Source: Peptoniphilus phoceensis (GTDB lineage Bacteria; Bacillota; Clostridia; Tissierellales; Peptoniphilaceae). Taken from it: a DNA stretch of 64,000 bases. Where the stretch lies: contig NZ_LN999809.1 in assembly GCF_001517665.2 (NCBI RefSeq), positions 248,001 to 312,000 of the forward strand, read 5' to 3'. This document shows, piece by piece, positions 1 through 64,000 of this stretch. The first letter of the stretch is position 1. The number at the start of each line of letters is the position of its first letter. A program made the position numbers and the translations under genes. The notes below the pieces were generated by a model. The model had not been told where the DNA came from. It did not search any database and was given only the letters and a program-made list of their open reading frames with translations.

Positions 1-261
1 ATCATCAATGGAGCACATGATGAAGCAGATAAAATTATTTCTGCAGCAAGAGCTCATTCTGAAAAAATTATTGATGAAAATGAACTTGTAAGACAAGCAA
101 ATGAAAGAGCATCTGAAATTTTGAAATCTGCAAAAGAAGAGTCAACTCAAATTAGAGAAGGCGCAAGAGATTATGCAGACGAATTACTTGAAAATACTCA
201 AGTTAATCTTTCAGAAATTATTAAGATGCTTAACGAAAATAGACAAGAATTAAGAGGATAA
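1..261 (+). CDS. Coiled-coil protein, C-terminal 86 residues (DivIVA / ATPase subunit H-like)
   Basis: The open frame enters from the left edge and stops at TAA 259-261, so only the C-terminal part is visible. It is an uninterrupted charged helix rich in Ala, Glu, Arg and Ile with heptad spacing (AHDEADKIISAARAHSEKI, then ARDYADELLENTQ). This pattern matches the small coiled-coil proteins of Clostridia often annotated as ATPase or DivIVA-like and commonly found next to coaD. The function of that family is not established. A strong terminator follows directly, so this is the last gene of its operon. Confidence 0.6.
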   Translation: MINGAHDEADKIISAARAHSEKIIDENELVRQANERASEILKSAKEESTQIREGARDYADELLENTQVNLSEIIKMLNENRQELRG

Positions 262-272
262 ATTAAGTTTTG

Positions 273-303
273 GACCTGGGTTTTTCACTCAGGTCTTTTT
301 TTA
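273..303 (+). terminator. Rho-independent terminator
   Basis: A 9-bp stem (273-281 with 287-295, one G-U pair) and a 5-nt loop are followed by a run of T. It ends the operon of the partial coiled-coil gene. Confidence 0.85.
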
Positions 304-414
304 TTATTTATAATTATGAAATTGAAGTAAAATAAATTGTAAGGGCAAGTCCTTCCTTTTTTATGAAAATATATTGCTTTTAAAATATTATATCAACAAA
401 ATAAGATAAGACTT

Positions 415-423
415 TGTTATAAT
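415..423 (+). promoter_or_regulatory. Extended -10 promoter for the hydrolase gene
   Basis: TGtTATAAT (TG 415-416, TATAAT 418-423) lies 16 bases before the ATG at 440. No good -35 box is visible. The ribosome site GAGGTGA at about 429-435 would sit in a leader of about 10 nt. Confidence 0.5.
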
Positions 424-439
424 GAGTTTGAGGTGAATC

Positions 440-1507
440 ATGTTATATTTTATTATTTTACTTATTATAATTATTTTATTAATTCCACAAATTCATTATA
501 GGAAATCTAATAAACTTCTTCAAAATGAAAATGTTGAAATAAATTGTGATTTAGAATTTTTAACTAAAACTAGTGAAACTAAAGAAAATTATTGTAAATT
601 TGGAAATGAAAAAGATTTTCATACTTTGCCAAATTTTCAAAAGGTGAAAATAAAATCTTATGATGATTTTATTCTTGATGGAGGATATTTTCCTGTAGAA
701 AATTCTAAAGCAATAGTTCAAATTATTCATGGAGCTCTTGAACATAAGGAAAGGTATTTTTATTTAATTGATTATCTAAATAAAAATGGATATTCTTGTT
801 TTATTTCTGATAATAGGGGTCATGGAAGGTCTCTAAGTGAAAAGTACCCACTTGGATATATTGATGGTGTAGAAAAAGTTGTCGATGACAATCTAGCAAT
901 TACGAGAGAACTTAAAAAGAAATTCAAAGAAAAAGATGTTTATTTAATTGGTCATTCTCTTGGAACTGTGTTTGGAAGAATTTATCTTGAAAAAGGAGAT
1001 AATTTAATAAAAAAACTTGCCCTATCAGGTCCACCTAATTATATTTCAGAAGTTCCTCTTGCGATATTTGTAGGAAACTTCGTAAATTTTTACTTTGGAG
1101 AGAGAAGAACCCTAGCCATATTAAAAAATCTTTACAATGGTGAGAAAAAACATTTTGACTGGATAAGTTACAGCAAAGAAAATATTTTAGATGCAGAAAA
1201 AGATCCTTCAATGCCAGCTGTTTTTAAGAATAGAGGATATCTATCTGTATTTGAAGGAGTTAATGAACTAAATAAAATAAATAATTACAAGTTTAGAAAT
1301 CCGGAACTTGAGATTTTATTAATTGCTGGAGAAGACGATGTAGTTATTGGTGGAGAAAAAGGTTTTGAAAGTTCCATTGATATCTTGAAAAAAGTTGGAT
1401 ATAAAAATATTTCTTCAAAACTTTACAAAAATATGAAACACGAGATTTTTAGAGAAGATAATAGAGAAGAGGTCTTTAAGGACTTGGTGAACTTTTTAGA
1501 TAAATAA
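440..1507 (+). CDS. Membrane-anchored alpha/beta hydrolase (monoacylglycerol lipase / PldB-like)
   Basis: Residues 1-19 are a single hydrophobic helix with no cleavage site, so the enzyme is probably anchored in the membrane. The rest is an alpha/beta-hydrolase fold of the serine aminopeptidase S33 / lysophospholipase group. An oxyanion region IHGALEH (96-102) and DNRGHGRS precede the nucleophile elbow GHSLG (171-175, Ser173). Asp300 in AGEDDVV and His334 in MKHEIF complete the triad. The likely substrates are monoacylglycerol or lysophospholipid esters, but specificity cannot be read from the sequence. It is a single gene with its own promoter and terminator. Confidence 0.8.
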   Translation: MLYFIILLIIIILLIPQIHYRKSNKLLQNENVEINCDLEFLTKTSETKENYCKFGNEKDFHTLPNFQKVKIKSYDDFILDGGYFPVENSKAIVQIIHGALEHKERYFYLIDYLNKNGYSCFISDNRGHGRSLSEKYPLGYIDGVEKVVDDNLAITRELKKKFKEKDVYLIGHSLGTVFGRIYLEKGDNLIKKLALSGPPNYISEVPLAIFVGNFVNFYFGERRTLAILKNLYNGEKKHFDWISYSKENILDAEKDPSMPAVFKNRGYLSVFEGVNELNKINNYKFRNPELEILLIAGEDDVVIGGEKGFESSIDILKKVGYKNISSKLYKNMKHEIFREDNREEVFKDLVNFLDK

Positions 1508-1551
1508 ATCAAATCTTATTTATTGATTGAAAATTTAATAGAAGTATTACA

Positions 1552-1588
1552 AAAAAATAAGCTGAGGAAAAAATTCTCAGCTTTTTAA
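1552..1588. terminator. Bidirectional terminator between convergent genes
   Basis: Stem AAGCTGAG (1559-1566) pairs with CTCAGCTT (1576-1583). It is flanked by A-rich sequence on the left and T on the right, so it can end both the hydrolase gene and the minus-strand gene beyond it. Confidence 0.75.
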
Positions 1589-1606
1589 ATTATTTATTTT
1601 TAAAAA

Positions 1607-1864
1607 TTAATCAAAGGATAAGTCGCCACTTGTGTCATTGTCATTCATAAAATAAATTAGAAGTTCATTTGCTTCTTCAAAGTCACTTTCAGACACATAA
1701 ATTCCCTTTTCATATAGAGAAAAACCTGATATAAGACGCATGTAGTCACCTTCATCTTTTACAAAATAGGGTATTGAATTGTCTTCTAAGAAGGCACAAA
1801 TTTCATCAAAGATAAGTTTATTTGTTGAAGTCACTAGTTTTACATATTCGATATCTTTTTTCAT
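1607..1864 (-). CDS. DUF2007-like putative signal-transducing protein (85 aa)
   Basis: A small soluble protein beginning MKKDIEYVKLVTST, with a short alpha/beta pattern and an acidic tail. Its size and layout (LVTSTNKLIFDEICAFLEDNSIPYF, an exposed loop, then YVSESDFEEANELL) resemble the DUF2007 family, which is structurally PII/ACT-like and of unknown function. The frame is open up to 1933, but the start at 1864 is chosen because AGGTGAT (about 1869-1875 on the minus strand) sits at the right distance and the added N-terminus looks like untranslated AT-rich sequence. Family assignment is by pattern only. Confidence 0.6.
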   Translation of the reverse strand: MKKDIEYVKLVTSTNKLIFDEICAFLEDNSIPYFVKDEGDYMRLISGFSLYEKGIYVSESDFEEANELLIYFMNDNDTSGDLSFD

Positions 1865-2031
1865 ATTATCACCTAAAATGATTATACCACGAAAGCAAAA
1901 AAGAATAAATTTTATAAAATTGTAGAAAAACAAAAAAAATTTTTCGCTTTAAAGGGGAAAATTTCCTTTATCTATTTAAAAAAATTTATTTTTATGGTAG
2001 TATTTCTAGTATATAAAAAAGGAGAGAGCGT

Positions 2032-3336
2032 ATGTCAAAACAAAATGAAGGATTTTCATCAATCCTAGGATTCATTATGGTTGCCATTGGCCTTGCCCTT
2101 GGAATAGGAACTCTTTGGAGATTTCCTTACGTAGTTGGCGAAAACGGTGGAGCAATATTTATATTCTTATACATTTTAATTATTTTAGTTATAGGAATAC
2201 CTCTTATGACTTGTGAAGTTACCATAGGTTATGCAACGGGTAACGCAGCAATAGATGCCTATAAAAATTTAAAACCAAATACAAAATGGTATCTAGCAGG
2301 TTACCTACACACAATTGCAGCCCTTATTATTGTTGGTTATACTTCAGTTATTTATGCATGGATAATTAAATATATTGCAGGTGCATTTATGGGCGATTTC
2401 GTTGGTCTAGATAGTCAAGGAATTCAAAATTATTTTGATGCCTTTAATGCAAATAAAGGAACTGTATTTTTATTTTTCCTTGTTAACTTTTTACTTAACA
2501 ATGCAGTTATAATTCTTGGAGTACAAAAGGGAATTGAGAGAGTTTCAAAAGTTCTAATACCAATTTTATTTGTTATTATGATTGTAATAATTATATTTGG
2601 ACTTAGATTACCTGGTGCAAAAGAAGGTATTACTTTCTTATTTAAACCAGATCTTTCAAAATTTTCTCTAAATTCAGTTATAACTTGTCTTGGTCAGGCA
2701 TTCTTTGCCTTGGGTCTTGCAATGCTAGGTTCCATGGTTTTTGGTTCTTATATCAAAGAAAAGGATGAAAATATTTTTAAAGACTCTTCTGTAATTTGTC
2801 TTGCACTTGTTTTTGCAGGTATTTTATCAGGACTTATGATTCTTCCTATTGTATTTGCAACAGGACTAACACCAGGAGAAGGAGTGGGACTTACATTTTT
2901 AACACTTCCACTTGCCTTTAATGTTGTTCCTTTTGGAAGAGTGCTTTCAGTATTATTTTACTTTGGATTTTACATTGCTGCTTTCACTTCATCAGTAGGA
3001 GTATTAGAAGCAATTGTTGGACAATTTATGGAAAGATTTAAACTAGAAAGAATTAAGGCTCTTATTCTTGCAAGTGTAATAATAATTGCCATTGCTGCAG
3101 TTTCTATTTTCTATGATCCAGCCTTTGCATTTTTAGATAATATTGAAAGTAATTATATCTTAGTAATAGGATGTCTATTAATAGCACTATTCTCTGCAAG
3201 AGCTTGGAAAATGGAAAATGTCTTAGAAGCAGCTAATATAAAAAGTCCTTTTATTAGAACTTGGATGAATGTAAGTATAAAATATATATCACCTATTGTA
3301 ATTGTGATAATATTCTTTAGTCAATTTATAAAATAA
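2032..3336 (+). CDS. Sodium-dependent amino-acid transporter, NSS/SNF family
   Basis: 434 residues with about 11 to 12 hydrophobic helices. The first helix carries the family signature GLALGIGTLWRFPYVVGEN followed by GGAIF, the unwound Na+/substrate region of LeuT-like transporters. TM6 shows the FFALGLAMLGSMVFGSY stretch and TM8 the AFTSSVGVLEAIVGQF region of Na+ site residues. It should import an amino acid with Na+; the substrate is not predictable. It has an AAGGAGAGA ribosome site at 2021-2028 and stands alone, ended by a hairpin at 3354. Confidence 0.9.
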   Translation: MSKQNEGFSSILGFIMVAIGLALGIGTLWRFPYVVGENGGAIFIFLYILIILVIGIPLMTCEVTIGYATGNAAIDAYKNLKPNTKWYLAGYLHTIAALIIVGYTSVIYAWIIKYIAGAFMGDFVGLDSQGIQNYFDAFNANKGTVFLFFLVNFLLNNAVIILGVQKGIERVSKVLIPILFVIMIVIIIFGLRLPGAKEGITFLFKPDLSKFSLNSVITCLGQAFFALGLAMLGSMVFGSYIKEKDENIFKDSSVICLALVFAGILSGLMILPIVFATGLTPGEGVGLTFLTLPLAFNVVPFGRVLSVLFYFGFYIAAFTSSVGVLEAIVGQFMERFKLERIKALILASVIIIAIAAVSIFYDPAFAFLDNIESNYILVIGCLLIALFSARAWKMENVLEAANIKSPFIRTWMNVSIKYISPIVIVIIFFSQFIK

Positions 3337-3353
3337 AACAGTCATTAAAAAGG

Positions 3354-3387
3354 AAAAGTCGCATGGGAAAAACATACGACTTTTTTT
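3354..3387 (+). terminator. Rho-independent terminator after the NSS transporter
   Basis: AAAAGTCGCATG (3354-3365) pairs with CATACGACTTTT (3373-3384) with a single mismatch, and the hairpin runs into a T tract. Confidence 0.8.
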
Positions 3388-3428
3388 AGTATTTAAATAT
3401 AAATTTTTATTTTGGGAGGCAATTTATT

Positions 3429-3722
3429 GTGAATGATTTTGTATTAGAATTAAAAGTTATAAATCCTTTTAAAGTGTCCTATGTTTTTTTAGATACAAAA
3501 GATGAATATGTTTTAAAAAAATTAAATGAAGAGTTAAAAATAAACAAATTCAAATCATATTCTAAGAAAGGGAATAATTTAAATGTGACTATTGTATTTT
3601 TTGCCAAGAAAAATAAGGATAAATTTTTAGAACTTATGGATAGAATCTATAAAAATCTTCTCTTGTTAGGCTATGAGGAAGAAGAATTAAATATTTTAAA
3701 TACTATTTCAAATGAAATTTAA
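3429..3722 (+). CDS. Hypothetical protein, 97 aa
   Basis: Not recognised. It is a short soluble protein with beta-alpha alternation and a Lys-rich middle (KINKFKSYSKKGNN), without Cys, signal peptide or membrane segment. The GTG start at 3429 is supported by GGGAGGC (3414-3420) eight bases upstream. It lies alone between two terminators and converges on rpsD. No function is inferred. Confidence 0.6.
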   Translation: MNDFVLELKVINPFKVSYVFLDTKDEYVLKKLNEELKINKFKSYSKKGNNLNVTIVFFAKKNKDKFLELMDRIYKNLLLLGYEEEELNILNTISNEI

Positions 3723-3740
3723 TAAAAAAAATGCACCAAA

Positions 3741-3766
3741 AAAAGACCCAAGCAGGGTCTTTTTCA
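3741..3766. terminator. Bidirectional terminator (hypothetical gene / rpsD)
   Basis: GACCC (3746-3750) pairs with GGGTC (3756-3760) between an A tract and a T tract, extended by AAAAA/TTTTT. It can end both converging genes. Confidence 0.75.
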
Positions 3767-3772
3767 TTTTCA

Positions 3773-4369
3773 TTACATATTCTTTGAATAGAATTCAACG
3801 ATTAATTGGTCTTCAATTTCTATTGGAACATCTTCTCTATTTGGAAGAGTTACTAAAGTTGCTTTAAAGTCTTCATCCTTAGAAATGTAAGGGAAGTTAG
3901 CTACGATATTAGTGTTGTAGTTTTCTTTGAATAAATCAACTTTTTTTCCTTTAGCAGATAATGCAATTACATCACCAGCTTCACATCTGTAAGAAGGAAT
4001 ATTTACTTTATTTCCATTTACAGTTAAGTGACCGTGAGTAACCATTTGTCTTGCTTGTCTAATTGAAGAAGCGAAGCCCATTCTGTAACATAAAGAATCA
4101 AGTCTTGTTTCAAGGAATATTACAAGGTTAGGACCTGTTTGTCCTTGAGCTCTTTGAGCTTCTTTGAATAGATTAACAAATTGTTTTTCAAGAACACCAT
4201 AATATGCTCTTAATCTTTGTTTTTCTAAAAGTTGCTTACCATATTCAGTAAGTTTTTTATCACTTCTTGCAGTACCTCTTGTAGCTTTTTTCATTGCCTT
4301 TGGGTGACCGCATACATTTAGTCCAAGTCTTCTTGATTGCTTGAACTTTGGATCCATCATTTTTGCCAT
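3773..4369 (-). CDS. rpsD: 30S ribosomal protein S4
   Basis: A primary 16S rRNA-binding protein that nucleates assembly of the 30S body. The 198-residue product begins MAKMMDPKFKQSRRLG and holds the S4 N-terminal domain followed by the S4 RNA-binding domain (SIRQARQMVTHGHLTVNG at about 110-127). The zinc-binding cysteine cluster of some S4 proteins is absent; one Cys remains in VCGHPK. The ATG at 4369 is preferred over an in-frame TTG at 4378, because AGGAG (4380-4384, minus) lies 10 nt from the ATG but only 1 nt from the TTG. It is monocistronic and outside the alpha operon, as in Bacillus. Confidence 0.97.
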   Translation of the reverse strand: MAKMMDPKFKQSRRLGLNVCGHPKAMKKATRGTARSDKKLTEYGKQLLEKQRLRAYYGVLEKQFVNLFKEAQRAQGQTGPNLVIFLETRLDSLCYRMGFASSIRQARQMVTHGHLTVNGNKVNIPSYRCEAGDVIALSAKGKKVDLFKENYNTNIVANFPYISKDEDFKATLVTLPNREDVPIEIEDQLIVEFYSKNM

Positions 4370-4383
4370 TTTTATCAAACTCC

Positions 4384-4410
4384 TATAAATTTTCGCCGCG
4401 ATAATTTATA
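4384..4410 (-). promoter_or_regulatory. Possible S4 autoregulatory hairpin in the rpsD leader
   Basis: TATAAATT and AATTTATA (4384-4391 and 4403-4410) form an 8-bp stem with a GC-rich 11-nt loop. The 3' side directly abuts the Shine-Dalgarno AGGAG. In Bacillus, S4 represses its own mRNA through leader structure; this hairpin is a candidate for that role by position only. Confidence 0.4.
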
Positions 4411-4420
4411 AGCCGATTGC

Positions 4421-4449
4421 ATTATACTAAATTAAGATTGATTTGTAAA
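4421..4449 (-). promoter_or_regulatory. Sigma-A promoter of rpsD
   Basis: On the minus strand, -35 TTTACA (4444-4449), a 17-bp spacer and a perfect -10 TATAAT (4421-4426). It gives a leader of about 45 nt. Confidence 0.8.
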
Positions 4450-4601
4450 GGAGATAGCAAAATATTGGCAAGAAAAATTTTATATACTAACAAATATAAT
4501 TTGTCGAAAAACCACTTTATCTATGAAAATATTATGGGTATATATGTTATACTTAATTTAAATAGAATTAATCTGAAAGTAAAATTTACCTAGGAGGATT
4601 T

Positions 4602-5945
4602 ATGAAAAAAATAGAATTCGTTGATACAATTCTTCGTGATGCTCATCAATCACTTATGGCAACACGAATGACATATAAGGATATGGAACCTGCCTTGGAT
4701 AAACTAGATAAGGTTGGATATAAAGCTATAGAATGCTGGGGTGGAGCCACTTTTGACTCCTGCATAAGATATCTTGATGAAGATCCATGGGAAAGACTTA
4801 GAAATATAAAATCTCATTTTAAAAACACAAAAACACAAATGCTTTTGAGAGGACAAAATCTTTTGGGATATAAAAACTATCCTGATGATGTTGTGGAAAA
4901 ATTTGTGGAGCTTTCTGTTAAAAATGGAATTGATATTATTAGAATATTTGATGCTTTAAATGACATTAGAAATATTGAAATTTCACTAAAGGCAACAAAA
5001 AAAGCTGGAGCAGAAGCACAAGTTGCAATTTGTTATACTACTTCTGAAGTTCATACAATTGATTATTTCACAGACCTTGCAAAAAAAGTTCAAGAAATGG
5101 GTGCAGACTCTATTGCTATAAAGGACATGGCAGGAATTTTGACTCCACCAGTTTCAAGAGATTTAGTAAGATCTCTTAGAAAGGCAATTGATATTCCAAT
5201 AGAACTTCACACTCATGAAACTACAGGTTGTGGATCTATGACTTATTTAAAGGGAATAGAAGAGGGAGCAGATATTATTGATACAGCACTTTCTCCATTT
5301 TCAGGAGGAACTAGTCAGCCACCAACTGAAACTCTTGCAATAATTTTAAAAGAAGCAGGTTATGATGTAGACTTAGATTTTGATATTTTAAGTGAACTTG
5401 CACCATACTTCCAAGAAGTAAAAAATAAATATCTTAATGATAAAACAATGAGAGTTAAAATGCTAACAGTAGATCCAAAAGGATTAATATACCAAGTGCC
5501 TGGTGGCATGCTTTCAAATCTTAGTTCGCAACTTTCTGCTGCTAAACAAGATCATTTATTTGACAAGGTTCTTGCTGAAGTTCCAAATGTTAGAAAAGAC
5601 ATGGGTTATCCACCACTAGTAACTCCTATGAGCCAAATGGTTGGTACTCAAGCTTCCTTTAACGTGATGACTGGAAAGAGATACAAGATGGTTCCAAATG
5701 AAATCAAGGATTATTTAAAGGGTTTATACGGCAAGAGTCCAGTGGAAATAGATGATGCATTTAGAAAATCTATTATTGGGGATGCAGAAGTTATAACTGA
5801 TAGACCAGCAAATCACTTAGCACCAGCTCTTGAAAATTACAAGACAGAAATAGGAAATCTTGCAAAGACAGAAGAAGATGTATTGACTTACGCCTTATTC
5901 CCACAAGTTACAAAAGAATTTTTGACAAAAAAATATGAAAAATAA
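4602..5945 (+). CDS. Biotin-dependent carboxyltransferase subunit (oxaloacetate decarboxylase alpha / 5S type), no biotin domain
   Basis: A 447-residue TIM-barrel carboxyltransferase. DTILRDAHQSL at the N-terminus, the metal and catalytic lysine loop IKDMAG (about 172-177) and HTHETTG (about 202-208) are the ligand motifs of the pyruvate carboxylase / OadA / transcarboxylase 5S family. The protein ends soon after the PYC/OADA domain and lacks the biotinyl C-terminus with its MKM lysine, so a separate biotin carrier would be needed. No carrier or membrane beta/gamma subunit lies nearby. The reaction is probably carboxyl transfer between oxaloacetate or pyruvate and biotin. AGGAGG lies 5 nt before the ATG. 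Confidence 0.85.
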   Translation: MKKIEFVDTILRDAHQSLMATRMTYKDMEPALDKLDKVGYKAIECWGGATFDSCIRYLDEDPWERLRNIKSHFKNTKTQMLLRGQNLLGYKNYPDDVVEKFVELSVKNGIDIIRIFDALNDIRNIEISLKATKKAGAEAQVAICYTTSEVHTIDYFTDLAKKVQEMGADSIAIKDMAGILTPPVSRDLVRSLRKAIDIPIELHTHETTGCGSMTYLKGIEEGADIIDTALSPFSGGTSQPPTETLAIILKEAGYDVDLDFDILSELAPYFQEVKNKYLNDKTMRVKMLTVDPKGLIYQVPGGMLSNLSSQLSAAKQDHLFDKVLAEVPNVRKDMGYPPLVTPMSQMVGTQASFNVMTGKRYKMVPNEIKDYLKGLYGKSPVEIDDAFRKSIIGDAEVITDRPANHLAPALENYKTEIGNLAKTEEDVLTYALFPQVTKEFLTKKYEK

Positions 5946-5960
5946 ATTATAAATTTTATT

Positions 5961-5994
5961 AAAAGATACTACTAGATAGGGTAGTATCTTTTTG
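5961..5994 (+). terminator. Rho-independent terminator after the carboxyltransferase gene
   Basis: GATACTAC (5965-5972) pairs with GTAGTATC (5981-5988) and is followed by T5; flanking A4/T4 extend the stem. Confidence 0.85.
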
Positions 5995-6068
5995 CATTTG
6001 CCAACTTTTTGTTGTATATTAATTTTATTAAAGTAAAAAATATTTTTTAAAATAGAAGGGATGATTAG

Positions 6069-7316
6069 ATGGATTTTAAAGATTTTAAAGTTGAAGATTA
6101 TATAGAAAAATATGCTGAACTGATTTTAAAAATTGGTCTAAAAATAAAAAAAGACGATAAGTTAGTTGTGAGATGTCCAATTGAAGCGAGAGATTTTGCC
6201 ATAACTTGTACAAAAAAAGCTTATGAATTAGGGGCAAGTGAAGTTGTTGTAGATTATAGGGACCCACTAATTCAAAAACTTAAATACGAAAATGAAAGTG
6301 TAGAAGTACTAACTGATATTCCTAAGCATAAAGTAGATAAAGAAAATTATTATATGGAAAAAAAGGCAAAATACCTTTCAGTTACAGGATCAGATCCAGA
6401 TGTGTTTAAGGGACTTGATTCAGAAAAATTATTTAAATCAAATCTTGCATCTTCAAAAGCTTTGAGAGATTTTTCTGCTAAAATGATGGCAAATTATGTT
6501 TCATGGATAGTTGTGGGAGCAAGCATCCCTTCATGGGCAAAAAAAGTTTTTCCTTCCTTGGAAGAAGATGAGGCAGTGAGAAAATTATGGTTTGAAATTT
6601 TTAACTCCGTTAGACTTTTTGAAGAAGATCCAGAAAAAGCTCTTGAAAATCATGTAAATAATTTAAACAGATACAGCAAATTTTTAAATGAAAATAAATT
6701 TGAAAAGTTAGTTTATAAATCAGAAAAGGGAACTGACTTGGAAGTTGGACTTCCAAAGGGATATATCTTTGCAGGAGCAGGGGATTTAAATAGTGATGGA
6801 GAAGAATTCATTGCAAATATGCCAAGTGAAGAAGTTTTTTCTGCTCCAAGACTTGATGGAGTAAATGGAAAAGTTTATTCTACAATGCCACTAAATTACA
6901 ATGGAAATTTAATTGAAGATTTTTATTTAGTTTTTAAAGATGGTCTTGTTGTCGATTATGATGCAAAATCAGGAAAAGAATATTTAAAAAATATTTTAGA
7001 AACAGATGAAGGTTCAAAGAGATTAGGTGAAGTTGCCTTAGTATCTTATAATACTCCAATTTCTATGAGAAAAGTTCTTTTCTATAACACACTTTATGAT
7101 GAAAATGCATCTTGTCACTTAGCATTAGGAAAATCCTATCCAACTTGTATTGAAGGTGGGGAAAAACTTTCACTTGAAGAATTAAAAGATCGTGGAATGA
7201 ATGATTCTCTTACTCATGTGGACTTTATGATAGGAGATGCTACAACTGAAATAGTTGGAGTAAAAGAAAATGGAGAAGAAGTTCAAATCTTTAAAGAAGG
7301 AAATTTTGTAATTTAA
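6069..7316 (+). CDS. M29-family aminopeptidase (AmpS/AmpT-like)
   Basis: 415 residues with the typical M29 start, in which a Tyr-rich helix leads to YAELILKIGLKIKKDD. The C-terminal catalytic half shows GEVALVSYNTPI, FYNTLYDENASCHLALG and HVDFMIGD, where the Glu, His and Asp ligands of the two-metal site lie. It is a cytoplasmic exopeptidase that removes N-terminal residues, fitting a peptide-fermenting lifestyle. Its length is normal for the family. GAAGGGATGA lies before the ATG, and the gene is monocistronic. Confidence 0.9.
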   Translation: MDFKDFKVEDYIEKYAELILKIGLKIKKDDKLVVRCPIEARDFAITCTKKAYELGASEVVVDYRDPLIQKLKYENESVEVLTDIPKHKVDKENYYMEKKAKYLSVTGSDPDVFKGLDSEKLFKSNLASSKALRDFSAKMMANYVSWIVVGASIPSWAKKVFPSLEEDEAVRKLWFEIFNSVRLFEEDPEKALENHVNNLNRYSKFLNENKFEKLVYKSEKGTDLEVGLPKGYIFAGAGDLNSDGEEFIANMPSEEVFSAPRLDGVNGKVYSTMPLNYNGNLIEDFYLVFKDGLVVDYDAKSGKEYLKNILETDEGSKRLGEVALVSYNTPISMRKVLFYNTLYDENASCHLALGKSYPTCIEGGEKLSLEELKDRGMNDSLTHVDFMIGDATTEIVGVKENGEEVQIFKEGNFVI

Positions 7317-7344
7317 TCAATTTATAAAAGTAAGATGAAATTTA

Positions 7345-7384
7345 AGCCTCTTTGCTAGTAAACTAGTGAAGAGGTTTTTTATTT
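7345..7384 (+). terminator. Rho-independent terminator after the aminopeptidase gene
   Basis: CCTCTT (7347-7352) with AAGAGG (7369-7374), plus an inner CTAGT/ACTAG stem, then T6. Confidence 0.85.
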
Positions 7385-7502
7385 TTTTTAGAATTGTAAT
7401 AAGAAATTAAAAGATCTATTTTGCCAAATCTTTTATATATTTCTCTTTAATATGATAAAATTTTAATTATAGATATTTTATTTTAAGTTAAGGAGGATAC
7501 TT

Positions 7503-8798
7503 ATGAAAGGATTTAAAAAATTATTATTTGGGCTTGCCTTGGTCCTAACTTTAAGTGCCAATGTCTATGCCTACGACTTTGACACACCACTTGTAATTGA
7601 TGGTGCAGATTGTGAGACTGCCTATAAGGGTGACTCAAAATTTTATGGATTTATATCAAACAGTCGTACCTATGTGCCCTTAAGATTTGTCAGTGAAACT
7701 TTGGGCTTTGACGTAACTTACGATCATACTACTCGTAATATTACAATCAAGGGAAATGGTCAAGAAGTTGGCATGAATGTTAAAAGCAAAAATCTTGAAG
7801 TCAATGGACTTAAGAAGACAATGGACGTGGCTCCAATTCTTTACAAGGACAGCACCTATGTTCCAATTCGTTATGTTGGAGAATCTCTCAACAAACCTAT
7901 TAGCTGGAATCCTAATGATGGTGCTGTTTATATTGGAAATGGACTTAACACAAGAAATATAGACTACTCAAATCTTAAAAAGTTAGATTTTTCCAAGTAT
8001 GGTTTTACTCTTTATGTAAAAGATAATTTTGAAAATAATATTTTTATTGAAGAGTCAGCAGCAGAAGGTCTTGTAAACTTTTATGACAAGGGACTTTATA
8101 AAAAGGGAACAATGAGTGGACTTGTTGGTTCAATTGGTACAGAAAAAGAAAAAGCCATCTTTCCAGCCCTTAACCTTTACCAAGAAAATGGTAAAGTCCT
8201 AGTTAGATACGAATTCTCAGATAAAAGTCTAAAGAAGCTTGATCCAAGCCTAAAGGGAAGCGACGAGACTCTAAAGAATTTCCAAGAATCACTTGCCCTT
8301 CCAACAAATAATATTTTCCCAAAATTTGATGTGAAAAATATTAACAAAGTAGAAGATAGCACAGAAAAAACTAAGCCAGTTGAAAAAACAAAAGAAAGCA
8401 CACCAAAAGCTGCTCCTATTAAGGAAGCCTACACTACTTTCACTTTTGGAAATCCAAAGGTAACAATTAAGATTCCAAATGATCTTATGAAGGAACTTGT
8501 AGTTGAAAAGTCAACTTGGAGACCGGGTTACTTTATATCAGACAAAAAAATTGTCCAATCAGGTAATAAAACTTTTGGAGGATGTATTAAGTATTACGAA
8601 CAATTTGAGCAAAAAAAGGGCGATTATGTTATGTATGACGGTCTTTACAAACTTATAAATTCCAAGGGCACAATTAAAACTGCTGAAGGAGTTCCAAGAG
8701 ATGCTCAAGTGGACTTTAACAACAAGGAAATGACTAAGCATTATCAAGAACTTTCAAAAAGAGTTGATAAGGAAGTAATAGTTACAGTTGAAAAATAA
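7503..8798 (+). CDS. Secreted stalk-domain protein (copper amine oxidase N-terminal domain) of unknown function
   Basis: A signal peptide (MKGFKKLLFGLALVLTLSA, cleavage near NVYA-YD) marks export. Residues about 30-150 form the 'copper amine oxidase N-terminal' stalk domain: RTYVPLRFVSETLGFDVTYD, then STYVPIRYVGESL. The rest (about 155-431) matches nothing I recognise. It falls into two similar-looking halves joined by a Pro/Lys/Thr linker (about 290-312), suggesting an internal duplication. No wall-sorting LPXTG or SLH motif is seen. The stalk domain is not itself evidence of copper or amine oxidation. Two other proteins in the window share it. Confidence 0.75.
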   Translation: MKGFKKLLFGLALVLTLSANVYAYDFDTPLVIDGADCETAYKGDSKFYGFISNSRTYVPLRFVSETLGFDVTYDHTTRNITIKGNGQEVGMNVKSKNLEVNGLKKTMDVAPILYKDSTYVPIRYVGESLNKPISWNPNDGAVYIGNGLNTRNIDYSNLKKLDFSKYGFTLYVKDNFENNIFIEESAAEGLVNFYDKGLYKKGTMSGLVGSIGTEKEKAIFPALNLYQENGKVLVRYEFSDKSLKKLDPSLKGSDETLKNFQESLALPTNNIFPKFDVKNINKVEDSTEKTKPVEKTKESTPKAAPIKEAYTTFTFGNPKVTIKIPNDLMKELVVEKSTWRPGYFISDKKIVQSGNKTFGGCIKYYEQFEQKKGDYVMYDGLYKLINSKGTIKTAEGVPRDAQVDFNNKEMTKHYQELSKRVDKEVIVTVEK

Positions 8799-8814
8799 TT
8801 TTTAAAATGAAATG

Positions 8815-8844
8815 AAGTCAGGTATGAAGGCCTGACTTTTTTTA
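8815..8844 (+). terminator. Rho-independent terminator
   Basis: AAGTCAGG (8815-8822) pairs with CCTGACTT (8831-8838) and is followed by a T run. Confidence 0.9.
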
Positions 8845-8938
8845 ATTACTTTAGAATTTGTAAAGGTTTTCTGATAGAATATAAATAGGAATATAAATAA
8901 GAATAAAATTATAAACTTTAGATAGATAAGGAGGAATT

Positions 8939-10459
8939 ATGTACTCTTGCACCAAGACCTGCACCTTAACTGGTTTAAATGGATATCCAGTAGATGTTGA
9001 AGTAGACTTATCAAATGGAATGCCCAAAATTATTTTAGTTGGACTAGCAGATACAGCTGTAAAAGAATCAACTGAAAGAGTAAAATCTGCCATAAAAAAT
9101 TCTGGATTCGACTTCCCAAAAAAGAGAATTACGATAAATTTAGCTCCTGCAAATTTGAGAAAAGATGGGACTCAATTAGATCTTGCCATAGCAGTTAGTC
9201 TTCTTAGTTGTGATGAAAGCCTTGAGATGGACTATTCACCCTATGTCTACATGGGAGAACTCGCTCTAGATGGAAAGATAAATAAAATTCAAGGCGCCCT
9301 TCCCATGGTCATTTCCATGAGAGAAAAGGGCTACAGAAAATTTATTGTCCCTTATGAAAATAGGAAAGAATGTGCCATAGTTTCTGATGTGGAAATTTAT
9401 CCTGTAAAGACTTTAGAAGAAGTTATTTCTTTTATAAAAGGAGAAATTCAAATTGAAAGATGTATGGGAAGTCTAATCAGGGAAAAGGTTTCTTATGAAG
9501 TGGATTTTTCAGATATAAAGGGACAAGAAAATTTAAAAAGAGCTTTAGAAATTTCGGCATCAGCAAAGTCAAATATTTTAATCTTAGGATCACCTGGATC
9601 TGGAAAAACAATGGCGGCAAAAAGATTTCCAACTATTTTGCCAGAACTTGATTTTGAAGAAGCTATAGAAGTTACAAAAATTTATTCCATTTCTGGATTG
9701 TTAGAAGACAATTCATTAATTACAAAGCCACCCTTTAGATCACCGCATCACACAGCTTCAGCAGTTTCTTTAATAGGAGGAGGAAAAATTCCAAAACCTG
9801 GTGAAATTTCTCTTGCACACAAGGGAGTACTTTTTTTAGATGAACTTCCTGAATTTTCAAAGTCTGTTTTAGAAGTCTTGCGTCAACCTATGGAATCAAA
9901 GGACATAATAATTTCACGTGCCAATGCTAGTGTCAAGTATCCAGCAGATTTCCAACTCCTTGTGGCATTGAACCCCTGCCCATGCGGTTTTCACAATTCA
10001 AAAACTCACGAGTGCAATTGCTCGCCTTATGAAATCCAAAGATATCTTTCAAAAATTTCACACCCTCTATTAGATAGAATAGACATTCATCTTGAAGTTC
10101 CTGAAGTAAATTATAAAGATATTTCTTCAAAAAGGTCAGGAGAATCATCTGAAATTATAAGAAATAGGGTTAAATATGTAAGAGAAATACAAAAAGATAG
10201 ATTTAAAGATGAGAGTTTCAAATATAATTCTGAAATTCCAGAAAATAAATTAAAAAAATATTGTTGTCTTGATAAAAATTCTGAAAAAATATTGGAACTT
10301 GCCTTTAAAAAATATGGAATGAGTGCCAGAACTTATAATAAAATTTTAAAAATTGCTAGAACAGTTGCTGATATGGATAAGAGTGAAAATATAAAAGAAG
10401 ATCACATTTTAGAAAGTATTCAATACAGGACAATGGATAAAAAGTTTTGGGGCAACTAG
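8939..10459 (+). CDS. yifB: YifB/ComM-family AAA+ ATPase (Mg-chelatase-like)
   Basis: 506 residues in the ComM order: an N-terminal Lon-protease-like S5 fold (PKIILVGLADTAVKESTERV, then APANLRKDGTQLDLAIA), a Mg-chelatase-type AAA+ core with Walker A GSPGSGKT (about 220-227) and Walker B GVLFLDELPEF, and a C-terminal lid. A Cys-rich insert NPCPCGF...CNCSPYE is normal for the family. In Gram-negatives ComM is a hexameric helicase that aids branch migration during natural transformation; the Gram-positive role is inferred. Ten bases separate it from dprA. AGGAGG precedes the ATG. Confidence 0.92.
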   Translation: MYSCTKTCTLTGLNGYPVDVEVDLSNGMPKIILVGLADTAVKESTERVKSAIKNSGFDFPKKRITINLAPANLRKDGTQLDLAIAVSLLSCDESLEMDYSPYVYMGELALDGKINKIQGALPMVISMREKGYRKFIVPYENRKECAIVSDVEIYPVKTLEEVISFIKGEIQIERCMGSLIREKVSYEVDFSDIKGQENLKRALEISASAKSNILILGSPGSGKTMAAKRFPTILPELDFEEAIEVTKIYSISGLLEDNSLITKPPFRSPHHTASAVSLIGGGKIPKPGEISLAHKGVLFLDELPEFSKSVLEVLRQPMESKDIIISRANASVKYPADFQLLVALNPCPCGFHNSKTHECNCSPYEIQRYLSKISHPLLDRIDIHLEVPEVNYKDISSKRSGESSEIIRNRVKYVREIQKDRFKDESFKYNSEIPENKLKKYCCLDKNSEKILELAFKKYGMSARTYNKILKIARTVADMDKSENIKEDHILESIQYRTMDKKFWGN

Positions 10460-10469
10460 GGGTGATTAG

Positions 10470-11549
10470 ATGACAGAAAAAGAATTACTTATTTTTCTCA
10501 ATGGAATAAATTTTTCTAGTGAAAACTCTTTAAAGGTTTTAAACTATTTATTGGACAAAGACATCCCTATTGAAGATTTTTATAAAGTTGATTATCTTGA
10601 AGAAAAAGTTCTTTCTAATAGAAGCAATTCTAGATTGCAAGAAAAGGCAAGAGATTTTGAAACTATAGTTGAGAAAATAAATGAGAGAATAGAAATCCTT
10701 GATGTAAGTATAGTTACAATTTTAGATGGTACTTATCCAGAACGACTTAGATATATTGAAGATCCACCTTCAGTTTTATATATAAAGGGAAATTTGAAAA
10801 CTTACAACCCAATTGCTTTTGTTGGAGCTAGAAGTCATTCATCTTATGGAAATATGGCAGTAAATAAAATAATTGATGATTTGGGATTTTATGATTTTAG
10901 TATTGTAAGTGGCATGGCTTATGGCATAGACACTTTATCTCACAGAAGAGCACTTTTAAATAATTTAAATACCATAGCAGTTTTAGGTACAGGAATTGAT
11001 GTTATTTATCCTAAGTCAAACAAGGCCCTTTATGAAGAAATTTCACAAAAAGGTGCTATTATAAGCGAGTTTCCCCTTGGAACAGGTGCCAACAAATTTA
11101 CTTTTCCCATGAGAAATAGAATTATTTCTGGGATTTCTGATACTGTTGTAGTTGTAGAGGCAAAGGACAAGAGTGGAAGTCTAATAACTGCAAGGCTTGC
11201 TGCAGAACAAGGTCGAGAAGTTTTTGCAGTTCCAGGAAATATTACTTCAATTTATTCTGTTGGTACAAATAAATTAATTCGTGACGGAGCAATACCTTTA
11301 GTTGAAATAAAAGATATTTTAGATTGTTATCCAGGGATTTTATCCAAAAATGATAAAGAAGAAAAAGTTGAGCTGGACCTTGAAGAAATGGCAGTCTATA
11401 ATCTCATAGAAAAGGGAATAAATAACACTAATGATATTTGCATAAATTTAAATAATGAGGTATTTTATATAAATAAGATATTGACTAAGTTGGAACTTAA
11501 AGGAATTATCGAAAAAATTTCTATGAATGAATTTCAAATTTTAAAATAA
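10470..11549 (+). CDS. dprA: DNA-processing protein DprA
   Basis: 359 residues: a helical N-terminal region, the Rossmann-like DprA core and a winged-helix tail. The core shows FVGARSHSSYGN (canonical VGxRxxTxYG, here slightly altered), VSGMAYGIDTLSHRRAL, VLGTGIDVIYPKSN and PMRNRIISGISD. DprA binds incoming single-stranded DNA and loads RecA during transformation. It sits between yifB and topA, the common Firmicute order, and just upstream of the pilus genes, consistent with a DNA-uptake role. GGGGTGA lies before the ATG. Confidence 0.95.
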   Translation: MTEKELLIFLNGINFSSENSLKVLNYLLDKDIPIEDFYKVDYLEEKVLSNRSNSRLQEKARDFETIVEKINERIEILDVSIVTILDGTYPERLRYIEDPPSVLYIKGNLKTYNPIAFVGARSHSSYGNMAVNKIIDDLGFYDFSIVSGMAYGIDTLSHRRALLNNLNTIAVLGTGIDVIYPKSNKALYEEISQKGAIISEFPLGTGANKFTFPMRNRIISGISDTVVVVEAKDKSGSLITARLAAEQGREVFAVPGNITSIYSVGTNKLIRDGAIPLVEIKDILDCYPGILSKNDKEEKVELDLEEMAVYNLIEKGINNTNDICINLNNEVFYINKILTKLELKGIIEKISMNEFQILK

Positions 11550-11574
11550 ATTATGGGAAGAAGGAGATGATATT

Positions 11575-13656
11575 TTGGTAAAAAATCTTGTAATAGTGGA
11601 GTCGCCCACTAAGGCAAAGACAATAAAAAAAATGCTTGGGAAAAATTACAATGTAATTGCTTCTGTAGGTCATGTCAGAGATCTACCTAAGTCTAAGCTT
11701 GGCATTGATATAGAAAAAGATTTTGAACCACAATATATGAATATATATGGCAAGGGACCGCTAATAAAAGAAATTAAGTCTGAAGCGAAAAAAGCAGATA
11801 AGATTTTTCTCGCAACTGACCCCGATAGGGAGGGAGAAGCTATTTCTTGGCACCTTTCATATATTCTGGGAATGAAGGAAGATGAAAAAAATAGGGTTAC
11901 TTTTAATGAGATAACTAAGGATACAGTTAAAAGAGAAATTAAAAATCCAAGGACTATTGATATGAATCTTGTGGATGCACAACAAGCAAGGCGTGAACTA
12001 GATAGACTTGCAGGTTATAAAATTTCTCCTCTTTTATGGAAAAAAGTAAAGTCTGGTCTTTCAGCAGGTCGTGTTCAATCAGCTGTCTTAAAATTAATTT
12101 GTGATAGAGAAGATGAAATTAATAATTTTATTGCTGAAGAATATTGGACTATAGAAGCTGATTTGAGAGCTGGAAGAAGAAAGCTCTTGGCAGATTATTA
12201 TGGTGTAAAGGAAAAAAATAAGACAAAAAAAGTTGAACTGAAAACTGAAAAAGATGCTGATAAGGTAATAAATAAAGTAGATAAGGATAATTTTACTGTA
12301 GATTCAGTAAAAAAAGGAAAGAGGGCTAGAAAATCACCAAATCCTTTTACAACATCTACAATGCAACAAGAAAGTTCTAGGAGAATTAATTTTTCTACTA
12401 AAAAGACTATGATGGTAGCACAAAGTTTATATGAAGGTGTAAAACTTCCAAAGGAAGGTTCTGTTGGTCTTATAACTTATATGAGAACTGACTCAACTAG
12501 AATTTCTCAAGAGGCACAAAATGCCTGTCTTAATTTTATAGAAAAATCTTATGGAAAAAATTATCTTGGCAAGAAAAAAGCAGCTGTAAAGAAAAAGACT
12601 GAAAACATACAAGATGCTCACGAATGTATTAGACCAACTGATGTAAATAAGACACCTTATTCTATTAAAGATTCACTTTCAAAGGATCAATTTAAATTAT
12701 ATTCTTTGATTTGGAATAGATTTGTCGCTTCACTAATGGCAGATGCAATTTTCAACACAATTTCTGCTGATATTGTTTCAAATGCAGAAATTTTTAGAGT
12801 AAGTGGATCAACTTTAGATTTTGATGGTTTTTTAAGAGTTTATGATTATAGTCTTGAAAAAGCAAAGGAACTTCCTCCTCTTGAAGAGGGACAAGTTTTA
12901 AAATTAAAGGATATAAAAAAAGAACAACACTTTACAAATCCACCTCCAAGATACAATGAAGCTTCTCTAATAAAAGAGCTTGAAGCTTTGGGAGTTGGTA
13001 GACCATCAACTTATGCACCAACTATTTCTACTCTTCAAAGCAGGTATTATGTCGTACTTGAAGAGAAAAAATTCGTGCCAACAGAATTGGGACAAACTGT
13101 CAATGAAATATTAGTTGACAATTTTGACAATCTAGTAGATAAAAAATTCACTGCTCAAATGGAATTTGAATTAGATGAAATTGCCGATGGTAAAAAAGCC
13201 TGGAAGGAACTTGTTAGAGCATTTTATAGCGACTTAAAAGAAGATCTAGATAAGGCTTATGAAAACATAGAAAAAGTTCAAATAGAAGATCCAGTAACTG
13301 ATGAAATTTGTGAAAAATGTGGCAGAAACATGGTTATAAAAATGGGTAGATATGGAAAATTCTTGGCATGTCCAGGTTTTCCTGAATGTAGAAACACAAA
13401 AGCTCTTGTGGAAAAAATTGGAGTTAAGTGTCCAGAATGTGGCAAAGGTGAAATTGTCGTAAAGAGAAGTAAAAAAGGAAGGATTTTTTACGGATGCGAT
13501 CAATATCCTAAATGTGAATTTGTATCATGGAATAAGCCAATTGAAGAAAAATGTCCAAAATGTGGAAGCATTTTGACAGAGATGAAGTCAAGAAATAAAA
13601 AGACAATAAAATGTAGTAATTCTACTTGTGACTACAGGAGAGAGGAAAGTGAATAA
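11575..13656 (+). CDS. topA: DNA topoisomerase I (type IA)
   Basis: 693 residues. The N-terminal Toprim domain (LVIVESPTKAKTIKK, then FLATDPDREGEAISWH) is followed by the type IA core with active-site Tyr in GLITYMRTDSTR (about 306). Three C-terminal four-cysteine zinc fingers start near CEKCGRN, CPECGKG and CPKCGSI. It relaxes negative supercoils. The start is TTG at 11575, with AAGGAGA (11561-11567) eight bases upstream; the nearby ATG at 11567 is out of frame. Its last codons overlap the start of the pilus ATPase gene, so the two are probably cotranscribed. Confidence 0.97.
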   Translation: MVKNLVIVESPTKAKTIKKMLGKNYNVIASVGHVRDLPKSKLGIDIEKDFEPQYMNIYGKGPLIKEIKSEAKKADKIFLATDPDREGEAISWHLSYILGMKEDEKNRVTFNEITKDTVKREIKNPRTIDMNLVDAQQARRELDRLAGYKISPLLWKKVKSGLSAGRVQSAVLKLICDREDEINNFIAEEYWTIEADLRAGRRKLLADYYGVKEKNKTKKVELKTEKDADKVINKVDKDNFTVDSVKKGKRARKSPNPFTTSTMQQESSRRINFSTKKTMMVAQSLYEGVKLPKEGSVGLITYMRTDSTRISQEAQNACLNFIEKSYGKNYLGKKKAAVKKKTENIQDAHECIRPTDVNKTPYSIKDSLSKDQFKLYSLIWNRFVASLMADAIFNTISADIVSNAEIFRVSGSTLDFDGFLRVYDYSLEKAKELPPLEEGQVLKLKDIKKEQHFTNPPPRYNEASLIKELEALGVGRPSTYAPTISTLQSRYYVVLEEKKFVPTELGQTVNEILVDNFDNLVDKKFTAQMEFELDEIADGKKAWKELVRAFYSDLKEDLDKAYENIEKVQIEDPVTDEICEKCGRNMVIKMGRYGKFLACPGFPECRNTKALVEKIGVKCPECGKGEIVVKRSKKGRIFYGCDQYPKCEFVSWNKPIEEKCPKCGSILTEMKSRNKKTIKCSNSTCDYRREESE

Positions 13657-15094
13657 TTTTTCTTTTGAAATTAAAAATATATTGGCAGAAAATTATTGCC
13701 GAAAGAATTTTATAGCTCCTTATAGAGAAGAAGGCGACCTAGTGGTCTTCTACTCTTTACATATTGATGATGAGATTTTGAAATATAACCTAAAAGAAAA
13801 GCTAGGAAGAGAAGTTTTATTTGAAAAAGCAAGTGAAGATAAAATAAAAACTCTCTTAGATGAAATTTATAAAAATAATGATACTGATTTTTTATTAGAT
13901 TCTATAAATAACAGATATGAGGACATACTTGTTTTAGAAGATGATGTAAAGGAAGACTCTCCTGCTGTGAGAGTCCTAGATTTTATTTTAAAAGAAAGCA
14001 TCGAGAAAAATGCCAGCGACATTCACATAGAACCAAGATTTGAAAATATAATAGTTAGGATAAGAGTTGATGGAGCTTTAAATAAACTTATAGATCTACC
14101 TAAAAAAATTTATCCTCATCTTGTAACTAGGATAAAAATTTTATCTGAACTTGATATTTCTGAAAAAAGATTGCCTCAAGATGGACGATTTTCTTTTGAT
14201 TTTATGGGTGAAAAAATCGACATAAGAGTTGCAACGACACCAACAGGCAATGGTGAAAAGATTGTATTAAGAATTTTAGATATTCAGAGAATTTCTTATA
14301 CACCAGAGGGAATTGGACTCCTTGGAGAAAATTATGATAAGGTCATGAAGTTAATATCCCAACCATCAGGACTTATTTTAAGCTGTGGTCCAACTTCTTC
14401 GGGAAAGACATCTACACTTTACACACTTCTTAGGAAAATTCAAGATGAAGACATAAATATTATGACTATTGAAGATCCAATAGAATATAAAATTGATGGT
14501 ATAAATCAAATTGAAGTAAATCAAAATACAGGACTTACTTTCGAAAAAGGTTTAAAGGCAATTTTGAGAATGGATCCAGATAAAATTATGATTGGTGAAA
14601 TTAGAAATGAAGACACTGCGCATATTGCTATCTCATCTTCCATAACAGGTCATTTAGTTTTATCCACACTTCACACCGAAAGTTCTCCGGCATCAGTTGG
14701 AAGGCTAGTTGATATGGGAATAGAACCATACTTAATTTCAGCTGGACTTATTGGAGTAATTTCACAAAGATTAATAAGAAAATTGTGTCCACACTGCAAA
14801 GAAAAAGTAAAAAATACAAATCCACTTATAAAAAGTGAATATGTTTATAAGGCTAGATCTTGTGAGAAATGTAACTCCGGATATTCTGGTAGAATTGCAG
14901 TTTTTGAAATTATGATAGTCGACAGCGAAATCAGAGATATGATTACTAGAAGAGAATCCATTAAAAAAATTAAAGAATATGCTGTTGAAAAGGGAATGAG
15001 AACTTTATCAACAGAGATCTTATCTTTAATAGAAAAAGGCGAAACAACTTTTGAAGAGTACTACAAAAACATCCATACTGTTGGTGAATTATGA
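13649..15094 (+). CDS. pilB: Type IV pilus / type II secretion assembly ATPase (PilB/GspE family)
   Basis: A hexameric cytoplasmic motor that drives pilin polymerisation. Counted from the GTG at 13649 (481 aa), Walker A GPTSSGKT lies at 247-254, followed by the Asp box IEDPIEY, Walker B LRMDPDKIMIGEIRN, the His box GHLVLSTLHTES and a CPHC...CEKC zinc motif. These are the extension-ATPase hallmarks; PilT-type retraction ATPases lack the zinc motif. The N-terminal domain is short and divergent. GTG 13649 has AGGAG (13636-13640) upstream; an in-frame GTG at 13628 has none. It overlaps topA by 8 nt and the next gene by 4 nt (ATGA). Confidence 0.93.
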   Translation: MNNFSFEIKNILAENYCRKNFIAPYREEGDLVVFYSLHIDDEILKYNLKEKLGREVLFEKASEDKIKTLLDEIYKNNDTDFLLDSINNRYEDILVLEDDVKEDSPAVRVLDFILKESIEKNASDIHIEPRFENIIVRIRVDGALNKLIDLPKKIYPHLVTRIKILSELDISEKRLPQDGRFSFDFMGEKIDIRVATTPTGNGEKIVLRILDIQRISYTPEGIGLLGENYDKVMKLISQPSGLILSCGPTSSGKTSTLYTLLRKIQDEDINIMTIEDPIEYKIDGINQIEVNQNTGLTFEKGLKAILRMDPDKIMIGEIRNEDTAHIAISSSITGHLVLSTLHTESSPASVGRLVDMGIEPYLISAGLIGVISQRLIRKLCPHCKEKVKNTNPLIKSEYVYKARSCEKCNSGYSGRIAVFEIMIVDSEIRDMITRRESIKKIKEYAVEKGMRTLSTEILSLIEKGETTFEEYYKNIHTVGEL

Positions 15095-16260
15095 TTTACA
15101 AGTACAAGGCCTTTAAGGGCAGTGAAAAATTAGTTGGAAACATTGAAGCTGAAAATTTCAATGAAGCTAAGGACAAATTAAAAAGAAAAGGACTTAGACC
15201 AATAAAAATTGAAGAAAATATTGAGTCGTCTAATTCTTTTGAAATTAAGAAAAAGTTTAAAAATGAAGATCTCTACATTTTATTTAGACAGCTTTCTCTT
15301 TTTATAAGTTCTGGCATAAGCATAGAAAATGCCTTTGAAATTTTAGCATCACAATTTTCAAAAGAAAAGGGCAAAATATTAAGTGATATAAGAGAAAGTC
15401 TAAGGATGGGGAATTCCTTGTCTGCTTCTATGAAATCTTCAAGAGCTTTTCCAAGTCTTGTGACAAATATGGTTTATGTCGGAGAAAATACTTCTAGCCT
15501 TGGGAAAATTTTTCACAAATTGTCAGATTACTACATAAAAAAGAGAGAAACTAATTCAAAAATAAATGAAGCATTGGCATATCCTTTGATTTTACTTATA
15601 AGTTCAATTTTTATAATAAATTTTTTGATTATAAATGTAATTCCAAATTTTAGCCAAATTTTTAGTTACAATGACAATTTACTCCCAGCTCCAACGAGAA
15701 TGCTAATAGCTTTTTCGAATTTTATTTATAATAATTATTTGTACATAATTATGGGAATAATATTTGTGATAGCGATTGCATATTTTTATAACAAAAAGCA
15801 TCCAAAGAGATTTCATTCCATGCTTCTTAAATCAAAGTATTACAGAATGACAAAGGATTTAAACTTTTCCTTTAATATGGATTTACTTCTTGGATCTGGC
15901 TTAACTGTGGATAGAAGTCTTGAGATAATTTCTAGAATGGAAAATAATACAGTTTTAAGAGAAAAATATAGAAACATTTTAAAGGAAATAAAGGCTGGAG
16001 AATATTTTTATAAAAGTGCTAATGAAACAAAAGTATTTTCAAAAGTGTTAATTTCTATGATTAGGGTTGGAGAAGAATCTTCAAATTTAAAAGAAATTTT
16101 TTCAATAATGTCCAATTTTTATGAAGAAGAATTAAATAGCAGAAACAAAAAGTTACTTGGAATACTTGGACCAGTTTTAATAATCATTATGGCATTGATA
16201 ATTGGATTTATAGTGCTATCTATTGCACTTCCAATTTTTGATATGGTAAATCAATTTTAG
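15091..16260 (+). CDS. pilC: Pilus inner-membrane platform protein (PilC/GspF family)
   Basis: 389 residues with the family's duplicated cytoplasmic T2SSF domain (about 60-180 and 260-385). Three membrane helices lie near 170, 215 and 365. Repeat signatures include FRQLSLFISSGISIENAFEIL and FNMDLLLGSGLTVDRSLEI. PilC couples the ATPase to pilin insertion. Translation is coupled through the ATGA overlap with the ATPase gene. Confidence 0.93.
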   Translation: MIYKYKAFKGSEKLVGNIEAENFNEAKDKLKRKGLRPIKIEENIESSNSFEIKKKFKNEDLYILFRQLSLFISSGISIENAFEILASQFSKEKGKILSDIRESLRMGNSLSASMKSSRAFPSLVTNMVYVGENTSSLGKIFHKLSDYYIKKRETNSKINEALAYPLILLISSIFIINFLIINVIPNFSQIFSYNDNLLPAPTRMLIAFSNFIYNNYLYIIMGIIFVIAIAYFYNKKHPKRFHSMLLKSKYYRMTKDLNFSFNMDLLLGSGLTVDRSLEIISRMENNTVLREKYRNILKEIKAGEYFYKSANETKVFSKVLISMIRVGEESSNLKEIFSIMSNFYEEELNSRNKKLLGILGPVLIIIMALIIGFIVLSIALPIFDMVNQF

Positions 16261-16269
16261 GAGGTAATT

Positions 16270-16650
16270 ATGAAAGAAAAGAAGAAAAAGGGCTTCACCC
16301 TAATTGAATTAGTAATAGTCATAGCCATTATAGCAATTTTAATTTCGATTGCCGCTATGAAGTACAGTTCAACTAATCTAGCTGCAGAAGCTGCTGCTCA
16401 CAATGCCAATGTAAAAGTTTTAAAAAGTGCGGGAATTTTGTATCTAATAGATAATCCAAATCCAGAAAGTGGAATTAATGTTGAAAATCTAAAAGATTAC
16501 ATAGAAGGTGGAAAGATTCCAAAACCTGCTAAGCACCTAGAAGGTTATGATTCATTTACTGTAGAAGCAAGTGATAATGGAGATGTAACAGTTACACCAG
16601 GTCCAGTAAAAGTTTCTGATAAAAAGTTAGTTTTAGAAAATGAAGATTAA
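16270..16650 (+). CDS. Major type IV pilin-like protein (GspG/ComGC type)
   Basis: 126 residues. A short basic leader MKEKKKKG is followed by the class III cleavage and assembly motif G-FTLIELVIVIAIIAIL, with Glu at mature position 5, then a hydrophobic N-terminal helix and a small globular domain. It is the best major-pilin candidate: it is the only prepilin in the motor operon, it has a strong AGGAGG site, and it is followed at once by the peptidase that would process it. The stop overlaps the next gene by 11 nt. Confidence 0.9.
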   Translation: MKEKKKKGFTLIELVIVIAIIAILISIAAMKYSSTNLAAEAAAHNANVKVLKSAGILYLIDNPNPESGINVENLKDYIEGGKIPKPAKHLEGYDSFTVEASDNGDVTVTPGPVKVSDKKLVLENED

Positions 16651-17371
16651 TTTTTATAAAATATTCCTCTCTCTTCTCATATTTATTTTTGCTGGATCAC
16701 TTGGATCATTTTACCAAGTTTTTGTCACTAGGCGAGAGAAGAAAGAGGATTTTATATTTTCTAGAAGTCATTGTGATTCTTGCAAGAGGACTTTATCTTT
16801 TTATGAACTAATACCAGTTTTTTCCTATATTTTTTTGGGAGGAAAGTGTGCTAGTTGTGGTGAAAAAATTGGAAAAGATAAATTTTTAATAGAGCTTTTT
16901 ATTTCAACATTATCCCTTATAATTTTTATGAAATATAAAGTATCCTTTGAAACTTTTATAATAATAGGGATAATTGTTGTTGCTGTATTTATAGGAATTA
17001 TTGACTACAAAACTTCTTATATTTATAATGTTGATCTTCTTATAATTTTTCTTTTAAGTTTGGTTTATAAATATTTTTTACATTATGGATTTTTAAATTC
17101 TCTAAAATATTCCCTTGGCATGGGTCTAATATTTTTCGCAATTTATTATTTCACATCTATGATGGGACTTGGAGATGTCTATTATTCTTTTATAATGGGT
17201 TTTTTTGCAGAAAACTTGTATGAAGCATTTATTTTATTTAGAGATTCTTTTATAAGTGCAGCAGTGATTTCCATATTTTTAATTTTATCCAAGAAAAAAA
17301 GTTTTAAAGATTCTATTGCTTTTGGACCTTTTATGAGTTTAGCTATAATTATTTTTTTAATTTGCAGGTGA
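16640..17371 (+). CDS. pilD: Prepilin peptidase / N-methyltransferase (PilD)
   Basis: 243 residues and about seven membrane helices. The cytoplasmic loop carries two CxxC pairs (CDSCKR and CASCGEK), as in bifunctional PilD. The two catalytic aspartates lie in GIIDYKTSYIYN and MGLGDVYYSF (A24 aspartic peptidase family). It should cleave all prepilins of this window after their Gly and methylate the new N-terminus. It overlaps the pilin gene. Confidence 0.93.
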   Translation: MKINFYKIFLSLLIFIFAGSLGSFYQVFVTRREKKEDFIFSRSHCDSCKRTLSFYELIPVFSYIFLGGKCASCGEKIGKDKFLIELFISTLSLIIFMKYKVSFETFIIIGIIVVAVFIGIIDYKTSYIYNVDLLIIFLLSLVYKYFLHYGFLNSLKYSLGMGLIFFAIYYFTSMMGLGDVYYSFIMGFFAENLYEAFILFRDSFISAAVISIFLILSKKKSFKDSIAFGPFMSLAIIIFLICR

Positions 17372-17379
17372 CTTGACTT

Positions 17380-18669
17380 ATGTTTGAAAAAATTATAATA
17401 ATTAAAATTAATGACGGTTTTATAAATTTAATTGAAAAAACAAGAAATGAAAAAGAAATTAAGACTGTTCCCATAGCTTATAGGATTTATAAGGATGGGA
17501 AGATTTTAGATTACCACCATTTTTTCTATAAATGCAGCAAAATTGTTGAGAAAGCTGAAATAAATAAAAGGGACAAGGTGTATATCTTTTTTGATTCTAG
17601 TGAATTTATCCACATTAACTATAAAATTCCAGAAATTGAAGAATCTGATATAAAAAATTTTCTAGAACTTGAACTTGAGGATTATGGGGATTTTGATATA
17701 AATAATTACGAAATCTTTTATAAAGACAAAAAATCTAATGATTCCATTAACCTATCTATAGATTTAGTTCCCAAAGATATGATTTTAAAATTGAAGGACT
17801 TATTTGAAAAATTAAATATAAATAATTTTGAAATTTATCCGGAAACTCAGAGTTTTAGTTTAAATGGAAAATTTATTGAGATAGCACCTTCCTACATAAA
17901 AGAAATTTTTGTAAAAGATAACTTAGTCAATTCTTATGAAAAAATTTATGATGAAAATATAGAAAAATTAATTGAAGATAATAATTTAGAAGAACAAAAT
18001 GCTTCAAATATCATAAATTTGAGATATGATCCAGAAGAGCAAAAGGTCGAAGAAGATTTTTTATTTAAGTACAAAAATTATTTTATAAAACATATTAGCC
18101 AAATGGAAAAATTTTCAAAAGGAGAAAGTGTAAAACTTTTCGGGAATATCTGTGATTCAAAGACAATAAAGGATACTTTAAAGGCCTATAGCGATTTAGA
18201 TTTTGAGATTTTAGATGAGAATATCCTTAGTATAGATGGACTAAAAAAGGAAGATAAAGCTGCAAAAAAGGCTAAGAAAAAAAGTTATATAAATATATTT
18301 TTGCCCTTTGCTCTTTTAGCAATAATTGCCTTTAATCTCATTTATTCCAATAATTTAAAAAGAGAGTATGAAGAAAAAAGTGAAAATGTAAAGATGATTG
18401 ATCTTGAGGAAAGTGATAACAAGGACCTTGCCAGTGACAAGTTTCAAGAAAAAAATAAAAAGTTTATCGATAAAATTTCAGAAATTCAAAAACTTGAGGA
18501 TGAAAATTTAGTATTTACTTCTTATAACTTTGACAAGGGAAGAATGACAGTTAGAGGAATAGTAAAAGATGAAGCTTATTTTAACAAGGTTTTTAAAGAT
18601 TTTAATATAGTTAACAAAAATTTCTACAAAGAAAATGGATTTAACAAGTTTGAAATGCAAATAAAATAA
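17380..18669 (+). CDS. Pilus assembly protein, probable PilM-PilN-like fusion
   Basis: 429 residues, not closely matched by motif. Residues 1-295 look like a divergent actin-like PilM domain (start EKIIIIKINDGFINLIE; IPEIEESDIKNFLELEL resembles the PilM segment after the first strand). A Lys-rich stretch (KAAKKAKKKS) then leads to one membrane helix (about 304-322), a short coiled coil and a C-terminal alpha/beta domain, the layout of PilN. GspL of type II systems has the same combined plan. AGGTGA lies before the ATG, 8 nt after pilD. Assignment rests on layout and position. Confidence 0.65.
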   Translation: MFEKIIIIKINDGFINLIEKTRNEKEIKTVPIAYRIYKDGKILDYHHFFYKCSKIVEKAEINKRDKVYIFFDSSEFIHINYKIPEIEESDIKNFLELELEDYGDFDINNYEIFYKDKKSNDSINLSIDLVPKDMILKLKDLFEKLNINNFEIYPETQSFSLNGKFIEIAPSYIKEIFVKDNLVNSYEKIYDENIEKLIEDNNLEEQNASNIINLRYDPEEQKVEEDFLFKYKNYFIKHISQMEKFSKGESVKLFGNICDSKTIKDTLKAYSDLDFEILDENILSIDGLKKEDKAAKKAKKKSYINIFLPFALLAIIAFNLIYSNNLKREYEEKSENVKMIDLEESDNKDLASDKFQEKNKKFIDKISEIQKLEDENLVFTSYNFDKGRMTVRGIVKDEAYFNKVFKDFNIVNKNFYKENGFNKFEMQIK

Positions 18670-18696
18670 GTGTAAAATTCTCAAGAGGTGTTAATT

Positions 18697-19680
18697 TTGG
18701 AAATTGGTAAATTAAAGACAGAAGTGCTTGAAAAATATATTTTTGACAATTTAAAATTTAATAGAAAGGAAGTTCTTGTTAGTGGAGGAACTGGTCTTGA
18801 CAATGCTGTCATGGATTTTGGTTCAGATTTAATAGTAGCATCAACTGATCCCATCACAGGTGCATCTAAAAATTTAGGATCTCTTGCTATAAATATTTCT
18901 GTAAATGATGTGAGCTGTCAATGTGCTGATCCTGTTGGAGTTCTAATGACGCTTTTAATTCCACCTACAGCTAATATTGAGGATTTAAAAACAATTGTAG
19001 AAGATGCAAGTAGGACTGCAAGGGAATTAAATGTAGATATTGTTGGAGGACACACTGAAGTCACTGATGCAGTTAATAAAATTTTACTTTCAACAACAGT
19101 TTTAGGAAGAGTTAAAAAAGATAAAAGACCTAATATAGATAGCATAAAAAATGGAGATATTGTAGCTATATCAAAATATATTGGAATTGAAGGAACTAGC
19201 ATAATAGCCAATGAAAAAGATGAAGTTGCAGAAATTTTAACTAAAGAAGAACTTGACTTTGCAAAGTCCTTGTCAAAGGAGATTTCTGTTTTAAAAGAAT
19301 CAAGATTAGCTTCAAAATATTCTGTAAAACACATGCACGACATAACAGAAGGAGGACTTATGGGGGCAGTTTGGGAAACCTCTCGTGCAATTAATTATGG
19401 AATCAGGATTTATGAAGATTTAATTCCAATTTTAGATGTGACAAAGAAAATTACAAATTTTTATGAAATTGATCCAAGAAGATTAATTTCCAGTGGAAGT
19501 ATGCTCATGATTTTTGATGAAGAAGATTTTTTGAAATTTCAAAAAGAAGCAAAAGAAAAATCAATAAAAGTCACAAAAATAGGTGAAGTTAATTCTAAAA
19601 ATGAAGCTGCAATTTTATCCTCTGACACTGAACTAATCTTGTCTGATCCAGGAGCTGATGAGCTTTATAAGATATTGTAG
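18697..19680 (+). CDS. AIR synthase-related protein (HypE/PurM-like ATP-binding fold)
   Basis: 327 residues with the PurM/HypE/ThiL fold: SGGTGLDNAVMDFG at the N-terminus, STDPITGA (phosphate and metal loop), SVNDVSCQCADP, DIVGGHTEVTDAVN and MHDITEGGLMGA. Members use ATP to activate a carbonyl or amide oxygen; this stand-alone subgroup has no settled substrate, and no hydrogenase genes lie nearby. The start is TTG 18697, with AGAGGTG (18684-18690) spaced correctly; the GTG at 18688 lies inside that ribosome site. It ends the first pilus operon, probably as a passenger. Confidence 0.8.
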   Translation: MEIGKLKTEVLEKYIFDNLKFNRKEVLVSGGTGLDNAVMDFGSDLIVASTDPITGASKNLGSLAINISVNDVSCQCADPVGVLMTLLIPPTANIEDLKTIVEDASRTARELNVDIVGGHTEVTDAVNKILLSTTVLGRVKKDKRPNIDSIKNGDIVAISKYIGIEGTSIIANEKDEVAEILTKEELDFAKSLSKEISVLKESRLASKYSVKHMHDITEGGLMGAVWETSRAINYGIRIYEDLIPILDVTKKITNFYEIDPRRLISSGSMLMIFDEEDFLKFQKEAKEKSIKVTKIGEVNSKNEAAILSSDTELILSDPGADELYKIL

Positions 19681-19705
19681 AATTTATTACAATTCGGTTA
19701 CATTA

Positions 19706-19734
19706 TTGACAATAGTTACAAAGATATATAAACT
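19706..19734 (+). promoter_or_regulatory. Promoter of the amidase gene
   Basis: -35 TTGACA (19706-19711), 17-bp spacer, -10 TAAACT (19729-19734), 18 bases before the ATG at 19752. Confidence 0.6.
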
Positions 19735-19751
19735 TTATCTAGGTGAATTAA

Positions 19752-21092
19752 ATGAAAAAATTTTTTAAAATTTCGATATTAATTATGTCTTTGCTGATTA
19801 CACCAGTATTTGCAGCTAAAGAATTCAATGTAAGCATAGGTAATACTCAGTTTAAGGTAAAGGAAGCTGGTGTCCTTGTAAATAACAAAACTCTAAAAAC
19901 AGAATTTTCTCCCTACATAAAACAGGGTAGGACTTTTGTGCCAATTCGTGAAATTACAGAAAAGCTTGGAGCAGATGTAAAGTGGAAAGCTAAGGATAAG
20001 TCTATAAAAATTACTTTAAACGGCGACGTTATAAATATGAAGATAAACAGTCCTGTTGTAAGTGTAAATGGCAAAAAAATTAATTTGGACAATGCTCAAG
20101 CCCCACAACTTGCACTTTACAAAAGTCCAAAAAAAGAAGTAAAAACTATGGTTCCTTTGAGATTTATATCTGAAACTTTTGGTTACAATGTAGATTGGAA
20201 TAATGACAAAGTTAGGGCAGAAATAAGCACAAATAAGAGTAAATCTATAATTGAAGATAAGGAAAAAGATAGTAAAAACTCAAAGAATAAGAAGACTAAA
20301 AATAATAGTAAAACTAATAATAAAAAGACAAGCCTAAGCTCAAATTCAATTTTTGATAGCAATTATTTCCAATCAAATGCAGAAAAAAAGGAAACATCTA
20401 ATATAAAAAATGAAATAAAAGATGGAAATAAGGATAAAATTTTTGAAGAAGCAGATCTTGACAAGTCAGATGAAAAGAAAAAAAGAGTTATTAAAGATAA
20501 AATTGAAGTGAATGGAAAATTGAACATTATTATTGACCCAGGTCACGGTGGAAAAGATTCAGGTGCAGTAGCACTTGATGGTGAAACTTATGAAAAAACT
20601 TTAAATTTAATGGTAGCTGAAAGATTAATGGATAAACTTTATAACAACCCAGAAATTAATCCAGTAATCACTAGATCAAGAGATGAATATATAAAACTTT
20701 TAGATAGGGCATCAGTTTCAAACGATGGCAATGCTCACTTATTTTTATCTATACACTTTAATTCTTCAGACAATTCCGAAGCAAAGGGAATAGAAGTTTT
20801 ATATGCTTCAGAAAAAAATGTAAAAATAAAAGACACAGTTCAAAAAGATTTTGCATCTTGTCTACAAAAAGCTCTTATAAAAGAAACTGGAGCAGTTAAT
20901 CGTGGCATAAAAAATAGACCAGCTATAATAGTTTTAAATAAAACAAAAAATGTTGCAGCTTTAGCTGAACTAGGATTTTTATCAAATGAAGATGATTTGG
21001 AAAAGATTAAAGACCCTGATTACATTGATAAATTAGCCCAAGGACTCTATAATGGTATAGAAGACTATATGGGAAGCTATGTTGAAAAATAG
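19752..21092 (+). CDS. N-acetylmuramoyl-L-alanine amidase with stalk domain
   Basis: A secreted peptidoglycan hydrolase of 446 residues. A signal peptide (cleavage after PVFA, about residue 21) precedes the 'copper amine oxidase N-terminal' stalk domain (about 25-155; RTFVPIREITEKLGADVKW, then MVPLRFISETFGYNVDW). A low-complexity Lys/Asn/Ser linker (about 157-245) joins it to an Amidase_3 domain. There, DPGHGGKDSGAV gives the first Zn His, ETYEKTLNL the Glu, LSIHFNSSD the second His, and AELGFLSN the catalytic Glu. It cleaves the lactyl-L-Ala bond of peptidoglycan. The stalk probably gives wall attachment. Confidence 0.92.
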   Translation: MKKFFKISILIMSLLITPVFAAKEFNVSIGNTQFKVKEAGVLVNNKTLKTEFSPYIKQGRTFVPIREITEKLGADVKWKAKDKSIKITLNGDVINMKINSPVVSVNGKKINLDNAQAPQLALYKSPKKEVKTMVPLRFISETFGYNVDWNNDKVRAEISTNKSKSIIEDKEKDSKNSKNKKTKNNSKTNNKKTSLSSNSIFDSNYFQSNAEKKETSNIKNEIKDGNKDKIFEEADLDKSDEKKKRVIKDKIEVNGKLNIIIDPGHGGKDSGAVALDGETYEKTLNLMVAERLMDKLYNNPEINPVITRSRDEYIKLLDRASVSNDGNAHLFLSIHFNSSDNSEAKGIEVLYASEKNVKIKDTVQKDFASCLQKALIKETGAVNRGIKNRPAIIVLNKTKNVAALAELGFLSNEDDLEKIKDPDYIDKLAQGLYNGIEDYMGSYVEK

Positions 21093-21102
21093 AAGGGAAA
21101 TT

Positions 21103-21819
21103 ATGAGAGAAGATAGACAAAATGACGAAGCAAGACCGATTAAAATAAGTACAAATTATCTTGATCATCCTGATGGATCAGTTTTAATTGAATGTGGAAA
21201 GACAAGAGTTATATGCTCTGCCATGATTGAAAATAAAGTTCCAGGATTTCTTAGAGGTAAAAATAAAGGATGGCTTTCAAGTGAATATTCAATGCTTCCT
21301 GGTTCAACACCAACAAGAAAAATTAGAGATATTTCTAAGGGAAAGCTTGACGGAAGAAGCAGCGAAATTTCTAGATTAATAGGAAGAGCACTTAGATCCT
21401 GTATTGATTTAGACAAAATCGGAGAAAGAACAATTTGGATTGATTGCGACGTTATTTCAGCAGATGGTGGAACGAGGACAGCATCTATAACGGGAGCTTA
21501 CATTGCACTTAAACTGGCAGTAAAAAAAGCTTTGGAAAATGGAAAATTCGAGGAAGATCCAATTATTTCTAAGGTAGCAGCAATTAGTGTTGGTAAAGTT
21601 AATGGAATAAGTCTTGTTGACTTAGATTTTAAAGAAGATTCCAATGCAGATGTAGATTTAAATGTTGTCATGAACGACAAATTTGAATTAATAGAAATCC
21701 AAGGTACTGGAGAAAAGGGAACTTTTTCAATTGATGAACTAAATGGATTTTTAGCAGGTGCAAAAACTGGAATTGGAGAAATATTTGATTATTTTGAAAT
21801 TTTGGAGCAAAATTTATGA
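21103..21819 (+). CDS. rph: Ribonuclease PH
   Basis: A phosphorolytic 3'-5' exoribonuclease that trims tRNA 3' ends. 238 residues starting MREDRQNDEARPIKI, the usual RNase PH opening (MRxDGRxxDELRP; the Gly is Gln here). LSSEYSMLPGSTPTR, then DGRSSEISRLIGRALR and DCDVISADGGTRTASITGA are the core motifs. The ATG at 21103 is chosen over an in-frame ATG at 21079, because AGAAGGGAA lies directly upstream of it. It overlaps rdgB by 4 nt, and two tRNA genes follow downstream. Confidence 0.95.
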   Translation: MREDRQNDEARPIKISTNYLDHPDGSVLIECGKTRVICSAMIENKVPGFLRGKNKGWLSSEYSMLPGSTPTRKIRDISKGKLDGRSSEISRLIGRALRSCIDLDKIGERTIWIDCDVISADGGTRTASITGAYIALKLAVKKALENGKFEEDPIISKVAAISVGKVNGISLVDLDFKEDSNADVDLNVVMNDKFELIEIQGTGEKGTFSIDELNGFLAGAKTGIGEIFDYFEILEQNL

Positions 21820-22400
21820 GAAAAATAGTTTTATCTACAGATAATAAAAATAAGCTTAGGGAAATCAGAGAAATTTTAGAAGATTTAGATGTAGAAATTT
21901 ACGGTAAGTCCGACATAGATGGACTTGATTTTGAAGTTGTAGAAGATGGGGAAACTCTATATGATAATGCTCTAAAAAAAGCAGATGCTATGGCACAAAG
22001 AGTAGATTTTGCTGTTTTAGCAGATGATACAGGCTTATTTGTAAATGCCCTTAATGGTGAACCAGGAGTTCATTCTGCTAGATATGCAAAAGAGCATGAT
22101 GATAAAAAAAATAGAGAAAAATTATTAAAAAATTTAAGTGGAGAAAAAGACAGATCGGCTTATTTTAAAACTCAAATTATTTTAATTGATGAAGATAAAA
22201 ATATAATCCCTATAGAAGGTGTCTGCCCAGGAAAAATTTCTGAAGTTGAAAAGGGCGACAATGGTTTTGGCTATGACAGCATTTTTATTGCAGATGGATT
22301 TGACAAAACTTTTGCAGAAATGACCCATGAAGAAAAAAATGAAATTAGTCACAGAGCCAGAGCCTTAAAAAATTTAAGGGAAAAAATTTCTAAATTGTAA
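21816..22400 (+). CDS. rdgB: XTP/dITP diphosphatase (non-canonical purine NTPase)
   Basis: 194 residues of the RdgB/HAM1 family. It hydrolyses XTP, ITP and dITP to the monophosphate to keep them out of nucleic acids. Motifs: STDNKNKLREIREIL, ADDTGLFVNALNGEPGVHSARYA, GDNGFGYDSIF and MTHEEKNEISHRA. The rph-rdgB order with ATGA overlap is conserved in many Firmicutes. No terminator is seen before the tRNA promoter. Confidence 0.96.
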   Translation: MRKIVLSTDNKNKLREIREILEDLDVEIYGKSDIDGLDFEVVEDGETLYDNALKKADAMAQRVDFAVLADDTGLFVNALNGEPGVHSARYAKEHDDKKNREKLLKNLSGEKDRSAYFKTQIILIDEDKNIIPIEGVCPGKISEVEKGDNGFGYDSIFIADGFDKTFAEMTHEEKNEISHRARALKNLREKISKL

Positions 22401-22407
22401 AATTATA

Positions 22408-22436
22408 TTGACAATACATTTTTAATTTGCTATTAT
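22408..22436 (+). promoter_or_regulatory. Promoter of the tRNA genes
   Basis: Perfect -35 TTGACA (22408-22413), 17-bp spacer, -10 TATTAT (22431-22436), 16 bases before tRNA-His. Confidence 0.85.
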
Positions 22437-22451
22437 ATATGTATTGTTCGT

Positions 22452-22529
22452 GGTGGGTATGGCCTAGCTGGTTAAGGCGTCAGATTGTGGTCCTGAAGAT
22501 CGTGGGTTCGATTCCCACTATCCACCCCA
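22452..22529 (+). tRNA. tRNA-His (GTG)
   Basis: Complete cloverleaf: acceptor GTGGGTA (22453-22459) with TATCCAC (22519-22525), and the His-specific extra G-1 at 22452 opposite C73 at 22526. The D stem is GCCT/AGGC, the anticodon GTG is at 22487-22489, the T arm is GTGGG-TTCGATT-CCCAC, and CCA is encoded (22527-22529). The closing pair of the anticodon stem is an A-C mismatch (22484/22492). Confidence 0.95.
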
Positions 22530-22538
22530 CAATATTTT

Positions 22539-22563
22539 AGAAGTGCCTGGCACTTCTTTTTTA
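22539..22563 (+). terminator. Terminator-like hairpin between the two tRNA genes
   Basis: AGAAGTGC (22539-22546) pairs perfectly with GCACTTCT (22550-22557), followed by T6. It separates tRNA-His from tRNA-Leu, which starts only 10 bases later and has no visible promoter of its own. Confidence 0.7.
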
Positions 22564-22572
22564 ATTTAAAAT

Positions 22573-22659
22573 GCTAGAGTGGCGGAATTGGCAGACGCAC
22601 CAGACTCAAAATCTGGCGGCCGCGAGGTCGTATGGGTTCAAGTCCCATCTTTAGCACCA
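22573..22659 (+). tRNA. tRNA-Leu (CAA)
   Basis: Acceptor GCTAGAG (22573-22579) pairs with CTTTAGC (22649-22655, one G-U). Anticodon stem CCAGA/TCTGG carries loop CTCAAAA with anticodon CAA at 22607-22609. A class II variable arm (about GCGGCCGCGAGGTCGT) is present, and CCA is encoded (22657-22659). It decodes UUG. Confidence 0.95.
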
Positions 22660-22672
22660 AGATTTTTTAAAT

Positions 22673-22735
22673 ACTCTTGTAAAGTTTTATTTTCACAAAT
22701 TTGTGATAATTTAGAGCTTTTCAAGAGTTTTTTTA
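22673..22735 (+). terminator. Large nested terminator after tRNA-Leu
   Basis: An outer stem of 12 positions (22673-22684 with 22717-22728, one T-T mismatch) encloses a perfect palindrome TCACAAATTTGTGA (22693-22706) and is followed by T7. Confidence 0.75.
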
Positions 22736-22936
22736 TTTTTAAAAATATAAAAAATTAATGAGTTTTTGTAAAAAAAAATTAAAAATTCAATGTTTTCCTA
22801 AAATTTTTACACCAATTTTACACCACTTATTTAAAAAAAATTTATTTTTCAAAAGAGATTTTCAAATTTTAGAAATTTTTAAATTGAGAATTTAGACTTA
22901 ATATTTATTTAATTAAGTAATTAGTAAATAAAAGTA
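22736..22936. other. Gene-free, extremely AT-rich stretch
   Basis: No credible open frame, RNA or promoter pair was seen until just before the next gene. It holds a direct repeat, TTTTACACCA at 22805-22814 and 22816-22825. On the minus strand this reads GGTGTAAAATTGGTGTAAAA, resembling the last codons of many tRNA-targeting phage integrases. The surrounding frame is only about 24 codons long, so this is at most a remnant. Confidence 0.4.
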
Positions 22937-22945
22937 TGCTATAAT
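22937..22945 (+). promoter_or_regulatory. Extended -10 promoter abutting the NusG-II gene
   Basis: TGcTATAAT with TATAAT at 22940-22945. The predicted transcription start (about 22951-22953) coincides with the ATG at 22952. Confidence 0.6.
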
Positions 22946-22951
22946 GAATTT

Positions 22952-23341
22952 ATGAATAAGATAAAAAAAGCTGATATTTTAGTAATTTTTATAATTGTTC
23001 TTACTTCTTTTTTTATTTATTTTTTCACCAATAAATTGCCAAAAGATCATAAAAATTCTTCTAAAAAAGTTGTCATAACTGTTGATGGAAAAATTTTTAA
23101 GGAAGTAAGTTTAAATAAAGATACTGATATAAGAATTAATAGTCAATATGGAAATAATGTAGTTCATATAGAAAATGGTGAAGTTCAGATGTTTGAATCT
23201 GACTGCAAAGATAAAATTTGCATGAAGATGGGAAAGATTAGCCTAAATGGTGACTCAATTATCTGTCTACCAAATAGATTAATGGTAAAAATTATCGACG
23301 ATGCACCTGATGATGAGAGTTTGGATATGATTATAAAATGA
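22952..23341 (+). CDS. NusG domain II-containing membrane-anchored protein
   Basis: 129 residues: an N-terminal membrane helix (about 8-26) and an extracellular NusG_II-like beta domain with a conserved cysteine pair (SDCKDKICMKMGKI) and SIICLPNRLMVKI. The family usually sits directly upstream of a Gx transporter / heptaprenyl-diphosphate synthase component I gene, as here with a 4-nt overlap. Its role is unknown, perhaps in quinone or redox metabolism. No Shine-Dalgarno precedes the ATG, and the promoter -10 lies only 6 nt upstream, so the mRNA may be leaderless. Confidence 0.85.
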   Translation: MNKIKKADILVIFIIVLTSFFIYFFTNKLPKDHKNSSKKVVITVDGKIFKEVSLNKDTDIRINSQYGNNVVHIENGEVQMFESDCKDKICMKMGKISLNGDSIICLPNRLMVKIIDDAPDDESLDMIIK

Positions 23342-23847
23342 GAAATAATAGAAAATTAATTTATTTATCCCTCTTGAGTGCCATGGGCATAGTTTTAGGA
23401 TTATTTGAGTCTATGATTCCTTTACCAGTAGCAATTCCTGGAGCAAGGCTAGGACTCTCAAATATAGTTGTTCTAGTTAGCATAGTTTCAATTGGTTACA
23501 AAGAAGGATTTTTTGTAGCAATTTTTAAAACTATTTTACTGGGACTTGTGACGGGATCCATTTCAAGTTTATTTTTTTCTATGGGAGGAGCAATTTTAAG
23601 TTCTATTTCTATGATACTTGCTCACAAATTTTTGAAAAAGTATTTGTCGTTAATAGGAATTAGTGAAATTGGATCTTTTTTTCACAATTTGGGACAAGTT
23701 TTAGTCGCATCTTTTATAATGAAGACCACTGCAATTTTAGCCTATTTACCAATCTTAGTTATTTTAGGAATTTTTACAGGTTTTTTCGTAGGGCTTACTT
23801 CCATATATGTAGTTGACAATACAAATATTTCTAAAGTGAGGGGTTAA
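23338..23847 (+). CDS. Gx transporter family membrane protein
   Basis: 169 residues, five or six hydrophobic helices rich in Gly and Ser (LSAMGIVLGLFESMIPLPVAIPGARLGLSN is characteristic, with the loop following). Members are labelled Gx transporter or heptaprenyl diphosphate synthase component I (COG4769). They resemble ECF-type substrate-binding S components, so uptake of a precursor is plausible but unproven. ATGA overlap with the NusG-II gene upstream; the maf gene starts directly after its stop. Confidence 0.85.
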   Translation: MRNNRKLIYLSLLSAMGIVLGLFESMIPLPVAIPGARLGLSNIVVLVSIVSIGYKEGFFVAIFKTILLGLVTGSISSLFFSMGGAILSSISMILAHKFLKKYLSLIGISEIGSFFHNLGQVLVASFIMKTTAILAYLPILVILGIFTGFFVGLTSIYVVDNTNISKVRG

Positions 23848-24423
23848 ATGGAAAAAATAATTTTGGCATCAAATTCTCCTAGGAGGAGAGAAATTCTGGA
23901 AGAATTTATCGACTTAGATATAATAACTAAAGAAATAAATGAGATAAAGGACGATTCCTTTTCACCATGGACAACTGTTATGGGTCTTGCCTTTGAAAAG
24001 GGAATTGAAGTTGCTAAAGACAATGAGGATTCCATTGTTTTGTCTGCTGATACCTTAGTTGAATTTGACGGAAAACTTTTGGGGAAACCTAAAAATCGTG
24101 AAGATGCAAAAATAATGATAGAGTCTCTAAGTGGTAGAAGTCACAATGTATACACAGGATATGCTATTTTCAAACTATCTGAAAAAATAAAATATGTGAA
24201 TTATGAAAAGTCTTCAGTAAAATTTTATAAATTAAGTGATTTAGAAATTGAAAAATATTTAGATACTTTAGAATATAAAGATAAGGCTGGTGCTTACGGG
24301 ATTCAAGGCAAGGGATCTTTATTAGTCGAAGAAATTAGGGGAGATTACTTTAATATTGTTGGACTTCCAATTGGAAAAATAAATAGGGATTTAATTAGAT
24401 TATTTAATTTTAATTTGTGGTAA
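23848..24423 (+). CDS. maf: Maf-family nucleotide pyrophosphatase
   Basis: 191 residues. Maf proteins hydrolyse modified pyrimidine NTPs (dTTP/UTP, 5-methyl-UTP) and have been linked to septum inhibition. Motifs: LASNSPRRREIL at the N-terminus, LSADTLVEFDGKLLGKP in the middle, GRSHNVYTGYA, and YKDKAGAYGIQGKGSLLVEEI near the C-terminus. It starts at the ATG one base after the previous stop, with GAGGGG upstream, and probably shares its transcript. Confidence 0.94.
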   Translation: MEKIILASNSPRRREILEEFIDLDIITKEINEIKDDSFSPWTTVMGLAFEKGIEVAKDNEDSIVLSADTLVEFDGKLLGKPKNREDAKIMIESLSGRSHNVYTGYAIFKLSEKIKYVNYEKSSVKFYKLSDLEIEKYLDTLEYKDKAGAYGIQGKGSLLVEEIRGDYFNIVGLPIGKINRDLIRLFNFNLW

Positions 24424-24450
24424 TTTTATTATTTTTAATGGTGATTTGCT

Positions 24451-25170
24451 ATGAAAGAAAGAGATTTTGAAAGATACACTATTAAGGAAATGCCAGAAGA
24501 TGAGAGACCTCAAGAAAAATTGATAAAATTTGGTCCGAATTATTTATCGAATGCAGAACTTTTGGCATTAATAATTAGAACAGGGAATAAAAAGGGTGAT
24601 TCATCTATTGACACAGCTACCAAAGTTCTCAGAAGTCTTAGGTCAGAAAATGATCTTGATGGATTAAGTTCTCTAAAAAATGCAAATTTTTCTGATTTGA
24701 TGAAAGTCGAGGGAATCGGAGAAGCGAAAGCTGCCATGATTATTGCAGCTGTACAACTTGGGATTCGCCTTTCAGTTTCAAGTACGGGATCAAAGATAAG
24801 AGTCACATCGCCATCTATAGCTGCAAATTATGTTTTAAGTCAAATGAGTATTTTGGAAGAAGAACATTTTAGAATAATGACTTTAAACACGAAAAAAGAA
24901 ATAAATTTTATAAGAGAGATTTCCAAAGGAACCCTTGATATGACTTTGGTTCACACTAGGGAAGTTTTTAGGACAGCTATTTCAGATAATGCTCACAGCA
25001 TAATTTTATTACATAATCATCCAACTGGAGACCCTAGTCCATCGAGAGAGGATATAAAACTTACTAAAGATCTTTTAGAAGCCTCAAAAATTATTGGCAT
25101 AGATATTTTAGATCACATTATTATTGGAGATAACAGGTACTTTAGCTTTCTAGAAGAAGGAATTTTGTAG
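24451..25170 (+). CDS. radC: RadC-family JAB/MPN-domain protein
   Basis: 239 residues. An N-terminal UPF0758 region with a helix-hairpin-helix (LMKVEGIGEAKAAMI) precedes the JAMM metalloprotease-like domain. The motif LLHNHPTGDPSPSREDIKLT holds the HxH and Asp ligands. Despite the name, a DNA-repair role is doubtful and the true activity is unknown. The maf-radC neighbourhood is common in Firmicutes (maf-radC-mreB), but mreB does not follow here. GGTGA is a weak ribosome site. Confidence 0.95.
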   Translation: MKERDFERYTIKEMPEDERPQEKLIKFGPNYLSNAELLALIIRTGNKKGDSSIDTATKVLRSLRSENDLDGLSSLKNANFSDLMKVEGIGEAKAAMIIAAVQLGIRLSVSSTGSKIRVTSPSIAANYVLSQMSILEEEHFRIMTLNTKKEINFIREISKGTLDMTLVHTREVFRTAISDNAHSIILLHNHPTGDPSPSREDIKLTKDLLEASKIIGIDILDHIIIGDNRYFSFLEEGIL

Positions 25171-25178
25171 GAGGATTT

Positions 25179-25727
25179 ATGAGGATTTGTGCATTAGGGG
25201 ATTCTATATTTGAAGGTTATTTAGTTGATGGAAAATCTTTAATTTATTATTTATCGGGAAAAGGTTATGATATTGACAACTATGGAGTTAATGGACTTAC
25301 AAGTGATGAATTATTGTATTCATTAGATAATTTAATGGCCTATGATATAAATATTATTTGTATTGGCTTAAATGATTTTTTTAATGGCAAATCTCTTGAT
25401 TATGTCTTAAATAATATTTATAAAATTGTAAGAAAATTAAAAGAAAATAAGGGGGAAATTTTTGTGATTTCACCTTACCAAACTTCAATTTATAATTTAG
25501 ATGAAGCTTATAAAACTTTTATAAATTTTTCCTCAGTTAATAATAAGATTGAGGAATTTGACAAGATTTTAAAAGAAAATGAAGGCGATTATAAGCTAAT
25601 TTCATTTTTTGATTTTGCCAAAGAAAATTCAATTGAAGAAGATTTAATTGATGGAATTCATCCAAATTCAAATCTTCACAAAAAACTTGCAGTCTATCTT
25701 GAGGAAGAATTAAATGGATATATTTGA
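25179..25727 (+). CDS. SGNH/GDSL-family hydrolase
   Basis: 182 residues with the four SGNH blocks: ALGDSIFEG (nucleophile Ser9), YGVNGLTSDELL (Gly), GLNDFFNG (Asn) and DGIHPN (Asp/His). It is probably a small cytoplasmic esterase or deacetylase, since no signal peptide is present; the substrate is unknown. AGGAGG lies before the ATG, 8 nt after radC. Its last 14 bases overlap the following pilus-cluster gene. Confidence 0.88.
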   Translation: MRICALGDSIFEGYLVDGKSLIYYLSGKGYDIDNYGVNGLTSDELLYSLDNLMAYDINIICIGLNDFFNGKSLDYVLNNIYKIVRKLKENKGEIFVISPYQTSIYNLDEAYKTFINFSSVNNKIEEFDKILKENEGDYKLISFFDFAKENSIEEDLIDGIHPNSNLHKKLAVYLEEELNGYI

Positions 25728-26874
25728 TATTTTTTGCAAAAAAATTGGATATAGAAAATTTTCAAAGAGAGAAAAAATCTTATCCTGTCTTTTAATTTTG
25801 CTTTTAACAGAATTTTTATTTTACAATTTCTTGATAAAAAAGGACTTACAAAAGATTTCAGAATTAGATTCAAATAATACTTTTAAAGAGGAAGTTGAGG
25901 ATTATAATTTTAAAGGTTTTGAAGATTTTTCTCCAGAAAAACTAGAAAAGATATCTAAAGAAAATAATTTAGATGATAATAATTTTTCAAAAGAATCCCA
26001 ATCTGATCTTGAAAGTCTATACATAAGAGGAAAAGTAAATTCTAAGGACTTAAATAATATAAAAAACTTTACAGAATATTACGGCTACTCAAATATTAAT
26101 CTCACAAGAAAGGATGAATCTACTTACACTTATAATTTTAAGGCAGAAAAACCATCAAGGGCTATTTTTTATAGCGACTTAAAAAAGGCATATTTTGAAG
26201 AAGCTGAAGTAGAAAATCAAAATAAGAAAGATATAAATAAAAAGAAGGAAGAAGAAAAGAAAAATATAGTAAAGATTGAAAATACAAAAGTCACAAAAAA
26301 TAGCAAGGGAACTATAAATAATACAGAAATTAAAAAAATTAGTTCTAATAAAAGTAAAACTAAGTCCTTGTCTAAAAATAAAGATTCAGACCTAATTAAA
26401 GGACACGAAGAATTTCTTTCAAAGCCTAATAAGAATTTATTGTTAAAAGAAAGAGAAGATAAAGATAATTTTGATTATAAAAATTTAGACGAAGAAAATG
26501 AAAATTTGAATTATTATCTTGAAGATTATAGTTTTATAACAGAAGATGGAGTAGATATAAAATATCACAAGGACTCAGCTTTGACTTCAGTTTTTGTCCA
26601 TGAAAAAAATCTCACTGATATGATAAAACTTGGTCTTGATAGGTCTTGTGATGGAATTTCTTTGTCCCTTTATTTTCCTTACAAAGCATGCAAAGAATTT
26701 GGAACAATAAATAGCTATGGAGAAAAAGTGCCCTTCACTGGAGATATTTTTGAAGGTCAATGGTTTAGAGTTAATTTATTTCAATACGATACAAGTTATA
26801 TTTATTTTATTCCTGAAAATGATAAAGATTTATTTTTATTCATAAAGGAAGTTGATTTTCATGAAGAGATTTAA
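25714..26874 (+). CDS. Putative pilus assembly membrane protein (PilO-like position)
   Basis: Not recognised by motif. 386 residues: a short cytoplasmic start, one membrane helix (about 24-42), a PilO-like alpha/beta stretch (about 70-165), a Lys/Asn/Ser-rich low-complexity linker (about 170-250) and a C-terminal domain (about 265-386) with two cysteines. A single helix followed by a small ferredoxin-like domain, placed directly before the minor pilins, suggests a PilO or PilN-type partner of the PilM/PilN fusion at 17.4-18.7 kb. GAGGAA lies before the ATG inside the preceding gene. Function is inferred from context. Confidence 0.5.
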   Translation: MDIFDIFCKKIGYRKFSKREKILSCLLILLLTEFLFYNFLIKKDLQKISELDSNNTFKEEVEDYNFKGFEDFSPEKLEKISKENNLDDNNFSKESQSDLESLYIRGKVNSKDLNNIKNFTEYYGYSNINLTRKDESTYTYNFKAEKPSRAIFYSDLKKAYFEEAEVENQNKKDINKKKEEEKKNIVKIENTKVTKNSKGTINNTEIKKISSNKSKTKSLSKNKDSDLIKGHEEFLSKPNKNLLLKEREDKDNFDYKNLDEENENLNYYLEDYSFITEDGVDIKYHKDSALTSVFVHEKNLTDMIKLGLDRSCDGISLSLYFPYKACKEFGTINSYGEKVPFTGDIFEGQWFRVNLFQYDTSYIYFIPENDKDLFLFIKEVDFHEEI

Positions 26875-27301
26875 GGGATTTAGCTTAATTGAGATGATTT
26901 TAAGTATTGCTATAATTTTAATTCTTCTTAGTACTGTAACTATTAATTTTAATATCAAGGATAAAATTGAAGCAAGAGAACAAATCAAGACAATGGCCCT
27001 TGATATAAAATTTTTAAAAAACTATGCTCAAATAAATAATACTAGAACTTCTATGGATATAAGTGATAATTCTTATACAATGAAATTTGGAGAAAAAAGT
27101 AAGGAAGTAAAATTTAACCAACTTGTAAAATTAGAAGAATCAAATCTAAATAATATAACCTTTACAAGCAAGGGAAAGCCATCATATATAAGGGACAAAT
27201 CTTCAGCTGGAACTCTTATATATTCTGTGGGAAAAAAGAAATTTAGAATAAGCATCCAACCAGTTACAGGTAAGGTGAATATAAGTGAGTATGAAAGATA
27301 A
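26861..27301 (+). CDS. Minor pilin-like protein (GspH/FimT type)
   Basis: 146 residues starting MKRFKGFSLIEMILSIAIIL: a short basic leader, cleavage after Gly6, Phe at mature position 1 and Glu at position 5. A hydrophobic helix and a beta-rich domain without Cys follow. ATG 26861 is chosen over an in-frame TTG at 26852, because AAGGA (26845-26849) lies 11 nt from the ATG but only 2 nt from the TTG. It is first in a run of four overlapping pilin-like genes. Confidence 0.85.
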   Translation: MKRFKGFSLIEMILSIAIILILLSTVTINFNIKDKIEAREQIKTMALDIKFLKNYAQINNTRTSMDISDNSYTMKFGEKSKEVKFNQLVKLEESNLNNITFTSKGKPSYIRDKSSAGTLIYSVGKKKFRISIQPVTGKVNISEYER

Positions 27302-27665
27302 AAATAAGGGGCATCTCATGTTGGAAGCACTATTTTCAATAGCTCTTCTTGCCCTAGTAGCTTCAACTATTTTGCCAAATATTATAAGTCTTTTGGAAAA
27401 CCAAAACTATATTAGAGAAAGAGAAGAACTTATAAATGCTGTAAACTCGAGAATGGAAGAAATTATTGGAGAGTCTTATAACAATGAGGACCTGTCAATT
27501 GATTTTAGTTCAAATGATAATATAAATGATAAATTTAAAATTAATATTCAAAATGAGGAGCAAGGGAATTTAAATCATTTAATTGTAAGTGGAAAGAGGC
27601 GAAATTCAGATGAAGAAGTTAAAATGGAAATTTACTTGCCGAAAAAAGGGCTATTCACTTATTGA
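27285..27665 (+). CDS. Minor pilin-like protein (GspI/PilV type)
   Basis: 126 residues. After the leader (MSMKDKNKG) the sequence continues HLMLEALFSIALLALVAST, a prepilin helix with Glu at mature position 5 but His instead of the usual Phe or Met at position 1, typical of GspI-like members. GTG 27285 has AAGGTGA (27272-27278) at good distance; ATG 27291 is a possible alternative. It overlaps its neighbours at both ends. Confidence 0.8.
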   Translation: MSMKDKNKGHLMLEALFSIALLALVASTILPNIISLLENQNYIREREELINAVNSRMEEIIGESYNNEDLSIDFSSNDNINDKFKINIQNEEQGNLNHLIVSGKRRNSDEEVKMEIYLPKKGLFTY

Positions 27666-28116
27666 ATTAGTGGTTTCCATGGGCATGATTTTAATAATTG
27701 GAATGGTTTTGACATCAATTCTTGGAGTTTCACAAAAAACTCTTAGTAAAACTTACTTAAATGAAAATGTAAATTCTGATGTATCCTATGCTCTTGAATA
27801 CATAAAAGATGAAATTGCTTCTAGTGAGTTTTATGTAAATTTAAATGGAAATTTATACTTTGTAGAGAGATTGGGGGAAAATTATAATTACATAAGTTTT
27901 GCTTTAAAAGATAAAGAAATATATAGATTTTCAAGATTAGAAGATTCTATTGTTACAAGTGGAGAAATAAAGAACAAGGGAGCAAATGCCATTATAGACA
28001 AGATAGATGATTTTTCTATAAGTGACGAAGGAAATTTTTTTAGAATCAAAATAAAGTACAAGGACGAAGATGAAATTTCTACAAAGATTGCAAAGAGGAT
28101 TAAGCTTTATGAATAA
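27610..28116 (+). CDS. Minor pilin-like protein (GspJ/PilW type)
   Basis: 168 residues. A longer basic leader (MKKLKWKFTCRKKG) precedes YSLIELVVSMGMILIIGMVL with Glu at mature position 5. The rest is beta-rich with repeated short strands (YNYISFALKDKEIYRFSR), as in GspJ/PilW. ATG 27610 with AGAGGCGA upstream is preferred to the in-frame GTG at 27589. The gene overlaps the preceding one by 56 nt in another frame, showing tight packing. Confidence 0.82.
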   Translation: MKKLKWKFTCRKKGYSLIELVVSMGMILIIGMVLTSILGVSQKTLSKTYLNENVNSDVSYALEYIKDEIASSEFYVNLNGNLYFVERLGENYNYISFALKDKEIYRFSRLEDSIVTSGEIKNKGANAIIDKIDDFSISDEGNFFRIKIKYKDEDEISTKIAKRIKLYE

Positions 28117-29065
28117 GAGAGAAAAGGGTTATATATACATTTTTACAATTATTCTTATTAGTCTTCTGGCAATCTTTTTTTACTTTATCTATTCTTATAT
28201 TTCTAATTCAACAAATATAAGTAGAAATAGATTAGATGGAATTCAAGCGAATTATGCAGCTGAATCAGTTTTAAATATGAAAATCTCTGAAGAAGACTTT
28301 GAAGAAGAACTATCTAATTTTATTTTTAGCGATACAAGAAAGAGAAATTTAAGCGTAAATTCTTCTCCAAAGGACACAGAAGTTTTGAGTATGAGTTTAT
28401 CTAAATCAGATTACTTGGATAAGGATAAAAAAGAGATTAACTATGTTGATTTAAAGGCAAATGTTAAATATAAAAACACACTTGCAAGCTCAAATATGAG
28501 AGCAAAATACATTAATAAAATTTATGAAGAAAAGGATGGGATTTTAAATTCTGGAAAAGTTTCTACAAATTATCTTGAAAAAATAAGAAAAGCTTATGAA
28601 GATGAGTCATGGATAAATAAAAGTTCAAAAGTTATTGTACTTGATGGTGATTTTATATATGCTTATCCCTATATTCTTGAAGAAGTTGAAGAATATGATG
28701 AAGAAACAGATTCATTTATTAAAAAGCGAAATAAAGTTTATAAAATAAAATCCACAGAAATAATTGTTCAAAATTCTGGCTCACTTAGCTTTGAGTCTGG
28801 AAGTAATTATCAAATTTTCATATTAAATGATAAAGTTTTGTTTAATGATAATGTAATATCTGGTATAATTATTTTAAAAGAGAATGCACAAATTTCAAAT
28901 AATTTAGGAGTAGATGGATATTTAATAAACTTATATGATAAAAAAGCAAATATAAGTGTAGAATATTCTAAGCGAGTCTTCGAGATCTACGGTTATTTGT
29001 TGCCTGAATACATAAAATTTCAGCCAATGGCAATTAACTATAATGAAATAGAAGATAATACTTAA
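28109..29065 (+). CDS. Pilus tip-like protein (PilX/GspK-like)
   Basis: 318 residues beginning [20 protein letters not shown]. The hydrophobic helix after KG lacks Glu at mature position 5, as in GspK and many PilX proteins, which act at the fibre tip. The long extracellular domain includes a region predicted to be repetitive beta structure (about 200-300: [31 protein letters not shown]). ATG 28109 with AGAGG upstream is chosen; it overlaps the preceding gene by 8 nt. Last gene of the second pilus cluster, followed by efp after 13 bases. Confidence 0.7.
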
Positions 29066-29078
29066 AATGGAGGAAAAT

Positions 29079-29636
29079 ATGATCAACGCAGGAGAACTAA
29101 GAAAAGGACTTACATTTGAATGGGACGGAGATGTTTGGGAAGTTATTGATTTCCAACACGTTAAACCTGGAAAGGGAGCAGCATTTGTAAGAAGTAAAAT
29201 TAAATCAGTACTTACAGGTGGAATCAAGGATACAACTTTTAACCCATCTGAAAAATTTGAAAAAGTTGTAATTGAAAATAAAGAAATGCAATACCTATAT
29301 TCTGATGGTGAACTTTATTATTTTATGGACCAAGAATCTTATGAACAAATTCCATTAGAAAAAGATATGGTTGAAGAAGCTCTTAACTTTATCAAAGAAA
29401 ATGATATGGCAACTATTAATTTTTACAAAGGAAAGGCATTTAGGGTAACTCCTCCTAACTTTGTTGAATTAGAAGTAACACAAACTGAACCAGGAGTTAA
29501 GGGAGATACATCTAGTGGTGGATCAAAACCAGCTACTGTTGAAACAGGCTTTACTCTTAATGTGCCACTTTTCATTAACACAGGAGATATGATAAGAATT
29601 GACACTAGAGATGGCGAATATATGTCTAGAGTTTAA
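29079..29636 (+). CDS. efp: Translation elongation factor P
   Basis: 185 residues. EF-P rescues ribosomes stalled at polyproline. The KOW-like N-domain starts [17 protein letters not shown], and Lys32 sits at the tip loop KPGKG, the site modified in many bacteria. Two OB domains follow, and the C-terminus carries the signature [26 protein letters not shown] 29079 is chosen over 29067, because GGAGGAA lies between the two. No modification enzyme gene lies nearby. Confidence 0.97.
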
Positions 29637-29648
29637 TTTGGAGGAAAT

Positions 29649-29957
29649 ATGGAATATTTATTAAAAAGAATATCTTACCTACAAGGCCTTTGTGACGGTT
29701 ATGACTTAGACACTACTACAAACGAAGGAAAAATTATTTCAGAACTTGTAGATATTCTAAGTGATGTTATCGATGAAATGAGAGAATCTCGCGAAGAAAT
29801 TGAAGATTATGTAGACATTATCGAAGAAGATCTTGCTGATCTTGAAGATTATGTTTACGAAAATGACGACATTGACTTCGACTTATATGATGACGACTTC
29901 GACTTTGACGATTTAGACATCTATGATGAAGACGAAGAAGAGGCAGAAGAAGAATAA
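29649..29957 (+). CDS. CD1247-type N-terminal-domain protein with acidic tail
   Basis: 102 residues. The first 60 (MEYLLKRISYLQGLCDGYDL and onward) match the pattern of the CD1247 N-terminal domain, a helical module often encoded after efp in Clostridia. In many relatives a zinc-ribbon follows; here the C-terminus is a long Asp/Glu/Tyr tail (about 65-102) with almost no basic residue. The acidic tail could mimic nucleic acid or bind cations, but this is speculation. GGAGGAA lies before the ATG, 12 nt after efp. Confidence 0.7.
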   Translation: MEYLLKRISYLQGLCDGYDLDTTTNEGKIISELVDILSDVIDEMRESREEIEDYVDIIEEDLADLEDYVYENDDIDFDLYDDDFDFDDLDIYDEDEEEAEEE

Positions 29958-29968
29958 AATATTTTTAA

Positions 29969-29994
29969 AGGCGAGGGTAATCCTCGTCTTTTTT
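29969..29994 (+). terminator. Terminator after the efp operon
   Basis: GGCGAGG (29970-29976) pairs with CCTCGTC (29982-29988, one G-U), followed by T6. Confidence 0.85.
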
Positions 29995-30031
29995 AAGATA
30001 TAAAAATTTATTTATATTATTAGGAGTTGCT

Positions 30032-31297
30032 ATGATAATAAAATCTGGAAGATTAATTGATCCAAAATCAAATAGAGATGAAGTTTTAGATATAAAAATT
30101 AAAGATGGAAAAATTCTTGCAATAGGAAAAAACTTAGAAAGCTCAGACTCACAAGAAGAAATAATCGATGCCAAGGGAAAAATTGTAGTCCCTGGACTTA
30201 TTGATGTTCACGTACACTTTAGAGATCCAGGACAAACTCAAAAAGAAGATTTAGAGACAGGTAGTCAAGCTGCAGTAGCAGGTGGTTTTACAAGTGTAAT
30301 TCAAATGGCTAACACTAGTCCCAAAATAGATTCAAAGGAAAAAATCTTAGAACATTATAAAAAAGCAAGAAATTTACCACTAAAAGTATTTACAGTTTCA
30401 GCTCTAACAAAAAATTTTGGAGATTTAGAACTTGTAGATATGGAAGAAAATTTCAAAAGAGGTGCTGTGGCTTTTACAGATGACGGTATTCCCAACAGAA
30501 ATTCAAAATTAATCCTTGAAGCTATGGAAAGGGCAAAAAAGCTAGGTGCCCTAATTTCTTTTCACGAAGAAGATCCAGAATTAATATCTCAAAATGGAAT
30601 AAATCATTCAGAAGTTTCAGAAAGTTTAGGGATTTTTGGATCACCTAATATTGCAGAAACATCCTTCATAGCAAGAGATGTTGCAATGGCAATTTATACT
30701 GGAGCAAAAGTTTCTATTCAACATATTTCCACAGGACTTGGAGTTGATTTAGTTAAGTTTGGGAAATCCATGGGTGCAAATATTTATGCAGAAGTTACTC
30801 CTCATCACATTGCACTAAATGATTCTGCAGTCTTAAAATATGGTAGTCTTGCAAAGATGAATCCGCCTCTTAGAAGTGAAAAAGATAGACTCAGAATTAT
30901 AAAGGGTTTAAAAGAAGGAACAATAGAAATAATTGCAACAGATCACGCTCCCCACACAAAAGAAGAAAAAGAAAAAGAAATAACTAAGGCGCCTTCAGGA
31001 ATAATTGGTCTCGAAACCTCATTCTCAGTTTGTTATGAAAATTTAGTATTGACAGGAGAAATAAGTCTTATGAAATTAATTGAGCTTATGTCTTATAATC
31101 CTGCAAGAATTTATGGTCTTGATGGAGGAAAAATAGAAGAAGGAGAAGTGGCAGATCTTGCTATAATTGATCTTGATAGCATTTATAAAATAGATAAATT
31201 TAAATCAAAATCATCTAATACACCTTTTAAAGATAAAAATTTAAAGGGAGAAGTCATATATACAATTTCTGATGGAAAGATAGTATACAAAAAATAA
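30032..31297 (+). CDS. pyrC: Dihydroorotase
   Basis: 421 residues, class I amidohydrolase of pyrimidine synthesis (carbamoyl-aspartate to dihydroorotate). HVHFRDPGQTQKED gives the first two His ligands and the substrate Arg. QHISTGLG and VTPHHIAL supply later His ligands, and IATDHAPHTKEEK the catalytic Asp. It stands alone: no other pyr gene and no PyrR attenuator or leader hairpin is visible in the 30 bases upstream. TTAGGAG lies before the ATG. An allantoinase-type function is less likely given the motif set. Confidence 0.93.
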   Translation: MIIKSGRLIDPKSNRDEVLDIKIKDGKILAIGKNLESSDSQEEIIDAKGKIVVPGLIDVHVHFRDPGQTQKEDLETGSQAAVAGGFTSVIQMANTSPKIDSKEKILEHYKKARNLPLKVFTVSALTKNFGDLELVDMEENFKRGAVAFTDDGIPNRNSKLILEAMERAKKLGALISFHEEDPELISQNGINHSEVSESLGIFGSPNIAETSFIARDVAMAIYTGAKVSIQHISTGLGVDLVKFGKSMGANIYAEVTPHHIALNDSAVLKYGSLAKMNPPLRSEKDRLRIIKGLKEGTIEIIATDHAPHTKEEKEKEITKAPSGIIGLETSFSVCYENLVLTGEISLMKLIELMSYNPARIYGLDGGKIEEGEVADLAIIDLDSIYKIDKFKSKSSNTPFKDKNLKGEVIYTISDGKIVYKK

Positions 31298-31387
31298 ATA
31301 TGTCAAAGTGGAAACAATGACAAAGGTTTTGACCAAAATCTTTAAAAATCTTTGTTATTAGTATATTATTAAAAAAGGGAGGTAGTT

Positions 31388-33145
31388 ATGAAAAAAGTTA
31401 ATTTAAAAATACTTAATTTTAAAAGTGTAAAAGATACTTTTAAAAGATTTCCCTTTACAATAATTTCTGCAATACTAGGAAGCATATTTTTGGTTCTTGC
31501 GACACACGATAGCTATTCCGAAGCTCTTAACAATAGATTAATTTCTTATGGTTTGGTTTTTGTATTCGCAATATTTCTATACGCTTTTATAAAACTTTTT
31601 AATGAAGGACTCAGAAATTTTTATGATTTAAAAAATTTAAAGAACAATAATTTATTAAAAATAATTTCTTATGTAATTACTTTGCCAATGCTATATGGCA
31701 TTTATGAACTTGTTTTTGACGAAAAAGCTCCACTAAATAATTACAATGATAGATTTATTTATTTTACATTGATTGCAGCTTTAGTTGTAGCATCATCTTT
31801 TATTGCAAAGTTTAATTATCATGAAGATTATGTTGTCTATGTGGCAAAAATTTTGAAAGCTTTTATAATTTCAAACATATATAGTTTTATAGTTTTTGTG
31901 GGAATGTCTAGTATAGTTTTTGCTATAAATTCTCTATTTAACTTTAATTTTGGATCTATAGTTTATCTTAGAATAGGAATTATTTCTTTTATCCTATTTA
32001 ACGTGATAACTTTTTTCCAAGATTTTCCAAAAGTTAGAGATTCTTTTACAGACTACAAGTATCCAAAAGCTTTTAAAATTCTATTAGTTTATATAATTAC
32101 ACCACTTGTGATTATTTATACACTAATACTTTTGGTTTATTTCATAAAGATATTAGTTCTTTGGCAAATTCCTAATAATCTCATTGTAAATTTAGTGATT
32201 TGGTTTTCAAGTTTTGCTGTAATTTACTTATTTTTCTTGTCTAGAGTGGATTCAATAGCTTTTATTAATAAATTTAAAGTTATTTTTCCAATAAGTTTAT
32301 TTCCTCTACTTGCAATGATGTTTTTTGCAATTTACTTGAGAATAAGTGAATATGGACTAACTGAAAATAGGTACATCGTAATTGCTGCAGGACTTTGGGT
32401 ATTTTTATCTTTAATTTATTATATTTTTTATAGAAATAATTCAAACATTACTATTCCAATTTTCTTGGCAATAATAATTCTAATTACGGGAATTGGGCCT
32501 GCATCTGCAATAAAACTTAGCACTAGATCACAAAATGCTAGGTTTGAAAGACTTTTAAAAGAAAACAATATGATTGCAGGACAATTTATTAATTCAGATG
32601 TCAATGTTGAGAGTTCTGTAAAAAACCAAATAATAGATATTGTTTCTTATATGGACAAAAGAAATAGAATAGAAGAACTAAAATATCTTCCAAAAGATTT
32701 TAAGCTAAGTGAAGAAAATTTCACTAGAGTATTTGGTTTCTCAAATAAAATTGAAGATAAGACTTATCTTGGTTATTCTTATACAGATAATATCAATAAA
32801 GAAGGGGAACTAGGATTTAATATGGACATAGAAGGTTATAAAAATATAATTTTTGTCTATTCTCTAGATAATGTTTCTATTTCTGGTAATTACAAGTTTG
32901 AAAGAGATAAAAAAGAAATAAATATTTATAAGAAAATTAATGAAGAATATAGATTGCAAAAAACTATTGATTTAATTGGTCTAAGAGATAAATTAAAAAC
33001 TTTAAAGAAAACAAAAAATGAAATCAATTTAGAAGACCTTGCAATGGAAGATTCTAACATGAAAATTTATTTCACAAATCTTTATTTTGGAAATTATGAA
33101 AATATAGAAAATGCTTATGTAGAATTTTATCTCTTAACAAAATAG
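31388..33145 (+). CDS. DUF4153-domain multi-pass membrane protein
   Basis: 585 residues. Residues about 20-380 contain some 11 or 12 hydrophobic helices; the last 200 form a soluble domain (extracellular or cytoplasmic, not determined). The layout fits the DUF4153 family, which is widespread and uncharacterised. No catalytic motif is visible. GGGAGG lies before the ATG, and the next gene follows after 10 bases, so the two probably share a transcript. Confidence 0.75.
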   Translation: MKKVNLKILNFKSVKDTFKRFPFTIISAILGSIFLVLATHDSYSEALNNRLISYGLVFVFAIFLYAFIKLFNEGLRNFYDLKNLKNNNLLKIISYVITLPMLYGIYELVFDEKAPLNNYNDRFIYFTLIAALVVASSFIAKFNYHEDYVVYVAKILKAFIISNIYSFIVFVGMSSIVFAINSLFNFNFGSIVYLRIGIISFILFNVITFFQDFPKVRDSFTDYKYPKAFKILLVYIITPLVIIYTLILLVYFIKILVLWQIPNNLIVNLVIWFSSFAVIYLFFLSRVDSIAFINKFKVIFPISLFPLLAMMFFAIYLRISEYGLTENRYIVIAAGLWVFLSLIYYIFYRNNSNITIPIFLAIIILITGIGPASAIKLSTRSQNARFERLLKENNMIAGQFINSDVNVESSVKNQIIDIVSYMDKRNRIEELKYLPKDFKLSEENFTRVFGFSNKIEDKTYLGYSYTDNINKEGELGFNMDIEGYKNIIFVYSLDNVSISGNYKFERDKKEINIYKKINEEYRLQKTIDLIGLRDKLKTLKKTKNEINLEDLAMEDSNMKIYFTNLYFGNYENIENAYVEFYLLTK

Positions 33146-33155
33146 GAGTGATAAT

Positions 33156-33704
33156 TTGTATTATATAAATTTTGAAAATGATGTTTTTATAGATGAAAAC
33201 ATAGACCTAAGTCACATAAAAGATATTTTGAGGATTTATCTAAATAGGTGTGATTCTTATCAAATCACTTTATTAAAAGATGATGAGAAGTCAAAAAAGG
33301 TAGTCGATGAATTTGCTGTCTATTCTGATGAAAATGGTTATGAATATATTTTTCAAGGAATTATTGATGAAGACTTTAAGAAAACAATTTTAGAAAATCT
33401 TATTGGAGAAATGGCACTTAACTTTATGGGCATAAGTCTTTATGATGATGGCATTTTAAAACTAGAAATTTTAAACTATGGAAGTGAAGTTTATATTTAC
33501 GGTTTTGACGAAAAAACTGTTGTAAAATTTTCAGAAGAACTTGAAAAAGTTTATGGAATCAAAGAAGTAAATGTATATATAGAAAAAGATAGTGAAGAAA
33601 ATAAAAATGAAGATAATCATAAGCACAATCACGAAAATAATTGCGACTGTCATTCACATGATAAAGATGATTCATGTGGATGCGGTAAGGACCATTGCCA
33701 TTAG
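33156..33704 (+). CDS. Hypothetical protein with His/Cys-rich metal-binding tail
   Basis: 182 residues, not recognised. Residues 1-145 form an acidic alpha/beta domain. The last 30 contain nine His and five Cys (NHKHNHENNCDCHSHDK, then CGCGKDHCH), resembling the metal-binding tails of SlyD, HypB or UreE-type proteins and suggesting nickel, zinc or copper storage or delivery. The TTG start at 33156 is supported by AGGAG seven bases upstream. It probably shares a transcript with the DUF4153 gene. Confidence 0.7.
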   Translation: MYYINFENDVFIDENIDLSHIKDILRIYLNRCDSYQITLLKDDEKSKKVVDEFAVYSDENGYEYIFQGIIDEDFKKTILENLIGEMALNFMGISLYDDGILKLEILNYGSEVYIYGFDEKTVVKFSEELEKVYGIKEVNVYIEKDSEENKNEDNHKHNHENNCDCHSHDKDDSCGCGKDHCH

Positions 33705-33712
33705 ATAATAAA

Positions 33713-33753
33713 AAAAGAGTCTATCCCAGTTAATTGGATAGGCTCTTATTTTT
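33713..33753. terminator. Bidirectional terminator
   Basis: AAGAGTCTATCC (33715-33726) pairs with GGATAGGCTCTT (33736-33747, one wobble) between A and T tracts. It serves the His-tail gene and the convergent pyrophosphatase gene. Confidence 0.85.
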
Positions 33754-35388
33754 TTATGAAAGTTCTTCAGATATTGCGGCAGAAATTTTTGGAAGAAGTT
33801 GTTTTTTTCTAGAAAGTAAGCCTTCTGATAGGAATTTATCAGAAACAAGATCTTTTCCAAATTTTCTTGCAATTGATTCTTTAAAGGATCCTGCCAAGAT
33901 GACTTCTGAAACTTCCTTAAATATATCTGTAATCATTAGTACAAAAGTTTCTGCATCTGATGTTGCCACAAAATTTTCCATAGCTTCTTTTAAATCTTTT
34001 TCCACAGAAACTGTGCTTTCAAGATCCATTGTAAAAATTTGACAAACTCTTACATTTACACCTTCAATGGAAAAGTTTTTGACATCAGATTTTAATAACT
34101 CGTCAGGTTTTCTGCCTTCAAGACTTGTTCCTGCTCTAAACATCTTCATTGCAAAATCATCAACATCAATTGCTGCAATTTTTTTCATTTTATTTAAAAC
34201 ATATTTATCAGTTTCAGTTGATGTAGGAGATCTGAATAAAAGAGTATCAGAAATAATTGCCGCACAAAGGAGTCCTGCTATTTCTCTTGATGGTTTTATC
34301 CCATTTTCAAAAAACATTTTTGAGATAATTGTAGCAGTAGATCCAACAGGTTCGTTTCTAAAATATATTGGCGAAGATGTTGATATATTTGCAACTCTGT
34401 GATGATCTACAATTTGAATTATTTCTGCACATTCTATGTCGTCAATGGATTGGTTTCTTTCATTGTGATCCACTAATATTATTTTTTTCTTTAAATTTGA
34501 AATTAAATGATATCTTGAAATATTTCCAATTACTTTATTTTTATTGTCCAACACTGGATAGGATCTAAATCTTGATTGTGCCATTTTTTCTCTGACATCG
34601 TCAATTAAATCGTCCTTGTGAAATACTACAAGGTCATCTCTTGTCATGACATATTCTACAGGAACAGCTTGTGGCAAAATTCTTGCGACCATAAAAGTTG
34701 AAAGACCAGTAGATATTACAGCAACATTATTTTCTCTTGCAAGTTCCATTAAATCATCATCAAGTTTACTTGATATAGTAAGAATTAAAAGAGAAATTCC
34801 TTTTTTAATGACAGACTCTTGGTCTTTAATATCATCACCAACAATAACTATGTCGCCTTCATTTATCAAGTCTTGATTTTTTATAGCTTTTACAGCCATT
34901 TTTCCTGAAAGAGGTCTTAGATTTTCTGGTAGGTGTAGAACTTTTCCTTTAAGTACATCTAAAATATTTTCAAAACTTGTTTTACTTCTTCCAATAATTG
35001 AGTCGTCCCAAATTTCCATATAAGTAGATGCAATATTTGAAAGACTAACTATTCCAATTAAGTTGTCGTCATCGTCAACTACGGGGAGTGAATTGATATT
35101 ATTTTTTTGGATTAAATCCATTGCTGATGCCATAGAAAGGCTAGGATTTACACAATAAGCTGCATCAATTTCAATATCACGAACTTGAGGTTTTATAGAA
35201 TTTTTAATTCTTGGCTTTGGAACTTTAAAATAATCTAAGACAAATTCTGTTTCTTTGTTTAAATTTCCAAGCCTAATTGCTTCAGCGTCTTCGCCCATTT
35301 TATTTTTTAGCTCCGCAAGGGCAATGGCAGAACATATACTATCTGTATCTGGATTTTTGTGACCAGTTATATAAATTTTATTTTTCAT
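33754..35388 (-). CDS. ppaC: Manganese-dependent inorganic pyrophosphatase with CBS and DRTGG domains (family II)
   Basis: 544 residues. The DHH catalytic domain is split by a regulatory insert: GHKNPDTDSICSAIA at the N-terminus, a CBS domain (PSLSMASAMDLIQKNNINSLPV), a DRTGG region, a second CBS (EYVMTRDDLVVFHKDD), then VDHHRVANIS (DHH motif), and a DHHA2 domain ending near SFKESIARKFGKDLV. This is the nucleotide-regulated CBS-PPase type of Clostridia, inhibited by AMP/ADP and activated by ATP or Ap4A in studied members. ATG 35388 is chosen because GGAGGG lies just upstream; the frame is open to 35433. Confidence 0.93.
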   Translation of the reverse strand: MKNKIYITGHKNPDTDSICSAIALAELKNKMGEDAEAIRLGNLNKETEFVLDYFKVPKPRIKNSIKPQVRDIEIDAAYCVNPSLSMASAMDLIQKNNINSLPVVDDDDNLIGIVSLSNIASTYMEIWDDSIIGRSKTSFENILDVLKGKVLHLPENLRPLSGKMAVKAIKNQDLINEGDIVIVGDDIKDQESVIKKGISLLILTISSKLDDDLMELARENNVAVISTGLSTFMVARILPQAVPVEYVMTRDDLVVFHKDDLIDDVREKMAQSRFRSYPVLDNKNKVIGNISRYHLISNLKKKIILVDHNERNQSIDDIECAEIIQIVDHHRVANISTSSPIYFRNEPVGSTATIISKMFFENGIKPSREIAGLLCAAIISDTLLFRSPTSTETDKYVLNKMKKIAAIDVDDFAMKMFRAGTSLEGRKPDELLKSDVKNFSIEGVNVRVCQIFTMDLESTVSVEKDLKEAMENFVATSDAETFVLMITDIFKEVSEVILAGSFKESIARKFGKDLVSDKFLSEGLLSRKKQLLPKISAAISEELS

Positions 35389-35410
35389 ATACCCTCCAAA
35401 TTTCCTTGAT

Positions 35411-35419
35411 ATTATAACA
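35411..35419 (-). promoter_or_regulatory. Extended -10 promoter of ppaC
   Basis: Minus strand TGtTATAAT, with TATAAT at 35411-35416. It leaves a leader of about 16 nt before the start at 35388. Confidence 0.6.
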
Positions 35420-35437
35420 CACAAATTCGCCAAAATC

Positions 35438-35467
35438 TTGTAAAAATATATGAACTTAGGATATAAT
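35438..35467 (+). promoter_or_regulatory. Promoter of the FAD oxidoreductase gene
   Basis: -35 TTGTAA (35438-35443), 18-bp spacer, -10 TATAAT (35462-35467). The predicted start of transcription (about 35474) falls between the two possible ATG codons and favours the second (35482). The divergent ppaC promoter lies 20 bases away. Confidence 0.6.
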
Positions 35468-35481
35468 TTATGTGTGATAAT

Positions 35482-36684
35482 ATGAAAATAATAATAATTG
35501 GAGCAGGTGCTAGTGGAATAAGCACTGCTATAAATGCAAAAAATGAAAACAACGAGATTATACTTCTTGAAAAAAATGATAGGATTGGGAAAAAATTGTT
35601 GGCAACTGGCAACGGTAGGTGTAACTACACTAATTTAAATTTGTCAGAAAGTAATTATTCTTCTCCTGAATTTGTAAAAGAAACTATAAAAGATTTTAAT
35701 AATGAAGATTTAATTAATTACTTTAAACTTTTGGGTCTTGAATCCACAAGTGATGGAAATAGAATTTATCCAATTACCTTAAAAGCCAATTCAGTATTAA
35801 ATATTTTAATGTATTGGTTAGAAAAAAAGGGAATCGACATTAGAACAAATACTGAAGTTAAGGAGATCAAAAAGAATAAAAACTCCTATACTTTATTTAC
35901 AAACAGTGGAAATTACGAAGCTGATGTAGTAATAATTGCTTTTGGAGGAAAAGCAATGCCAGCAAGTGGATCTGATGGAGTAAGTTTTGAAATTTTAAAG
36001 AAAATGGGAATAAAAGTCACAGATTTAAAAGCTGCACTCACTCAGCTAAAGCTTGATTCAAAATATTTAAAACATTTAAGTGGTACAAAAGTCATTGGAA
36101 AGGCAAGACTTTTAAAAAATAACAAAGTTATTGATGAGAGAGAAGGTGAAATTTTATTTACAAATTATGGAATAAGTGGTCCGCCGATTTTAGATTTGTC
36201 AGTAAATATTAGCAATGACAACGTAATAGAAGTTCCTCTTATAAATAATTTAAATGATGAAAGTATAGAAATGCTTTACAGAAGATACTATATGTTTGCA
36301 GATTTTTCTCTCGAAGAATATTTATTGGGGATTGTGGACAAAAAATTCATTCATTATATAGTCGACTTTTTAAATTTAGATAAAAACACAGCTATGAATA
36401 TGATTTCTATGAGTGATTTTGAAAAAATTATAGGCTTATTGTTAAAGTCGCATTTTAGAGTGACAGGTAATACTGGTTTTAAAAATGCACAGGTCACTAG
36501 AGGTGGAGTTGATTTAAGTGAAGTAAATAGTTCTGATTATCAGTCCAAAAAATATAAAAATCTCTACATTATTGGAGAAGCTTTAAATATTGACGGAGAC
36601 TGCGGAGGATATAATCTTCACTTTGCCTTTGCATGTGCCTATAGGCTTGGAAAAATACTTAGGGAAAAAAGTAATTTGCAATAG
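35482..36684 (+). CDS. BaiN/HI0933-family FAD-dependent oxidoreductase
   Basis: 400 residues of the HI0933/YhiN flavoprotein family. N-terminal dinucleotide fold IIIGAGASGISTAINA, then LLATGNGRCNYTNLN, FGGKAMPASGSDG, and a C-terminal FAD-closing motif GEALNIDGDCGGYNLHFAFACAYRLG. Members are near-universal; BaiN of Clostridium scindens was reported to act on bile-acid intermediates, but for this protein the substrate is unknown. The start at 35482 is preferred on promoter position; an in-frame ATG at 35470 lies upstream of the likely transcription start. Confidence 0.88.
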   Translation: MKIIIIGAGASGISTAINAKNENNEIILLEKNDRIGKKLLATGNGRCNYTNLNLSESNYSSPEFVKETIKDFNNEDLINYFKLLGLESTSDGNRIYPITLKANSVLNILMYWLEKKGIDIRTNTEVKEIKKNKNSYTLFTNSGNYEADVVIIAFGGKAMPASGSDGVSFEILKKMGIKVTDLKAALTQLKLDSKYLKHLSGTKVIGKARLLKNNKVIDEREGEILFTNYGISGPPILDLSVNISNDNVIEVPLINNLNDESIEMLYRRYYMFADFSLEEYLLGIVDKKFIHYIVDFLNLDKNTAMNMISMSDFEKIIGLLLKSHFRVTGNTGFKNAQVTRGGVDLSEVNSSDYQSKKYKNLYIIGEALNIDGDCGGYNLHFAFACAYRLGKILREKSNLQ

Positions 36685-36757
36685 AAAGAATTTCAGATTA
36701 AAATAATCTTTGCGAATAAATTTAATAATTACTTATTGCAATAGATTTGGAGGAAGA

Positions 36758-38035
36758 ATGTTTTATTTAGAGAAAAAATTAAAGGAATATGGAAATATTT
36801 CTGTTGGAATTGTGGGCTCAGGAATTATGGGAAGTTCACTTTTCACCTTACTAAGTCAAAATGAAAATTTTTATCCCCTAGTATTTTCTTCAAGAAATAG
36901 AAAAACACTAGAGGCTGCTATTGATTCTGCTAAGATTAATAAAAATGATCTTGCCTTTACTGATGATATTGAAGAGGCTAAAAATTTATTAAAAGAAAAA
37001 AAGTATATAGCTACTACTAATAATTTAATTGCTGCATCACTTGTAGACTGCCTAGTTGATTGTACTGGAGATACAGAAACTGGAACTGCACTTTCTCTTT
37101 GTGCCATTGATAATAAGGTTGATATTGTAAGTCTAAATGTAGAAATGGATGCAACAGTAGGACCTTATCTAAAACATTTGGCTGATGAAAAGGGAGTTAT
37201 TTACTCTGGAACTAAGGGAGACGAGCCAGGTGCTATTGTAGAAATTTATGAATTTGCAAAAAATTGTGGTTTTGAAGTCTTAGTATTAGGCAAGGGAAAA
37301 AATAATGAATTAAATAATTATGCAAATCCAGAAAGCTTAAAAGAAAGTGCTGAAAAAAAAGGCATTAATCCTAGAATGTTAACTTCTTTTGTTGATGGAA
37401 CTAATACTATGATTGAACTAAATGCTGTTTGCAATGCTCTTGGATTTGTACCTGATATAAGAGGATGTCATTTTATTGATACTGAAGCAAAAAAGATAGC
37501 AGAGGATTATAAATTAAAAGAAGATGGCGGAATTTTAACTTCTTATGGCGTTGTTGATTTTGCAACAGGAATTGCTCCAGGTGTTTTTGCAGTAGTTAGA
37601 CCAAAATCAGAAATAATAGATAAGGAAATGAAATATCTTTCAATGGGAGAAGGTCCAAATTACGCTATTTATAGACCCTATCATTTGACAAGTATTGAAA
37701 CTGTCATTTCTATTATTAAGGCAGTTGTCCTAAGAGATGAATCAATTGCTCCTATGGGAGAACCCTTTGCAGAAACAGTATCTATTGCAAAAAGAGACAT
37801 AAAAAAGGGAGAAAAGTTTGATTCTATTGGTGGAGAAATGATTTTTGGAAGTCTTGAAAAGAAAGAAGATCAATTAAAGGGAAACCATCTGCCAATTGGA
37901 ATTGTAACTGAGGGTTCTTTTGCAAAAAGAGATATCAAGAAGGGATCTTTACTTACTTATGATGACATATCTTTAAATGAAGATTCAGAAATTGTTAAAT
38001 TAAGAAAAAAACAAGATGACTATTTTAAAAAATAA
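36758..38035 (+). CDS. Homoserine dehydrogenase-like oxidoreductase with SAF domain (COG4091)
   Basis: 425 residues. N-terminal NAD(P)-binding fold VGIVGSGIMGSSLFTLLS (about 16-33), a central dehydrogenase-like region (GTKGDEPGAIVEIYEFA), and a C-terminal SAF domain (about 345-425; SIAKRDIKKGEKFDSIGG, SFAKRDIKKGSLLTYDDI). Such proteins are often mis-called FlgA because of the SAF domain. The reaction is not established; a branched-acid or sugar-acid dehydrogenase is possible. ATG 36758 is fixed by GGAGGAA eight bases upstream. No partner genes are recognisable nearby. Confidence 0.8.
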   Translation: MFYLEKKLKEYGNISVGIVGSGIMGSSLFTLLSQNENFYPLVFSSRNRKTLEAAIDSAKINKNDLAFTDDIEEAKNLLKEKKYIATTNNLIAASLVDCLVDCTGDTETGTALSLCAIDNKVDIVSLNVEMDATVGPYLKHLADEKGVIYSGTKGDEPGAIVEIYEFAKNCGFEVLVLGKGKNNELNNYANPESLKESAEKKGINPRMLTSFVDGTNTMIELNAVCNALGFVPDIRGCHFIDTEAKKIAEDYKLKEDGGILTSYGVVDFATGIAPGVFAVVRPKSEIIDKEMKYLSMGEGPNYAIYRPYHLTSIETVISIIKAVVLRDESIAPMGEPFAETVSIAKRDIKKGEKFDSIGGEMIFGSLEKKEDQLKGNHLPIGIVTEGSFAKRDIKKGSLLTYDDISLNEDSEIVKLRKKQDDYFKK

Positions 38036-38070
38036 ACAAAAATGATATAATATGTGAAATAGGTGATAAA

Positions 38071-38481
38071 ATGAGAATAACACAAGAAACAGACTATGCA
38101 TTTCGCATTGTTAGTTATCTAGCCAAAAATGAGGGCAAAGTCGTTGGAGCACCGCAAATTGCTGAAAGCGAAGGTGTTACTAAAAGATTTACTCTTAGAA
38201 TTTTGAGAAAATTAAATTTAGCTGGTATTACAGATGCGAAAAGAGGATCGAAGGGCGGTTATTATTTAAAGAAACCCAAGGAAGAAATCACTTTGTATGA
38301 TATACTTATAGCTGTAGATGGTCCTATTGTAATTAATAGGTGTCTACAAGAAGAAGACTCATTTTGCAGTAAGCATTCTGATGGGGATACGAGAAATTGT
38401 AAATTCCACGTTGCCCTTGCTGGTATGCAATCAAATATTATTAAAATGTTTAAGAGTCAAACAATCGACAACTTCATATAA
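38071..38481 (+). CDS. Rrf2-family transcriptional regulator
   Basis: 136 residues: winged helix (MRITQETDYAFRIVSYLAKN; GAPQIAESEGVTKRFTLRILRKL) and a dimerisation helix. Three cysteines lie in RCLQEEDSFCSKHSDGDTRNC (spacing about C-x8-C-x9-C), as in Fe-S or redox-sensing Rrf2 proteins such as IscR or NsrR. Target genes are unknown, and no iron-sulfur assembly operon is in the window. AGGTGATAAA lies before the ATG. The ileS T-box leader begins within 10 bases of its stop. Confidence 0.88.
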   Translation: MRITQETDYAFRIVSYLAKNEGKVVGAPQIAESEGVTKRFTLRILRKLNLAGITDAKRGSKGGYYLKKPKEEITLYDILIAVDGPIVINRCLQEEDSFCSKHSDGDTRNCKFHVALAGMQSNIIKMFKSQTIDNFI

Positions 38482-38485
38482 GCTG

Positions 38486-38689
38486 TGAAGAGGACGGTAA
38501 TTTTTAAAAAAGTAAGAGAGCAGTTGTTTGGTGCGAAACTGTATTTTTAGATTTTACAGATCACCTTGGAGCTCAAAGGTCAAAAGCCTTTGCGTATTTT
38601 GCGTTAAAATATTTAAGTGATAGTTTCCTATAATTAGGGTGGTACCGCGGTTAGTTCGTCCCTTCTCTTTTGAGAGGGGACTTTTTTTA
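38486..38689 (+). promoter_or_regulatory. T-box riboswitch, isoleucine (ileS leader)
   Basis: The conserved antiterminator core AGGGTGGTACCGCGG lies at 38636-38650. Terminator stem GTCCCTTCTC (38658-38667) with GAGAGGGGAC (38672-38681) precedes T7. In stem I the base helix AGG/CCT and the bulge place ATC at 38560-38562, followed by a purine, as the specifier codon (Ile). Uncharged tRNA-Ile should stabilise the antiterminator and switch on ileS. No clear promoter separates it from the Rrf2 gene. Confidence 0.9.
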
Positions 38690-38719
38690 TATAAAAATTG
38701 GAAGAATAAGGAGTTTTAG

Positions 38720-41700
38720 ATGAAAATGTTTAAAGAATTATCTAAAGACAGTGTAAGTGAAAGAGAAGAGAGAATCTCAAAATTTTGGGATGAAATAGAT
38801 CTTCTTCACAAATCTGTTGAAACAAGAGAAGATGGAGAAAATTATATATTCTATGAAGGACCTCCAACTGCAAATGGAAAGCCAGGAATACACCATGTTA
38901 TGGCAAGAACTTTAAAGGATTTAACTTGTAGATACCATACAATGTTGGGATATAAGGTAAAGAGAAAAGCAGGTTGGGATACACATGGTCTTCCAGTAGA
39001 AATAGAAGTAGAAAAGAAATTAGACCTTCACAACAAACAAGACATTGAATCTTATGGTGTTGAGGCCTTTAACAAAAAATGTAGAGAATCTGTTTTTGAA
39101 TATGAAAGAGAATGGAGAAGCCTTACAAGAAGAATGGGTTATCTAATTGACTTGGATCATCCTTATATTACTCTTGAAAATAATTATATTGAATCTGTTT
39201 GGCATATTCTTGACAAGATGTTTAAAGAAGGTCTTATTTATGAAGGACACAAGATTGTACCTTATTGTCCAAGATGTGGAACTGGACTTGCATCTCACGA
39301 AGTAGCTCAAGGTTACGAAGAAATTAAGACTACAACTGCAACTTGTAAATTTAAGTTAAAGGACAAGGAAGACGAATATTTCTTGGCATGGACAACAACT
39401 CCATGGACACTTCCATCAAATGTTGCCCTAGCTGTTAATCCTAAAGTTGAATATATAAAAGTTAAGCACTCAGACGGAAATATTTATTATGTAGCAAAAT
39501 CTCTTGCAAAACAAGTATTTAAAGATGATGAATACGAAGTTCTAGAAGAAATGCTTGGAAAAGATCTTGAATACACTGAATATGAACAACTTCTTAAATT
39601 CCTTACACCAGATAAAAAAGCTTTCTTTGTAATTTGTGCAGACTATGTAACAACAGAAGACGGTACTGGTATTGTTCACATTGCTCCAGCTTTTGGTGAA
39701 GATGACTATCAAACAGCAAGGGGATATGACCTTCCAATGTTAAAACCAGTTGATGAAGAAGGAAAATTTACAGATACACCTTGGAAGGGTCAATTTGTAA
39801 TTGATGCTGACCACGATGTTCTTCATTATCTAATTGATAATAATCTTTTATTCTCTAAACAAAAGATGCTTCACAATTATCCACACTGCTGGAGATGTCA
39901 CACTCCACTAATTTATTATGCTCATCCATCATGGTATATTGAAGTGACTAAGTTTAAAGATAAATTAATTAAAAATAACGAAGGTGTAAACTGGTTCCCA
40001 GATTTCGTAGGAGAAAAAAGATTTGGAAATTGGCTAGAAAATTTAAATGACTGGGCAATTTCAAGATCAAGATATTGGGGCACACCTCTACCAATTTGGA
40101 GATGTGAATGTGGTCATACAGAATCTGTTGGTTCAATTGAAGATCTTAGAAATAAAGCAGTAGAAGATGTAAGTGAAGATGTTGAACTTCACAGACCTTA
40201 TGTTGATGATATTCATCTAAAATGTCCAAAATGTGGTAAGGAAATGACTAGAGAATCAGATGTAATTGATGTTTGGTTTGATTCAGGAGCTATGCCTTTT
40301 GCTCAATGGCACTATCCATTTGAAAATAAAGATAACTTTGATGAACTGTTCCCAGCAGATTTTATTTCTGAAGGTATAGATCAAACTAGAGGTTGGTTTT
40401 ATTCACTTCTTGCAATTTCAACTTATATGACTGGCAAGAGTCCATATAAGAATGTACTTGTCAATGATCTTATCCTTGATAAGGAAGGTAAGAAGATGTC
40501 AAAATCACGTGGAAACACTGTTGCTCCATTTGAATTATTTGATAGATATGGCTCAGATGTTGTTAGATGGTATTTACTATATGTTTCACCACCATGGACA
40601 CCAACAAAATTTGATGAAGATGGTCTTCGTGAAATTGAATCAAAATTCTTTAGATCACTTAGAAACACTTATAATTTCTTCAGTCTTTATGCCAATACTG
40701 ACGAAATTGATCCAAGAGAAGGAAAAGTTTCTTATGACGATTTAGAAGAAATAGATAAATGGTTACTATCTAAATACAATAGACTTGTAAAAAATGTAAG
40801 AGAAGATATGGATGCTTTTGAACTTACAAAAGTTGTAAGGGAAATCCAAGACTTTGTCATAGAAGATATTTCTAACTGGTATATAAGAAGAAACAGAAGA
40901 AGATTCTGGAAAACAGACAAAGACAACACAAAAATTGCAGTATACAAGACAACTTACGAAGTTTTACTTGGAGTTACAAAATTAATTGCTCCAATAGTTC
41001 CATTTACTGCAGAAGAATTATTTAAGTCATTAACTGATGAAGAATCAGTTCACTTAGTCGATTATCCAACTTATGATGAAAATATGATTAATGATAAAGT
41101 TGAAGAAAAAATGGATCTTGTAAGAGATCTTGTAACTTTAGGAAGAGCTTCAAGAGAAGAAGCTAAGATTAAAGTAAGACAACCTCTTTCAAAAGTTATC
41201 ATTGACGGAAAATATAAGGATATAATTGGAGAACTAACAGACTTAATAAAAGAAGAACTTAATGTTAAAGAAGTTCAATTTGAAAATGACCTTTCAGAAT
41301 ATATGGAATTTGAACTAAAACCAAACTTTAGAGTTTGCGGAAGTATTTTAGGCTCAAAAGTTAAGGATTTTGGAAAATTGTTAAGAGAAGTTGATGCAAA
41401 AGAATTACTAGCAAAACTTGATGAAGGCAAAGTTAATCTTGAAATATCTGGTGAAGAAACAGAAATTGAAAGAGATTTTGTAGAAGTTAAAATTTCTGCA
41501 AAAGAAGGTTTTGATGTAATAATGGAAAACAACTTATTTGTAATTCTTGACACAGAACTTAATGAAGAACTTTTAAATGAAGGTTATGTTAGAGAATTTG
41601 TATCAAAAATTCAACAATTGAGAAAGAAAAAAGATTTAGATATTTTAGATAATATTAAGATAAGCTACAAGTCTGATGAAGAAGTGGAAAAAGCTATTGA

Positions 41701-41821
41701 ATCAGATAAAGAATTTATTAAATCAGAAACTCTTGCTCTTGAAATTGAAAATATAGAAAATGATGCAGATATTGAAAATCTAAATGGTCACGATATAAAA
41801 ATAAATATAGAAAAAATGTGA
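38720..41821 (+). CDS. ileS: Isoleucyl-tRNA synthetase, type 2, with GIHH signature
   Basis: 1033 residues, class I synthetase. The length, the GPPTANGKP context and the long C-terminal region identify the eukaryote-like IleRS2 form. The first catalytic signature reads GIHH (residues 56-59) in place of HIGH, with positions 1 and 3 exchanged. KMSKS is intact at 592-596. A CPRCG zinc site, the CP1 editing domain (WTTTPWTLPSN; DYVTTEDGTGIVHIAPAFGEDD) and a second zinc-like CPKCGKE follow. AAGGAG lies before the ATG. It is regulated by the T-box upstream and ended by a hairpin at 41830. Confidence 0.97.
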   Translation: MKMFKELSKDSVSEREERISKFWDEIDLLHKSVETREDGENYIFYEGPPTANGKPGIHHVMARTLKDLTCRYHTMLGYKVKRKAGWDTHGLPVEIEVEKKLDLHNKQDIESYGVEAFNKKCRESVFEYEREWRSLTRRMGYLIDLDHPYITLENNYIESVWHILDKMFKEGLIYEGHKIVPYCPRCGTGLASHEVAQGYEEIKTTTATCKFKLKDKEDEYFLAWTTTPWTLPSNVALAVNPKVEYIKVKHSDGNIYYVAKSLAKQVFKDDEYEVLEEMLGKDLEYTEYEQLLKFLTPDKKAFFVICADYVTTEDGTGIVHIAPAFGEDDYQTARGYDLPMLKPVDEEGKFTDTPWKGQFVIDADHDVLHYLIDNNLLFSKQKMLHNYPHCWRCHTPLIYYAHPSWYIEVTKFKDKLIKNNEGVNWFPDFVGEKRFGNWLENLNDWAISRSRYWGTPLPIWRCECGHTESVGSIEDLRNKAVEDVSEDVELHRPYVDDIHLKCPKCGKEMTRESDVIDVWFDSGAMPFAQWHYPFENKDNFDELFPADFISEGIDQTRGWFYSLLAISTYMTGKSPYKNVLVNDLILDKEGKKMSKSRGNTVAPFELFDRYGSDVVRWYLLYVSPPWTPTKFDEDGLREIESKFFRSLRNTYNFFSLYANTDEIDPREGKVSYDDLEEIDKWLLSKYNRLVKNVREDMDAFELTKVVREIQDFVIEDISNWYIRRNRRRFWKTDKDNTKIAVYKTTYEVLLGVTKLIAPIVPFTAEELFKSLTDEESVHLVDYPTYDENMINDKVEEKMDLVRDLVTLGRASREEAKIKVRQPLSKVIIDGKYKDIIGELTDLIKEELNVKEVQFENDLSEYMEFELKPNFRVCGSILGSKVKDFGKLLREVDAKELLAKLDEGKVNLEISGEETEIERDFVEVKISAKEGFDVIMENNLFVILDTELNEELLNEGYVREFVSKIQQLRKKKDLDILDNIKISYKSDEEVEKAIESDKEFIKSETLALEIENIENDADIENLNGHDIKINIEKM

Positions 41822-41829
41822 AAATAAAA

Positions 41830-41862
41830 AATAAGGTTCTAGGAAACTAGAGCCTTATTTTT
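41830..41862 (+). terminator. Terminator after ileS
   Basis: A 13-bp stem (41830-41842 with 41847-41859, one wobble) and 4-nt loop, then T. Confidence 0.85.
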
Positions 41863-41913
41863 ATGCAAACTTTTATAATATTTTCTCTAACAAAAATATA
41901 ATAAATTATTTTA

Positions 41914-42633
41914 TTAAAGAACTGCTTCTAAAAATTTCTTTGTATTTAAATTATTTGTCTTATTGAAAATGTAATCGGGACTTCCCAAGTCTTCTACAAT
42001 TCCGTCTTTCATAAAGACAATCGTATCAGAAATTTCACGAGCAAAACCCATTTCGTGAGTAACTATAATCATAGTTAATTTGTCCTTTAAAGATTTAATT
42101 ACATTTAAAACTTCTTTTACCATTTCAGGATCAAGTGCTGAAGTTGGTTCATCAAAAAGGAGAACTTTTGGTTTATTTGCAAGAGCTCTGGCAATTGCGA
42201 CTCTTTGTTTTTGTCCACCAGATAATGAAGAAGGATAAAAATCTTTTTTATCTTCAAGTCCCATACTCTTTAAAAGATATATAGCATAATCTTTTGCAGA
42301 TTTTTCGTCTTCACCTTTTACTTTAATAGGTGCAAGAGTTATATTTTCTAAAACAGTTTTATTTGGAAATAAATTAAAATTTTGAAAGACCATTCCAATT
42401 TCCAATCTTATTTTTTCCAAATTTGGGTTGTCACCGCTTATTTCATAACCATCTAAATAAATATTTCCTCCATTTATTTTTTCTAGTAAATTTATTGACC
42501 TCAATAAGGTTGACTTTCCAGATCCACTTGCACCAATTATTGATGTTACAGTTAAATCATCTATATCTAAATTTATTCCTTTTAAAACTTCTTTATCGCC
42601 AAAGGACTTTTGTAAATTTTTAATTTTTATCAT
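41914..42633 (-). CDS. Polar amino-acid ABC transporter, ATP-binding protein
   Basis: 240 residues, GlnQ/ArtM type. Walker A GASGSGKST (about 34-42), signature LSGGQKQRVAIARAL, Walker B VLLFDEPTSALDPE and switch His in IIVTHEMGFA. It powers the permease encoded just upstream. ATG 42633 is chosen because GGAGGG lies 7-12 bases upstream on the minus strand; this region overlaps the permease 3' end. Third gene of an operon that starts with an Arg-type T-box, so arginine is the likely cargo. Confidence 0.93.
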   Translation of the reverse strand: MIKIKNLQKSFGDKEVLKGINLDIDDLTVTSIIGASGSGKSTLLRSINLLEKINGGNIYLDGYEISGDNPNLEKIRLEIGMVFQNFNLFPNKTVLENITLAPIKVKGEDEKSAKDYAIYLLKSMGLEDKKDFYPSSLSGGQKQRVAIARALANKPKVLLFDEPTSALDPEMVKEVLNVIKSLKDKLTMIIVTHEMGFAREISDTIVFMKDGIVEDLGSPDYIFNKTNNLNTKKFLEAVL

Positions 42634-43417
42634 ATTTTCCCTCCACAAATTTTAAGAGCCTAGATAAAGTAAAAGTTATAGCAAAATAAAGTAGAGAACC
42701 TATTATAAGAGGTTCTAGAGCTTTATAAGATGAACCCCTCACTAAATTTACATTATACATTATGTCAGTTACTCCAATAGTTGAAATAATTGAAGTTTCT
42801 TTTATAACTGCTATAAATTCGTTGGCAAGAGCTGGCAAAATATTTTTTGTGGCTTGGGGAAGAATCACTTCTTCCATTGCCAAAGATTTTTTCATTCCAA
42901 GAGATCTTGCAGCTTCCATTTGTCCCTTGTCAATGGCATTTATACCAGATCTTATAATTTCTGCAACATAGGCAGCGGAATTTAAACTAACAGCTATGAC
43001 GCCTGTTATATAGGCAAAAGATGAAATTGAGAGTCCAAAACTTTTAAAATCTATTATACTTGCGAGACCAAAGAAAATAAAAAATACTTGAGTAAGCATT
43101 GGAGTTCCTCTCACAATTTCTAGATATGCACTTGAAAAAACTTTTAGACTTTTTATTTCAGAAGATTTCATAAGGTACAAAAATAAACCAAAAATAGAAC
43201 CTAAGACCACAGAAATTAGTGAAAGTGATAAAGTGACCAAAAGCCCCTTAAAATAATATGAACTATACTTTGCAAAAATTTCTACACTTGTTCCAAAAAA
43301 GCCAAACAACAATTTTCCAGAAATTAATAAAAATATTAAAAAGGCTAGAATGACTAAGCCATTTATAAGATTATTTTTAGAAAATTTTTTATTTTCAATT
43401 TTATAAATATTTTCCAT
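42620..43417 (-). CDS. Polar amino-acid ABC transporter, permease
   Basis: 265 residues of the HisM/GlnP family, with about five membrane helices. The EAA loop reads EAARSLGMKKSLAMEEVILPQA, the coupling site for the ATPase. The N-terminal region also carries the typical ETPMLTQ-like motif as VRGTPMLTQVFFIFF. Second gene of the operon: it starts 8 bases after the binding-protein gene and overlaps the ATPase start by 14 bases. Confidence 0.93.
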   Translation of the reverse strand: MENIYKIENKKFSKNNLINGLVILAFLIFLLISGKLLFGFFGTSVEIFAKYSSYYFKGLLVTLSLSLISVVLGSIFGLFLYLMKSSEIKSLKVFSSAYLEIVRGTPMLTQVFFIFFGLASIIDFKSFGLSISSFAYITGVIAVSLNSAAYVAEIIRSGINAIDKGQMEAARSLGMKKSLAMEEVILPQATKNILPALANEFIAVIKETSIISTIGVTDIMYNVNLVRGSSYKALEPLIIGSLLYFAITFTLSRLLKFVEGKYDKN

Positions 43418-43425
43418 AAAGTCAC

Positions 43426-44235
43426 CTACTTAGTAGAAAGTTCTAGGGCTTCATCATAATATTTATCTAACTTACCTTCCTTTTCTAGTCTATCTAAAGT
43501 TTTGTTAACTGCTTCTAATAATTCTGTATCATTTTTATTTAGCCCAATTGCTGTGCCATCTAAGTCAGCATCAAAGAAGAATGAATCTTCGATTTTTAAA
43601 TTTTCGTTAGAAAGTTCATAATTGTCTCCAACACATTTTTCTACAATGATTCCATCAATAAGACCACCATCTAATTGAGCTACTAAATCAGGAGTTTTTG
43701 GAAGTGAAACAAGCTTTTTAATTTGCAAGTTTTTTCCAATATCTTCCTGACTAGTTGCAGTTTGAACACCAATTGTAAGATCCTTTAATGAATCTTTTTG
43801 AGTGTACTTTCCAAAGTCTTTTTTATTAACTAATAAATAATTTTTAGGTTCATAATAAACTTTAGAAAATGCCATGGATTTTTCTCTTTCAGAAGTTTTA
43901 GAAACTCCAGATATTGCAAGATCAATTACACCAGTATCTAAACTTGCGAGGACTGAAGAAAATTCCATATCAGAAATTTCAAGTTCAACACCAAGATCTT
44001 TTGCTATTTCTTTGCCTATAAAGACATCAAAGCCAAGAATTTCATCTTTTCCATTTATATTTTTGTGAAATTCAAAAGGTGGATAATTTGCATTGCAACC
44101 CATGACAATTTTTCCAGACTCTTTAATTTCATCAATTCTTGAATTAGAATTTTCCTTGGACTTATTAAAAAATATTATAAGACCAATTATAAGAACAGCC
44201 AAAATTATACTTGATATACTTATTATTTTTTTCAT
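43426..44235 (-). CDS. Amino-acid ABC transporter substrate-binding protein, membrane-anchored
   Basis: 269 residues, SBP_bac_3 family: GKIVMGCNANYPPFEF, GFDVFIGKEIAKDLG, LASLDTGVIDLAISGVSKTSER and TIGVQTATSQED line the two ligand lobes. The Arg and Asp that grip the amino group appear present (SKTSERE and the region near KTPDLVAQLDGG). The N-terminus is a long hydrophobic helix (about 6-24) without a lipobox Cys or clear signal-peptidase site, so it looks like an uncleaved anchor, unlike usual Gram-positive binding lipoproteins. First gene after the T-box. Confidence 0.9.
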   Translation of the reverse strand: MKKIISISSIILAVLIIGLIIFFNKSKENSNSRIDEIKESGKIVMGCNANYPPFEFHKNINGKDEILGFDVFIGKEIAKDLGVELEISDMEFSSVLASLDTGVIDLAISGVSKTSEREKSMAFSKVYYEPKNYLLVNKKDFGKYTQKDSLKDLTIGVQTATSQEDIGKNLQIKKLVSLPKTPDLVAQLDGGLIDGIIVEKCVGDNYELSNENLKIEDSFFFDADLDGTAIGLNKNDTELLEAVNKTLDRLEKEGKLDKYYDEALELSTK

Positions 44236-44253
44236 AATTTTTCCTCCATAAAA

Positions 44254-44468
44254 TAAAAAAAATCGCCTCTATGAAAGAGGCGAAGTCCGCGGTACCACTC
44301 TAATTATCTTTTAGATATCTCAAAACTTTAAGGCAGTTAACCTCTGTAAATACTAATTTCCTTACAGAATCTCTGTGGTTCTATTATATTCTTTCCACTT
44401 ACAGGCTTTCAGCTAACCCTGCTCTCTAAAAAGTTTATGAGAATACTTTTTGTCCACTTCATTGATTT
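44254..44468 (-). promoter_or_regulatory. T-box riboswitch, probable arginine specifier AGA (ABC transporter leader)
   Basis: On the minus strand, core AGAGTGGTACCGCGG at 44287-44301; terminator TCGCCTCT/AGAGGCGA (44276-44283 with 44263-44270) then a U tract. In stem I, base helix GTGG/CCAC (3' strand at 44375-44378) and upper helix TATTCT/AGAATA bracket a loop in which the triplet plus purine before CCAC is AGA-A (AGA at 44380-44382). AGA is an Arg codon. Specifier placement is by hand alignment with the ileS leader. Confidence 0.85.
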
Positions 44469-44474
44469 CACAAT

Positions 44475-44503
44475 ACATTACTATGATAAATTATTTTTGT
44501 CAA
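44475..44503 (-). promoter_or_regulatory. Promoter of the ABC transporter operon
   Basis: Minus strand -35 TTGACA (44498-44503), 17-bp spacer, -10 TAATGT (44475-44480). Confidence 0.7.
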
Positions 44504-44636
44504 GTCTTTTTATAAATATTTTAAAAATTATTTTAGATAAAGATTAAATTCAATTTTTTAAAAAATTTTTATTTTTGACATAATATAGATAGAATTTCGT
44601 AAAAAAGATTTTATAAAGAATTTTTAAAAATTTTAC
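44504..44636. other. AT-rich spacer between divergent T-box promoters
   Basis: About 130 bases with no gene. It contains a stray TTGACA at about 44575-44580 without a matching -10 box. No operator was identified. Confidence 0.5.
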
Positions 44637-44665
44637 TTGACAAAATAAATTTAACTTGTTAGGAT
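44637..44665 (+). promoter_or_regulatory. Promoter of argGH
   Basis: -35 TTGACA (44637-44642), 17-bp spacer, extended -10 TGtTAGGAT (hexamer 44660-44665). Confidence 0.75.
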
Positions 44666-44671
44666 ATCAAA

Positions 44672-44890
44672 CAATAAAAGTTTTGAAAAGCGAAGTAAAA
44701 TTATCCAAGACTTGAAGAGAGTTTTCGTTTGCTGGGAGAAAATAGGGAGGATAATTTGAAATAGGAGCTTGGAACTGGCATCTCGATATTTAGATTTGCC
44801 CGGTTATGCGTTATAGTTTTTGAGGTATAGAAATATACAAATTTGGGTGGTACCACGTTCTTCGTCCCTTGATAGGGGCGATTTTTTTAT
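44672..44890 (+). promoter_or_regulatory. T-box riboswitch, probable arginine specifier AGG (argGH leader)
   Basis: Core TGGGTGGTACCACG at 44844-44857; terminator CGTCCC (44863-44868) with GGGGCG (44875-44880) then T7. Stem I: base helix AAGC (44688-44691) with GCTT (44767-44770), AGTA loop-E motif at 44694-44697, upper helix AAATTATCC with GGATAATTT (44749-44757). The triplet before the purine preceding GCTT is AGG (44763-44765), an Arg codon, which agrees with the genes controlled. Confidence 0.88.
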
Positions 44891-44950
44891 ACTTTTTTTT
44901 GAGTCTCAAAGTAAGCTGTCCTAACATAAGATTTTATTTGGAGGAAAAAA

Positions 44951-46171
44951 ATGAAAAATACAAATTATAAAAAAATTGCTCTAGCATATTCAGGTGGTCT
45001 TGATACTTCTATTATCATCCCATGGTTAAAAGAAAACTACAATTGTGAAGTTATCGCAGTAGTTGGAAATGTCGGCCAAGAAAAGGAACTTGAAGGTCTA
45101 GAAGAAAAAGCTATTAAAACAGGAGCTTCGAAAATTTATATAGTTGATCTTGTAGAAGAATATGTAAAAGATTTTGTATTCCCAACACTTAAAATGGGAG
45201 CAAAATATGAAAAAAATTATCTCTTGGGAACAGCCACTGCAAGACCTCTTATAGCAAAATCCTTAGTGGAAATTGCAAAGAAAGAAAATTGTGATGCAAT
45301 TTGTCATGGATGTACTGGAAAGGGAAATGATCAAATTCGTTTTGAAATGGGAATAAAGCATTTTGCTCCTGATATGCCTATTATTGCACCTTGGAGGATT
45401 TGGGACATTAAATCTCGTGAAGAAGAAATAGATTATGCAGAAGAACACAATATTCCGCTAAAGATTTCAAGAGAAACAAATTATTCAAAAGATTTAAATA
45501 TTATGCACTTATCTCATGAAGGATTAGATTTAGAAGATCCAAAAAATTATCCTGACTTTGATAAAATTTTGGAACTTTCAGTTTCTCCAATGAAGGCAAA
45601 AGATGAAGTTTGTGACATTGAAATAGAATTTAAAGCAGCAGAAGCTATTGCTGTTAATGGAAAAACAATGAGTCCTGCAGAAATTTTAAGCTATTTAAAT
45701 AAAGTTGGCGGTGAAAATGGAATTGGTATTGATGATATTGTTGAAAATCGTCTTGTTGGAATGAAAAGTCGTGGAGTTTATGAAAATCCAGCAGGAGCGA
45801 TACTTTATAAAGCATTAGAAATTTTAGAATCAATTACTCTTGATAAGGATTCATCACACTTAAAGAATTATCTTTCTATAAAATTTGCAGATCTTGTCTA
45901 CGATGGAAAGTGGTATTCAAATTCTATCAAGGGACTTTTAGCTTTTGCAGATGAAATTACAAAAAATGTAAGTGGAAAGGTTAAGTTAAAACTTTATAAG
46001 GGAAATATTATTCCAGCAGGGGTAGAGTCAAAGTATTCTCTATACAATGAAGATTTAGCTTCCTTTGGAGATGGAGCAGAAGATTTATATTCTCACAGTG
46101 ACGCCGATGGTTTTATCAATCTTTATTCTCTTCAAACGCTAGTTGATGCTAAGATAAATAAAGGAGTTTAA
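44951..46171 (+). CDS. argG: Argininosuccinate synthase
   Basis: 406 residues. It joins citrulline and aspartate with ATP to give argininosuccinate. N-terminal PP-loop [17 protein letters not shown] (about 12-28), then [13 protein letters not shown] and the citrulline/aspartate-binding [15 protein letters not shown] region. It is of normal length. GGAGG lies before the ATG. It leads the argGH operon behind an Arg T-box; the upstream genes to make citrulline are not in the window. Confidence 0.96.
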
Positions 46172-46172
46172 T

Positions 46173-47543
46173 ATGTATTTATGGGGATCTCACTTAGAAG
46201 GGCTAGAGGATTTTACTCATCAATTTAACAAGTCCATAGATTTTGACAAAATTTTATTTGAAGAAGATATTAGAGGCTCTCTTGCACATGTTGAGATGCT
46301 CTCTAAACAAGAAATTATAAGTAAAGAGGATTGTAAAATAATTTCTAATGAGTTAAAAAATATTTTACAAGAAATTAAAAATAAAGAGTTAGAAATAAAT
46401 TTAAATGAAGAAGATATTCACTCTTTTGTTGAAAATGAACTTACAAAAAGAGTTGGAAATGTGGGGAAAAAACTCCACACTGCAAGATCTAGAAATGATC
46501 AGTGTGCTGTGGATTTAAGACTTTATTCCAAAAAAGTTTTAGGTGAAATTAAAGAAGATATCTTAAATCTCATTAAAGTAATTATTGAAATTGCTGAAGA
46601 AAATAAAAAAACAATTATGCCAGCTTTTACTCACATGCAACATGCACAAGTTACAAGTTTTGCTCATTATATCTTATCCTATGCTCAGATGTTAAAAAGA
46701 GATTTAGAAAGACTTTATGATACAAATGAAAGGCTTGATGAAAATCCTTTGGGTTCTTGTGCTCTTGCAACGACAAGTTTTAATATAGATAGGTTTATGA
46801 CTAGTGAAAAACTTGGATTTAAAAAGCCAACAGAAAATTCTATGGATTCAGTTTCTGATAGAGATTATGTACTTGAAATTTTATTTAACAATTCCTTAAT
46901 TATGACTCACTTGTCAAGACTCTGTGAAGAGTTAATTTACTTTTCCAGCAGCGAGTATAATTTTATTAAATTTTCAGGAAAATTTTCTACAGGATCAAGT
47001 ATAATGCCTCAAAAGAAAAATCCAGACATGGCAGAGTTAGTTAGGGGAAAAAGTGGCAGAGCTTTTGGAGATCTCTTTACAGTTTTTACAATTTTAAAAG
47101 GGACAACTCTTGCATACAACAAGGACTTTCAAGAAGATAAGGAGGCGCTTTTTGACTCAGTAAAAACAACTTCATCTTGTCTAAAAATTATGAGTGCAAT
47201 AATAGAAAGTCTAGAACTTAATAAAAAGAAGATGAGAGAGTCGGCAGAACTAGGTTATTTAAATGCGACAGATCTTGCAGACTATCTAGTTGTAAAGGGT
47301 CTTGCCTTCAGGGAAGCCTATGACCTTGTGGGTCAAATTGTAAATTATGCTTTGAAAAATAATTTAAAATTAGAAGATATTTCATTAGAAAAATACAAAG
47401 ATTTTAGTGAGATTTTTGGAGAAGATCTTTTTGATTTTATTGAAATTGAAAATTCTTTAAAAAATAGAAAAGTTTACGGTGGACCTGCAGAAGAAGCTGT
47501 GAAAATACAAATTAAAAATTTAAAAAAGTCATTAAATTTATAA
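46173..47543 (+). CDS. argH: Argininosuccinate lyase
   Basis: 456 residues of the fumarase/aspartase superfamily, cleaving argininosuccinate to arginine and fumarate. HTARSRNDQ, FTHMQHAQVTSFAHY and the flexible catalytic signature GSSIMPQKKNPD (with the catalytic Ser) are all present. It starts one base after the argG stop, so translation is coupled. Followed by a perfect terminator hairpin. Confidence 0.96.
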   Translation: MYLWGSHLEGLEDFTHQFNKSIDFDKILFEEDIRGSLAHVEMLSKQEIISKEDCKIISNELKNILQEIKNKELEINLNEEDIHSFVENELTKRVGNVGKKLHTARSRNDQCAVDLRLYSKKVLGEIKEDILNLIKVIIEIAEENKKTIMPAFTHMQHAQVTSFAHYILSYAQMLKRDLERLYDTNERLDENPLGSCALATTSFNIDRFMTSEKLGFKKPTENSMDSVSDRDYVLEILFNNSLIMTHLSRLCEELIYFSSSEYNFIKFSGKFSTGSSIMPQKKNPDMAELVRGKSGRAFGDLFTVFTILKGTTLAYNKDFQEDKEALFDSVKTTSSCLKIMSAIIESLELNKKKMRESAELGYLNATDLADYLVVKGLAFREAYDLVGQIVNYALKNNLKLEDISLEKYKDFSEIFGEDLFDFIEIENSLKNRKVYGGPAEEAVKIQIKNLKKSLNL

Positions 47544-47562
47544 AAAATATATAGAAATTTTC

Positions 47563-47590
47563 AAATAAGGTCTTGGACCTTATTTTTTTC
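47563..47590 (+). terminator. Terminator after argGH
   Basis: AAATAAGGTC (47563-47572) pairs perfectly with GACCTTATTT (47576-47585) and continues into T. Confidence 0.9.
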
Positions 47591-47683
47591 TTTTTTAAAA
47601 TGGATTTAAATATAAATACAATTTAAATTGTAGGTCTCTATGATGATGACAATATATTAATGAATAATATTATACAAAAAGTA

Positions 47684-47712
47684 TTGACAAAAGTGTAAAT
47701 ATTAAATATTCT
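47684..47712 (+). promoter_or_regulatory. Promoter of the ArsR-helicase operon
   Basis: -35 TTGACA (47684-47689), 17-bp spacer, -10 TATTCT (47707-47712). Just downstream lies the palindrome TAATATATATTA (about 47720-47731), a plausible operator for the regulator. Confidence 0.55.
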
Positions 47713-47769
47713 AAGTATATAATATATATTAATAATCAATTTAAATTTATAAATATTTGGAGGCTTAAA

Positions 47770-48051
47770 TTGAAAAAGAAAATCAATAATTTAGAAAACA
47801 CAGCCGAAATTTTGAAAGTGATGGCTCATCCAGTAAGACTTAGTATTATTAAAAATTTAATTGAAAATGGTCCTTCAAATGTTGGGTCACTTCAAGAAAA
47901 ATTTCACATTCCTCAGCCAACAGTTTCGTCTCATTTGGGAAAACTTAGACGTGCAGGAATATTAAATAGTGATAGAAATGGAACTGAAATCTTTTATAAA
48001 GTTGAAAACGAATTTATTTTGAACTTAGCAAAAACACTTTTTAATAAGTAA
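47770..48051 (+). CDS. ArsR/SmtB-family transcriptional regulator
   Basis: 93 residues, nearly all winged helix: ILKVMAHPVRLSIIKNLIENG, VGSLQEKFHIPQPTVSSHLGKLRRAGIL and a beta-wing DRNGTEIFYKV. The protein has no Cys, so the classic metal site of ArsR is absent and another signal is likely. The TTG start at 47770 is supported by GGAGG (47759-47763). It is 14 bases from the helicase gene and probably cotranscribed with it. Confidence 0.88.
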   Translation: MKKKINNLENTAEILKVMAHPVRLSIIKNLIENGPSNVGSLQEKFHIPQPTVSSHLGKLRRAGILNSDRNGTEIFYKVENEFILNLAKTLFNK

Positions 48052-48065
48052 ATTTTGGAGAATTT

Positions 48066-50999
48066 ATGGAATTAAATGAGGTTCAAAAAAGAGCAGTTTA
48101 TTCCATTGATAAAGATGTGACTCTAATGGCAGGAGCAGGAACTGGAAAGACCAGAGTTCTTACTAGTAGATTTATTAATATTGTAAAAAATAATATAAAT
48201 CCAAGGGAAATTTTAGCGATTACTTTTACAAAAAAAGCTGCTCAAGAAATGCTTGCTAGAATTTCAAAAGAATTAGTGGATAACAATATTGATTTTGATG
48301 ATAAAGTTTTAAATATTATGACTATCCACTCCTTTGCTCTTGAAATTGTTGAAAATTATTCTTTTTTACTGGGGATTAATCCAGGTTTTAAAATTTTGGA
48401 AGAAGAAGATTCTAAAATTTTTTTGAAAAGGGCTGTTCACGATGCTTTAAATACAATAGAAGACGAAAAATATAAGTCTTATTTACTAAATTTTAAGTCC
48501 AGTCCCTTTGAAGAAGAGAATAATTTTTTCAATCTTTATTGTGAGTTTAAAAATAACAATTTGGATTTTCAAGATATTCTTTCAAAAAGTTTAAATTTTT
48601 CTAAGTCTAATGTGACTTTTAAGGATTTATTATTGCTTTTGGAAGATTATAGATCTGCTAATGGAAAGAAATTTTCTGCTTTTTATGATGAAAATATTGA
48701 AAATCTTAAAAAAATTGAAGTTTATAATTTAGAAACTCTAGATGAAATAGAAAAAAATCTTGGGACTTCTAAAAAATACACTGACAAAATCAATGGAATA
48801 AAGGAAATTATTCAAGACCTAAAAAAAGATTTAGAATGTGAAAACAAGGACTATTATAATGTAATTATTACAATATTAAAAGAAATTGATAAAAATTATA
48901 GAAATTTTAAAAGCATAAACAAAAGTCTGGACTATAATGACATAATTTCTTATTCAGAAAAAATATTAAAAAATCCTTTTGTGCAAAAGGAACTTCAAGA
49001 GAGATACTCTTATATTTTAGTTGATGAATATCAAGATACAAATGAGATTCAAAATGAAATTATAAGTGCTTTTTCCTCATCAAATCTTTTTATTGTTGGA
49101 GATCCAAAACAATCGATTTATGCCTTTAGAGGAACAGACTTGGCTTCTTATTTTTCCTTTGCTAGTGGAGTTGAAGATAGAGGTCTATCTCTTGTAATGA
49201 ATAAAAATTATAGAAGCGATGGAGAAATTGTTAAATTTATAAATAAAACTTTTGAAAATTTAATTAAGCCCTATGACGAAATGGAATTTAATTTAGAAAA
49301 TGGTGGAGGAGTTTATTTATATAATTCAGCTGAAAATTTTGAAATTGCAGACTTGGTAAAGGACCTTCTAAATAAATATGATTCAAAAGATATTGCAATC
49401 TTATCTAGATCCAATGCACAAATAGAGGAAATTGGAGAAATTTTATCTGCTAGAAATATTAATTTTAACAAAGGAGATAGAAAGTTAGAGGAGATTGAAG
49501 TTTTAAGAGTAACAAAAAATATTTTAGTAGTTCTTTACAGTCCCAAGGAGTTTGTGGAAACTTTATCTCTATTTAATTCGAAGTTATTAAAATTTAAATT
49601 TGAGGATATAATTGGAATTTTGAACTCAGGAATTGACAACTCTAATGACTTATTTAATTATGAGTCCTCAAATAAAAATATAAATAAATTTTTAAGATTT
49701 TTATCTGATTTAAGAGATAAGTCCAAATATCTTATGCTTGATGAAGTTATAGAAGAGATAATGAATTACTTTTATAATCTTGGAACTTTGGAAGAAAAAG
49801 ATTGGGAATACCTCTATATTTTTAAAGAAAAATCAAAGGAATTTATAGAAAAATTTTCAAATGATTATAGAAGCTATGAAAAATTTCTTGAGTCTTTGAC
49901 CTTTGAAGATCTTGGCGATGGAGTGAATTTACTTACTATTCACAAATCTAAGGGATTAGAATTTGATGCTCTTATAATTTCTCATATGGATAAGGCAAAA
50001 AAATTAACTTCAAACAAGAGAATTATTGTAGATAAGGATCTTGGACTTGGAATTAATTCAGATTTATCAAATTATTCCTACAAGGAAATTTCAAAAAAAA
50101 CAAGAGAAATTGATGAAGAAGAGGAAAAAAGAGTCCTTTATGTTGCCATGACTAGGGCAAAAAAAGAATTAATTTTATTTGGAAATTATGAAAAAGCAAA
50201 TTCTTCTTCATATTTTTCACTATTAAATGATGAAATAAAGTTAAAAGAATATGAATTATCTAATAGTAGAAAAAAATTATCTACAAAAAATAAAAACTTT
50301 AAGACACTTGACTTAGACTTTAAATTTGATAATAGGATTAGAGAATACTATACAGTAACAGATTTTATAAATTACAAGAGAAGTCCAAAAGATTTCTATT
50401 ATAAATATTTTCTAGGAGTTGATAATTACACAAAAGGCAAGGGGAAAAATCAAGTTATTGATCCAAAAACTCTTGGAAATATAATTCATTTATTTGCCTA
50501 TAAATATAGTAAAGATGATGTAAGTGAAAGAAATATTGATGAGCTTTTAAAGGATATTTTTTCATATTATGAAGAAGAAATTAATTTAGAAAAATTAAAT
50601 ATAGCAAGAAAACTAGCTTTAAACTACCTAGAAATGGAAGAAAAGGTTATAATAGATAAAGAGCTTTTATTTTACTATGATTTAGATGGTTTTCTTGTAA
50701 AGGGTTACATTGATCAAGTTCTTGAAAAAAATGGCGAATATTATATTGTTGATATAAAGACAAGTGATATGAATATAGAAGAACTAAAGGAAACTTATGA
50801 AAATCAATTAATACTTTATTCAGCAATTTATGAAAATTTATACAAAGTTAAAGTAAAAGCTGCATATATTTTTGATTTAAGGGGTAAAAATAAAATAGTT
50901 TTAGAGACAAATAATGAAAAATATAAAAAAATAATGGAAGAATTTTTAAATTACATTAAATTTTTAAGGTCTCACAGACTATTAAAGGATTATTTATAA
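48066..50999 (+). CDS. UvrD/AddA-like helicase with C-terminal PD-(D/E)XK nuclease domain
   Basis: 977 residues. SF1A helicase motifs run in order: [12 protein letters not shown] (Walker A), [14 protein letters not shown] (II), [15 protein letters not shown] (III), [17 protein letters not shown] (V) and [15 protein letters not shown] (VI). The C-terminus holds a RecB-like nuclease: [22 protein letters not shown] with Asp and Lys of the active site. The plan is that of AddA, but it is about 200 residues shorter than typical AddA and no addB is adjacent. GGAGA lies before the ATG. Role probably in double-strand break processing. Confidence 0.88.
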
Positions 51000-51015
51000 T
51001 TTTAAAGGAGGAAAT

Positions 51016-52359
51016 ATGGATTATTCTAAGGAATATAAGGAAAAACTTATTTCAGTAAAAGAAGCTGCACAAATGGTAAAAGACAATATGTGGATTGACT
51101 ACGCTTGGGCTGCTAGTACACCTGTTGCTTTTGACAAAGCACTTGCTGAAAGACTTGATGAATTAAATGAAATTTATTTGAGAGGCGGCGTACTTCTTTG
51201 GGAACCAGAAGTATTTAAAAAAGATCCTGAAGGTGAAAAAGTTGTATGGAATTCTTGGCACGCTGGTGGACCTGATAGATCAAGAATTAACAAAACACCA
51301 GGAGGATTTTACGCTCCACTAAGATATTCTGAACTTCCAAGATGGTACAGAGAAAACTGTAAAGTTGATATAGCAGTTATTGTTACTCCTCCAATGGATA
51401 AGCATGGTAACTTCAACTTTGGACTTAATGCATCTCATTTAAGAGCAGTTACTGAAGTTGCTGACAAAGTTATTATAGAAATAAATGAAAATATGCCAAC
51501 TTGTCTTGGTGGATTTGAACATGAAATAAATATCAAAGATGTTGATTATATAATTGAAGGAGATAATCCTGAAATTGCAACACTTCCAAAGGGAAGTTTT
51601 GGCGATGTTGATAAAAAGGTTGCAGAATTAATTGTTGAAGAAATTCCTAACGGCGCAACACTTCAACTTGGAATTGGTGGAATGCCAAATGCAGTTGGAT
51701 CTTTAATTGCAGATTCTGATTTAAAGGACCTTGGTGTTCATACAGAAATGTATGTTGATGCCTTTGTTGACATGGCTAAAAAAGGAAAAATTACAGGAGC
51801 TAAAAAGAATATTGATAGATTTAGACAAGCTTATGGATTTGCTGCAGGTTCAAAAGAAATGTATGAATATTTAAACTTTAATGCTGATGCAATGGCTGCA
51901 CCAGTTTCATACACTAATGATGCCAGAGTAATTGCTCAAATAGACAACTTCGTATCTATTAACAATGCAGTTAACGTAGACTTATTTGGACAAGTAAGTT
52001 CAGAATCTTCTGGAGCAAAACATATCTCTGGAGCAGGTGGACAACTTGACTTCGTTCTTGGAGCTTATTTATCTAAGGGTGGTAAATCATTTATCTGCTT
52101 ATCTTCTAAGTTTATGAACAAGAAAACAGGTAAAGAAGAATCAAGAATTGTTCCAAACTTTGAAACTTTCTCTGCAATAACAGCTGCAAGACCAAACACT
52201 CACTGGATTGTAACAGAATATGGTAAATACAACTGCAAGGGTCAATCAACTTGGCAAAGAGCAGAAGGTATTATAAATCTTGCTGCACCAGAATTTAGGG
52301 ATGATTTAATTAAAGAAGCAGAAAAGATGAATATTTGGAGAAGAACTAACAAAAGATAA
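51016..52359 (+). CDS. Butyryl-CoA:acetate CoA-transferase-type enzyme
   Basis: 447 residues of the acetyl-CoA hydrolase/transferase family (Cat1-like). The conserved [10 protein letters not shown] and the catalytic Glu in HTEMYVDAF (about Glu244) are present, as is GAGGQLDF in the C-terminal half. Closest in pattern to butyryl-CoA:acetate or 4-hydroxybutyrate CoA-transferases, which release butyrate as a fermentation product. AAAGGAGG lies before the ATG. Codon use is notably regular, suggesting high expression. Ended by its own terminator. Confidence 0.87.
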
Positions 52360-52370
52360 TTATAATATAA

Positions 52371-52404
52371 AATGTCTTCTGATTTTTTCAGGAGGCATTT
52401 TTTT
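52371..52404 (+). terminator. Terminator after the CoA-transferase gene
   Basis: AATGTCTTCTGA (52371-52382) pairs with TCAGGAGGCATT (52388-52399, two wobbles), followed by T. Confidence 0.8.
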
Positions 52405-52603
52405 ATTTTTGAAGTAAAATTTTTTAAAGTTAATTTTTTTGGTTAGAATAATTAAAATAATTTAATAATTTTATAATTTACTTCAATAAAATTTCACATA
52501 CAGTATTTTTAATTTTCACATAGGAAATTTATAATTATAACAAATTTAATAAAAATTTAAAAAAGTCTTTGCATATTGCAAAAAATTATGATATATTAAA
52601 ATA
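52405..52603. other. AT-rich intergenic stretch with inverted repeats
   Basis: No gene is seen. It holds a perfect 10-bp inverted repeat TTGAAGTAAA (52409-52418) / TTTACTTCAA (52477-52486), and a small hairpin TTTGCA/TGCAAA (52568-52573 with 52577-52582) just before the CarD promoter. Confidence 0.5.
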
Positions 52604-52632
52604 TTTACTTTTCTAAAAAGCTCTGCTATACT
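52604..52632 (+). promoter_or_regulatory. Promoter of the CarD-like gene
   Basis: -35 TTTACT (52604-52609), 17-bp spacer, extended -10 TGcTATACT (hexamer 52627-52632), about 27 bases before the ATG. Confidence 0.7.
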
Positions 52633-52659
52633 AATAATAGGGACAATAGGAGGTAAAAT

Positions 52660-53142
52660 ATGTTTAATATTGGCGATAAGATTGTATATCCTATGCATGG
52701 AGCAGGCGAAATTGTGGCAATTGAAGAAAGAGAAATTCTTGGAAATGTTCATAAATACTACATAATGAGATTACCTATTAATGATTTGAAGGTAATGGTT
52801 CCTGTTAAAAATGCAGAAGAGATAGGTGTTAGAAACATTTCTGATGGTGAAACTATGAAAAAAGTTTTGGAAGCCCTATCTTCTGAAGTGGAAATTTCTA
52901 TGCCTAAAAATTGGAATAGGAGGTATAGATACAATCTTGACAAGATTAAATCTGGAGACTTAAAAGAAATTGCGGATGTTGTTAGATGTCTTGAAAACCT
53001 AGATAGAGAAAAATCTTTGTCGACAGGTGAAAGGAAAATTTTAACTGAAGCAAAGCAAATTATAGTTTCAGAGATGGTTCTTGTTTTTGACAAAAAAGTA
53101 GAAGAAGTGACAAAATTAATTGATGATGCCATTTTTGGATAA
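52660..53142 (+). CDS. CarD/CdnL-family transcription regulator
   Basis: 160 residues. The N-terminal Tudor-like RNA-polymerase interaction domain (FNIGDKIVYPMHGAGEIVAIEE, about 2-23, with the following strands) binds the beta subunit in known CarD proteins. The C-terminal helical domain (about 70-158; WNRRYRYNLDKIKSGDLKEIA) contacts promoter DNA near -10. CarD stabilises open complexes at rRNA and other promoters. AGGAGG lies before the ATG. It is followed after 12 bases by the PIN/TRAM gene. Confidence 0.92.
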   Translation: MFNIGDKIVYPMHGAGEIVAIEEREILGNVHKYYIMRLPINDLKVMVPVKNAEEIGVRNISDGETMKKVLEALSSEVEISMPKNWNRRYRYNLDKIKSGDLKEIADVVRCLENLDREKSLSTGERKILTEAKQIIVSEMVLVFDKKVEEVTKLIDDAIFG

Positions 53143-53154
53143 GGAGGGATTTTT

Positions 53155-54267
53155 ATTAGCAAAAGCCGAAAAATTGTATCCATAATTTTTAAGTTGCTAT
53201 TTACCTTAATAGGTGCACTAGTCGGTATTTTTCTTGTATCTGTATTATCAGATATCGAATATGTAAAAGCTATTGGAAGTCAAAAATTTATAACAGTTAT
53301 TTCTGTTATAGTTATTTTATTATTTGCACTTATATTTTTTATATTTTCACCCAAGGCTTTTAAAGCTTTAGAAGATTTATTGGCTTTTTGGGAAAAACAA
53401 ATCCAAACAAAATCTTTTACAGAAATAATACTTGGTGCTGTGGGACTTATACTTGGTCTTATAATAGCATTCTTAATTTCTCAACCTATTTACAAGATTC
53501 CAATCCCCTATGTTGGTTCTGTAATTTCAATATTACTATATGGAATGCTTGGTTACTTAGGTCTTAGTATTGGAATGTCAAATAAGGATACAATTTCAGA
53601 AAAATTTAGAGATCTTACTTCTGTGGCTACAAAGAAAAGTATAAAGTCAAAAGAAGTAAAAGTTGATTATGCTGGCATTCCTAAAGTATTGGATACTTCT
53701 GTCATTATTGATGGAAGAATACTTGATATAGTTAAGGCAGGGTTTATTGAAGGCCCTCTTGTTGTTCCTGTTTTTGTTCTTGAAGAATTACAACACATAG
53801 CTGATTCTGCAGATGCTTTAAAAAGAAATCGTGGCAGAAGAGGACTTGATACAGTTGCAGAAATTCAAGAACTAAAAAATGTAGAAGTCATTATTTACAA
53901 GGGTAAAATAGAAGAAATTCCTGAAGTAGATTCAAAACTTCTAAAACTTGCTATTGATTTAAATGGAAAAATTGTGACAAATGATTTTAATTTAAATAAG
54001 GTGGCAAGAGTCCAAAATTTAGACGTATTAAATATCAACGAACTTGCCAATGCAGTTAAACCACTTTACCTTCCTGGTGAAGAAATGGATATATTAATTG
54101 TAAGAGAAGGAAAGGAACACAATCAAGGACTTGCTTATCTCGATGACGGCACAATGATTGTTGTTGAAAATGGAAAGGACCTAATCGGAGAAAAGGTCAA
54201 TGTAGTTGTAACATCGGCTCTTCAAACTTCTGCAGGTAAAATGATTTTTGCAAAATTAAAAAATTAA
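53155..54267 (+). CDS. YacL-like PIN/TRAM-domain membrane protein, probable AUU start
   Basis: About 370 residues: four membrane helices (within 1-135), a PIN ribonuclease domain (VLDTSVIIDGRILDIV, VFVLEELQHIADSAD, VTNDFNLNKVARVQ with conserved acids) and a C-terminal TRAM RNA-binding domain (GEEMDILIVREGKEHNQG). The only good ribosome site, AAGGAGGG (53141-53148), is six bases from an in-frame ATT at 53155; no ATG, GTG or TTG fits there. The first conventional start (TTG 53194) has no ribosome site and would clip the basic N-terminus ISKSRK. B. subtilis YacL has 366 residues, close to the ATT form. Confidence 0.85.
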   Translation: MSKSRKIVSIIFKLLFTLIGALVGIFLVSVLSDIEYVKAIGSQKFITVISVIVILLFALIFFIFSPKAFKALEDLLAFWEKQIQTKSFTEIILGAVGLILGLIIAFLISQPIYKIPIPYVGSVISILLYGMLGYLGLSIGMSNKDTISEKFRDLTSVATKKSIKSKEVKVDYAGIPKVLDTSVIIDGRILDIVKAGFIEGPLVVPVFVLEELQHIADSADALKRNRGRRGLDTVAEIQELKNVEVIIYKGKIEEIPEVDSKLLKLAIDLNGKIVTNDFNLNKVARVQNLDVLNINELANAVKPLYLPGEEMDILIVREGKEHNQGLAYLDDGTMIVVENGKDLIGEKVNVVVTSALQTSAGKMIFAKLKN

Positions 54268-54277
54268 ATTTTAGAAG

Positions 54278-54301
54278 CTCTGTCTTAGGACAGAGTTTTT
54301 T
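54278..54301 (+). terminator. Terminator after the PIN/TRAM gene
   Basis: CTCTGTC (54278-54284) pairs with GACAGAG (54289-54295), loop TTAG, then T6. Confidence 0.9.
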
Positions 54302-54451
54302 ATATTTATTTGATTAAATATAATATGAAAGTGGTATCAATATAACCTAAATAATAGCAAACAAAATTATTATAAGTGTTGCCACAAATTTATTTATTTG
54401 ACGGACATTTTTATTTGTATTATTATTTGTTAATAGATAGGGGGAAGGAAA

Positions 54452-55519
54452 ATGAAATTATTTTTACCCGGTCCTGTGTCCGTGCGTGAGGAAGTTTTAA
54501 AACAATTTGAAAAACCAGTCATAGGACATAGAACTAAGGAAGCATCAGAAATTCAAAAATCAATTACAATAAATATGCAAAAAGTATTTGGAACAAAAGA
54601 AGAAATTCTTCTTTCAACATCATCTGGTACTGGACTTATGGAGGGTGCCATTAGATCTTGCACAAAGAATAGGGCTTTGATTTGTTCAATAGGTACTTTT
54701 GGAGATCTTTGGCAAAGGCTAGGACTTGAAAATGGAATCGAAACAGATATTTTAAGGTCAGATCCTGGAGAAGCTACTGACCCAAATAAGTTAGAAGAAG
54801 CTTTAAAGAAAAAGGAATATGATTTTGTGGGAATAACTCACAACGAAACATCTTCTGGAATTTTAAATAATTTATCTGAATTAGAAGAAGTTATAAAAAA
54901 ATATCCTAATATAGTTTGGGCTATTGATACAGTTAGTTCTGCTGGTGGCACTCCAATTGATCAAGACAAGTATGGAATTGATATTGCAATTACATCATCA
55001 CAAAAATGTCTTGGACTTGTGCCAGGACTTAGCTTTGCTTCTTTTTCACAAAAAGCTGTTGAAAAGGCAAAGACAGTTGAAAATAGGGGTCACTATTTAG
55101 ATTTGTTACTTTTATATAATTTTATTAAAGAACACGACTATCAATACCCATCAACTCCAGCAATTTCAAATATGGTATCAGCTGCCTACCAACTTGATTA
55201 TATTATTAATGAAGAAGGTCTTGATAATAGATTTAAAAGACATAAAGAAATGTCAGATTATTTTAAAGATTGGGCTAATGAAAATTTTGAAGTTTTTGGA
55301 AATAAAAATTATCTGTCACCAACAATTACTTGTGTAAAAAATACAAGAGGACTAGATTTTGATGAATTAAGTAAAGATTTTGTCGACAAGGGATTTTTAA
55401 TCTCCAATGGCTATGGAGAACTTGCTGGCAAAACTTTTAGAGTTGGTCATATGGGTGACACAAGTATGGAAGACATGAAAGAATTTACAAAAACTTTTGA
55501 AGAAATTTTAAGAAAATAA
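54452..55519 (+). CDS. Class V aminotransferase (alanine-glyoxylate / serine-pyruvate type)
   Basis: 355 residues, PLP fold type I. FLPGPVSVREEVL at the N-terminus, STSSGTGLMEGAI (phosphate loop), IDTVSSAGGTPID with the PLP Asp, and SSQKCLG with the Schiff-base Lys (about 184) mark the AGT/phosphoserine aminotransferase-like group. Substrates may be alanine or serine with glyoxylate, or 2-aminoethylphosphonate; the sequence does not decide. GGGGGAAGGA lies before the ATG. Single gene with a terminator at 55526. Confidence 0.87.
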   Translation: MKLFLPGPVSVREEVLKQFEKPVIGHRTKEASEIQKSITINMQKVFGTKEEILLSTSSGTGLMEGAIRSCTKNRALICSIGTFGDLWQRLGLENGIETDILRSDPGEATDPNKLEEALKKKEYDFVGITHNETSSGILNNLSELEEVIKKYPNIVWAIDTVSSAGGTPIDQDKYGIDIAITSSQKCLGLVPGLSFASFSQKAVEKAKTVENRGHYLDLLLLYNFIKEHDYQYPSTPAISNMVSAAYQLDYIINEEGLDNRFKRHKEMSDYFKDWANENFEVFGNKNYLSPTITCVKNTRGLDFDELSKDFVDKGFLISNGYGELAGKTFRVGHMGDTSMEDMKEFTKTFEEILRK

Positions 55520-55525
55520 GATGAG

Positions 55526-55554
55526 AAATATCCTGGATTACAGGATATTTTTTT
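55526..55554 (+). terminator. Terminator after the aminotransferase gene
   Basis: AAATATCCTG (55526-55535) pairs perfectly with CAGGATATTT (55541-55550), then T. Confidence 0.9.
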
Positions 55555-55650
55555 ATGCCCTATATAATTAAGTTTTTGTTACAAATTGCGAATTGCTTTG
55601 AGAAAAAAATTATTATGATTTATACTTTTTAAATAAGTGAGGTTGATGAA

Positions 55651-57945
55651 ATGAAAAAGAAAAAAATAAGTCTTGCCTTGATTTTATTTTTTATTTTTAT
55701 AACTTCCAATGTGTTTGCAGAAAATAAATTACTATTTTCAGAACCCATTGCTCCAGGAGTTGTGAGGTACAAATACGAAGTTAAAAGAAATAAAAAGAAT
55801 GCACAGGCAAATGTTGTTAAAGTTGATTTGAATAACCCCCACATAAAAATAAATACAGTTGCTGGTGGAGGTACTTATACAAATAAGGCAACAGTTTCAC
55901 AAATGGCAGATAGAACAAATGCAGTTGCACTAGTAAATGGTGATTTTTTTACAATGCAGCTACAAGGGGTTCCACTAGGTGCATCAATTATTGATGGAGA
56001 TATAAAATCATCCCCAGCAGTTTTAACTGACATTTGGTCTTTTGGAATTGATAATAATAACACAGCTTTTATTGATATGACAAAGTTTGTTGGCAAAGTG
56101 ACAGCTCCAAATGGAAAGTCTTACCCAATTGATGGCTTAAATAAAACCTTCTATTGGTATCAACCATCAAAGGAATATTCTCACGAGTCAAAGATTCAAA
56201 TGTATGATTCTTTTTGGACTTCTAAGTCTAGAGGAGATAAAACAGCAGGAGAAGTCTTACTTTCTGAAAATAATGTTGTTGAAGAAATTGTCTACAGAAA
56301 AAACATTAATAAGACAATTCCAAAGGGTAAAAAAATTCTTCAAGTCAGCGGTGGCTCAGAAAGATTTATGCGTGACAATGTAAAAGTTGGCGACAAGCTA
56401 GATATAACTACTAATATTGAACCAAATAGAAATTGGAAGATGATGATTGGTGGACATGCTCTTCTAGTAGAAAATGGAGCTAAGAAAAATTACACTAAAG
56501 ATATTTCTTCAATTGGTGGAGTTAGAGCAAGGACTGCAGTTGGAATAAGTCAAGACGGAAAAACTGTCTACATTGTAACATCTGAAGGAAGAACTAATAG
56601 ATCAGCAGGTCTTACAATAAATGAACTTTCACAACTTATGCTTGATTTAGGTTCTTATAAGGCTATGAATCTTGATGGTGGTGGATCAACTGCCATGGCA
56701 ATAAGAAATCTTGGTGATATAAAAAGAACTAGAGCAACAAATCCTGAAAGGAATGCAGGCGAAAGACGAGTAGTAAATGGTCTGGGAGTTTTTAATACTA
56801 CAAAAAACACTGGTATAATTGTTGACGGCAAATTTGAAAGTGAATTAAACACAATTGTCGGTGAACAAATTACCTTAAAATTAAAATCAGCTTGGGACGA
56901 ATTTTTAAACCCAATTGATATTAAAAATAGAACTTATACTTTAGCAGATCTTTCTAATGGGTCTAATATTTTAAATGGACAAACTTATCTTTCACTAAAT
57001 CCTGGAAAGTTTAATATTAACCTAAAAACAGATAAGGGTGAAAGTTTTAACAAAGAAATAAATGTAGCAGATCCTTCTAACTACAAAAATTTCAACATAT
57101 CTACAAAAAGTAAGTTTATAAAAAGAGGAATGGATTTAAAAGTTGAAGCAAGTGGTGAATATAATGGCAGAAAAATCAAAATTTCTCCAAGAGCTATTAA
57201 CTATTCCTTTGAAGACTTAAAAGCTAGTGTAGATCCAAATAATTTTAATATTAAAGTAAATGATTATGGAAAAAGTCCTAAAATTATTGCAAAAATTGGT
57301 GACAAAACTTCAACTTTGTCACTTTATGATGAAAATACAAAACTCATAAAGATGAAAATTAATAATATAAATTACACAATCAATGGACAAGCTAAAAAAA
57401 TGGATGCAAAACCATTTATTAGTAATTCTAGAACTCTTGTGCCATTAAGATTTATTGTGGAAGCCATTGGTGGAGATGTATCTTGGGACGGGGATAATAG
57501 AATTGTAACCGTAAATAGCTTTGGAAAGACTATTGTTCTTCCTATTGATTCTAAAAAAATAAATGTTGATGGAAAAGATGTAGCTATAGATCAAGCTGCT
57601 ATCATTAAGGGCGATAGGACTTATGTTCCAATTAGATTTATTGCTGAAAACTTAAATATGAATGTAAATTATATAAATGAAAGTAGGGAAATAGAAATTT
57701 CTTATTTTGAAAATAAAGAAAATAAGGAAGAAAAAAATCTAAATGTAAATTCAAAAAATAATTTACAAGAAAATAATGTTGAAAATGCAAAATCTAATAA
57801 GCTTACAAATCAAAATAACAATGAAAACAAAAATAAAGTTGAAGAGAATAAAAATTCTAACAATAATATGTCAGAAACAATAAATTCAAATCAAATAAAT
57901 CAAAATCAAGAAAAACAAAATAATGAAGTTAACAATAAAAATTGA
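55651..57945 (+). CDS. Secreted phosphodiester glycosidase (NAGPA family) with stalk domain and Asn-rich tail
   Basis: 764 residues. A signal peptide (cleavage near NVFA-EN) precedes an exopolysaccharide / NAGPA domain (about 60-385; VNGDFFTMQLQGVPLG, VGISQDGKTVYIVTSEGR and the signature MNLDGGGSTAM near 338). A beta-rich middle follows (about 390-570), then the 'copper amine oxidase N-terminal' stalk domain (about 575-690; RTLVPLRFIVEAIGGDVSW, RTYVPIRFIAENL) and a 70-residue Asn/Lys/Glu-rich tail. It probably cleaves sugar phosphodiesters in the wall or in host glycans. No sortase motif is seen, so the stalk and tail may give wall retention. Confidence 0.88.
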   Translation: MKKKKISLALILFFIFITSNVFAENKLLFSEPIAPGVVRYKYEVKRNKKNAQANVVKVDLNNPHIKINTVAGGGTYTNKATVSQMADRTNAVALVNGDFFTMQLQGVPLGASIIDGDIKSSPAVLTDIWSFGIDNNNTAFIDMTKFVGKVTAPNGKSYPIDGLNKTFYWYQPSKEYSHESKIQMYDSFWTSKSRGDKTAGEVLLSENNVVEEIVYRKNINKTIPKGKKILQVSGGSERFMRDNVKVGDKLDITTNIEPNRNWKMMIGGHALLVENGAKKNYTKDISSIGGVRARTAVGISQDGKTVYIVTSEGRTNRSAGLTINELSQLMLDLGSYKAMNLDGGGSTAMAIRNLGDIKRTRATNPERNAGERRVVNGLGVFNTTKNTGIIVDGKFESELNTIVGEQITLKLKSAWDEFLNPIDIKNRTYTLADLSNGSNILNGQTYLSLNPGKFNINLKTDKGESFNKEINVADPSNYKNFNISTKSKFIKRGMDLKVEASGEYNGRKIKISPRAINYSFEDLKASVDPNNFNIKVNDYGKSPKIIAKIGDKTSTLSLYDENTKLIKMKINNINYTINGQAKKMDAKPFISNSRTLVPLRFIVEAIGGDVSWDGDNRIVTVNSFGKTIVLPIDSKKINVDGKDVAIDQAAIIKGDRTYVPIRFIAENLNMNVNYINESREIEISYFENKENKEEKNLNVNSKNNLQENNVENAKSNKLTNQNNNENKNKVEENKNSNNNMSETINSNQINQNQEKQNNEVNNKN

Positions 57946-57956
57946 TTTGTAAAGTA

Positions 57957-57983
57957 AAAGACCTCTTAAGTGAGGTCTTTTTT
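57957..57983 (+). terminator. Terminator after the glycosidase gene
   Basis: AAAGACCTC (57957-57965) pairs with GAGGTCTTT (57972-57980), followed by T6. Confidence 0.9.
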
Positions 57984-57990
57984 AATGATT

Positions 57991-58014
57991 AAAAAAGGAA
58001 CTCCCAAGAGTTCC
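57991..58014 (-). terminator. Terminator after murC
   Basis: GGAACTC (57997-58003) pairs with GAGTTCC (58008-58014). Read on the minus strand it is followed by U6. Confidence 0.85.
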
Positions 58015-58042
58015 AATTGTATTTGAATTATTAAATTAAAAA

Positions 58043-59434
58043 TTATTTTACATCTTCATTTAGAAGCATTTCACCAATTTTATAAACATCTCCTGCACCC
58101 ATAGTAACAAGGATATCGTCTTTTCCAATATTTTCTTTGACAAATTTTACTATATCTTCGAAACCTGAAATATAAAAAGCATTGTCTCTGTGTTCAGCTA
58201 TGGCATTTCTAAGAGTTTTTGAATGAATATCTCCATAGTCTTTTTCACGAGCTGCATAAATATCAGTAATTATAATTACATCTGATTCGTCAAAAGAATT
58301 TGCAAAAGCGTCTAAAAGAAGTTTAGTTCTTGTAAAAGTATGAGGTTGAAAAACTGTGTAAAGTTTTCCCTTGCAGGCTTTTTTAATAGCGTGAATAGAA
58401 GATTTTATTTCAGTAGGGTGATGAGCATAATCATCCATAACTTTTGTTCCCTTATAAAATCCCTTTTCTTCAAGCCTTCTTTCAACTCCCTTGTAGCATT
58501 TTAATCCCTTGATGGAGTCCTCAATAGAAATACCATTTACATAAGAAGCAGAAATTGCTGCAAGAGAATTTAGAATATTGTGTTTACCAAGGACAGAAAG
58601 CTCAACATGAGCAATTTTTTCTCCCTTTAAATAAAGATCATAAGTGGGAAAACCGTCCATACTAAATTCAATATTTTTTGCCATCATATCTGCATGGTTT
58701 TTTATTCCAAAACTAAAGATATTGCAATTTTCAATAGGTAAAAGAGTTTTTATATTGTCATCATCTACATTTAAGATAACATAGTCGCTTTCGTCAAGAT
58801 TATCTATATATGATTTAAAAGTTCTTATTATGTGATCAATATTGTCAAAATAATCTAAATGATCTTCATCAATATTTAAAATAATTTCAGTTGTAGGGAA
58901 ATATTTTAAAATATTTGCCTTATATTCGCAAGCTTCTGTCAAGAATAATTTATTATCGCCAATCCTTATGTTGCCGTCAATATCTTTTAATTGTCCACCA
59001 AGCATAATAGTTGGGTTAATATCTAAGTCCTTTATAATTTCTGTAAGCATTGATGTTGTTGATGTCTTTCCGTGAGTACCTGAAACAGCAATGGATTTTT
59101 TATAATTTTTCATCACTGCACCAAGAAAAGTAGCTCTATCAACTAAGTCAATTTTTTGCTTTACTGCTTCTACATATTCTTCGTTGTCAAAGGAAATTGC
59201 ATCAGTAAAAATAACAAGGTCCATTCCATCTATGTGTTCTTTTTTGTGTTCATAGTAGATTTTTGCACCATTTTTTTCTAGTTTTTCTGTATTAATAGAA
59301 GGACTCCTGTCGCTACCAAAAACGTTATAGCCCTTTGAAAGCATTAACTCAGCTAGGGCAGACATACTGATACCACCAATTCCTATAAAAAATATATTTT
59401 TATAATTACTTTTATCTATATTAATTTCAAACAA
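58043..59434 (-). CDS. murC: UDP-N-acetylmuramate--L-alanine ligase
   Basis: 463 residues, first amino-acid ligase of peptidoglycan synthesis. N-terminal UDP-binding fold FIGIGGISMSALAELML (about 16-32), ATP loop VSGTHGKTSTTSML (Lys123), central EACEYKANILKYFPT and the C-terminal DDYAHHPTEI. The start is TTG at 59434, with GGAGG on the minus strand at correct spacing. It stands alone, apart from other mur genes, with an extended -10 promoter at 59458-59466. Confidence 0.97.
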   Translation of the reverse strand: MFEINIDKSNYKNIFFIGIGGISMSALAELMLSKGYNVFGSDRSPSINTEKLEKNGAKIYYEHKKEHIDGMDLVIFTDAISFDNEEYVEAVKQKIDLVDRATFLGAVMKNYKKSIAVSGTHGKTSTTSMLTEIIKDLDINPTIMLGGQLKDIDGNIRIGDNKLFLTEACEYKANILKYFPTTEIILNIDEDHLDYFDNIDHIIRTFKSYIDNLDESDYVILNVDDDNIKTLLPIENCNIFSFGIKNHADMMAKNIEFSMDGFPTYDLYLKGEKIAHVELSVLGKHNILNSLAAISASYVNGISIEDSIKGLKCYKGVERRLEEKGFYKGTKVMDDYAHHPTEIKSSIHAIKKACKGKLYTVFQPHTFTRTKLLLDAFANSFDESDVIIITDIYAAREKDYGDIHSKTLRNAIAEHRDNAFYISGFEDIVKFVKENIGKDDILVTMGAGDVYKIGEMLLNEDVK

Positions 59435-59457
59435 TTTACTTCCTCCAATTCTTTTTA

Positions 59458-59466
59458 ATTATAACA
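59458..59466 (-). promoter_or_regulatory. Extended -10 promoter of murC
   Basis: Minus strand TGtTATAAT, TATAAT at 59458-59463, about 24 bases before the TTG start. Confidence 0.6.
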
Positions 59467-59537
59467 TATTTTCTAAGCTGAGAAAATTTTTTAGGATCAT
59501 AATTAAGTAAATTCAGATAAAATATTTAATTAATATA

Positions 59538-59566
59538 TTTAATATATAGCTTAGTTATGTTATAAT
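59538..59566 (+). promoter_or_regulatory. Promoter of spoVG
   Basis: Weak -35 TTTAAT (59538-59543), 17-bp spacer, extended -10 TGtTATAAT (hexamer 59561-59566). Confidence 0.6.
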
Positions 59567-59595
59567 ATGGTAAAGAAAGAGAGGATGATACTTCT

Positions 59596-59922
59596 ATGAA
59601 CATAACTGATGTAAGACTTCGTAAATTACCAACTGAGGGAAAACTTAAAGCAATAGTATCTGTAACTTTTGATAATGAATTTGTTCTTCATGATATAAAA
59701 ATAATAGAAGGAAAGGAATCATTATTTTTAGCAATGCCTAGCAGAAGACTTCCAAATGGTGAATACAGAGATATTGCTCATCCTATTAGCGCAGAAGCAA
59801 GAAAACAAATTGAAGATGTAGTTTTTAAAGAATATTATTCAGTAAAAGAAAAATTAGACCAAGAAGCTGAAGAAAATGAAGAAATAATAGAAGTTGAAGC
59901 AGAAGAAATAACTGAATTATAA
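59596..59922 (+). CDS. spoVG: Septation / RNA- and DNA-binding regulator SpoVG
   Basis: 108 residues. [19 protein letters not shown] and [28 protein letters not shown] are the SpoVG hallmarks; a Glu-rich tail follows (about 90-108). SpoVG binds nucleic acids and affects septation, virulence and metabolism; it is common in non-sporulating Firmicutes, so it does not imply sporulation. GAGGATGA lies before the ATG. Ended by the hairpin at 59936. Confidence 0.95.
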
Positions 59923-59935
59923 AATTAAAATTCTA

Positions 59936-59961
59936 AGAGGGCCCTAGGCTCTCTTTTTTTA
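59936..59961 (+). terminator. Terminator after spoVG
   Basis: AGAGGGCC (59936-59943) pairs with GGCTCTCT (59947-59954, one wobble), followed by T7. Confidence 0.85.
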
Positions 59962-59975
59962 TGAATTTTTATAAT

Positions 59976-60000
59976 AAAAAAGGCTATGAAAATCATAGCC
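59976..60000 (-). terminator. Terminator after alr
   Basis: GGCTATGA (59982-59989) pairs perfectly with TCATAGCC (59993-60000). On the minus strand it is followed by U6. Confidence 0.9.
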
Positions 60001-60003
60001 AGT

Positions 60004-61164
60004 TTAGTCCATCTCGTTAGAGTAGACTAATTTTTTATCTTTAAAATAATATTTTGGAAGTCTGCCATGGAAGTGAGTGATAAAAGATGTTTCGCAGTCT
60101 GAAGAGTAGGAACAAATATCACGAATTTTTATTTCTTCATCAGCTTGTTTTCCAATTAAAACAACTTCATCGCCAACTTCACAATCGACACCAGTGGCAT
60201 CAACCATCATTTGGTCCATGCAAATTAGACCAATTTGTTTACATCTTTTGCCATTAATTAAAACTTCTATTTTTTCTGATAGAATTCTTGGAAAGGCATC
60301 TGCATAACCAAGGGGAAGAGTCACTACTTTTGTATCTTTCTCACACTTATGATATCTTTCGTAACCTACTGTTTCTCCTTTTTTAACTTCTCTTATTGAT
60401 GCAATTTGTGCTTTTATTGAAACAATTTCTTCTAAAGAAAATTCTTCTGGCAAGTGGTCGTCGCTATCTGTATAGCCATACTGAATTATTCCAGGTCTTA
60501 CCATGTCTAGATTATATTCAGGATGGAATAAGACAGCAAGTGAATTTGCAATATGTCTATATTTAAAATTGCAATCAAGATCCTTCAATTCATCTATAAA
60601 GGAAGTAAAGACTTCAAACTGTCTTTTTGTAAATTCTGGATCGGATTCACAAGCAGCAAAGTGAGAAAAAATTCCTTCTACATAAATATTTTTAAGATCA
60701 AAAATCTCCTTTATTTGATCTTTTGATTCTTCACATGGGGTAAATCCAATTCTTGACATACCAGAATCAATAGCTATATGTACTAGGGCTTTTTCATTTA
60801 ATTCTTTAGCTTTTTCGTTTAAAACTTTTGAATCATCTAGAGAATAAATTGTAAGAATTATATGATTTTTAATTGCATCTTCAAATAAATTTTCTGGAGT
60901 GTAACCTAAGACTAGAATTTTAATATCTGGGAATTCTTTTCTTAGAATTAAGGCTTCACTTAAAGTTGCTACTGCAAAATATTTTATTCCTAAATCAACA
61001 GAAATTTTAGATAGGGGTATGGCACCAAGTCTATAAGAGTCGCTTTTAACAACACTCATGATTTCTGTATTTTCACCTATCATTTTTTTTATTTCTTTCA
61101 TATTGTTTTCAAATTTATCAAGATCTATTTCTATCCAAGCAGGTCTTGTCAAAAAATCTTTCAT
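60004..61164 (-). CDS. alr: Alanine racemase family protein, divergent active site
   Basis: 386 residues, fold type III PLP enzyme: an N-terminal TIM barrel and C-terminal beta domain. The PLP lysine motif reads VVKSDSYRLG (Lys40) instead of the usual VKANAYGHG. The catalytic Tyr region reads VGYERYHKC instead of VGYGxTY. HIAIDSGMSRIGF, RHIANSLAVL, MVRPGIIQYGY and the domain-interface CMDQMMVDATG are typical. It should make D-Ala for the wall, though the altered loop leaves room for another amino acid. AAAGGAAG lies before the ATG. Transcribed alone. Confidence 0.85.
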   Translation of the reverse strand: MKDFLTRPAWIEIDLDKFENNMKEIKKMIGENTEIMSVVKSDSYRLGAIPLSKISVDLGIKYFAVATLSEALILRKEFPDIKILVLGYTPENLFEDAIKNHIILTIYSLDDSKVLNEKAKELNEKALVHIAIDSGMSRIGFTPCEESKDQIKEIFDLKNIYVEGIFSHFAACESDPEFTKRQFEVFTSFIDELKDLDCNFKYRHIANSLAVLFHPEYNLDMVRPGIIQYGYTDSDDHLPEEFSLEEIVSIKAQIASIREVKKGETVGYERYHKCEKDTKVVTLPLGYADAFPRILSEKIEVLINGKRCKQIGLICMDQMMVDATGVDCEVGDEVVLIGKQADEEIKIRDICSYSSDCETSFITHFHGRLPKYYFKDKKLVYSNEMD

Positions 61165-61254
61165 CTTATCTTCCTTTCAGTTAAGTAAGAATATTATTTT
61201 AAATTGCTTTTTTCATTATATCACAGGAAATAAATATAGAGTACTATTTGATAA

Positions 61255-61281
61255 AATAAAAAAACTGCCCAGAGGCAGTTT
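61255..61281 (-). terminator. Terminator after the NCS2 permease gene
   Basis: AAACTGCC (61262-61269) pairs with GGCAGTTT (61274-61281); a U run follows on the minus strand. Confidence 0.85.
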
Positions 61282-61285
61282 AAAA

Positions 61286-62605
61286 TTAATATTCTTTTTC
61301 TACAAGCAAAATATTTAAAATAACAGCTACAATAGTTCCACCAGAAATACCTGAAGAAAATAAGGCAGCAAGTACACTTGGAAGCTTAGAAACTATATCT
61401 GGTCGCATAGTTATTCCAATACCAACACCAATTCCACCAGCAATTATCATTAGATTCTTTGATGAAAACTTTGCCCTAGAAAGAGCTTGCATACCTGAAC
61501 CTAAAATTGTTCCGAACATTAAAATTCCAGCTCCACCAAGTATTGGAGTAGGCATAATGGAAACAAGAGTTGCAAACTTGGGACAAAGGCTCATTATTAT
61601 TAAGATAAAAGATGAATAAATTGCAACTTTTTTTGATGCGCATTTTGTAAGTGGGATTAGTCCAACATTTTGACTAAAAGTTTGGGCTGCACCTGAACCA
61701 AAAATTGGAGAAAGCATTGAACCAATTGCATCAGCTCTTACACCAGAAGCAATGTCGCTATCACTTAAATCAACTTCACAAACTTCTCCCAGTGTTTTCA
61801 TAACTCCAACAGTTTCTATAATAGTAACTAAATAGCCTGCTATAAAAGGAATTACAAATTTAAAATCAAATCTAATTCCAAAAGGAAAAATTTCTGGAAT
61901 CTTAATCCAAGGAGCAGCAGCAACTTGTGAGAAATCAACAAGATGTAAAGGGATACAGATTATATAGGATATAATCATGGCAATAAAGACGGAAGCAGTT
62001 GTTGCAAATCCTCTAGCATAATGATTTATAAAAATTATAAGTAGGAAAGTAAAGACGGCAATGCCAATATAGAGTGGATCTCCATAATTTTCTGCACCAT
62101 ATCCACCGCCAACCCAGTCAAAGGCAACTGGCATCATAGTAATACCTATTAAGCTTATGACAGTTCCTGTAACAACTTCTGGGAAAAATTTAAGTAGTGG
62201 CTTAATAAAAAAGCTTAAAATTAATTCTAAAAGTGCACCTAATATTGTTGCTCCAAAGTAAGCAGCAAGACCGCCACCCATAGTGTTAATAACTGCATTG
62301 GCTGGTGGAACAAATCCAAAATCTGTTCCCATTATAGTCGGTAGACCAATCCCAACTTTAGCATTTCCTTTAAAAATTCCTCTTGTTTGGATAAAAGAAC
62401 ATATACCAGAAGCAAGAAGAGCAGCAGAGATAAGTACAGAAGTTTCGGCTACATTTGTGCCCGCAATTGCAGCAATACTAAGTGGCACTGCAATAATTCC
62501 ACTAAAAGCAGTTAGAATATTTTGAAAACCAAGAAGAGATGATTTCAGAAATCCAGGCTTGTCGTCGACTTCGTATTCAAGTTTCTTTCTTTTGTATTCC
62601 TTCAC
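61286..62605 (-). CDS. Nucleobase permease, NCS2 / uracil-xanthine permease family
   Basis: 439 residues, about 12 to 14 membrane helices. The family signature lies in GSGAAQTFSQNVGLIPLTK (QNxGxxxxT motif). It imports a nucleobase, most likely xanthine, uric acid or uracil, with a proton or Na+. GTG start at 62605 with AAAGGAGT on the minus strand. No purine riboswitch fits in the short upstream gap. Monocistronic. Confidence 0.9.
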   Translation of the reverse strand: MKEYKRKKLEYEVDDKPGFLKSSLLGFQNILTAFSGIIAVPLSIAAIAGTNVAETSVLISAALLASGICSFIQTRGIFKGNAKVGIGLPTIMGTDFGFVPPANAVINTMGGGLAAYFGATILGALLELILSFFIKPLLKFFPEVVTGTVISLIGITMMPVAFDWVGGGYGAENYGDPLYIGIAVFTFLLIIFINHYARGFATTASVFIAMIISYIICIPLHLVDFSQVAAAPWIKIPEIFPFGIRFDFKFVIPFIAGYLVTIIETVGVMKTLGEVCEVDLSDSDIASGVRADAIGSMLSPIFGSGAAQTFSQNVGLIPLTKCASKKVAIYSSFILIIMSLCPKFATLVSIMPTPILGGAGILMFGTILGSGMQALSRAKFSSKNLMIIAGGIGVGIGITMRPDIVSKLPSVLAALFSSGISGGTIVAVILNILLVEKEY

Positions 62606-62689
62606 AATAAACTCCTTTTTTAATATAATTATAACAAAATGATTTTAGCACATAAGCATTTGTCATACAATAAAAGAAAGGAGCAAAAA

Positions 62690-63052
62690 ATGTATTTATT
62701 TGTAGCCCTAGGTGGGGCCTTGGGTTCTGGTCTCAGATATTTTTTAAGTAACAAGATAAATAGTGGTGGAGATTTTCCCCTTGCCACACTTATAATTAAT
62801 GTAGTGGGAGCTTTTTTCTTAGCTTTAATTGCCTTTTACGCTGAGAAAAATAAATTGGATCCTAGACTTGTCTTATTTTTAAAGGTTGGATTCTGCGGAG
62901 GTTTTACAACTTTTTCAACTTTTGCCTTTGAAATATTTAATTTAGAAAATAATGGGAATTTAACACTTTCAATTTTTTACGCCTTAATTAGCATAATTTT
63001 ATCGCTTATAGCAATTTACTTTGCAAGGTTTTTAATACTAGAAAAATTTTAG
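62690..63052 (+). CDS. crcB: Fluoride ion channel CrcB/Fluc
   Basis: 120 residues, four membrane helices. GGALGSGLRYFLSNK, FPLATLIINVVGAFFLA (pore Asn) and GFCGGFTTFSTFAFE (Phe box and central Na+ site) are the family hallmarks. It lowers cytoplasmic fluoride as an antiparallel dimer. Only one copy is present, so it would form a homodimer. ATG 62690 is fixed by AAAGGAGC (62677-62684); the frame is open to 62639. No crcB fluoride-riboswitch motif is visible in the upstream 80 bases. Confidence 0.93.
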   Translation: MYLFVALGGALGSGLRYFLSNKINSGGDFPLATLIINVVGAFFLALIAFYAEKNKLDPRLVLFLKVGFCGGFTTFSTFAFEIFNLENNGNLTLSIFYALISIILSLIAIYFARFLILEKF

Positions 63053-63070
63053 AATTATAATTTAAGAAAT

Positions 63071-63118
63071 TTGTAAGAATTAAGAGGAATTTTTGTAATT
63101 ATTATTTGTTAATATAAT
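63071..63118 (+). promoter_or_regulatory. Promoter region with direct repeats upstream of the two-component genes
   Basis: TTGTAA occurs at about 63071-63076 and 63093-63098, 22 bases (two helical turns) apart, upstream of TATAAT (63113-63118). The layout resembles the 11-bp repeated half-sites of OmpR/PhoB-type regulators, so autoregulation is possible. Confidence 0.4.
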
Positions 63119-63136
63119 TACAGAAGGAGGGATGTA

Positions 63137-63835
63137 ATGGATAAATACAATATTTTAATTGCTGAGGATGACAAGGAAATCGCAAAATCCATTGGAATTT
63201 ATCTTAAAAATGAAAATTTTGATATTTTTTATGCTGAAGATGGACTTGAAGCTCTAGAAATTTTTAAAAATGAAAAAATTGACTTAATTATAATGGACCT
63301 CATGATGCCAAAACTTTCTGGAGAAGAAGCAATAATAAAACTGCGAGAAATTTCCTTTGTCCCAATAATTATCTTATCGGCAAAATCAGAGGACACAGAC
63401 AAAATTTTTGGACTAAATATTGGTGCTGATGATTATGTTCAAAAGCCCTTCAATCCAATGGAACTCATTGCACGTGTAAAGAGCAATTTGAGGAGATTTT
63501 ACGCCTATGATTTAAAAAGTGACAGGAATTTTATTGAGATAGGCAGCATCAAGTTAGATTTATCAGAAAAAATAGTCTATGTAGAAGACGAGCCAGTTAG
63601 TCTTACTTCCATTGAGTTCAAAATTTTGGAACTATTAATGAAGAATCCAAACAGGGTTTTTTCCATTGAAGAAATTTATGAAAGTGTCTGGAATGAACCA
63701 GCCATGGAGGCAAAGACTGTTACAGTTCACATTAGACGAATAAGAGAAAAAATCGAAGTAAATCCAAAGAAGCCAATGTACCTAAAAGTCCAGTGGGGTC
63801 TTGGATACAAATTTGAAGATTTGAGGCGAAAATAA
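63137..63835 (+). CDS. OmpR/PhoB-family response regulator
   Basis: 232 residues. Receiver domain with acidic pocket E10-D11-D12, phosphorylation site Asp54 (IIMDLMMPKLSG), the switch Ser in IILSAKSED and Lys in VQKPFNPMEL. The C-terminal winged helix (about 130-230) ends VTVHIRRIREKIEVNPKKPMYL, then VQWGLGYKF. It should bind direct repeats as a dimer. GGAGGGATG lies before the ATG. Its stop overlaps the kinase start (TAATG). The stimulus is unknown. Confidence 0.93.
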   Translation: MDKYNILIAEDDKEIAKSIGIYLKNENFDIFYAEDGLEALEIFKNEKIDLIIMDLMMPKLSGEEAIIKLREISFVPIIILSAKSEDTDKIFGLNIGADDYVQKPFNPMELIARVKSNLRRFYAYDLKSDRNFIEIGSIKLDLSEKIVYVEDEPVSLTSIEFKILELLMKNPNRVFSIEEIYESVWNEPAMEAKTVTVHIRRIREKIEVNPKKPMYLKVQWGLGYKFEDLRRK

Positions 63836-64000
63836 TGAAAAAAAATTCTTACAAACTTAGCTATTATGCTTTAATAATTTTAGGGATATCACTTATTTCA
63901 CTTTTGGCAGGATCATTTTTCTTTTCTAAGAATCCAGATTCATCTTATAAAAGAATTATGACAGAAAATAGGATTTATAACACTCTAAATCAGTCAGTAA
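63835..64000 (+). CDS. Sensor histidine kinase, N-terminal fragment
   Basis: The ATG shares its A with the stop of the response-regulator gene. The visible 55 residues start MKKNSYKLSYYALIILG, with one membrane helix (about 10-30) and the beginning of an extracellular loop. The frame runs off the right edge, so the HAMP, HisKA and ATPase domains are not seen. The kinase call rests on position after an OmpR regulator and on the membrane start. Confidence 0.65.
   Translation, partial: MKKNSYKLSYYALIILGISLISLLAGSFFFSKNPDSSYKRIMTENRIYNTLNQSV

Follow-up and report, generated by a model that had tools for sequence, protein, structure and literature searches.

Arginine-class T-box leaders are collected in TBDB, where, according to the accessible parts of its report, arginine specifiers include AGA (0.24) and AGG (0.04) (PMC7778990). 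Among the entries of Table 2 of PMC11477304 are C. difficile T-boxes located before the genes for argininosuccinate synthase (CD1785), argininosuccinate lyase (CD2500) and N-acetyl-gamma-glutamyl-phosphate reductase (CD2034), as well as before those for two amino-acid ABC binding proteins (CD0750 and CD1774-1776). Naming the cargo of a transporter by the specifier of its leader, the logic that we also follow here, was applied by Wels et al. (2008), and arginine is absent from the main text of that paper, as far as its accessible version goes (PMC2494555).

The locus described here is a pair of divergent T-box leaders in the window, by which we mean the whole stretch of 64,000 nucleotides of Peptoniphilus phoceensis DNA that was analysed. 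Its leaders share with the transcriptional arginine-class RF00230 leaders of TBDB the Stem I with its specifier, the UGGN bulge, the antiterminator and terminator, and the downstream amino-acid genes; AGG, however, is a minority arginine specifier in the TBDB report as accessible (PMC7778990) and the majority one (24/40) in the argG leaders of the family studied here. The switch type and the targets (argG, argH and an ABC importer) are like those of C. difficile and thus are not new, whereas the C. difficile leaders listed in PMC11477304 belong to separate locus tags and those of the window diverge from a single gap and carry different codons. Among the literature matches listed, no report of this divergent pair or of isoacceptor splitting of arginine T-boxes was found, and published T-box surveys may include such leaders.

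Both leaders lie inside the 715-base gap between argG and the oppositely oriented gene for the substrate-binding protein of the importer (Table 1). As originally predicted, T-boxes are present on both strands, since the RF00230 search gave scores that exceed the gathering score of 93 bits for each of them. The -35 element of the promoter-like site on the importer side is kept in all four relatives whose gap was read.

Table 1. Features of the importer/argGH locus (positions in the window)
Feature	Position	Strand	Basis or remark
Importer ATPase	41914..42648	-	ORF from TTG; true start may lie further in
Importer permease	42620..43417	-	
Substrate-binding protein of a polar amino-acid ABC importer, probably for arginine	43426..44235	-	Sequence comparison
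Intrinsic terminator, importer leader	44263..44283	-	5' arm CGCCTC common to antiterminator
T-box leader of the importer, from Stem I to antiterminator	44273..44471	-	RF00230, 112.1 bits, E 5.7e-24
T-box bulge UGGU, importer leader	44294..44297	-	Expected partner: tRNA 3' end NCCA
Specifier codon AGA (Arg), followed by A and helix CCAC	44380..44382	-	Rfam codon column and leader alignments
Promoter-like site TTGACA-17-TAATGT, importer side	44475..44503	-	By eye; absent from the tool's list
Sigma-70-type promoter-like site TTGACA-17-TAGGAT, upstream of argGH leader	44637..44665	+	
T-box leader of argGH	44674..44872	+	RF00230, 108.0 bits, E 6.7e-23
Specifier codon AGG (Arg), followed by A and helix GCUU	44763..44765	+	Rfam codon column and leader alignments
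T-box bulge UGGU, argGH leader	44848..44851	+	
Intrinsic terminator, argGH leader	44862..44881	+	5' arm CGTCCC common to antiterminator
argG, argininosuccinate synthase	44951..46171	+	NF001770, 551.6 bits, above cut-off
argH, argininosuccinate lyase	46173..47543	+	TIGR00838, 593 bits, above cut-off

Explicit terminators had also been claimed for both leaders, and a hairpin followed by a run of U was indeed found at the end of each. Three terminator-like sites were detected in the region, one of them nested in the plus-strand site, compared with a mean of 0.2 in shuffled sequences. In both leaders one stretch serves as 5' arm of the terminator and as 3' arm of the antiterminator; by this shared arm and by free and constrained folds, the two structures exclude each other. 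Without constraint, the end stretches adopted the terminator fold (-15.8 and -14.9 kcal/mol), and when the antiterminator was enforced the energies rose to -3.8 and -3.6 kcal/mol. The specifier helix with an unpaired specifier appeared in the free fold of the argG leader only when the terminator was included and in that of the importer leader only when it was left out, so that most of the support for the leader structure comes from the covariance model and from covariation. The cmscan alignment also covers Stem II, IIA/B and Stem III; in the argG leader, several of them contain non-standard pairs. The antiterminator bulge seen in the window is also UGGU, or else UGGC, in 50/50 homologous leaders.

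Folding by hand had placed AGA in the specifier loop of the importer leader and AGG in that of the argGH leader, and the same codons were recovered in the Rfam alignment and in two alignments of homologous leaders, the first of 30 sequences and the second of 50 (40 before argG and 10 before the importer). When covariance was examined for a non-arginine specifier, the helix that fixes the reading frame was found to covary and the specifier was AGR in 50/50 leaders: AGG in 24 and AGA in 16 of the 40 argG leaders, AGA in nine and AGG in one of the ten importer leaders. In the alignment of 30, the helix next to the specifier showed two-sided changes in 4/4 pairs, with 94.2% of cells paired, and the helices that bound the specifier loop (7-8/109-110 and 15-18/102-105) covaried within a structure drawn from these same sequences. 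The 13-pair structure, likewise drawn from the sequences on which it was scored, was 95.1% paired, a figure that dropped to 43-59% when the structure was shifted along the alignment by one, two or three columns. In shuffles that ignore the relatedness of the leaders, four of five covariation measures were reached by 0/500 and the number of pair types by 18/500. The outer pair of the antiterminator was unpaired in 12/30 leaders.

The bases that flank the specifier behave differently from each other across the 50 leaders, the 5' neighbor being variable (U 24, A 20, G 6) and the 3' neighbor always a purine (A 42, G 8). In T-boxes with a long Stem I, a purine has been described that stacks below the specifier-anticodon duplex, according to the accessible part of PMC7583486. 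Both shifted frames were rejected, because neither specifies one amino acid across the 50 leaders and the AGR frame alone does. Read one base earlier, the codons become UAG in 24, AAG in 20 and GAG in 6, with a stop in 24/50 leaders including both of the window; read one base later, they become GAA (23), GAG (2), GGA (19) and GGG (6), a mixture of 25 Glu and 25 Gly.

As controls we used eight other T-boxes of the same genome whose targets are clear. In six of them the amino acid named by the Rfam codon column is the right one, namely Val for valS, Ile for ileS, Thr for thrS, and Met for O-acetylhomoserine sulfhydrylase, metA and an ABC ATPase with a NIL domain. The ileS leader, which had served as the guide for folding by hand, proved to be a T-box with an AUC specifier (38476-38666, 107.4 bits); the ileS and metA stretches themselves do not reach the cut-off of the models that match them best, and that of ileS is only part of the gene. 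In the other two controls the expected codon is displaced from the column by one base in the 5' direction: the column reads CCG where the Ser codon is UCC in the serS leader, and ACA where the Tyr codon is UAC in the tyrS leader; the Rfam codon column alone is thus not infallible. The same 5' shift would turn both specifiers of the window into UAG.

The tyrS leader (L012, G000:C10 161838-161947) is a very short T-box of 110 bases and 29 bits, in whose alignment most of the upper part of Stem I is absent, and the serS leader (L008, G000:C11 122537-122699) has no Stem II region in the Rfam alignment. Two adjacent genes for TrpX-like binding proteins (L001 and L002, G000:C9 70249-71833) each have a T-box of their own, with a Phe (UUC) and a Tyr (UAC) specifier, respectively. 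These specifiers fit an aromatic cargo for the two proteins, which score below the NCBIfam cut-off, and provide no independent check of the codon rule.

ARAGORN found tRNA-Arg isoacceptors UCU, CCU and ACG in this genome, all with G73, so that the bulge U of both window leaders would face the discriminator base as a wobble pair. In the other leaders of the genome for which a tRNA was found (Phe, Tyr, Met, Val, Ser and Thr), the bulge match is Watson-Crick; tRNA-Ile(GAU) is not in the ARAGORN list of this genome. Across the 50 leaders the variable bulge base is U in 45 and C in 5, never A or G, in agreement with G73 of tRNA-Arg. Wobble at this position is accepted in TBDB, and similar exceptions are reported for Trp in the accessible parts of PMC7778990.

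The importer had been predicted to carry arginine, and this gains support from the best solved relative of its binding protein, PDB 4i62 (E 6.3e-53), described in the accessible part of PMC4022495 as the arginine-binding protein AbpA of S. pneumoniae. None of the NCBIfam arginine models reaches its cut-off with the importer proteins. We considered whether the importer specifier could instead lie one base later, as GAA (Glu), in front of an importer for glutamate or glutamine. The specifier of nine of the ten importer leaders would then be GAA or GAG and hence mean Glu; A73 in the tRNA-Glu of this genome would be a Watson-Crick partner for the bulge U; and the nearest NCBIfam model of the ATPase is GlnQ, which it matches below the cut-off. 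This frame, however, would assign GGA (Gly) to the first importer leader of genome G084 and either Gly or Glu to the argG leaders. It would also remove the purine spacer ahead of the helix, and the bulge C in the leaders of G086 and G100 would not pair with A73, a base known from the tRNA-Glu of the present genome. Moreover, 0/8 controls need a 3' shift, both deviating ones being shifted 5', and the binding protein is nearest to arginine-binding AbpA. We regard the glutamate reading as very improbable. Considering that the binding protein resembles AbpA, that the operon has an arginine leader and that it co-occurs with argGH, we predict arginine as the most likely cargo of the importer.

To what extent the two leaders are conserved was determined in 130 genomes of the family, with thresholds of E 1e-80 for ArgG matches and E 1e-45 for homologues of the binding protein. 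ArgG was matched in 41/130 genomes, and a T-box on the same strand was present upstream in 40/41, eight of the 40 falling below the cut-off at 78-90 bits (E 3e-15 or better). The distance from the end of the T-box to the ArgG match is 44-208 bases in 38/40; in G101 and G102 it is 386 and 725 bases, and the intervening ATG frames are all of 16 codons or fewer. Homologues of the binding protein were found in 11/130 genomes, with a T-box upstream in 9/11; the search found none before the homologues of G011 and G121. Within the genus of this organism (14 genomes), the six genomes with argG are also the six with the binding protein, and eight have neither at the thresholds used.

The sole argG without a T-box among the 41 argG genomes is that of G011, which has the importer gene too. 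Here the gap between argG and the importer gene measures 44 bases (L051/L068, G011:C48 2840-2950), too small for the usual promoters, and both leaders are missing; this absence may be either a natural loss by deletion or a misassembly. In G084 the importer operon (L195, G084:C26:86500-93500) has two T-boxes (L095, 2630-2405 and 1456-1255, both on the minus strand): an AGG leader precedes the binding-protein gene, and a weaker T-box (79.1 bits) with AGA lies between that gene and the permease gene. G004 (L054, L055 and L057; C5 and C26) has argG in two overlapping pieces on C5, further argG pieces, some with stops, on the small contig C26, and a second, broken copy of the importer (L070).

Collectively, these observations lead us to conclude, with high confidence, that each leader is a T-box riboswitch of the transcriptional type with specificity for tRNA-Arg and that the pair forms an arginine-supply module. 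From the parts, the conservation and the sequence logic observed in the leaders, we infer tRNA binding, switching and a response to starvation, as follows. In arginine shortage, uncharged tRNA-Arg would pair through its anticodon with the specifier of Stem I (AGA or AGG) and through its 3' NCCA with the UGGU bulge, thereby stabilizing the antiterminator and allowing RNA polymerase to go on into the importer genes (minus strand) and into argGH (plus strand). When tRNA-Arg is charged, the terminator would prevail. The expected reader of the importer leader is tRNA-Arg(UCU); that of the argGH leader would best be tRNA-Arg(CCU), perhaps also tRNA-Arg(UCU) via wobble.

The AGA/AGG split between the two leaders is the less ordinary part of this locus, and it is testable. 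Both leaders are present in seven genomes of three genera, five from the genus of this organism (G000, G012, G001, G007 and G004, of which G012 is the same species as G000) and G086 and G100 from two others, and in 7/7 the importer has AGA and argG has AGG. A Fisher test associates the codon with the type of gene (p 0.011), but it treats the rows as independent when they are related and represent few independent lineages. Since tRNA-Arg(UCU) and tRNA-Arg(CCU) are both encoded in the genome, uptake and synthesis could answer to different isoacceptors. In the 46 mechanical open frames of the window, AGA accounts for 452/592 arginine codons (76%) and AGG for 99/592 (17%). According to the selective-charging argument of Elf et al., as quoted in section 7 of PMC2494555, the tRNA of a common codon should discharge first; AGA being the commonest codon, tRNA-Arg(UCU) should lose its charge first and tRNA-Arg(CCU) stay charged longer, if the amounts of the two tRNAs are similar. 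The split may thus be functional, with the importer leader sensing UCU and the argGH leader CCU, so that uptake would respond at an early stage and synthesis at a later one, a possibility that we put forward only tentatively.

An account to which we give about an even chance is that the choice of A or G at the end of the specifier is neutral, with tRNA-Arg(UCU) as the main reader of both leaders (of AGG via wobble) and with the codon inherited along with the gene. The argG codon tracks the likeness of ArgG (pairwise identity) and not the host: the 24 AGG leaders accompany ArgG proteins at least 56% identical to that of the window, and the 16 AGA leaders proteins with 50-55% identity. Within genus g3, G035 has a window-like ArgG (83%) and an AGG leader, and the 14 other argG leaders of g3 have AGA; within g18, G082 has AGG but G083 has AGA. 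AGA and AGG are separated by a single transition, and the AGG of the first importer leader of G084 also argues against tuning. Among the same 24 AGG leaders, 27/39 purine-only columns are invariant, so that constancy of a single such column is not unusual. Speaking against neutrality, AGG is unchanged in 24/24 leaders down to 45% identity. Against neutrality also stand the preference of T-boxes for Watson-Crick pairing with one tRNA, reported in the accessible parts of PMC7778990, and the occurrence of tRNA-Arg(CCU) in this genome and in G101.

In line with inheritance of the codon with the gene, and against tuning, the argG of G035 (L071, G035:C2 32632-33846) could have been acquired by horizontal transfer together with its leader. 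Pattern searches found tRNA-Arg(CCU) in at least 91/130 genomes, a lower bound because the patterns miss real tRNAs. They had also suggested that genus g31 has AGG leaders without tRNA-Arg(CCU); this was rejected for G101, an AGG-leader genome in which ARAGORN, run at its tRNA sites, found a tRNA-Arg(CCU) with G73. This tRNA (L237, G101:C1 1572426-1572498) is divergent, with a D-arm unlike the usual GCTCAG...GAGC form.

Taken together, our data show that in nearly all argG-bearing genomes of the family that were searched (40/41) argG is preceded by a T-box with an arginine codon, and the arginine specifier in the divergent leader points to arginine as the cargo of an importer that is otherwise unassigned. 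That regulatory RNAs might choose among isoacceptors for their sensitivity to starvation is suggested by the argument of Elf et al., as quoted in the accessible part of PMC2494555, and the recurrent AGA/AGG split offers a natural test of whether they pick isoacceptors to set that sensitivity.
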